Virus record (IMG/VR): IMGVR_UViG_3300037487_000317
Coordinates: 1-28,529 of that record
Source of the DNA: a virus
Reading direction: 5' to 3' (one strand)
Length of the DNA stretch: 28,529 nucleotides
Every line of letters begins with the position of its first letter. The stretch's first letter is position 1. Positions 1 through 28,529 of the stretch are shown here, one piece after another. A program made the position numbers and the translations under genes. The notes below the pieces were generated by a model. The model saw only the letters and a list, made by a program, of their open reading frames with translations. It had not been told where the DNA came from and did not search any database.

Positions 1-375
1 CGGGCTGGTGGATGCGCGAGAGATCAGAATACCACTCAGTACTGTGCTGAGGCTGTGGCTCTTCAAGAGAAGTGCAACAAGCTGCATGAGCGGTGTATGC
101 ACTTGGAGAACTACATTGATATCGAGTGTGAAAACAAGGAGATTCCTATGGAAGGCGAGATCACGGCAGACATCCGCATCGTGTGTGAGGAGATCCGCAA
201 GAAGCGCCGAGTCTCTGTTGTTCTTGAGGCTTGGTCAGAGGAGTTGGATACGGTCACGCTGAAGATCGAAGATCATGACCTTGAGTCTGATCTCAAGTCA
301 GGCACTGAGGTCAAGGTTCCCTACCAGTCTCTCATGGATGGCTTGAATGCTCTCAGGAGCGTCATCCGTGGATGA
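1..375 (+). CDS. Hypothetical protein, 5' end outside window
   Basis: The reading frame is open from the first base of the window to a TGA at 373-375, giving at least 124 residues, so the start is probably upstream. A GTG at 55 is possible, but the GAGG in front of it is too close to serve as a good ribosome site. The visible N-terminal half is Cys- and Glu-rich (QEKCNKLHERC, around residues 24-34) and predicted to be helical. The C-terminal half looks like a small mixed alpha/beta domain (VSVVLEAWSEELDTVTLKIED). I do not recognise the family. It lies just upstream of small genes leading into the DNA polymerase, so an early or middle gene role is inferred from position only. Confidence 0.7.
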   Translation, partial: RAGGCARDQNTTQYCAEAVALQEKCNKLHERCMHLENYIDIECENKEIPMEGEITADIRIVCEEIRKKRRVSVVLEAWSEELDTVTLKIEDHDLESDLKSGTEVKVPYQSLMDGLNALRSVIRG

Positions 376-709
376 CCCTAGGTCATTCATTGCAGAGCAC
401 AATGATCGCGCCCTGTTTATTGACGGACACGACAACGCGATCATTGGGCTTGGTCAGCGTTGTGGCCAGCTTGCTCTTGCTGTGTACGACAACGCGACAA
501 TCCGTGCCAACCTGATGGCTGAGGGCATGGATGAAACGGATGCCATCGAGTACTTTGACTTCAACATCCTAGGGGGCTGGCATGGGGAGAACACTCCGAT
601 ACTCATGGAGCCCATCGATCCAGACAAGGACGAAGTCATCCGACGATTGAAGAAGGAGAACACGCGGCTGCTATTGCGGCTTGCGGAGTTTGAAGCCCGT
701 GAGTACTGA
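368..709 (+). CDS. Small conserved-looking hypothetical protein with C-terminal coiled coil
   Basis: The chosen start is the GTG at 368, which has AGGAG at 355-359 about 8 bases upstream and overlaps the preceding stop by a few bases. An ATG at 347 in the same frame has no good ribosome site. The product is 113 residues. It starts with DDPRSFIAEHNDRALFIDGH, continues with an Ala/Leu-rich middle (GQRCGQLALAVYDN) and ends in a charged helix (EVIRRLKKENTRLLLRLAEF) predicted to form a coiled coil. I cannot name a function. The position just before DNA polymerase and the typical overlaps indicate a real gene of the replication block. Confidence 0.75.
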   Translation: MDDPRSFIAEHNDRALFIDGHDNAIIGLGQRCGQLALAVYDNATIRANLMAEGMDETDAIEYFDFNILGGWHGENTPILMEPIDPDKDEVIRRLKKENTRLLLRLAEFEAREY

Positions 710-881
710 ATTCGACAAAGGGCTCCGTTCATGGGCTGAGGTAGCCCGTGCATGGAACGAACGAGAGAACAAGAACGATTCCGCTGAGTCCATCAAGGAA
801 GCTGGTCTTCAGGCCATGAAAAAGCTGAAGAGGCTGCTTGAGGAGCAGGGGAAGACATACGAGGACATGGTGAACAAATGA
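699..881 (+). CDS. Small helical hypothetical protein upstream of DNA polymerase
   Basis: A 60-residue product starts at GTG 699, overlaps the end of the previous gene by 11 bases and has GGAG at 684-687 upstream. An in-frame TTG at 681 is the alternative start. The stop overlaps the polymerase start as ATGA at 878-881, so translation of the two is probably coupled. The protein is charged and helical (SWAEVARAWNERENKND, then AMKKLKRLLEEQGKTYEDM). No known domain is recognised. The short length and absence of motifs keep the function open. Confidence 0.65.
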   Translation: MSTEFDKGLRSWAEVARAWNERENKNDSAESIKEAGLQAMKKLKRLLEEQGKTYEDMVNK

Positions 882-2623
882 GACTATTCCTAGACATCGA
901 AACAAACATGATCGAGGACTGGATCCACATGACGGATCTCAAGACGCTGCACTGCATCGTCGTGAGCGTTGATGGTTCCGATCCTCGTCAGGTGACTCCA
1001 AAACAACTACAGGATCTGTGCAACATTGCAGATGAGATCGTGGGCCACAACATCATGGCATTTGATCTCCCAGCCTTGAAGAAGCTGATTGGTTTCGAGC
1101 CAAAGTGCAAAGTGACTGACACCCTTCTACTCTCTCGGTTGGTCTTCCCAGATCTCCGCAATGACGAATTCCAACTGATCAACGGAGGATTCCCCAAGGA
1201 GCTGGTTGGCTCACACAGTCTGCGGGCGTGGGGACATCGTCTGAACATCCACAAGGGAGACGCTCCAAACTTCACCGAATTCTCGGATGAGATGTTGAAA
1301 TACTGTGAGCAAGATGTTCGCGTTACCGTGCGCCTATACGACCACCTAGGTGTTCATAGCGAAGAATGCATGGCTCATCAGTTGGAGCACCAGTTTGCAG
1401 AGATCATCCGTAAGCAAGAGTTCAATGGATTCTGCTTCGATGTCCACGCTGCTGAGAAGCTTCACTCCTCCCTGCTGAGAGAAAAGCTGGAGATCGAGGC
1501 GCAGATGCGGCTGGTCTTCCCCGACAAGATCATCGAGCGCGTCAGCGAGAAGACTGGCAAGAAGTTGAAGCCCAAGGTGGAGGAGTTCAACCCCGGCTCT
1601 CGCACACAGATCGCAGAGCGCCTCATCGAGAAGTACGGGTGGCAGCCAACTGAGATGACCCCAGATGGCCGTGCTCGTGTTGATGAAGCCGTGCTTGAGT
1701 CTCTGGAATACCCAGAGGCAAAATTCCTAGCGAAGTACCTGATTTGCATCAAGCGCCTTGGCCAGCTGGCAGACGGTGACAACGCATGGCTGAAGCTTCA
1801 CATCAATGGAAAGCTTCACGGTCGTGTCAATACCAACGGAGCCGTGACTGGACGATGCACCCATAGCTTCCCCAACATGGCTCAGGTTCCAACGGATCCA
1901 GCCTACAGGTCGCTGTTCATTGCTCCTCATGGAAAGGTTCTCGTCGGTGCTGACGCTTCTGGTCTTGAGCTTCGTTGTCTCGCGCATTTCCTCGGCAGGT
2001 ACGACAAAGGGGAGTACGCCCGAAAGGTCATCTCCTGCGACATTCACTGGGAGAATGCGAAGGCGTTTGGTCTGGCTCCTCAGCAGCAGCAAGACAAAGC
2101 GAACCCAAGCCACAAGCAAGCCCGCAATCAAGCCAAGGGAGGCATCTACGCCCTGATCTACGGTGCTGCGGATGCCAAGCTTGGACTTGTCCTAGGCGGT
2201 GATGCTAAGAAGGGCAAGAAGAGCCGTGCAAACTTCTACACGGCTGTCCCTGCCTTCCAGAAGCTCAAGGATGATGTCGAGCGGATCGTGGCCACAAAGG
2301 GCCAGCTCAAGGGCATCGATGGGCGTGTGCTTCCGATCCGCAGTGCTCATGCCGCACTCAACACTCTGTTGCAGAGTGCCGGAGCGGTCATCATGAAGAA
2401 GGCTTGCATCCTTGCTCATCAGGAGTACGCCAAGCGCGGCATCTCTGTGCAGCAGGTCGCTGCGGTTCACGATGAGTACCAGCTCATGTGTGATCCACAG
2501 GATGCGGATACAGTAGGAAAGATCATGGTCTCAGCGATCCAAGGAGCTGGGGCATCATTCGGCTTCCGTTGCCCACTGGATGGCGAATACCGTGTCGGTA
2601 CGAACTGGGCGGAGACTCACTGA
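878..2623 (+). CDS. T7-like family A DNA polymerase with 3'-5' exonuclease
   Basis: This 581-residue replicative polymerase resembles T7 gp5. Exonuclease motifs are present: Exo I DIET (D6, E8), Exo II VGHNIMAFD (residues 55-63) and Exo III YCEQD (142-146). The polymerase motifs are also complete: motif A with D359 in GADASGLELRCLAHF, motif B with R416, K420 and Y424, and motif C HDE at 531-533. It ends in NWAETH, like the T7 NWAICH end. Y424 sits at the position of T7 Y526, the residue linked to dideoxynucleotide acceptance. T7 gp5 has 704 residues. The shortfall is largely in the thumb, where only about 25 residues separate VFP (213) from FNPGS (237), so the thioredoxin-binding insert is essentially absent. 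It is followed directly by a one-base-overlapping small gene. Confidence 0.98.
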   Translation: MRLFLDIETNMIEDWIHMTDLKTLHCIVVSVDGSDPRQVTPKQLQDLCNIADEIVGHNIMAFDLPALKKLIGFEPKCKVTDTLLLSRLVFPDLRNDEFQLINGGFPKELVGSHSLRAWGHRLNIHKGDAPNFTEFSDEMLKYCEQDVRVTVRLYDHLGVHSEECMAHQLEHQFAEIIRKQEFNGFCFDVHAAEKLHSSLLREKLEIEAQMRLVFPDKIIERVSEKTGKKLKPKVEEFNPGSRTQIAERLIEKYGWQPTEMTPDGRARVDEAVLESLEYPEAKFLAKYLICIKRLGQLADGDNAWLKLHINGKLHGRVNTNGAVTGRCTHSFPNMAQVPTDPAYRSLFIAPHGKVLVGADASGLELRCLAHFLGRYDKGEYARKVISCDIHWENAKAFGLAPQQQQDKANPSHKQARNQAKGGIYALIYGAADAKLGLVLGGDAKKGKKSRANFYTAVPAFQKLKDDVERIVATKGQLKGIDGRVLPIRSAHAALNTLLQSAGAVIMKKACILAHQEYAKRGISVQQVAAVHDEYQLMCDPQDADTVGKIMVSAIQGAGASFGFRCPLDGEYRVGTNWAETH

Positions 2624-2838
2624 TGGAACAGCCACTCGCATTTATTTCTACCGAAGACCTGCTGGCGGAGATCAAGTCCCGCTACGACGCAATGTTCTTC
2701 ATCGGATACAAGCGATCCAGTTCAAAGCGTTCCGATTACCACTGCGCCACCAACTCAGATCCACACGAAGTGCTGGGCTTGCTTGAGATGGCCAAGGAGA
2801 TCGCCTTAGACATAGGAGCGGAAAATGACGAAGAATGA
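2623..2838 (+). CDS. Small hypothetical protein between DNA polymerase and DUF5672 gene
   Basis: The ATG at 2623 overlaps the polymerase stop by one base (TGATG) and has GGAG at 2611-2614, 8 bases upstream. The frame is open further upstream (from 2569), but that part lies inside the polymerase gene. The product has 71 residues: EDLLAEIKSRYDAMFFIGYK, then a His/Cys-containing loop (DYHCATNSDPHEVLG) and a C-terminal helix ending in acidic residues. It resembles small accessory proteins found near replication genes of T7-like phages, but I cannot assign a function. Confidence 0.75.
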   Translation: MEQPLAFISTEDLLAEIKSRYDAMFFIGYKRSSSKRSDYHCATNSDPHEVLGLLEMAKEIALDIGAENDEE

Positions 2839-3472
2839 CATCTGCTACATGGCTGTAGATGGAAGAGACAACGAAGAAAACGCTGTCGAGCGGCTTTGTG
2901 AAATCGGAGACAAGGCTAAAGATAAATTCGGCTTTGGAGAGATTGTTGTGCTGTCGGCAAGAGAGCCACGCAATCCGCCGAAGCACACAAAAGTTGTAAA
3001 AATTCAAACGCTCGACTACAAGCAATACAGTCAGTTTGTGTTTTCGCAACTTCACATATACACCGATAAGCCATTCATTCTCATTTATCAAGATGATGGG
3101 TTTGCGGTACATCCTGAAAACTGGGATGACGATTTTCTGGCGTATGACTATATCGGAGCGCCATGGCCGCATCTTCCATGGTTTCCTTGGGCCGTTGAAG
3201 GATTTGATGTAGGAAACGGCGGCTTTAGTCTGCGAAGTAAAAAGCTTTGTGAAGCTTGTTCAGGACTCCCGTTTCCTTATGGGGAAGCTGAAGACATGGT
3301 TATCTCTGTTTACTACCGAAATTTACTTACTTCGCGAGGGTTTAAATTCGCCCCACTAGAAGTGGCTAAAAAGTTTTCTTACGAGCATAAAGTAGACCCT
3401 CTGCACACTTTTTCCTCTTCTTTCGGATTTCACGCCAAATTCAATCTAAACCTAGTGCCTAAAAATGACTAA
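2825..3472 (+). CDS. DUF5672 family protein, putative glycosyltransferase-like
   Basis: This 215-residue protein carries the hallmarks of DUF5672. It has an acidic DD at 90-91 in LIYQDDGFAV, a D-Y-IGAPWP motif, the very characteristic VGNGGFSLRS at 129-138, and an ED pair at 156-157. Members are usually encoded among glycan biosynthesis genes and are thought to be GT-A-like glycosyltransferases; the exact substrate is unknown. The start has AGGAG six bases upstream and overlaps the preceding gene. Base composition is clearly lower in GC (about 37-40% in sampled lines) than the flanking polymerase and exonuclease genes (about 58% in a sampled exonuclease line). T7 has no counterpart between genes 5 and 6, so a recent insertion (moron) is inferred. 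The target could be host surface glycan, a virion protein or modified DNA. Confidence 0.88.
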   Translation: MTKNDICYMAVDGRDNEENAVERLCEIGDKAKDKFGFGEIVVLSAREPRNPPKHTKVVKIQTLDYKQYSQFVFSQLHIYTDKPFILIYQDDGFAVHPENWDDDFLAYDYIGAPWPHLPWFPWAVEGFDVGNGGFSLRSKKLCEACSGLPFPYGEAEDMVISVYYRNLLTSRGFKFAPLEVAKKFSYEHKVDPLHTFSSSFGFHAKFNLNLVPKND

Positions 3473-4232
3473 ACCATTGCCAGAAAAGTTTGACCAAGTC
3501 CATGTCGATGGCGACATCTTGATCTATGGCATCTGCTCGTCCTGCGAGTACTGCGCTAGGTTTGATGAGGATCTCGATGTGGTGTTCTGCAACATCAACG
3601 AGGCTCTGCACCTCGCTGGTAACACGCTGGACAAGTACAAAAAGATGTCCAGAAATGGCCATATCACCATCTACTTCACTGGGCAGGGAAACTTCCGCAA
3701 GGAGCTGTACCCCGAGTACAAGGCTCATCGCAAGAAGGTCCGCAAGCCAGCTGGGTATGCAGCCCTGAAGAAACTGCTGGACGAGAACTACCACTGCGTC
3801 ACAGAAGATCGCCTTGAGGCTGATGATCTCATTGGCATCAACCACACCCGCTGCTTAGAGCTTGGCATTGAGTCCCTGATGGCATCCATCGATAAGGACT
3901 TCAAGACCATTCCTGGTTGGCTCTACAACCCAGATACAGACGGCTTTACCTACCAGACCGTTGCTGAGGCTGACCGAAACTGGCTGATGCAGACCCTGAT
4001 CGGAGACAAGACCGATGGCTACCCCGGCCTTGAAGGTGTCGGGCCTGTCGGTGCTGAGAGGTTGCTGACGAAACACGGAGCCATTTGGCAGACTGTTGAA
4101 GAGGCGTTCGTCAACAGCGGATTCACCGCAGAATATGCGTTGGTCCAAGCCCGTATGGCCCGCATCCTGCGGAACAACGAGTACGATTTCGGGAACAAGG
4201 AGGTACGCCTATGGCAACCCGTGAAGAACTGA
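3465..4232 (+). CDS. T7 gp6-like 5'-3' exonuclease (FEN/RNase H-like)
   Basis: This 255-residue protein aligns along its length with T7 gp6, which removes RNA primers and degrades host DNA. Metal-binding acidic residues appear as VDGD (D15, D17), RLEADDLIG (E118, D120, D121) and DKDFKTIP (D143, D145). The helix-hairpin-helix-like GDKTDGYPGLEGVGPVGAERLL follows. The C-terminal RMARILRNNEYDFGNKEV closely mirrors the T7 end. It is somewhat shorter than T7 gp6 (300 residues). The start overlaps the DUF5672 stop by 8 bases and the end overlaps the Nmad1 gene by 22 bases, consistent with one transcriptional unit. Confidence 0.95.
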   Translation: MTKPLPEKFDQVHVDGDILIYGICSSCEYCARFDEDLDVVFCNINEALHLAGNTLDKYKKMSRNGHITIYFTGQGNFRKELYPEYKAHRKKVRKPAGYAALKKLLDENYHCVTEDRLEADDLIGINHTRCLELGIESLMASIDKDFKTIPGWLYNPDTDGFTYQTVAEADRNWLMQTLIGDKTDGYPGLEGVGPVGAERLLTKHGAIWQTVEEAFVNSGFTAEYALVQARMARILRNNEYDFGNKEVRLWQPVKN

Positions 4233-4567
4233 TGGCTCTACATGAGAAGCTCTGCGATCAAGCCCGTGCTCTTTCCCGAAAAAAGAATCACGACTACAGC
4301 GGAGGTCAGGATGCAACTCACGCCTTCCTCAACTTCATCAAGTGTGAGGAACTGGGACTATGCAAGACGGAGACGGGTATTCTTGTCCGCCTCAGTGACA
4401 AGCTCTCCCGCCTCAACACCCTTGCTGATTCCAGCCTCAAGTACGAGGTGGACGATGAGCGCGTTCTGGACACCGTCCTCGACATCATCAACTACACGGT
4501 GATCTTCTACGCCATCCACGATGAGCGTAAGAATAAGGAAGCCGCAGGAGGTTTCTTCCTTGAATGA
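4211..4567 (+). CDS. DUF1599 / nucleotide modification associated domain 1 (Nmad1) protein
   Basis: This 118-residue protein has an excellent ribosome site (AAGGAGGT at 4197-4204). The pattern RKKNHDYSG (23-31), FLNF (39-42), TETGILVRLSDKLSRL (53-68) and DTVLDIINYTVIFYA near the C-terminus is that of DUF1599/Nmad1. The family is all-alpha, related in appearance to MazG-type helical bundles, and found in many phages. It has been proposed to act in nucleotide metabolism or DNA base modification, without a settled reaction. It overlaps the exonuclease gene, which supports a role with nucleotides released from degraded host DNA, but this is inference. Confidence 0.87.
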   Translation: MATREELMALHEKLCDQARALSRKKNHDYSGGQDATHAFLNFIKCEELGLCKTETGILVRLSDKLSRLNTLADSSLKYEVDDERVLDTVLDIINYTVIFYAIHDERKNKEAAGGFFLE

Positions 4568-4748
4568 GTTTAAGGACGGAGAATTTCCGCCTGTTTCTCT
4601 TAGCCTTCTGAAGAAGCTAGAGGAGCTCATCCCAGAAAAGTGTCCCGATCTCACCATGGGTGAGCGGGATATTTTCTTTTACGCGGGGCAACGGGCGCTC
4701 GTTCGTACCCTGTGGCAGATCTACAACGAGCAGAACGAGGTGCAATGA
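4560..4748 (+). CDS. Small conserved-looking protein upstream of portal (TTG start)
   Basis: An in-frame ATG at 4521 lies deep in the previous gene without a ribosome site. A TTG at 4560 has AGGAGG at 4546-4551, 8 bases upstream, and overlaps the previous stop, so TTG is preferred, giving 62 residues. The sequence has EELIPEKCPDLTMGERDIFFYAGQRALVRTLWQIY. A similar pattern (PE+CP....+R+I...AGQR..VR.L) is familiar from short proteins ahead of the portal gene in T7-like phages. No function is known to me. It might be a minor head or regulatory protein. Confidence 0.75.
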   Translation: MNEFKDGEFPPVSLSLLKKLEELIPEKCPDLTMGERDIFFYAGQRALVRTLWQIYNEQNEVQ

Positions 4749-4948
4749 TGTGCATTGGTGGCGGAAAGAGTTATCAACCAACGGTAACTCCAACGACTCT
4801 TCCTACTCCGGCCCCGATTATGGCTCCGGCCATGATTCAATCAACCCCTGCTCCTGCCCGACCTGAAGACGCTACTGCGTACAAGAAGAAGGGTAAGCGA
4901 GGTCTGACTATTCCCCGCACCACCTCAGTGAATGTTCCGGGAGCCTAA
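4748..4948 (+). CDS. Short Pro-rich, Gly/Cys N-terminal protein upstream of portal
   Basis: The start is one of two consecutive ATGs (4745 or 4748). The second has better spacing from GAGG at 4737-4740 and makes a TGATG junction with the previous stop. The product is 66 residues: MCIGGGKS, then a Pro/Thr/Ala-rich disordered stretch, a basic KKKGKRG patch, and LTIPRTTSVNV at the end. Small proteins with a Cys/Gly start, Pro-rich middle and basic end are common immediately before the portal gene in T7-like marine phages, and are usually annotated hypothetical or structural. The N-terminal Cys is not preceded by a signal peptide, so it is not a lipoprotein. Confidence 0.72.
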   Translation: MCIGGGKSYQPTVTPTTLPTPAPIMAPAMIQSTPAPARPEDATAYKKKGKRGLTIPRTTSVNVPGA

Positions 4949-4950
4949 TC

Positions 4951-6486
4951 ATGCCCCAAACCGCGAAGGCCACATACGCGCATCTTGAAAGTCAACGGCA
5001 CAGCTACTTGCTTCGAGCCCGAGACTGCGCCCGACTGACCCTGCCGCACCTGATGACGGATGAGGGAGATCAATCGGCACAGCGCCTTCCGACCCCTTAT
5101 CAATCTGTAGGTGCGCGAGGCGTTAATAACCTTGCTTCGGCACTTCTTCTGTCTCTACTTCCCCCGAACGCCCCTTTCTTTCGATTCATCCTTGACACTA
5201 AAGCTCAGATGAAGCTCATGGCACTTTCGCCTAATGCGAAGGGGGAGGTAGAGACAAGTCTTGCGGAACTGGAACGGCGTGTCAGCAAAGAGATTGAATC
5301 TCTTGGTATCCGCAGCAGCCTCTTTGAAGCAGTCAAACAACTGATCGTCTGTGGTTCTGTTCTTCTGTATTTCCCAGATGATGGGCCAATGCGGGTGATC
5401 AAGCTGGACCGTTTCGTGGTCAAGCGTGATCCAATGGGTAATGCCAAGAAGATCGTCCTTAAGGAGACCGTCTCTCCGGCAATGCTGCCCGAAGAGATCC
5501 AGCCTTTTGTGCGGTCATGTATGTGCTCCCACGATGACACCGTGGACATCTACACCTGTTGCCACACTCTGCCTAATGGAAAGGTTGAGGTCTACCAAGA
5601 AGTAGAAGGAGAGATTGTCCCAGACTCTTATGGGGTCTACCCAGCAGAACAGAATCCATTCTTGGCACTGCGGATGAACAGAGTCGATGGAGAGGACTAT
5701 GGACGCTCTTATGTTGAGCAGTACCTCGGAGATCTGATTTCTCTTGAGAGCCTGTCCAAGAGCATCGTAGAGGCCGCAGCAGCATCGTCTAAGGTGCTCT
5801 TCCTAGTCAACCCCACTGGAACTACCCGAGCTAAGACTTTGGCTCAGGCTCCAAACGGAGCGATTCGTGAGGGTATGGCTGCCGATGTCTCGGTGCTCCA
5901 GGTCAACAAGGGGCAAGATCTGCAAGTCGCGCTCAACACAGCACAGGGAATCTCTGAGCGTTTGAGTTATGCGTTCTTGCTTACAGAAGCTACAATCCGA
6001 AATGCAGAGCGAGTTACAGCGGAAGAAGTGCGTCTCGTTACGCAAAGCATTGAACGCCAGCTCGGCGGCATCTACTCAATCCTGTCTCAAGAGTTTCAGC
6101 TTCCTCTTGTTGGACGAATCATCGACCGCTTGACCAAGAGCAAGAGAATGCCGAAGCTCCCCAAGGACTTTGTAACGCCAACCATCGTCACTGGTATTGA
6201 TGCTCTTGGCCGTGGTAATGACCTGAACCGACTGGATGTCTACCTTCAGGGCATTGGTCAGATCCTTGGACCTCAGATGATTCAGCAGTACATTGATGTC
6301 CGTGAATACATGAATCGTCGCGCAGCCGCACTTGGAATTGAAACGGCTGGGCTGGTAAAGACCGAAGAGCAACTTGCCCAAGAACAGCAGATGCAAATGC
6401 AATCAAGTATGCTGGCAAACCACGGCAATCAAGCCCTTAAGACTATTGGGGGCATTGCTCAAGAAAACATGAAACAACGCCCATGA
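4951..6486 (+). CDS. Portal protein (T7 gp8-like head-tail connector)
   Basis: This 511-residue protein matches the T7 gp8 family throughout. Landmarks are TPYQSVGARGVNNLASALLLSLLPP near the N-terminus, LFEAVKQLIVCGSVLLYFP, DGEDYGRSYVEQYLGDLISLESLSK, RVTAEEVRLVTQSIERQLGGIYSILSQEFQLPLV and ALGRGNDLNRLD. It forms the dodecameric ring at the portal vertex, through which DNA is packaged by TerL and which later connects to the tail tube. The length is close to T7 gp8 (536). The C-terminus is Gln/Met-rich. The gene lies 2 bases after the previous stop and overlaps the scaffold start by 4 bases (ATGA). Confidence 0.98.
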   Translation: MPQTAKATYAHLESQRHSYLLRARDCARLTLPHLMTDEGDQSAQRLPTPYQSVGARGVNNLASALLLSLLPPNAPFFRFILDTKAQMKLMALSPNAKGEVETSLAELERRVSKEIESLGIRSSLFEAVKQLIVCGSVLLYFPDDGPMRVIKLDRFVVKRDPMGNAKKIVLKETVSPAMLPEEIQPFVRSCMCSHDDTVDIYTCCHTLPNGKVEVYQEVEGEIVPDSYGVYPAEQNPFLALRMNRVDGEDYGRSYVEQYLGDLISLESLSKSIVEAAAASSKVLFLVNPTGTTRAKTLAQAPNGAIREGMAADVSVLQVNKGQDLQVALNTAQGISERLSYAFLLTEATIRNAERVTAEEVRLVTQSIERQLGGIYSILSQEFQLPLVGRIIDRLTKSKRMPKLPKDFVTPTIVTGIDALGRGNDLNRLDVYLQGIGQILGPQMIQQYIDVREYMNRRAAALGIETAGLVKTEEQLAQEQQMQMQSSMLANHGNQALKTIGGIAQENMKQRP

Positions 6487-7229
6487 GTACTCAAATAACT
6501 TTCACTCCCGAGCAACCCGTTGATCAGGCCATGGCCAAGGCTATGGCAGAGGCTCAAGCACCAGAGACCGCTTCCGCACCCGTGGATCGGCCTCAGTGGC
6601 TTCCTGAAAAGTTCAAAGCCCCGGAGGATCTTGCCAAGGCATACTCCGAACTGGAGAAGCGTTTCTCAACCCCTGCCGACAAGCCAAAGGCTGTTGAGCA
6701 GGCCGACGCTGGTACTCCGGGCGCTTTGAACTTTGAGCCCTATGCTGAGGAATACGCCAGTACTGGTGATCTCAGTGAAGACAGCATCCAGAAGATCGTG
6801 GCTCAGGGCATTCCAGAGAACCTTGTACGCAACTATGTCAACGGCGTGAAGGCTCTTGGGGACGCACAGACCCAGCAGGTCTACTCGATGGCGGGTGGTG
6901 AAGCCCAGTACAACTCGATGCTTGAATGGGCTTCAGAGAATCTTGAAGAGGGCGAGATTGATGCCTTCAATGAGATCATGGATGGCGGTAACACTGCGTC
7001 GATGCAGATGGCCGTCCGTGGTCTTCAGGCCCGCTATGTTCAGATGAACGGACAGCCAGCCAAGCTCATTCAAGGTGAAGTCACTGGCCCTTCCAGTGGA
7101 GCTTTCCGCAGCGTTTCACAACTTGTGGAAGCAATGAAAGACTCTCGTTACCAAAAGGATCCTGCGTATCGTCGGGATATTGAAGCACGACTTAAGACCA
7201 GTGATGTCTTTGGTGTCAACAATCGATAA
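6483..7229 (+). CDS. Scaffolding / capsid assembly protein (T7 gp9-like)
   Basis: This 248-residue acidic protein lies between portal and capsid, the position of T7 gp9. It has an unstructured Ala/Pro-rich N-terminus, then PQWLPEKFKAPEDLAKAYSELEKRFS (about residues 37-62), a motif typical of T7-like assembly proteins. A mostly helical acidic centre (ENLEEGEIDAFNEIMDGG) follows. The C-terminal region (SQLVEAMKDSRYQKDPAYRRDIEARL) is where scaffolds of this group contact the capsid protein. It directs prohead assembly and is lost before maturation. The start overlaps the portal stop, implying coupled translation. Confidence 0.95.
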   Translation: MSTQITFTPEQPVDQAMAKAMAEAQAPETASAPVDRPQWLPEKFKAPEDLAKAYSELEKRFSTPADKPKAVEQADAGTPGALNFEPYAEEYASTGDLSEDSIQKIVAQGIPENLVRNYVNGVKALGDAQTQQVYSMAGGEAQYNSMLEWASENLEEGEIDAFNEIMDGGNTASMQMAVRGLQARYVQMNGQPAKLIQGEVTGPSSGAFRSVSQLVEAMKDSRYQKDPAYRRDIEARLKTSDVFGVNNR

Positions 7230-7238
7230 GGAGCAACC

Positions 7239-7436
7239 ATGAAGTCTTGGAAGACCACTCTTGCTGGAGTCGCAGCCATTCTTACCGCTGTTGGTGCTGC
7301 ACTCACGGCTCTCTTTGATAACGATCCGAACACTGTGTTCGATATCGCAACCACCTCCGCAGCAGTCATGGTTGGCATTGGCCTGATCATGGCTCGCGAT
7401 AACAATGTCTCTTCTGAAGAGGCTGGAGCAAAGTGA
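7239..7436 (+). CDS. Small two-helix membrane protein, holin candidate
   Basis: The product is 65 residues, with AAGGAG at 7228-7233 upstream of the ATG. Two hydrophobic segments are visible: residues about 6-25 (LAGVAAILTAVGAALTALF) and about 35-53 (DIATTSAAVMVGIGLIMA). A short linker separates them and the tail is charged. The MKSW-K-TTLAG start is widespread in small phage membrane proteins of uncertain role. Its position directly before a putative lipoprotein spanin pair suggests a lysis function, with two membrane segments as in class II holins. T7 has no such gene between scaffold and capsid. A structural or inner-membrane role is also possible. Confidence 0.72.
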   Translation: MKSWKTTLAGVAAILTAVGAALTALFDNDPNTVFDIATTSAAVMVGIGLIMARDNNVSSEEAGAK

Positions 7437-7696
7437 ATGAAATACTCAAGGCGCTGGTTATGGCGTTACTTGAGTTCTTCGCGAAGCTTGCAGCAGAATC
7501 CCGAAAGGCCATCGAGGCTGATCGGGATTCTGCTGTTTTGCGTCGTGCTGGTTCTCGGATTCGCCAGTGGATGCACAAGAGCCGTGCTGATTCCGGAGTC
7601 AAGTCCGATCAGGATCGGCCCACAGACCCAAGGCAGGATCTACACCCTGATCAAGGGGGAGTGGGTTCTGATGGACAACACCGTCACAATCCCTGA
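7433..7696 (+). CDS. Small amphipathic protein overlapping a lipoprotein gene out of frame
   Basis: A GTG at 7433 overlaps the stop of the membrane protein, with GGAG at 7425-7428 close in front. The 87-residue product begins with a hydrophobic/amphipathic helix (ILKALVMALLEFFAKLAAES), then a basic helix (LRRAGSRIRQWMHKS) and a polar tail. Codon choice across its first 60 codons (GAT, GCT, CGT, GAG) is like that of neighbouring genes, whereas the overlapping frame reads an odd Trp/Ser/Arg-rich sequence there. This suggests the N-terminal half is truly coded here. By context it could be an inner-membrane partner of the lipoprotein, although no clear transmembrane segment is present. The family is not recognised with certainty. 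Confidence 0.55.
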   Translation: MNEILKALVMALLEFFAKLAAESRKAIEADRDSAVLRRAGSRIRQWMHKSRADSGVKSDQDRPTDPRQDLHPDQGGVGSDGQHRHNP

Positions 7697-7757
7697 AGGT
7701 TGGTATGTAGTGCCTCCTTCGTTTGTGGAGGAATCTAAGGAAGTTTCGCCTTCTTGA
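7437..7757 (+). CDS. Lipoprotein, putative outer-membrane (or unimolecular) spanin
   Basis: This frame encodes a type II signal peptide: hydrophobic residues 28-44 (LIGILLFCVVLVLGFAS) end in GC with the lipobox Cys at 46. After it come TRAVLIPESSPIRIG and a C-terminal part VTIPEGWYVVPPS. The combination of a short lipoprotein with a 'VxIPEGWYVxP' end is familiar from phage lipoproteins thought to act as spanin components, disrupting the outer membrane at lysis. The only ATG is 7437, but the first 27 residues look like a shadow of the overlapping frame, so an internal non-ATG start (TTG 7488 or CTG 7518) is possible. The presence of a lipoprotein implies a Gram-negative host if correct. Confidence 0.72.
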   Translation: MKYSRRWLWRYLSSSRSLQQNPERPSRLIGILLFCVVLVLGFASGCTRAVLIPESSPIRIGPQTQGRIYTLIKGEWVLMDNTVTIPEGWYVVPPSFVEESKEVSPS

Positions 7758-7774
7758 CGGGTGAGACGGGTAGC

Positions 7775-7804
7775 GAGTTGTGGCCCCATGCGTGGGACAA
7801 CCTC
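7775..7804 (+). promoter_or_regulatory. Hairpin in the leader of the capsid gene
   Basis: In the 105-base gap before the capsid gene, GAGTTGT at 7775-7781 can pair with ACAAC-TC at 7797-7804 (one bulged C). Inside it CCCA (7785-7788) pairs with TGGG (7793-7796) around a TGCG loop, with a GGC bulge on the left arm. Just upstream the heptamer GACGGGT occurs twice, at 7756-7762 and 7765-7771. T7 places promoters and RNase III sites around its capsid gene, so this could be a transcript-processing or regulatory structure. I see no recognisable promoter consensus here. Confidence 0.35.
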
Positions 7805-7862
7805 AAGAGTAGCGCCTACAGGTCAAGAACTGTTTCGCAACTCTTTCTAGGAAACTCAAACC

Positions 7863-8963
7863 ATGGCAATTCAAGCAAACCCATCTCGTAGCGGCCAGAA
7901 CCGCCTTGCTAACGACACGGACGCACTCTTCCTTAAGGTCTTTAGCGGAGAAATCATTACAAGCTTCGAGGAAGCCAACGTGATGATGCCACTCCACCGT
8001 GTCCGCACGATCTCCAGTGGTAAGTCCGCACAGTTCCCTGTTGCTGGCGTTGCTTCAGCTCAGTACCACACCCCCGGTGAATCGCTCCTTTCGACGGGCG
8101 CAACCACGGGCTACGGAAGCACGGGTTCGGGAGTAGCCGGAACAAACATTACCGTTGCGTTTGACGGCGGCTCGTCTAAGTACGGCACTAAGTTCGCTCA
8201 CAGCGAGAAGACGATTCTCATCGATGATGTCCTTGTTGCCTCGACGTTCGTGGCTGACATTGACGAGATGATGAATCACTACGATGTCCGCTCGATCTAT
8301 TCGACGGAAATCGGTCGAGCTCTTGCATACACCGCTGACAAGAACTTGATTCGTACCGTCATTGCAGGTGCGCGTCGGATCGGAGATCGTTTCGGCGGAT
8401 CTAATTCGGCATATCTTGGTGCTCAGATCGATCTCAGCGATCAGTCGCCAACGGTTGCTTCAGAAGAACTGATTGCAGCTCTCTTCTCGGCTGCCCAGCA
8501 GATGGACGAGAAGAACGTCCCCATGGATGGGCGGTATGCGGTTCTTACCCCGGCCAACTACTACAAGCTGGTCAACGGTGACGGCGCAAAGATCGCGATC
8601 AACAAGGACTACGGCGGCAACGGTAGCATTGCTAAGGGTGCAATCGTTGAGATCGCGGGCATCCGTGTGTTCAAGTCTAACCACATTCCGCAAGTCACTG
8701 AAACTGCTGCAACCAATGTTCACAACGCAGCTGGCGTGAAGAACGATGTATTCGCCACTAACGGCGTTGGCTACGGTCAGGCCAATTTCTCCGCTACGCA
8801 GGGAATCGTGTTCCAGACCGAAGGCGTTGGTACGGTCAAGCTGATGGATCTGTCGGTTGAGTCCGACTACATCACTGAACGTCTCGGTACGCTCATGCTT
8901 GCCAAGTACGCAATGGGCCATGACGTGCTCCGCGAAGAATGCTGCTTCGAGCTGGTCGCCTGA
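7863..8963 (+). CDS. Major capsid protein (T7 gp10-like)
   Basis: This 366-residue HK97-fold major head protein of the T7 gp10 group is shown by DALFLKVFSGEIITSFEEANVMMPLHRVRTISSGKSAQFPV at the N-terminus, TILIDDVLVASTFVADIDEMMNHYDVRS (about residues 119-146), and the adjoining ALAYTADKNLIRTV region. It assembles around the scaffold into the prohead. It has its own leader with AGGAAA before the ATG and is followed by a strong terminator, consistent with high-level expression. There is no sign of the T7 10A/10B type extended ORF downstream. The length is in the usual range. Confidence 0.98.
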   Translation: MAIQANPSRSGQNRLANDTDALFLKVFSGEIITSFEEANVMMPLHRVRTISSGKSAQFPVAGVASAQYHTPGESLLSTGATTGYGSTGSGVAGTNITVAFDGGSSKYGTKFAHSEKTILIDDVLVASTFVADIDEMMNHYDVRSIYSTEIGRALAYTADKNLIRTVIAGARRIGDRFGGSNSAYLGAQIDLSDQSPTVASEELIAALFSAAQQMDEKNVPMDGRYAVLTPANYYKLVNGDGAKIAINKDYGGNGSIAKGAIVEIAGIRVFKSNHIPQVTETAATNVHNAAGVKNDVFATNGVGYGQANFSATQGIVFQTEGVGTVKLMDLSVESDYITERLGTLMLAKYAMGHDVLREECCFELVA

Positions 8964-8971
8964 TCAGTTCC

Positions 8972-8987
8972 TCAGCCTAACGGCTGA
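8972..8987 (+). other. Small perfect hairpin just after the capsid stop
   Basis: TCAGCC at 8972-8977 and GGCTGA at 8982-8987 form a perfect six-base stem around TAAC, only a few bases after the capsid stop codon. It precedes the much stronger stem-loop at 9000-9031 and may stabilise the 3' end of the capsid message or be part of a bipartite terminator. Confidence 0.4.
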
Positions 8988-8999
8988 TACACAACACAA

Positions 9000-9031
9000 G
9001 GGCGGTAGGTTCCACTAGGAGCCTACCGCCC
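9000..9031 (+). terminator. Strong stem-loop terminator after the capsid gene
   Basis: Fourteen bases at 9000-9013 pair with 9018-9031 around an ACTA loop. The arms are GGGCGGTAGGTTCC and GGAGCCTACCGCCC, which pair throughout with a single U-G wobble. The stem is GC-rich and followed by ATTTAT, a weak T-rich run. T7 carries its main phage-polymerase terminator (T-phi) in the same place, right after gene 10. By analogy this would make capsid transcripts more abundant than tail transcripts through partial termination. The hairpin is seen directly; its polymerase specificity is inferred. Confidence 0.85.
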
Positions 9032-9048
9032 ATTTATCGAGGTACTCA

Positions 9049-9636
9049 ATGCTTACAAAGACCACCCAACTTGAAGCCATCAATACGATGCTCTCTGCTA
9101 TTGGAGAGCCTCCTGTGAACTCACTGAGCTCACAGCGGGCTGATTCTCTGATTGCGGTACAGATCCTGAACGAGGTCAGCCGCGAGGTGCAGTCTTATGG
9201 ATGGCACTTCAACATTGAGTACAAAGTCGTGATGACCCCAGATTCTTCTGGGTTTATCTACCTCTCAGAGAATGTTGCGCGTGTAGACACAGATCCAACC
9301 GAAGGTCTCGACATCATTGTTCGGGGTAATCGGATCTACAACAAAGCAACAAATTCGTATGTCTTTTCCAGCGCCATCACAGTGACGCAGATTGTCATGC
9401 TGGACTTTGAGGAGATCCCAGAGCCAGCGCGGCGATACATCATGATTCGTGCTGCTCGAATCTTCATGGATCGCATGGTGGGATCCGAGAAGCACCATAT
9501 GTTCAACCTTCAGGATGAGGTCATGGCTCTCGGCAAGATGCGTGAATACGAGATGGACACGGCTGACTACTCCATCTTTGATGAGTACTCCACTGCCAGC
9601 ATCATCATGCGTAACGCCTCATACAGGACTTACTGA
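9049..9636 (+). CDS. Tail tubular protein A (T7 gp11-like)
   Basis: This 195-residue adaptor protein sits between portal ring and nozzle. Typical features of the family are the N-terminal TTQLEAINTMLSAIGEPPVNSL, SREVQSYGWHFNIEY (around residues 42-58), and the C-terminal half IPEPARRYIMIRAARIFMDRMVGSE with REYEMDTADYSIFD. It follows the capsid terminator by 17 bases and has GAGGT before its ATG. Its stop overlaps the start of the nozzle gene by one base. Length and order match T7 gene 11. Confidence 0.97.
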   Translation: MLTKTTQLEAINTMLSAIGEPPVNSLSSQRADSLIAVQILNEVSREVQSYGWHFNIEYKVVMTPDSSGFIYLSENVARVDTDPTEGLDIIVRGNRIYNKATNSYVFSSAITVTQIVMLDFEEIPEPARRYIMIRAARIFMDRMVGSEKHHMFNLQDEVMALGKMREYEMDTADYSIFDEYSTASIIMRNASYRTY

Positions 9637-12143
9637 TGGCCCTGATTACCCAAGCGATCCCAAACCTTATTGGTGGCGTTAGCCAGCAGTCTCCGGCTGT
9701 CCGCAGTAGTAATCAGTGTGAGACTATGGAGAACGCTTTCCCCAGCGCCATTGAAGGGCTGATCAAGCGGCCTCCTTCAGTGAAGATCAGCGAGGTGCGG
9801 AAGCAGGCCGACAACGCCCTTCTTTCTCTTGCCAGCGAATCTGAAGGCAAGCCTCACATGATCATTCGGGACATTGCAGAGAAGTACATCTGCTTGATCC
9901 GACCTGACGAGATCCATGTCTACAACCTTGATGGAACACGCCAAACGGTTTACTACGACACTGGTGCAAAAGATTACCTGACTGGGGGAACTAGAGACAC
10001 CCTGAAGGCATTGACGATTGCTGACCTCACCTTTGTGACGAACACGGCAACGTCAAACAACTCGACTGTAGTTGCAATGGCTGCGGACACGACCACCAGC
10101 ATCAACTATGACCGGATTGCTTTGGTGTTCATCAAGCAAGACAACTACGCTCGTGAAACCAAGATCACGCTGCTCAATTCAGCTGGAAACGGTACGGATA
10201 CATATACCCACACAAGTCCCCATACCACTGGTGCAAATAACGACATTGGTACAAACCATGTTGCAACCATATTGGCTGGGTTAATCAATGGTCAACAGAA
10301 CTACACCGCAGTTGCTGTTGACGGTGTAATCAAGATTACCCGAAATACCAACTTCACCATCTCTGTAGAAGACGATTTCGGTGGTCAGGGTGCGGTGATC
10401 ATTCGAGACCAAGTTCAACGCTTTGAGGATCTCCCATCATCAGCTCCTAATGGCCACGTTGTTCGAGTCCTCGGGGCTCCTGAGTCTGGCATCGATGATT
10501 ACTATGTGACGTTTGAAGCAGAGAACGGAACTTTCTCCAAAGGTATCTGGCGCGAAACTGTTGCTCCGGCAATCAAGTACAAGTTCAACTACGCAACGAT
10601 GCCCCATATTCTGATTCGTCAGAGTAACGGCACGTTCATGTTCAAGAAGGCTGATGGAACGACTCCTGCAAGCAATGTGCCAGCAGGGGCTAACTACTCA
10701 GCGTTCAAATGGGCCGAGCGTTCAGTAGGTGATTTGGAGACCAACAGCGATCCCACCTTTGTGGGAGACCGCATCACTAACATGGTGCTGTTCAAGAACC
10801 GCCTTGGCTTTCTTAGTGGTGAAAACATCATCCTGAGTGAAGCTTCGCAGTTCTTCAACTTCTGGCGCACCACAACTCTGGATCTTCCAGACTCGGATCC
10901 AATCGACATCTCAAGCAGTAGTCAGAAAATTAGCACCATGAAGTCTGGTGTTGTCTTCAACACTGAGTTGATTCTGTTTACCGAGTCCACTCAGCTGGTA
11001 CTCCGTGGCGGGGAGATCCTGAGTCCAAAGAGCGTCTCGTTGCTGCCTATTGGTGACTACGAGTCGTATGCAGACATTCAACCTGTGTCCTCCGGTTTGT
11101 CTGTCTTCTTTACCTACAACCGTGGTGGTGGGTTTGCTGGCATTCGCGAATTGATCCCACAACCAAACATTGATGGTTCTTATGTCATCAATGGTCTTAG
11201 CGATCTGGTTCCTAATTACATCGTCGGTAAGCCAGTGACCATTGCTTCAACAACTCAAGAAGACATGATGGCCGCAGTGAGCGACGGAGACTTGTACATC
11301 TACAAGTATCTCCGAACTCAAGAACAGTCTCTGCAATCTGCATGGTTCAAGTTCACTTTCCCTGATGTGGCCACAGGTGGTAAAGCCAAAGTAATCTGGG
11401 CTGAGTTTGTTGATTCCTACTTGTATCTTCTGACGTTGCGTAACACTGCAAAGAACCCAGTTCTTGAACGTATGCGCTTTGGCGTAGATCAAACAGACGC
11501 AGATACTGTGGCTGGAGTCAATTGGCTTACCCACTTAGATGCTCGTCAGTACTTTGCATCAGGGACTGGAACTTACAACAGCGGTACAGGAGTGACTACT
11601 TGGACTCTTGCAAAGCCGTATTCGTACAGCGCAACCCTGAGTCAGATCTACACCACTAACGGACTGCGGATCAACGCTTCGGCGGGAACTTCGTACAACT
11701 CCACAACTGACGCAGCTGGCACAATCTCCGCACTAGGCAACTACAGCACTACAGCTGTTTGGATTGGCTATAAGTACGAGATGCTCTACCAGTTCTCTAC
11801 GCTGTGGTTGCCTTCTCGCACTGCTGGTGGAATGGCTGCTTTACAAACCGGACGATACCAGTTGAAGAACATGAATCTTCTGTACGAGGACACCTCGTTC
11901 TTCAAGGTTCAAGTAACTGTGGGGGCAGATCAATCTCAATACGAATACCCATACACAGGCAACATCCTTGGGTCTTCTGTGTTGAATCAGATCTACTTGA
12001 ATCGGGGCTCTTTCCGTTTCCCCATCTATGGAAAGAACTCAGAGACCACAGTCAAGATCATCAACGACACACCTTTGCCGTGTAAGATTGTCAGTGCGGA
12101 AGTCGAAGCCGACTACACCGACCGCGCACAGAGGTTTGCATGA
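9636..12143 (+). CDS. Tail tubular protein B / nozzle (T7 gp12-like)
   Basis: This 835-residue protein (T7 gp12 has 794) forms the tail nozzle. The N-terminus MALITQAIPNLIGGVSQQSP and the region IEGLIKRPPSV are family signatures. FKNRLGFLSGENIILSEASQFFNFW in the middle is nearly identical to T7 gp12, and LPNAPNG-like SSAPNGHVVRVLG with YYVTFEAENG also fits. The C-terminal part contains GRYQLKNMNLLYEDTSFFKVQV and FRFPIYGKNSE. It shares a one-base overlap with the gp11-like gene and a four-base ATGA overlap with the next gene. Confidence 0.98.
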   Translation: MALITQAIPNLIGGVSQQSPAVRSSNQCETMENAFPSAIEGLIKRPPSVKISEVRKQADNALLSLASESEGKPHMIIRDIAEKYICLIRPDEIHVYNLDGTRQTVYYDTGAKDYLTGGTRDTLKALTIADLTFVTNTATSNNSTVVAMAADTTTSINYDRIALVFIKQDNYARETKITLLNSAGNGTDTYTHTSPHTTGANNDIGTNHVATILAGLINGQQNYTAVAVDGVIKITRNTNFTISVEDDFGGQGAVIIRDQVQRFEDLPSSAPNGHVVRVLGAPESGIDDYYVTFEAENGTFSKGIWRETVAPAIKYKFNYATMPHILIRQSNGTFMFKKADGTTPASNVPAGANYSAFKWAERSVGDLETNSDPTFVGDRITNMVLFKNRLGFLSGENIILSEASQFFNFWRTTTLDLPDSDPIDISSSSQKISTMKSGVVFNTELILFTESTQLVLRGGEILSPKSVSLLPIGDYESYADIQPVSSGLSVFFTYNRGGGFAGIRELIPQPNIDGSYVINGLSDLVPNYIVGKPVTIASTTQEDMMAAVSDGDLYIYKYLRTQEQSLQSAWFKFTFPDVATGGKAKVIWAEFVDSYLYLLTLRNTAKNPVLERMRFGVDQTDADTVAGVNWLTHLDARQYFASGTGTYNSGTGVTTWTLAKPYSYSATLSQIYTTNGLRINASAGTSYNSTTDAAGTISALGNYSTTAVWIGYKYEMLYQFSTLWLPSRTAGGMAALQTGRYQLKNMNLLYEDTSFFKVQVTVGADQSQYEYPYTGNILGSSVLNQIYLNRGSFRFPIYGKNSETTVKIINDTPLPCKIVSAEVEADYTDRAQRFA

Positions 12144-12613
12144 TTGAGACTAGACTGGCTCACCAGCACGACTGTTCCATCTTGGCCAAGCGACTGAGAC
12201 AAGCTGATCTCGATGAGATTCAAGCAGCATCAGGCGTAACGCCCCAGCTAGCCCTGCGGAGAGGATTAGAACACTCAGCAGAGTGTTACACCATTATTCG
12301 CCCAGAGGCCGTCTACGAGCCTTTGGCTATGTTTGGTGTGGTCTCCATGGACCAAAACCCAGCTGTTGGTCAGGTGTGGTTTTTAGGATCTGACGAGATT
12401 AAGACTCACTCGATGGAGTTTCTAAGGAAGTCCAAAGGGTGGATCGAGAACTTCCACGCTGGCTACCCAGTTCTCTACAACAACATCGACGCTCGGAACA
12501 CTGTGCATATCAAGTGGCTTCAGTGGCTGGGCTTCCAATTCATCAATGAACTTCATAACTACGGATACGAAGGACGAACCTTCTACCACTTCGTGAGGAT
12601 GCACCATGTGTGA
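12140..12613 (+). CDS. T7 gp13-like protein with GNAT-type fold
   Basis: This 157-residue protein at the gene 13 position resembles T7 gp13 in its second half: VWFLGSDEIKTHSMEFLRKSKGWIENFHAGYPVLYNNIDARNTVHIKWLQWLGFQF. The order of strands and the N-x-x-H-I-K-W-L-Q-x-L-G-F motif are typical of acetyltransferase-like (GNAT) phage proteins. T7 gp13 is needed for proper virion morphogenesis; a catalytic acetyl transfer has not been established for it. The start overlaps the nozzle stop (ATGA) and the end overlaps the gp14-like gene by 8 bases. Confidence 0.88.
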   Translation: MIETRLAHQHDCSILAKRLRQADLDEIQAASGVTPQLALRRGLEHSAECYTIIRPEAVYEPLAMFGVVSMDQNPAVGQVWFLGSDEIKTHSMEFLRKSKGWIENFHAGYPVLYNNIDARNTVHIKWLQWLGFQFINELHNYGYEGRTFYHFVRMHHV

Positions 12614-13247
12614 AGCTGTAACAGTAGGACTTATCGTTGGCGGCTTAAGTGCCGCATCTTCGGTAGCCGGACAAGCCGCTGCTTCTTCTCAGCAAAATAA
12701 GTATCTACGAAGCCAAGGAAAGGCTGGAGATGAGAACTACCGCAAGACTGTAGAAGCAGTACAGAAGGACATTGGGCTTCAAACCGACACGCTTGTCGCA
12801 CAGCAGATGGAAACCATTGCCCAGCAAAAGCAGCAACTTCAAAACATTACTTTAGATGCTCGTTCTGCTTCCTCGGCGTATACAGCACTCCAAGCCGAGA
12901 CTGGAGCTGAGGGACGTACTGTTCAAATGGTGCATGATCAGTTTGAACGGGAAGTGCTGAACTTTACTTCGGCTACCACACGCAACATCACAAACTACAC
13001 AGCGCAGTTGAATCGAGAAGCTTCATCGATTTATGCTCGCGGTCAGTCCATTATCAATAGTGGATATCCAGCTCCACTACCTCCATTCCAAAGCGTAAAC
13101 TTTGCCTCAAGCATTATGAGTGGAGCTGCTACAGGAATCGGGGCGGGTATTTCGGCCTATTCTGCACTTCAAGCCCCAAATGTTGGCGGAGGAACTTCAG
13201 GAGGAACTACTTCTAATCTTCCTTACGCCGCCCGAGCAGGAGTCTAA
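12606..13247 (+). CDS. Internal virion protein (T7 gp14-like)
   Basis: This 213-residue protein begins MCEAVTVGLIVGGLSAASSVAGQAAA, like the Met-Cys and hydrophobic start of T7 gp14. A long helical region rich in Gln and Ala (QQMETIAQQKQQLQNITLDARSAS) and a Gly/Ser/Ala-rich C-terminus follow. In T7, gp14 leaves the head with gp15 and gp16 and forms the outer-membrane pore of the ejection machine. Gene order (after gp13-like, before gp15-like) supports the assignment. GAGG is present 7-8 bases before the ATG. Confidence 0.92.
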   Translation: MCEAVTVGLIVGGLSAASSVAGQAAASSQQNKYLRSQGKAGDENYRKTVEAVQKDIGLQTDTLVAQQMETIAQQKQQLQNITLDARSASSAYTALQAETGAEGRTVQMVHDQFEREVLNFTSATTRNITNYTAQLNREASSIYARGQSIINSGYPAPLPPFQSVNFASSIMSGAATGIGAGISAYSALQAPNVGGGTSGGTTSNLPYAARAGV

Positions 13248-13250
13248 ACC

Positions 13251-15929
13251 ATGGCAAAGCAACGACCAACCCTTGGAACCTTTGCGTCTCCTACCTCACA
13301 ACTGGTTCAGCCGATCCAAGAACAAGCTACTCCGCTTAATGAGCAAGCAATTCGGGATGCTTACTCGTTTGCTGACTCTTTCAGTGAGTTGTCCCAAGCA
13401 ATGGGATCGCTCTATATCAATCTGAGGAAGCAGCAAAATGATGAGTATGTTCGCGAAGGCCGACAAGCTGTTCTTAGCAGTCGAAAGACCTATGCGGATC
13501 TTGAGCGTGAAGGAGCTATTCGTCCAGCGGAAAATCCGTGGATGGCTCTTGGAGCGCAGCAGGCTTCCGGAATCCTTGAAGCTGCCTCTGCCTCCAATGA
13601 GTTCCGGGGGCTTGTCGCGCAGAAAGCCGCAGAGAACCCAGAGTTCCTTGACGATCCTAAGCACTTTGATGCGCTAGCAGCTTCTTACGCACAGCAGAAA
13701 TCCCAGCAGTACGCAAACAGTCCCTACCTGTCTGAAGCTTTCTTCGAGAATTTCAACCAGTCAGTAATCAAGCTTCAACAAGATAACTTTGAAGCCATTG
13801 AGGAATCTCGGTTCCAAAAGACTGTTCTAGCGGCTGACGCAAAAGTCCGGCTTGTCGTGGACAGTGTGGGGCCAAAGAGCACAGACGGCTTTGTACAGGA
13901 CATTCAATCAGCTTTTGATGAGGCAGTAGCCAACTCCGGAGGACGATCTTCGGAGATCACTCAGGCATACGCCATGTCTCTGATTCAGATCATGCGTACC
14001 AACCCTGAAAAGGTTGACGAAGCTGAGATGATCTTGAAAAGCCTTAAGGCTGGAACTGGAAAGCTGATCGATACCTCTGCTGCCCAGAGTCTGCTTATTA
14101 AGTATGGAGCCGAGATCGAGAATCAACGCGAACAAGCAACGAGTAACGAAACTCGGATGCTGTTTGATGTTCAACGAGACCTTTTAAAGAAGTACGAGTC
14201 TGGCGTGTTCGGTGAAGGGGAAGAAGCACATATCAAATTGGTAGACGCATTTGATCAATACGCTGCCCGAACAGCTGGGAACATTTCTATTAGTGCGGCT
14301 AAGACTGAGGCAGAACGAGATTACCTGTATCGAAAAGCTCAAGCGATTGATAATGCACAGGCTGCTGCTCGTGAAGAGGCGTTGAAGCAAGCCGCTGAAC
14401 TTGATAAGCAAGCTAAAGCTGATCGGGATGAAGCTTTAGTGCAAATTCAATCTGCTAAACAACTTGAACTAGGCTCGAAAGTTAGAAGCGGGGTTCCAGT
14501 TGAAACCGCCATTGATGAAATGGATTCACTTCTCGGAAACGCTCAATTTGGATATACACCAGAAGACCGATTGAAGTACAAAAAGTCTTCTGAAGAATAC
14601 TTTAGAAGTCAAGCTTCTGAGTATCAAAAGCAACTTGGAGCACTAAAGACAACCAATGCTCGTGGTCGAATCATTGCAACTGCGGATGCACAGATCAGTA
14701 ATTTCATTAGAGAGACAATCGATAATCCGATGCAAGGAACGGCGCAGCCTATAAACATTGCAGCCCTTCAAGCGTCGGCTGACCGAAGCTTTAGGGCCGC
14801 AGGACTTACAGAAGAGCAGCGTAAAAACGCAAAGGATCAGCTGTACTTTGATTTGACCTCAAATGCCAAAACACAGCTACAAAGTCAGCTGATGAGAACT
14901 CCAGCAAACGGGGGGATCGCTCCGATTGATCTTCCAACGCTTGAGCCTAGTTCTACAGATACTCCTCCGATTCGCAAGTACAAAGAAAACGCCCGTGCGG
15001 TGGAAATGTCCGCAATGATTTCCATTGATGAAGCATTTGGGGAAGAAGACACAATCGCTGAGTTGAAGAACATTGCAGAAACAATGCTGACTCCAGAAAT
15101 TATCGAACAAGGAGTTTCTTACAAAGTAGCGGATCTTTGGAGAGCATGGAAGGCCAGTAAGAACGGCTATTTCAGGGAAGGTGTGTTCGGAACTGCCGCA
15201 GGAAAGCGCCTTGAAGTCTTGTTCAACAATGTCGATGTCAAAGTAGGACCAACTGCCGATTTTGACAACGCACTGGCAGATGCAGTAGCTGAATACTCCG
15301 TTTCCAGAGGCTCGGCAATCACCGATTGGACAAACATCACTGACGCATCTAGTGAGGCTCAGGGTCGTTTCAACAATCAAATGAAATCGGTACTCGAAGG
15401 CTTAAAAATTAGCCATCCCGATTCTCGAAAACTTTTGGAAAATTTCTACGGATCTGAAGTCATCCGTATTTTCCAGACCAGTCTGGAGCACCCTCTAAAC
15501 CTTTCTAGAGCCATCACAGAAGCAGCAGTTTCGGTCAAAGATCAAGTTGTTGTTATTGACGGTTCTTTCTTGTTCCGCGAAGGAAAAATTGGGCTAGATG
15601 CTTACAACGAAGATCACTTCAGAAACCTCGCAAGGTTCTACGCGCCCGGAGTTGAAAATCCTGTCTTCTTCCCCATCAGCAAGTTGGCAAATGGAAACCA
15701 CAACTACGCGCTGAGAGACCAAAACGGAAACATCGTTCAGAACCGTGTGTTCACTCTCGAAGACATTGCTGGCCCTGAAGCATTGAAGCGCTCTTTCTTC
15801 TACGAAAAAACTAAGGGAACAGAGCAGCGTTATTCTGAAACCCGTGGATTGAAGTTCGTTGACTATTCGGCCACATTTGAAGCGCAAAACAAGCGGATGC
15901 GGGATCTCCTGACACCCACTACGGAGTAA
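13251..15929 (+). CDS. Internal virion protein (T7 gp15-like)
   Basis: This 892-residue protein (T7 gp15 has 747) occupies the gene 15 position. It is largely helical and hydrophilic without a signal peptide, with a marked charged coiled-coil-like part around residues 365-405 (AAREEALKQAAELDKQAKAD). The N-terminus RPTLGTFASPTSQLVQPIQE and the region DAYSFADSFSELSQAMGSLY resemble other gp15-type proteins. In T7 it forms the periplasmic part of the DNA ejection tunnel with gp16. AGGAG lies 8 bases before the ATG. The identification rests on position, size and composition more than on a catalytic motif. Confidence 0.88.
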   Translation: MAKQRPTLGTFASPTSQLVQPIQEQATPLNEQAIRDAYSFADSFSELSQAMGSLYINLRKQQNDEYVREGRQAVLSSRKTYADLEREGAIRPAENPWMALGAQQASGILEAASASNEFRGLVAQKAAENPEFLDDPKHFDALAASYAQQKSQQYANSPYLSEAFFENFNQSVIKLQQDNFEAIEESRFQKTVLAADAKVRLVVDSVGPKSTDGFVQDIQSAFDEAVANSGGRSSEITQAYAMSLIQIMRTNPEKVDEAEMILKSLKAGTGKLIDTSAAQSLLIKYGAEIENQREQATSNETRMLFDVQRDLLKKYESGVFGEGEEAHIKLVDAFDQYAARTAGNISISAAKTEAERDYLYRKAQAIDNAQAAAREEALKQAAELDKQAKADRDEALVQIQSAKQLELGSKVRSGVPVETAIDEMDSLLGNAQFGYTPEDRLKYKKSSEEYFRSQASEYQKQLGALKTTNARGRIIATADAQISNFIRETIDNPMQGTAQPINIAALQASADRSFRAAGLTEEQRKNAKDQLYFDLTSNAKTQLQSQLMRTPANGGIAPIDLPTLEPSSTDTPPIRKYKENARAVEMSAMISIDEAFGEEDTIAELKNIAETMLTPEIIEQGVSYKVADLWRAWKASKNGYFREGVFGTAAGKRLEVLFNNVDVKVGPTADFDNALADAVAEYSVSRGSAITDWTNITDASSEAQGRFNNQMKSVLEGLKISHPDSRKLLENFYGSEVIRIFQTSLEHPLNLSRAITEAAVSVKDQVVVIDGSFLFREGKIGLDAYNEDHFRNLARFYAPGVENPVFFPISKLANGNHNYALRDQNGNIVQNRVFTLEDIAGPEALKRSFFYEKTKGTEQRYSETRGLKFVDYSATFEAQNKRMRDLLTPTTE

Positions 15930-15932
15930 AAA

Positions 15933-18900
15933 ATGAGCATCTTTTTCCAACCTCGTGGTCCGGCTGACATCACTATGCCGGAACGCGCACAGCAGCAGCT
16001 TGAAGCGCAAATCAACTATGAATCAAAGGTTCGAGAACGAACCAAAGATCAGGTGGATCCACTTCTTTCAGATCCATCGTGGTACTCGGGAGCTCTTGTC
16101 TCGGGGTTTGGCCGCATGGCTGCGGGAGCCGCGTACAAACTGGGGTTTGACATTTTCGACAACGACGGGACTTACCACATTCCGTTGAACTTTGAGCCTA
16201 AAGAAAAGCCCTACGAAAATGAGTTTGGATATAGCGGCCCAATGGGGACGGCTTTTGACTCAGACTTTGTCTATGGGCGAAATAACCTAGAAGGTCTGCT
16301 TGAGATGACCGACGATATTCCAAATGAAGATCGTCGCTTTATCTTGAATGCCTCTAACTGGGGAGAGTTCCAAGACCGTCTCACCATGTACCGCTCAAAA
16401 GATCCAGCGGTGGTTGAAGAGATGGCGGTTAACTACGGAGGAACGGCTCCGATCTGGGCAGACCTTGGCACAGACGCTGCGGCTCTTGTTGGCACAGCAA
16501 TGATCACTGAGCCTCTTATGTGGCTGGGTACGGGAGCAAGGTTTGCCAAAGCCGGAACTGCTGCCGCTCAAGCCGCTGCCGCTGGTTCTGGAGGAAGTCA
16601 AGTTGCGGCAGCTGCTGCTTTGGCGCAGAGCCTCGCTAAGACTGCTCCCGTCATTAGTCTTGCCGAGCGTTCTGGCCGAGCAGCAGCTTTGGGCCTCATT
16701 GATCAAGCTTTGTACACGGGTGCTCGATACGGTTTAGACGATTTCTACCGCCCAGACAACCAACAGCTTTTGTTTGAGTTTACCGCCGCTATTGGAATGG
16801 GCGGTGCAGTTGGTGCGGCGCTTTCAAAGCGAATGGCTAATGATTTGATGCGGGGATACGCAGAAAGCGCATTCAGCACCCTTCCTATTACTCCAGTAAC
16901 CGCAGCAACAATCCCCACACCTCCAAGCGGCGTGGTTATTTCTGGAGTCATCTCAAGCACAATCCCTGCTGGACCTTCCTTGATTTCTGGGGCTCAAGCA
17001 GGAGCTTTGGTTGGCTATTTGCGAAGCCGAAGCATCAATCCAAGCGTGTTTCTTAGAGAACTTAAAGCAGAAGGAATTATTGCTGATTCTGTTGGATCAT
17101 TTGGGAAAATTCCAAACGATCCTCAAACCCTAAACGCCATCAATAAACACATTCGCTTTTCAGAAGTTATGGGCGATTTTGATGGTTCGCCTTTCCGTCT
17201 AGCAAACGAAAATACTTTGGGAGATGTCGGCGCATCAAGTGTGGCCAAAAGAGCTGAAGAAATTGTAAGAGGATTCAATGAAAAATTTGCGGGAGGAGAT
17301 GAAACTGTACGAAGTCTTGCCGCAAAAGAACTGCCCACTCAAGTCAATACAACAATTTCGCGTCTGCTTCAAGATATGCGAGATGCGGGATATAATGTTA
17401 GGCGTGTGTCTGAGATCCCAAACGATGCAGATACCCTTGCAAAGCTCGATGCGTGGTTTGATGACATTGCTGATGGATACAACTCTCCTTTTGGGTTCCG
17501 GCGGAATACCCAAGCAACTACTCAGCCCATTCAAACGGGCAATGTAAAGTTTGCTCAACCTCCCGCTGCTGCCCCCGTCTCAGCAGGATCTCAAAATGTT
17601 CCTGCTACAACGGTTTCTGCCAATGTCCCCGCTACGGCAGCCCCCACAGCACAACGAATTACTCCTCATAACTTGGGCTCTGCTAGCCCACTTCCGGGAG
17701 TTGTACCCACGACCTCAAATCCGATGCAAGGACTTGATGCGGCTGTCCCGATTAACAATGTCCGTATTCCGTGGCTGAATAGGTTTCTCAATCAGGCAGC
17801 TTTGCTGCTGGAGAAAGACAAGAATCCTCTTGCGCGTCACTTTGCCTATAGGGCATTCTTTGCTCGGCGCGTTCTTTTGGATCCTGTAACAAATCAGCCT
17901 GTTCCGCAACCTCGAACAGTTGTTGAAGAATTGCGGAATGTTCTGGACATGGTTCTTGCGCGTCAAATTCGTATGCATGACGCCCACTTTCAACGGTTTG
18001 CCTTGGGCATTGGGCTGAACGACAAGGTGTCGCTCACGCGAACATCTATTTCCAGAGCCTTTGGTAAAGGTAAGACCGCAGCTAAGGCAGAATTTGATAA
18101 TCGAGTTTGGGCTGTAATTACTTCTGGCGCTCCAGACGTTGATCCAACTGTAAACGCATTTGCCAAAGAGATGCGGCAGATGATGGATGAGGTTGCTGAA
18201 TATGCAAATCAAGCCGGAGTTCCGGGATTTGAAAAGCATCGGATGCTTCAGAACTACTTCCCACGGCTTTACAACTTTGAAGGCATTCAAACTCTTACAG
18301 CCACTGCTTCCGGACGATCCGCATTCACCAAACTTCTTGCAGCAGCTTTAGAGACAAGTCCCGGAAGCCGTCAACTTCGCGTCTTTGATGCGTCAACAGG
18401 AACCTACAGGGTCTTGAACTTTACTGATATCGATCTTGCCGCAGAAGCATTCGGTAATCGGTTGATGGAACTTGCTGTAGGAGGTGAAGGAGCTCCTTTC
18501 CTCGATCTCGATCAAGCGATTATTGATGCGATTGAGAATATGCAAGGACCACTGAAAGAAGCTTCTAGTTCTCCGAGCCCTAGAGGCCGTACTCGCATCC
18601 TCTTGAATGAAAATGTAGAAATTGACGCAGGTTTTGATGTGTTTGGAACTGGCACAACAAAACTCAGGTTTGGAGATCTTGTAAACCGAGACTTGGTGAA
18701 TGTCAGTAAGAAGTATTCCACTTCAGTACTGGGAGCTACCGCAGAACGAAGGCTTCTTAACATCATTGAGGAAGACTTGTGGCAACTTGGATTCCGTGAA
18801 TCAGCTGTAGCTGGTCCGGGATCTGTCCGATTGAAGTTTGAAAATGTGGATGAGTGGGTTGGGTTCGCAAATCGAGAAGGGCAAGTCCGTGGAAAGGGGC

Positions 18901-20339
18901 CACTGACTCCTATTGAGTCCAACGCAATCGAACGAATCCGTGCCACTCTTAAGTTTGAGCCGCGTGTCGATACCCGATCATTGGGTAACGCCAAGATTCG
19001 GCGGTACATGGATGTCACAGACAACTACCTGAATGCGGGCCTAAGCGTTGTAAAAGGCTATACCTACTTGATGCTGGCAGGATTGTTTGGTGCGGCAGCA
19101 GCCTCGGAAACAGGACGTTTGGCGGGAACATTTGGAGCCATCAAAGTGATTCGCGAGCTCCCACTTGCAGTGAATATGCTGCGTGAATGGGACGATTTGA
19201 CTCCACAACAGCAGGGACTTACTGCGATGTTGGATCAATTTGGAATTATGACCGACCGCCTTCGTCGAACGGTCTTCAGTACGCCGCAAGCAGAAATTCA
19301 ATTCTCTAAGCGTGGAAAATTTCGTCAAGGATTGGGAACAGCTTCTAATGTGTACGCCGATGTAACTCTACTTGCACCGATTACCAGTTTCACACAAGGG
19401 TTGACTGGCTTGACCATGTTGCAACACCTTTTGGAAATGAGTCGAGGGCAAGTAAAGAGGTTGGACGATTCCACCATCTTGAGCCTTGGTCTTACGGTCG
19501 AGCAATATGAGAAAGCTGGAAGGTTCTTGAATGCAAACGCCGTGACTAAGAAGTCAGTTGGGCGTGATGCCATCATCGATATCAAGAATATCAACGACCC
19601 AGATTTTGTGTATGTCCGCTCGGCTGTGGACCGAATGGTTAAGACACGAATTCAAGATGTTTCCACCATTGCTGATACTTCGTCTTACGCTGACTACGCA
19701 TTTGCTTCTTTGCTCACTCAGTTTAAGAACTACAACCTCAAAGCGATTGACAACCTGCTTCTTCAGAACTACTCGCGCTTTTACAACACACGAGGCACTC
19801 GTGCAAAAGCGGCTGCGGGAGTCAGAGTTGCTGCTGAAATCGCAGCTTCTTTCTTAGTCGCGGGACTAGTCAAACAAGCCATTACCGTTGTCCAAGCAAA
19901 GAATGCAAAAGATGCGGGCGATTTGGAAACCTATTACAAGCTTCGAGAAAACATTGGTTTGAAAGGGTTTGCAAAACAAGGGTTGCTGGGGCCGGGAGAA
20001 CTGTGGTTGCCTGTAATGGCCACAGAAGCAGCATGGTCGATGTTTAACGAAGAGCCCTTACTTAGTCAGTTTCGTTTTAGTGGTGGGGATATGTTGAGCT
20101 TCCCAGCTAAAGAGGCTCTCAAAAATATGTCCAGTGCTGCCTCAGATGTTGGGGGTGAAATCATGTATCGCCTCGATCCTGACAATCCAAATACTCGATT
20201 TATTACACGGAACACGACTAACAACATTTTCAAATCAATCCCGCTGCAAAACTACCCACCAGTATCTCGATACTTCGATCAACTTGAGCAGTACATCAAC
20301 GACGAATACGACCTTCCCTACGAGCAACCGCGTCGGTAG
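15933..20339 (+). CDS. Large internal virion protein (T7 gp16-like), no transglycosylase domain seen
   Basis: At 1468 residues this is the largest gene product here; T7 gp16 has 1318. Order and size identify it as the inner-membrane/periplasmic component of the ejectosome. I see no lytic transglycosylase (SLT) motif at the N-terminus, where T7 gp16 carries one. The protein instead starts with a region rich in Phe/Tyr/Asp and then an Ala-rich helical part (about residues 195-260). A Pro/Ala/Thr-rich, probably flexible linker spans about 525-605. Hydrophobic segments near 1040-1058 (YTYLMLAGLFGAAAA) and 1295-1315 (IAASFLVAGLVKQAITVV) may insert into the membrane. It is 3 bases after the gp15-like gene. 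Confidence 0.93.
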   Translation: MSIFFQPRGPADITMPERAQQQLEAQINYESKVRERTKDQVDPLLSDPSWYSGALVSGFGRMAAGAAYKLGFDIFDNDGTYHIPLNFEPKEKPYENEFGYSGPMGTAFDSDFVYGRNNLEGLLEMTDDIPNEDRRFILNASNWGEFQDRLTMYRSKDPAVVEEMAVNYGGTAPIWADLGTDAAALVGTAMITEPLMWLGTGARFAKAGTAAAQAAAAGSGGSQVAAAAALAQSLAKTAPVISLAERSGRAAALGLIDQALYTGARYGLDDFYRPDNQQLLFEFTAAIGMGGAVGAALSKRMANDLMRGYAESAFSTLPITPVTAATIPTPPSGVVISGVISSTIPAGPSLISGAQAGALVGYLRSRSINPSVFLRELKAEGIIADSVGSFGKIPNDPQTLNAINKHIRFSEVMGDFDGSPFRLANENTLGDVGASSVAKRAEEIVRGFNEKFAGGDETVRSLAAKELPTQVNTTISRLLQDMRDAGYNVRRVSEIPNDADTLAKLDAWFDDIADGYNSPFGFRRNTQATTQPIQTGNVKFAQPPAAAPVSAGSQNVPATTVSANVPATAAPTAQRITPHNLGSASPLPGVVPTTSNPMQGLDAAVPINNVRIPWLNRFLNQAALLLEKDKNPLARHFAYRAFFARRVLLDPVTNQPVPQPRTVVEELRNVLDMVLARQIRMHDAHFQRFALGIGLNDKVSLTRTSISRAFGKGKTAAKAEFDNRVWAVITSGAPDVDPTVNAFAKEMRQMMDEVAEYANQAGVPGFEKHRMLQNYFPRLYNFEGIQTLTATASGRSAFTKLLAAALETSPGSRQLRVFDASTGTYRVLNFTDIDLAAEAFGNRLMELAVGGEGAPFLDLDQAIIDAIENMQGPLKEASSSPSPRGRTRILLNENVEIDAGFDVFGTGTTKLRFGDLVNRDLVNVSKKYSTSVLGATAERRLLNIIEEDLWQLGFRESAVAGPGSVRLKFENVDEWVGFANREGQVRGKGPLTPIESNAIERIRATLKFEPRVDTRSLGNAKIRRYMDVTDNYLNAGLSVVKGYTYLMLAGLFGAAAASETGRLAGTFGAIKVIRELPLAVNMLREWDDLTPQQQGLTAMLDQFGIMTDRLRRTVFSTPQAEIQFSKRGKFRQGLGTASNVYADVTLLAPITSFTQGLTGLTMLQHLLEMSRGQVKRLDDSTILSLGLTVEQYEKAGRFLNANAVTKKSVGRDAIIDIKNINDPDFVYVRSAVDRMVKTRIQDVSTIADTSSYADYAFASLLTQFKNYNLKAIDNLLLQNYSRFYNTRGTRAKAAAGVRVAAEIAASFLVAGLVKQAITVVQAKNAKDAGDLETYYKLRENIGLKGFAKQGLLGPGELWLPVMATEAAWSMFNEEPLLSQFRFSGGDMLSFPAKEALKNMSSAASDVGGEIMYRLDPDNPNTRFITRNTTNNIFKSIPLQNYPPVSRYFDQLEQYINDEYDLPYEQPRR

Positions 20340-20359
20340 AGTTTAAGGAGCTATAAACC

Positions 20360-21952
20360 ATGCCTAACCCCCTGAGCTATGTCCTTCACAACGGAACTGG
20401 GTCTCAAACCTCGTTCTCGTTTGCGGGCATTGATGACTACCTGAGCGTTGGCTACATCAAGGTCTACCTGAATGATGTACTTCAAACCACTGGGTACACC
20501 ATCAATGCTGGCGCAGAAACCGTCAACTTCAGCCCTACGGCTCCTGCCAGTGGCGTGAAAGTCAAGATTGCCCGAGAGACCCCAAACACCTCTGCGGGGT
20601 TCACTGGGAACATTGTGGACTTCTCCAACGGCTCAGTCCTGACCGCAGACGATCTGGATAAGGGCTTTAAGGGACTGCTCCACATCGTTCAAGAATCCAA
20701 CGACACGGGCTCTGGAGCCCTTGGGAAGACCACGGATCAGTTGGGCTGGAACGCTGCTGCGCTGCCTGTAAAGAACGCTGGACAGGCTATTGACCCCGGC
20801 GATCTGGTGACCAAAGCTCAGATGGATGCGGTATCTTTGTACGGAGCTTCGACCATCCCTCAGTCGTGGGCGTTCACTGGTACTGGATCGCAGACCTCGT
20901 TCACCTTGAATCCACTGCCCAGTAGCACCAACGCCGATATGTTCATTGTCGAGGTTGGGGGAGTGTTGCAGCGTCCAACAACCGATTACTCGCTCACGAC
21001 AAATGCCTTGGTATTCGTAACTGCTCCGGGAAACAACATTGGGATTCGTGTACGAAACTTTGGTGTTGCGCGTAACGCTTTGGATGTTGTGCCTAACGGC
21101 TCGATCACCAATGCATACATGGCTACAAACTCAATCGCTACGGCCAACATTCAGGATGATGCAGTCACTGCTGCAAAGCTTGCAGATAACTCTGTGTTTA
21201 CCCTTGCAATTCAGGATGACGCAATTACTCAGGCCAAGATTGCCGACGATGCAGTAGGTAACGATCAGATGGCTGTGAACTCAGTCAACACCGATCAGTT
21301 GGTGTCTTTGTCGGTTACAACTCCAAAGATTGCAAACAACTCAATTACCAGCGCGAAATTTGTCGCTGCTTCGGTGGATACTACCGCGCTTGGGCTGAAT
21401 GCGGTCGCGCTGGACAACATGAAGGGCTCGGGTTTTACCACGAACACTGGAACACCGCGTCTTCTTCATGTGGATGGGGCGGGTTTCTTGTCGGCAAAAA
21501 ATCTTTCCACGATTGGCTTTGGTGGCGTTATCGCAGCTAATCTTAACTTTGCTGACTCATATAAATGCCTTGGACTCACCGCTCCTGTGGCTAACGGAGA
21601 TGCTCTCAGGTACAACGAAGCTTTTGATGCAGATCAAATTGCATCCGGATGGAAGCTTTCAACACCTTACAGCACTGCTCGTCGGCACTTGATGTTTGGC
21701 ACTTCAACACACAACAGTTCCACGATTACAGGCTCTCCGGAAATTGCAACATTCTTTGAGTTAACTGGGGGAGGATTTGCACAGCTTGGCGTCAAAACTG
21801 GATATGGAAGTTGGATGGTCATGTATTTGACCTTGAATACAAGTAGTAATGCTGTTACTGGATCGGGCGTAATTAAGCTGGATACAGGAACGCCCCAGAC
21901 TGTTCAAGTTTCGAATAGCAAAACCCTGTTCATTGCTTTGAGGTACTCGTAA
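20360..21952 (+). CDS. Tail fibre protein (T7 gp17 N-terminal type)
   Basis: This 530-residue fibre has the T7 gp17 N-terminal attachment domain: GTGSQTSFSF at 12-21, YIKVYLNDVLQTTGYTINAG, and VDFSNGSVLTADDLDKGFK. A second, shorter unit at about 174-235 starts again with GTGSQTSF and has EVGGVLQRPTTDYSL, so part of the domain is repeated. From residue 248 a ten-residue repeat with [SA]-[VI] at each start runs exactly ten times to 347, plus a partial unit, and probably builds a thin trimeric shaft. The C-terminal 170 residues are beta-rich (possible tip). It mediates host recognition; the receptor is unknown. A clear AAGGAG lies before the ATG. One-base overlap with the next gene. Confidence 0.94.
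   Translation: MPNPLSYVLHNGTGSQTSFSFAGIDDYLSVGYIKVYLNDVLQTTGYTINAGAETVNFSPTAPASGVKVKIARETPNTSAGFTGNIVDFSNGSVLTADDLDKGFKGLLHIVQESNDTGSGALGKTTDQLGWNAAALPVKNAGQAIDPGDLVTKAQMDAVSLYGASTIPQSWAFTGTGSQTSFTLNPLPSSTNADMFIVEVGGVLQRPTTDYSLTTNALVFVTAPGNNIGIRVRNFGVARNALDVVPNGSITNAYMATNSIATANIQDDAVTAAKLADNSVFTLAIQDDAITQAKIADDAVGNDQMAVNSVNTDQLVSLSVTTPKIANNSITSAKFVAASVDTTALGLNAVALDNMKGSGFTTNTGTPRLLHVDGAGFLSAKNLSTIGFGGVIAANLNFADSYKCLGLTAPVANGDALRYNEAFDADQIASGWKLSTPYSTARRHLMFGTSTHNSSTITGSPEIATFFELTGGGFAQLGVKTGYGSWMVMYLTLNTSSNAVTGSGVIKLDTGTPQTVQVSNSKTLFIALRYS
21101..21430 (+). repeat. Coding repeat: ten exact 30-base periods encoding decapeptides in the fibre
   Basis: Codons 248-347 of the fibre can be cut into ten consecutive ten-residue units without any gap, followed by a less regular eleventh. 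Examples are SITNAYMATN, SIATANIQDD, AVTAAKLADN, AITQAKIADD and SVTTPKIANN. Each begins with Ser/Ala plus Val/Ile and has a hydrophobic residue near position 7. The DNA copies have diverged, so the period is maintained at the protein level. Confidence 0.88.
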
Positions 21953-22263
21953 TGCCCCTAAACACAGTTGAAGCCGTAATGAGCACTGGACTTCTCCAGA
22001 CAGCAAACAATCTGTCTGAGATCCGTCCGTACACCGATCAGTTGTTTGCTGTAGGCGAAATCAAGTTGATTGCTTCAGCCTCCGCTCCTAAAGGAACTTT
22101 GGCTTGTAATGGCGCATCCGTCAGTAAGACAACTTACGCACAACTGTTTGACAAGATTGGTTACACCTACGGAGGTTCGGGATCAAACATGAATCTTCCG
22201 AACATCACCGCTCCAGTAGCAAACACCGTCTACATCATCAAGGCATTTGAGTACGAGCCATGA
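21952..22263 (+). CDS. Phage tail collar domain protein
   Basis: This 103-residue protein ends in a tail-collar-type domain. GEIKLIASASAPKGTLACNG (about residues 35-54) is followed by VSKTTYAQLFDKIGYTYGGSGSNMNLPNI, which is the usual G-[EI]...P-G-x-L-x-C-x-G...Y-x-x-L-F-x-x-I-G-x-x-Y-G...L-P pattern. The first 33 residues (LNTVEAVMSTGLLQTANNLSEI) look like an attachment segment. Such domains occur at the ends of short tail fibres in many phages. It overlaps the fibre stop by one base, which suggests it is a companion or separate tip subunit of the fibre. Confidence 0.87.
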   Translation: MPLNTVEAVMSTGLLQTANNLSEIRPYTDQLFAVGEIKLIASASAPKGTLACNGASVSKTTYAQLFDKIGYTYGGSGSNMNLPNITAPVANTVYIIKAFEYEP

Positions 22264-22460
22264 ATGAAGAAATCTTGTTAACTCTTGGTCGATTAGAGGG
22301 CAAGGTCGATGCCATGATGACCTCTCTTAGGATGCAAGAACAAGAACTTAAAATTCTAGATAAACGAATTCGAGAACTAGAACAAAGTCGAGCGTGGATG
22401 CTTGGGGCAGCCGCAATCATATCCATTCTTGCCGGATTCATCGTCAAATTTGTCAACTAA
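22260..22460 (+). CDS. XhlA-like coiled-coil membrane protein, holin candidate
   Basis: This 66-residue protein has an N-terminal coiled coil (LGRLEGKVDAMMTSLRMQEQ, then KILDKRIRELEQ) and one C-terminal membrane segment, about residues 46-63 (WMLGAAAIISILAGFIVKF). This layout matches XhlA/haemolysin-type membrane proteins that take part in phage lysis. It sits between fibre and TerS, where T7 has its holin gene 17.5. The start overlaps the collar gene stop (ATGA). A single membrane segment with cytoplasmic coiled coil differs from T7 gp17.5, so the holin role is a good guess rather than certain. Confidence 0.78.
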   Translation: MNEEILLTLGRLEGKVDAMMTSLRMQEQELKILDKRIRELEQSRAWMLGAAAIISILAGFIVKFVN

Positions 22461-22469
22461 AGGACTTAA

Positions 22470-22769
22470 ATGTACTCCCACAAAATTGCTTCAGGTCTTG
22501 CTCCTAGCGCAACCAGTACTACGTTCAGCCTTGGATACAACATGGCTGATCTCCGAAACCGCAACAACATTGGTGTTGTTCAGCTTATTCAAGAAAGCGG
22601 ATCAGGAATGAACGTCACTCTAAAGGGAAGTGCTGATGGAGTTGCGTTTATCGAAATTGCAACTGGAATTACGGCAACCACAGGAAAAACTGTGGCTCTT
22701 ATGCCTTTTCTGCAAGCTACTTCAACTGCTTCTGGAACCGGAACAGCCTCTGTTTACATCGTTCACTGA
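22470..22769 (+). CDS. Small beta-rich protein, probably virion or adsorption related
   Basis: This 99-residue protein has AAAGGA before the ATG (aaaggacttaaatg). The sequence is rich in Ser, Thr, Gly and Ala with alternating hydrophobic residues: MYSHKIASGLAPSATSTTFSLGYN, IGVVQLIQESGSGMNVTLKGSADGVAFIEI and TASGTGTASVYIVH. This is what a small all-beta domain looks like. I do not recognise the family. Lying downstream of the fibre and collar genes and ahead of two more beta-rich proteins, it is probably a minor tail or head decoration component. Confidence 0.68.
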   Translation: MYSHKIASGLAPSATSTTFSLGYNMADLRNRNNIGVVQLIQESGSGMNVTLKGSADGVAFIEIATGITATTGKTVALMPFLQATSTASGTGTASVYIVH

Positions 22770-22775
22770 GGAACC

Positions 22776-23243
22776 ATGAACAACCTACTAACGCTCAATT
22801 CCTTGAACTACTCGGTCAGGGCTAACAGCGTTAGTCCTAACAACGCGCTTAGTGGTGTGTTGGTTCTTCCCGATATAGACATTACGACTACGTCAGCAAT
22901 GATTGGCTCTTTTACTTCAACGCTGGCTACACCGGGAACGATTGGTTTCACAACAAACACAAGCACTCAGTTAAGTACAGTCAATACCAACATCACGTTG
23001 AGTTTGACTGTGAGTGGGGCAAACAGTGCTTATTATCGAAAAAGTAGTAGTAGTTTGCCCCCTACCGATCTACAAACCAACGACAATTTGTGGACTCAGA
23101 TTCCACTAGGAGTCACATATGTAGATTTGGAGGATGGTGAATATATTGGATTTGGGTTTTACTACTTGTTCTCACCCGGAAGCATTGCAGTCCGAAACCA
23201 TTCAAGCGGTGTCTCAACTACTGGGACTATTAACGTAGTTTAA
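22776..23243 (+). CDS. Beta-rich hypothetical protein with Ig-like-type domain shared with next gene
   Basis: This 155-residue protein has GAGGAA upstream of its ATG. The region from about residue 63 to the end (QLSTVNTNITLSLTVSG, YYRKSSSS, LWTQIPLGVTYVDLEDGEYIGFGF, GTINV) has the pattern of short beta-sandwich domains with 'ItL.v...y+...W...g....dG..v.f.' seen in virion-attached and cell-surface proteins. The next gene contains the same pattern, so the two appear paralogous. The function is unknown. A receptor-binding or decoration role is inferred from location in the adsorption block. Confidence 0.7.
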   Translation: MNNLLTLNSLNYSVRANSVSPNNALSGVLVLPDIDITTTSAMIGSFTSTLATPGTIGFTTNTSTQLSTVNTNITLSLTVSGANSAYYRKSSSSLPPTDLQTNDNLWTQIPLGVTYVDLEDGEYIGFGFYYLFSPGSIAVRNHSSGVSTTGTINVV

Positions 23244-23245
23244 CC

Positions 23246-24157
23246 ATGCACAATCGATTTACCATTCAAGCTTTTGCTTCAACACTAAACGACGGTTTGT
23301 CATTTGGATTAAGCATGGCTGGAGACACAGGAGTAGACGTAACTCCAGATCCCGTCAACTGGTTGAATATTTACACACAGCAATCCACTGCTTATGGATA
23401 CAACCAGCAACGTCTTACTGGAATATCAGAAGCAATTACCCTAAGCGTTGCTACCAATGCTGGTGGACTTCAAAGAAAGGTGTCATCAGAACCTTTCATC
23501 CTAGACCCAAATTCAGGATGGACTGCTACAGCCAATGGGGCCACTTTTTCTGTTCTCCCAAATTACTATGTAGGCTTTAGAGTTGTTGCCACAAAACTAG
23601 GACAAACCACGACAACAATCTCAAATGCCTCAGACGGTAATGCAGTTTTAGACAGCTTTGTCTCCACGGTTGGTACTGATCCTGAACCTCCTGAATACCA
23701 AGGAGAATTTGCGGCTTACGGAACAGGGTGGAGGTGGATGGTCACGGCTACCGCCAGTAATCAAACTAACGTGTTTCAGTACGCATCGACTCAACTAATG
23801 ACTGGCTTTACGGTCACAGACGACAATGGAGATGTTGCCGGAACGGGGTTCTTTCTTGGTAATCAGTTTTATCAAAGCTATTTCCCCACATCGACTCCTG
23901 CTTTGGCTTTCCGTCCAAGTTCCGTTTACGGCTCCGCGCAAGTGCGGGCTCAAAATTTCATCAACGCCTTTCCAAACGGGTATATCAAGGTGTATGTAGG
24001 CACACCCGCAACAAACGGAAATCAAGTAAGAACTTTGGCCACAAATGAGGTGTTTGCTCAAAACCCACAATATGTTCTTTTTAGAGGCGGGTCTTACTTT
24101 GCAAATCAACTGTGGCCTACTGACGCACCAGTTCGTATTGAGTTCTACACATCGTAA
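23246..24157 (+). CDS. Beta-rich hypothetical structural protein, two-part
   Basis: This 303-residue protein starts 2 bases after the previous stop. Residues about 55-142 (QQRLTGISEAITLSV, LQRKVSS, SGWTATANGATFSVLPNYYVGFRV, DGNAVLDSFVSTVG) repeat the domain seen in the preceding gene. A short acidic/Pro hinge (TDPEPPEYQGEF, about 145-156) follows. A second beta-rich half from about 157 is aromatic-rich and includes FFLGNQFYQSYFPTSTP and NGYIKVYVGTPATNGNQVR. No enzyme motif is seen. It is likely a tail or head-surface protein involved in adsorption; its exact place in the virion is unknown. Confidence 0.72.
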   Translation: MHNRFTIQAFASTLNDGLSFGLSMAGDTGVDVTPDPVNWLNIYTQQSTAYGYNQQRLTGISEAITLSVATNAGGLQRKVSSEPFILDPNSGWTATANGATFSVLPNYYVGFRVVATKLGQTTTTISNASDGNAVLDSFVSTVGTDPEPPEYQGEFAAYGTGWRWMVTATASNQTNVFQYASTQLMTGFTVTDDNGDVAGTGFFLGNQFYQSYFPTSTPALAFRPSSVYGSAQVRAQNFINAFPNGYIKVYVGTPATNGNQVRTLATNEVFAQNPQYVLFRGGSYFANQLWPTDAPVRIEFYTS

Positions 24158-24165
24158 GGAAACCC

Positions 24166-24375
24166 ATGGACGAACTCTTCAAACAACTACACAACGCCCT
24201 AGGGGCAGAACTGCTAAACCGGATTCAATCCGGCGAATGCAGTCCTGCTGACTTGAATGTGGCTAGGCAGTTCCTAAAAGACAACGGCATCGATGCCAAC
24301 ATGAAGGCATCTGCTCCTCTCTTGAACCTTGCAAAGGTTATGCCGTTTGATCCCGACGAGGAGGAAGCCGCATGA
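24166..24375 (+). CDS. terS: Terminase small subunit (T7 gp18-like)
   Basis: This 69-residue protein lies directly before TerL, overlapping it by ATGA. ELFKQLHNALGAELLNRIQSGECSPADLNVARQFLKDNGIDAN resembles T7 gp18 and other short podoviral small terminases, with the pattern of a helical DNA-recognition domain followed by a short acidic tail (DPDEEEAA). It would recognise the phage genome and bring TerL to it. AAGGAAA precedes the ATG. It is slightly shorter than T7 gp18 (89). Confidence 0.92.
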   Translation: MDELFKQLHNALGAELLNRIQSGECSPADLNVARQFLKDNGIDANMKASAPLLNLAKVMPFDPDEEEAA

Positions 24376-26021
24376 GCGAGGCACAGGACAAGCTCAAGGA
24401 CTTCCGCAACTTTGTATGTCTTGCGTGGGATCACCTTGGGCTTCCTGAGCCTACGCCTGTGCAGCTGGACATTGCCCGTTATCTGCAAAAGGGACCACGC
24501 CGTCGCGTCATTCAGGCGTTCCGTGGCGTTGGAAAGAGTTGGCTGACAAGTGCATATGTAGTCTGGAGACTGCTGCACGACCCCACACTCAATGTGCTGG
24601 TGGTCTCTGCATCCAAGCAACGAGCAGATGACTTCAGTACATTCACCCTGCGGTTGATCCACGAGATCCCGTTCTGCCAACATCTGAAGCCAAAAGACAA
24701 TCAGCGCAACAGCAAGATTGCCTTTGATGTCGGCCCTGCTCCTCCAAGTCAAGCTCCCAGTGTTGTCTCCAAGGGAATCACCAGCCAGATCACTGGTAGT
24801 CGTGGTGATTTGATCATTGCGGACGATGTCGAGTCTCTCAACAACTCGGCTACCGCCATTATGCGCGACAAGCTGTTGGCAAGCACGGCTGAGTTTGAGG
24901 CAGTCCTGAAGCCCGGTGGGGAGATCATCTACCTAGGTACGCCTCAGACAGAGCAAAGCATTTACCATGGGCTGGCTGAAAAAGGATATGTGACCCGCAT
25001 CTGGCCAGCTAGGTTCCCAGAGGAGCGTCTCAAGACCGCCTTTGGAGAGAAACTGGCTCCGGTGCTTCGTACTGGCAAAGTTGGAGACCCAACCGATCCT
25101 AAGCGTTTCGATGCTATGGATCTGATGGAGCGAGAAGCGTCATATGGACGCACTGGGTTTGCGCTCCAGTTCATGCTGGACTCGACCCTCAGCGATGCTG
25201 ATCGCTACCCGTTGAAGATCAACGACCTGATCGTGTTTGGATTGAATCCGGAGAATGCTCCGGAGAAGCCCATCTGGGCAATGAATCCAAACAACATCGT
25301 CAAGGATCTGCCCTGTGTCGGTTTCAACGGAGATCGCTTCTACGCACCCATGGAGATCCAAGGACGCTGGATTCCGTATGAGGGTGGCATCATGGCCATC
25401 GATCCTGCGGGCCGTGGTGGCGACGAGACGGCTTACTGCGTGGTCAAGATGCTGAATGGCTTCTTGTATGTGACTGCCGCAGGAGGCATTGCTGGGGGCT
25501 ACGGCGAAGAGGTCATGAAGAAGCTGACCAGTGTGGCCAAGAACCACAAGGTCAATCTGATCCTAGTGGAGTCCAACTTCGGTGACGGAATGTTCACTGA
25601 GCTGTTGAAGCCGTACCTGCTCCGTGAGTACCCATGTACTACCGAAGAAGTCAGGCACAACATCCAGAAGGAACGCCGAATCATTGACACTCTTGAACCA
25701 GTCTTGTGTCAGCACAGGCTGGTCTTGGATGTCGGAGTCATCAAAAACGATTACGAATCCACCAAAGCATATACCAGTGAGAAAGCTCTTCACTTTTCTC
25801 TTATCTGGCAACTCAGTCGAATTAGCAGGGCCAAAGGTTCTCTGTACCACGATGACCGTCTTGACTGTCTGAGCATGGCCGTTGGGTTCTGGGCTGACAA
25901 GATGGCTCAAGATGCAGACCGCAAGATGGTCAACTTCAGGGAACAGGCGATGCAAAAAGAACTAGAGAGGTTTATGGAACACGCTGTAGGCCATCGTCCC
26001 AAGGAGGACACATGGATGTAG
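24372..26021 (+). CDS. terL: Terminase large subunit (T7 gp19-like)
   Basis: This 549-residue DNA packaging motor has an N-terminal ATPase and C-terminal RNase H-like nuclease. The Walker A-type loop is FRGVGKS (50-56, K55). Walker B is LIIADDVE with D151/D152 and E154. The nuclease acidic residues are seen in AIDPAGRGGDE (D344), LVESNFGDGMF (E400) and YHDDRLDCLSMAVGF (D494, D495, D498). It cleaves concatemers and pumps DNA through the portal. Length is close to T7 gp19 (586). The start overlaps TerS, and AAGGAGG near its 3' end serves the following gene. Confidence 0.98.
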   Translation: MSEAQDKLKDFRNFVCLAWDHLGLPEPTPVQLDIARYLQKGPRRRVIQAFRGVGKSWLTSAYVVWRLLHDPTLNVLVVSASKQRADDFSTFTLRLIHEIPFCQHLKPKDNQRNSKIAFDVGPAPPSQAPSVVSKGITSQITGSRGDLIIADDVESLNNSATAIMRDKLLASTAEFEAVLKPGGEIIYLGTPQTEQSIYHGLAEKGYVTRIWPARFPEERLKTAFGEKLAPVLRTGKVGDPTDPKRFDAMDLMEREASYGRTGFALQFMLDSTLSDADRYPLKINDLIVFGLNPENAPEKPIWAMNPNNIVKDLPCVGFNGDRFYAPMEIQGRWIPYEGGIMAIDPAGRGGDETAYCVVKMLNGFLYVTAAGGIAGGYGEEVMKKLTSVAKNHKVNLILVESNFGDGMFTELLKPYLLREYPCTTEEVRHNIQKERRIIDTLEPVLCQHRLVLDVGVIKNDYESTKAYTSEKALHFSLIWQLSRISRAKGSLYHDDRLDCLSMAVGFWADKMAQDADRKMVNFREQAMQKELERFMEHAVGHRPKEDTWM

Positions 26022-26209
26022 ACGAACTGCAAATCCTGATGGCTTCTGTTGTTCTGTTGTATGAAGACCATCTCAACTCAAGTGGTCATATTCGCACCGC
26101 CAAGGATCTGGCCCGAGGTATGCGAATGATGCGTGAGTCTGTTTCACCCGAAATCATGGAAATGTGCAAGGAGTTCAAATGCCAAGTCCCTGCGACGGAA
26201 AGAAACTGA
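26012..26209 (+). CDS. Small helical hypothetical protein overlapping terL end
   Basis: The ATG at 26012 has AAGGAGG at 26001-26007 and overlaps the TerL stop by 10 bases. The product is 65 residues: DELQILMASVVLLYEDHLNSSG, then RTAKDLARGMRMMRESVSPEIMEMCKEF. It is helical and rich in Met and Glu. There is no recognisable domain. It sits where T7-like genomes often carry short late genes after gene 19. It overlaps the next gene by 31 bases, a longer overlap than usual here; both have good ribosome sites. Confidence 0.7.
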   Translation: MDVDELQILMASVVLLYEDHLNSSGHIRTAKDLARGMRMMRESVSPEIMEMCKEFKCQVPATERN

Positions 26210-26418
26210 ACAAGCCTTTCCGTACTCCTGGTGGACCAAAGAAGTCCGCTGTATGCGTCAAGGATGGAGAGAAGACCAAGGTGGTCCGCTTCGGTGATCC
26301 CAACATGAAGATCAAGAAGCACATCCCCGGACGCAGGGCCAACTTCCGAGCTCGCCACAACTGCGACAACCCCGGACCAAAAACAAAGGCACGATACTGG
26401 TCGTGCAGGGCTTGGTGA
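26179..26418 (+). CDS. Small basic Cys/His-containing protein (phage 'RARHNC...RYWSC' type)
   Basis: AAGGAG at 26168-26173 lies before the ATG at 26179; the frame is open upstream, but this start has the right spacing. The 79-residue product is strongly basic. It contains FRTPGGPKKSAVCVKDG, VVRFGDPNMKIKKHIPGRR, and the characteristic end FRARHNCDNPGPKTKARYWSC. This C-terminal pattern is common in small phage proteins, including versions in marine myoviruses, without a defined role. The spaced Cys and His could bind a metal. A head-associated or DNA-binding role is possible given the charge, but unproven. Confidence 0.78.
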   Translation: MPSPCDGKKLNKPFRTPGGPKKSAVCVKDGEKTKVVRFGDPNMKIKKHIPGRRANFRARHNCDNPGPKTKARYWSCRAW

Positions 26419-26421
26419 CCC

Positions 26422-26775
26422 ATGGCTAAAGACGCTTGTTACCGGAAGGTTATGCGATCCTATGGCAAGTGGTCTGCCCGTGCAGCCCAAGCCACAGCCA
26501 AGTGCCGTAAAGCCAAGGGAGATGTCCGTAAAGGTGAAGCAGGAGCCAACCTGAAGCGTTGGGAAGACGAGAAGTGGAAAGACACCCGCACTGGTAAGCC
26601 TTGTGGTGGGGGAGGAAAGAATGAGTACTGCCGACCTTCTGTAAAGATCAGCAAGAAGACTCCTAAGACCGCAGGTGAAATGTCCAAGTCTGAACTGGCT
26701 GCCAAGAAGCGAGAGAAGCTCAAGATTGGTATGCGCGGAGCCTCTGGAAAGAAGACAAGCCCAGCTAAACGGTGA
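26422..26775 (+). CDS. DUF5872-like basic protein
   Basis: This 117-residue basic protein has three recognisable parts. The N-terminal DACYRKVMRSYGKWSARAAQATAKCRK is like the 'ACY.KV...S...KCRK' motif of small phage proteins. A middle part, RWEDEKWKDTRTGKPCGGGG, continues into YCRPSVKISKKTPKTAGEM, the DUF5872 signature (P-C-G...C-R-P-S...S-K-K-T-P-K-T). The C-terminus is Lys-rich. The domain occurs in algal-virus, phage and metagenomic proteins without known function. The gene is adjacent to another Cys-containing basic protein, and both are preceded by GGTGACC at the previous stop. Confidence 0.78.
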   Translation: MAKDACYRKVMRSYGKWSARAAQATAKCRKAKGDVRKGEAGANLKRWEDEKWKDTRTGKPCGGGGKNEYCRPSVKISKKTPKTAGEMSKSELAAKKREKLKIGMRGASGKKTSPAKR

Positions 26776-26781
26776 CCAAAA

Positions 26782-27003
26782 ATGGCTAGAAACTACAAGA
26801 AAGAATACCGTGAGTACCATGCAAAACCGGAACAGATCGGGCATAGATCGAACCGGAACAAAGCACGAAGACTCATGATCAAAGAAGGAAAGGTTCGTAA
26901 GGGAGACGGTCGTGAAGTAGACCACAAGAACGGAAACCCCAAAGACAACAGACGATCCAACCTTCAGATCATGAGTCGTAGGGCTAATCGGAGGAAAGCT
27001 TGA
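26782..27003 (+). CDS. Small HNH endonuclease-like protein
   Basis: This 73-residue basic protein starts MARNYKKEYREYHAKPEQ and ends with GDGREVDHKNGNPKDNRRSNLQIM, which is the HNH motif (D47-H48, N52, N60). No zinc-binding Cys pairs are present, which fits the shortest HNH class. Similar small proteins are common next to terminase genes in T7-like and cyanophage genomes. HNH proteins near terminases assist packaging in some phages (for example HK97 gp74), but a homing or nicking role is equally possible. The gene overlaps the next by four bases. Confidence 0.85.
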   Translation: MARNYKKEYREYHAKPEQIGHRSNRNKARRLMIKEGKVRKGDGREVDHKNGNPKDNRRSNLQIMSRRANRRKA

Positions 27004-27365
27004 GCTCCCCCTATATCCTTATATATGGTCACTACAGTATTCCTGTAGTTTCCTATAAGCTTACTGAAGGTGACTTTGGTGAATTCTCCTTCTTTCCTTA
27101 TCCTAGAATCACAGTGAATACAGGGTTAAAGAAAGAAGTAGAAACTAGTACTATTCTCCATGAGGTCATGGAGATGATCTCTGAGATCAATGGGCTCAAC
27201 CTTGATGAGTCTCAGATCCGTACTCTGGAGGTTGGTCTCATGTCTGTCTTCCTTCAGAATCCTTGGCTGGTTGACCGTCTTCGGAAAAGCCAGCAGGAGC
27301 TCATTACAGACCATCTTGATTGGCCCCCTAGTCAGACCCTACCGGACAGTCCGGAAGCCTTGTAG
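27000..27365 (+). CDS. Phage metallopeptidase-like protein with HExxE motif
   Basis: The frame opens with TTG at 27000, overlapping the HNH stop and preceded by GGAGG at 26991-26995. The 121-residue product has the plan of small ImmA/IrrE-like phage proteins: an N-terminal beta part (ILIYGHYSIPVVSYKL, GEFSFFPYPRITVN), then TSTILHEVMEMISEINGLNLDE with H54-E55 and E58, and a helical end (IRTLEVGLMSVFLQNP). The standard motif is HExxH; here the fifth position is Glu, a variant seen in some phage relatives. Zinc binding might therefore be altered or lost. The substrate is unknown. The reading frame is rich in T and A near its start, unlike neighbours. Confidence 0.78.
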   Translation: MSSPYILIYGHYSIPVVSYKLTEGDFGEFSFFPYPRITVNTGLKKEVETSTILHEVMEMISEINGLNLDESQIRTLEVGLMSVFLQNPWLVDRLRKSQQELITDHLDWPPSQTLPDSPEAL

Positions 27366-27394
27366 TCAATTCTAGCCCTATTAGAAAGAAGACC

Positions 27395-27508
27395 ATGAAG
27401 AAGAAGCGTTCTGAACTCAAGATCCATGGCAAGAAGCACGAAAAAGGTGAGTCTGCCAAGTTTGAAAAGAAGGAAAAGAAGATGAAGGGTTACAAAGAGA
27501 AGTACTAG
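27395..27508 (+). CDS. Lys-rich miniprotein
   Basis: An ATG at 27395 begins a 37-residue frame ending in TAG at 27506-27508: MKKKRSELKIHGKKHEKGES, then an almost pure Lys/Glu helix and a GYKEKY end. An AGAAAG/GAAG purine stretch (27382-27390) is a modest ribosome site. About 45% of residues are Lys. It follows the other small basic genes and has no stop or bias suggesting chance, but is too short to classify. It could bind DNA or RNA, or be packaged. It is the last convincing gene of the late region. Confidence 0.6.
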   Translation: MKKKRSELKIHGKKHEKGESAKFEKKEKKMKGYKEKY

Positions 27509-27548
27509 GGTCGAATGTTTGAAGAAAAAATCTGAGAGGGTTTGATAA

Positions 27549-27646
27549 GCTGTTTGAAATTGAAATACCCCCTATACACCCAGTATTAGGATTTACCAGA
27601 AGTTACCTATCGCCTGTTAGAAATTACCGACGCCATTTCAAACAGC
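27549..27646 (+). repeat. 12-base perfect inverted repeat enclosing a possible structured RNA
   Basis: GCTGTTTGAAAT at 27549-27560 is exactly complementary to ATTTCAAACAGC at 27635-27646. Inside, AATAC (27564-27568) can pair with GTATT (27583-27587). Just downstream, TCTGAAA (27661-27667) pairs with TTTCAGA (27679-27685). Together this could fold as a 98-base stem-closed RNA followed by a hairpin. Confidence 0.6.
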
Positions 27647-28079
27647 AATGAGCAGGCAACTCTGAAAATGATTTGGAATTTCAGATGGGTTTGGGGAAAT
27701 AAAGAGGATTCCTTTGGCGTGCCAGTAGTGCAGCGGGAGGGGTGAGCCTATGGCTTTACCTTCCCGTTTGTTCATCTCTATCACATCCAAGACAACCAAG
27801 ACATCCTCTTGTCTACGCTGTCTCCATTGTTGTGCAATGCTGTCTGCATATGTCTCTGTCTTACTGTACTTCTGTCTTCAATAAACACACCAACACAATC
27901 TACTATGGTTCAGCCCGCCGATAACAATGTCCATCTTTGTTCACTCTGCGAGACACCTTCGGTTTCTCGCGCTCTTCCCTTTGTTGTGTAAGCAAGACCA
28001 TCAGCAGTTGTAATGCCCATCATCAACAGGAGCTCACTGCGTTCGCTCTTGGATTACTTTCGCTGCGCTTCGCTTGCGA

Positions 28080-28112
28080 CCAAAGAGAAGAGACTCTTTC
28101 TCTTCTCTCTGG
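28080..28112 (+). terminator. Purine/pyrimidine hairpin, possible terminator
   Basis: AGAGAAGAG at 28084-28092 pairs perfectly with CTCTTCTCT at 28100-28108 around ACTCTTT. After one A-C mismatch, CCA/TGG extends the stem. A pyrimidine-rich stretch (CTCATCTCTATCTTCTCC) follows rather than a pure T run. It lies downstream of all late genes and before the last ORF, so it may end late transcription; this is inference. Confidence 0.45.
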
Positions 28113-28157
28113 ACTCTCATCTCTATCTTCTCCCCCATGATGTCAGATTGACTCCTT

Positions 28158-28347
28158 CCGATAACGCTGCGAACCACGGCCCCAGATTATCGGACGATAA
28201 GCCTAGGGAAATGCATTTCCTTAGGGTCGAAACTTTCTATCTAACTTTCGCCAAACTTGGCAAGAATACTTGCACCGGCTCCAGTTTCTGCTACGATTCC
28301 CAAGTCAGCGGAACGATTCCGCGCGACCCGCACCGAACGGAATTCGG
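28158..28347 (+). repeat. Dense array of six inverted repeats upstream of the last ORF
   Basis: Consecutive inverted repeats are CCGATAA/TTATCGG (28158-28164 with 28187-28193), the near-perfect 24-base palindrome at 28202-28225 centred on ATGCAT with one G-T pair, GCCAA/TTGGC (28250-28261), GCAAG/CTTGC (28260-28273), GCGGAA/TTCCGC (28308-28322) and CCGAA/TTCGG (28333-28347). They end 24 bases before the ATG at 28372. Such density could mark operators, an origin, a genome end or a folded mRNA leader. Confidence 0.6.
28270..28297 (+). promoter_or_regulatory. Possible sigma70-type promoter for the last ORF
   Basis: TTGCAC at 28270-28275 and TACGAT at 28292-28297 are 16 bases apart, with TGC just before the second element (extended -10 form, TGCTACGAT). 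Each hexamer has four matches to consensus. A start near 28304 would give a leader of about 68 bases before the ATG at 28372. Early genes of T7-like phages are read by host polymerase, which fits the position. Confidence 0.3.
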
Positions 28348-28371
28348 AGAGACAAACGAAAGGTTAGAACA

Positions 28372-28529
28372 ATGTCAAAGACCACGAACACGAACGCCGC
28401 AGCCGAGACCATCACGGAACAAGTCCTTGCACGTCGCCGCCAAGCAGCACCAGTCACCGCACCTATCACGGAAACGACGGAAGAAACGACAGTGTACAAG
28501 CGAACCGCCGCAGACATCGCCGCCGCTAA
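28372..28529 (+). CDS. Thr/Ala-rich hypothetical protein, 3' end outside window
   Basis: The ATG at 28372 has AAAGG 8 bases upstream. The frame stays open through the window end (the final TAA letters are not in frame), giving at least 52 residues. The visible part is MSKTTNTNAAAETITEQVLA, then a basic RRRQ, and a Thr/Glu-rich stretch ending TVYKRTAADIAAA. It looks partly disordered with one helix. Codon use favours ACG and GCC, more GC-rich than the late genes. As the first gene after the presumed late/early junction it may be an early protein. The family is not recognised. Confidence 0.65.
   Translation, partial: MSKTTNTNAAAETITEQVLARRRQAAPVTAPITETTEETTVYKRTAADIAAA

Follow-up and report, generated by a model that had tools for sequence, protein, structure and literature searches.

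The 24-base palindrome CCTAGGGAAATGCATTTCCTTAGG, located at positions 28202-28225 in the junction between the late and early genes of an uncultured T7-like phage, is probably an operator, one of a dispersed set of sites that would be read by the product of the first early gene (gene 1). The case for this assignment is comparative: palindromes occupy the same place in related phages, are repeated along their early regions and differ in sequence from phage to phage in concert with gene 1.

Results and discussion

Genome context and the late/early junction

The analysed stretch, referred to below as the window, corresponds to a linear virus record of 28.5 kb that covers the late part of a T7-like genome, with genes for a family-A DNA polymerase, the portal, the capsid and T7-type terminase subunits (terminase, 24372-26021). 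Small genes follow 3' of the terminase to about 27365. The junction beyond them is mostly non-coding and leads to the first early gene, which begins at 28372 on the + strand (MSKTTNTNAAAETITEQ..., 28372-28529). The contig stops 155 bases past the ATG of gene 1, inside the gene, and since it ends so near the start of the early region only a single copy of the palindrome is seen in the window; the missing early region would be expected to hold further copies. The relatives' contigs L004, L017 and L018 also stop within gene 1, as expected if this gene is hypervariable among co-occurring strains.

Named phages are distant, with terminases at most 60% identical, and IMG/VR contains relatives with terminase identities of 85-97%. 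Many of the relatives are partial contigs. The group is uncultured and found in many environmental metagenomes. A scan of prokaryotic genomes gave a relative (L187, terminase 79% identical) whose contig stops before the junction. No homologues of the four integrases queried, of MarR or of cI were detected in G001-G003, L168 or the window. Any role in immunity would thus be without an evident lysogenic cycle; other kinds of integrase or repressor may be present.

The left edge of the junction is marked by a conserved end-of-late-region block (..CTGAGAGGGTTTGA; 27508-27547, + strand) common to relatives of all palindrome classes. The conserved ATCTGAGAGGGTTTGATA block at the end of the late region was seen in the window (27508-27560) and in L003-L028, and in many relatives it is followed by a C-run/G-run hairpin (CCCCCCGTGGGGG).

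The recurrence of CGATAA at 27919, 28159 and 28195, and of TTATCG at 28187, had been pointed out in the original prediction, and these positions were correct. The motifs belong to TTATCGG/CCGATAA elements within 28156-28200 (28158-28164 on the - strand, 28187-28193 on the + strand and CGATAA at 28195-28200), with a further CCGATAA at 27918-27924 on the - strand. In relatives belonging to several palindrome classes, TTATCGG copies gather at the late/early junction: G002 has four in a stretch of 113 bases there and none elsewhere in 42 kb, and G003 has three. The junction repeats lie within a conserved CTCCCCGTTTGTTATCGGAC block and are independent of the palindrome class. TTATCGG is an element separate from the palindrome, perhaps serving packaging, as a terminal-repeat signal, or replication.

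A host RNA polymerase promoter is predicted at 28270-28297 on the + strand, comprising TTGCAC (28270-28275), a 16-base spacer and TACGAT (28292-28297). A promoter search listed none in the window, whose own hexamers match the consensus weakly. When 13 sequences were aligned from the palindrome to the first early ATG, TTG (28270-28272) was invariant, as were the A and the final T of the second hexamer, so a conserved sigma70-type early promoter is predicted upstream of gene 1. The palindrome ends 44 bases upstream of this predicted promoter and therefore lies outside the early leader. In L016 the copy nearest the junction sits in the gene-1 leader and not upstream of the promoter. In the window the ATG of gene 1 is preceded by a ribosome-site-like GAAAGG.

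Inverted repeats upstream of gene 1

Six short inverted repeats within about 190 bases had been claimed for this region, and all of them were found in 28156-28347 by direct reading. The arms TCCGATAA and TTATCGGA (28157-28164 and 28187-28194) pair at 8 of 8 positions across a 22-base loop, and TATCGGACGATA (28188-28199) overlaps the TTATCGGA arm. The palindrome comes next, with 11 of its 12 pairs matched and the odd one being G-T, just as had been described; further copies would have the form (C)CTARGGAAATGCATTTCCTTAG. It is followed by two overlapping repeats around the -35 hexamer, GCCAAACTTGGC (28250-28261) and GCAAGAATACTTGC (28260-28273), the latter having partial counterparts in some relatives. 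The last two repeats, GCGGAACGATTCCGC (28308-28322) and CCGAACGGAATTCGG (28333-28347), are hairpins on the + strand of the predicted gene-1 leader; the leader hairpins of other relatives vary in sequence.

The palindrome is the only 24-mer of the window with at least 11 of 12 pairs. A comparable 24-mer arose in 9% of whole-window shuffles and in none of 5000 shuffles of the 190-base region. The region contains five non-overlapping hairpins (arm of at least 5, loop of at most 8) against 1.3 in shuffles, 0.4% of which reach five. Because five hairpins are likewise present in two further stretches of 190 bases in the window, and because the RNA-folding check suggested earlier found the whole region unremarkable (z -1.7, not significant), the density of hairpins is only mildly unusual, and the palindrome stands out through its counterparts in relatives. 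An Rfam search gave no match above chance. The reading as an intrinsic terminator was not supported, no GC-rich stem followed by a T run being found in 27300-28529.

Palindrome classes in related phages

Nearly all relatives whose contigs reach the junction carry a palindrome there. The conservation proposed as a check in the original prediction was thus confirmed for position, and the sequence differs, falling into at least six classes among the relatives. Class A (AATCCC-N6-GGGATT) was found in L003, L004, L015, L018, L021, L022, L024, L168 and L177, class B (GTCCAA-N3-TTGGAC) in G002 (= L017/L034/L035), L016, L020, L023 and L172-L175, class C (AGTCTCA-N4-TGAGACT) in G003, L028/L011 and L167, and class D (AGTGAAAC-N2/3-GTTTCACT) in G001 (= L009) and L008. 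L170 and L176 each have a type of their own (AGTGAAATGCATTTCACT and AGTAAAACGCGTTTTACT, respectively), and so does the window (CCTARGGAAATGCATTTCCTTAGG). Exact DNA searches with the early junction or the palindrome of the window yielded no sibling having the same set of palindromes, the last of them giving mostly chance matches and none that was related; in no relative was the exact palindrome of the window found repeated. The nearest relative palindrome is that of L170, the core GAAATGCATTTC being identical in both.

Where the early region was sequenced, the same palindrome is repeated 5-18 times per genome (G001 7, G002 18, G003 9, L168 6 and L024 5 copies). Dinucleotide shuffles yielded at most 2-4 copies (maximum 4 in 20 shuffles each for G002 and G003), and four other T7-like phages, AP013544, LUZ100, CRP-227 and ProddE, have at most two. 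The copies lie almost wholly in the early region, mostly in short gaps ahead of the start codons of early genes, the farthest up to 10 kb from the junction. In G002, an almost closed genome with about 141 bases of overlap between its ends, the late genes have no copies apart from two in the junction. Such copies could have been phage RNA polymerase promoters, a reading that was rejected as they stop at the early/middle region and none precedes the late genes. In four genomes 19 of the 36 early copies have a ribosome-site-like motif, an ATG and an open frame in the next 50 bases, compared with 11-15% of random positions, and many copies are situated between a stop codon and a ribosome site or just before internal starts.

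At homologous sites the class is swapped in place between conserved flanks. The clearest case is a site just before an internal ATG within the primase-helicase ORF, where all genomes have similar flanks around a palindrome whose type (A, B, C, D or that of L170) depends on the genome. This internal ATG resembles the start of a short helicase form (L171:10566-10601, L168:6852-6890 and homologues). Occasional mixing of classes was seen, with an A-like site among the B sites of L173, one A copy in G001 and one B copy in L170, and fits recombination between classes. In the early gaps of G001-G003 and L024 a second repeated block, roughly GTTCC then GAGAACCA, stands directly upstream of many palindromes. 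The half-sites GGGAAAT of the window and GTGAAAC of class D resemble the Noc and parS half-sites in reversed order, a likeness that may be coincidence and carries no weight in the argument.

The palindrome class follows gene 1

Mapping the classes onto the terminase DNA tree takes 8 changes, about the shuffled mean of 8.3, and L015 (class A) and L016 (class B) are about 99% identical in terminase. The RNA polymerase tree likewise separates members of class B. For the gene-1 tree 3 changes suffice for the four classes, which is the minimum and was reached by none of 200 shuffles. The link between gene 1 and class is a correlation in 12 sequences, and two palindrome copies, lying on either side of gene 1, might be transferred along with it. 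Variability is far higher in gene 1 than in the terminase, the gene-1 products having 16-78% identity to that of L024. The segments of the L024 protein that best separate the classes are residues 96-110 and 128-141, the former being the putative recognition helix of a ParB-like domain according to its place in the structural model. Pairs of gene 1 and palindrome class offer a direct way of testing for binding specificity.

The truncated gene 1 of the window is like that of L008/L009 in position and N-terminus, with a weak match (E 0.038). Gene 1 belongs to no Pfam or PHROG family and has no relative in 50,697 phage records. Structures were predicted from an alignment of 12-13 rows for the L009 and L024 products (pLDDT 77.6 and 81.9, respectively). 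Both models consist of helices throughout, the N-terminus being of low confidence and the C-terminal helix long. The two proteins are only about 17% identical, and both match the DNA-binding domain of Caulobacter ParB bound to parS (6s6h) over 110/121 residues, with Z scores of 5.7 and 6.8, within the range where helical bundles match by chance. Further fold matches were KorB with its operator (1r71, Z 4.5) and Noc (7nfu, Z 4.4), and the RuBisCO factor Raf1 scored Z 8.4 with one model. A profile search of gene 1 among solved structures gave no ParB match, only designed helical repeats, which were taken as compositional. No Pfam match to the ParBc N-terminal CTP-binding domain was obtained for gene 1, whose N-terminus of about 30-50 residues is of low confidence in both models. 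The resemblance of the modelled gene-1 product to the DNA-binding domain of ParB/KorB is suggestive only.

Proposed regulation and alternative explanations

The gene-1 product would be the most likely reader of the palindromes, and its C-terminal helix would suit dimerisation. Gene 1 would be transcribed first by host RNA polymerase, and its dimer would then bind the palindromes and repress or road-block early transcription, including that of gene 1 itself and of the phage RNA polymerase gene, and so set the early-to-late switch. An incoming phage of the same class would be repressed and one of another class would not. Binding, repression and self-recognition by gene 1 are in this scheme suppositions drawn from the sequences. 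More tentatively, and with less confidence than the operator assignment itself, the genome-wide palindrome set and the hypervariable gene 1, with its ParB/KorB-like predicted fold and no CTPase domain, may constitute a self-recognition system in phages lacking a recognisable lysogeny module, in which all sites of a genome would change specificity together from one phage to a near-identical one, as would be the case if the class decides which co-infecting phages are repressed. T7-like phages are the standard example of simple, timed, lytic transcription, and an operator set with a rapidly switching cognate protein would give them a further level of control and perhaps a part in competition between phages.

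Of the four explanations offered in the original prediction, an operator cluster thus fared best, for the palindrome, through the dispersed same-sequence copies before early genes and their co-variation with gene 1. A leader folding into serial hairpins was correct insofar as a leader hairpin exists at 28308-28322, but it is ordinary and the palindrome is upstream of the predicted promoter. A reading in which the palindromes act as RNA hairpins in early mRNAs and a co-varying phage RNA-binding protein governs processing, mRNA stability or translation is unlikely. The many copies between stop codons and ribosome sites or before internal starts would suit it, as would the fixed orientation of some classes (class D AGC, L241); its best point is the one-base difference in half-site spacing in G001 and L241, a change better tolerated by a loop than by a DNA dyad. 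Against this, most genomes, the window included, have one copy upstream of the predicted early promoter, and DNA-binding domains are what the gene-1 models resemble. The centre of class A is itself symmetric (AAATTT in 15 copies), and centres are found in both orientations (TTG 19, CAA 16), those of class B among them. Among 104 sites, the asymmetric arm pairs on the sense strand were G.T in 14 cases, A.C in 9 and other in 11; there is no bias to RNA wobble pairs and therefore no sign of selection for RNA pairing.

Roles in DNA maintenance were weighed in the same way. The palindromes are improbable as partition- or origin-like sites (iterons or a parS-like centromere) through which gene 1 would act in replication or in the positioning of DNA rather than in transcription. 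The ParB-like fold of the models speaks for such a role, and the class D half-site GTGAAAC/GTTTCAC, which equals the parS half-site in reversed order, is a lead only and was not used as evidence; but no ParA-like gene or CTPase domain was noticed, the position ahead of start codons is the one expected for gene control, and the copies are spread over 10 kb rather than clustered. No support was found for a replication origin as originally suggested. The fourth suggestion, a genome terminus, was right about the site and about the CGATAA/TTATCGG elements being junction-specific. That the palindrome itself serves DNA packaging, as a place of cutting or a hairpin end within a concatemer junction or terminal repeat, is highly improbable: it does lie in the non-coding late/early junction, the site of T7-like terminal repeats, adjoined by the TTATCGG repeats, and in LUZ100 and ProddE terminal repeats are annotated between the terminase and early genes, but the relatives' copies reach deep into the early region and the L016 copy in the gene-1 leader does not fit. 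A terminus or origin role is thus unlikely for the palindrome, and the junction itself may have one. Finally, a chance palindrome with a merely coincidental counterpart in relatives is extremely improbable, since the frequency of equally good 24-mers in whole-window shuffles and the single copy in the window are outweighed by its absence from region shuffles, by a position matching that of the relatives' palindromes and by the core shared with L170.

Comparison with known systems

The layout described here, with one palindrome repeated along the early genes, was also seen in L241, a distant T7-like contig (terminase 44%) assigned to the bin of a Neomarinimicrobiota genome. A long non-coding stretch after its terminase is followed by a strong sigma70-type promoter, a perfect match to the TTGACA-N17-TATAAT type read from the sequence at 11168-11197, and downstream of it eight copies of (A)GTGTCCCGAGGGGACA stand before or inside early genes (11241-13510). 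Its first gene has no relative in 50,697 phage records and is not detectably related to gene 1. The layout is therefore either old or has arisen more than once.

The RNase III hairpins of T7 early mRNA are similar in being hairpin-forming sequences between early genes. They are not known to have a single palindrome in common or a phage protein of their own that reads them. Related T7-like phages that are temperate (LUZ100, CRP phages) have a MarR-type regulator presumed to work close to the RNA polymerase gene (PMC10134795). LUZ100, CRP-227 and AP013544 possess an integrase and lack repeated palindromes, whereas neither MarR nor integrase homologues were found in the group of the window. The SAS/ESAS of Cluster K mycobacteriophages are repeated sequences just before start codons, some with inverted repeats (PMC3203893). 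SAS is an asymmetric GGGATAGGAGCCC-like 13-mer conserved in the cluster, whereas here sequence and symmetry differ and the palindrome switches class even from one phage to a near-identical one.

The dimer of KorB binds palindromic OB operators at several places of one replicon, plasmid RK2 (PMC11790492). KorB, Noc and ParB are comparable to the system described here in the dispersed palindromic sites, and may be so in the predicted fold of the gene-1 DNA-binding region. They differ in that the gene-1 products have no detected CTP-binding N-terminal domain and are unrelated to them in sequence family by profile search, and in that the sites here change sequence between close relatives.

The stoperators of Cluster A phages (L5, Bxb1) are alike in being many short sites in gaps between genes, with a motif that varies from phage to phage along with the cognate DNA-binding protein (PMC6550527), a repressor that is monomeric (PMC9283540). 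In the relatives of the window, sites were likewise found in short gaps near starts and stops, and motif and protein co-vary in the 12 sequences, the cognate role of gene 1 being a proposal. Stoperators are, however, asymmetric, mostly in one orientation and found in temperate phages, whereas the sites here are palindromes in both orientations, confined to the early region of phages in which no integrase was found, with a predicted ParB/KorB-like fold for the putative regulator. The best reading is a dispersed operator set with a co-varying regulator, stoperator-like in layout; it was filed neither with stoperators, because these are asymmetric, nor with KorB operators, because the CTP-binding domain of ParB/KorB was not detected.
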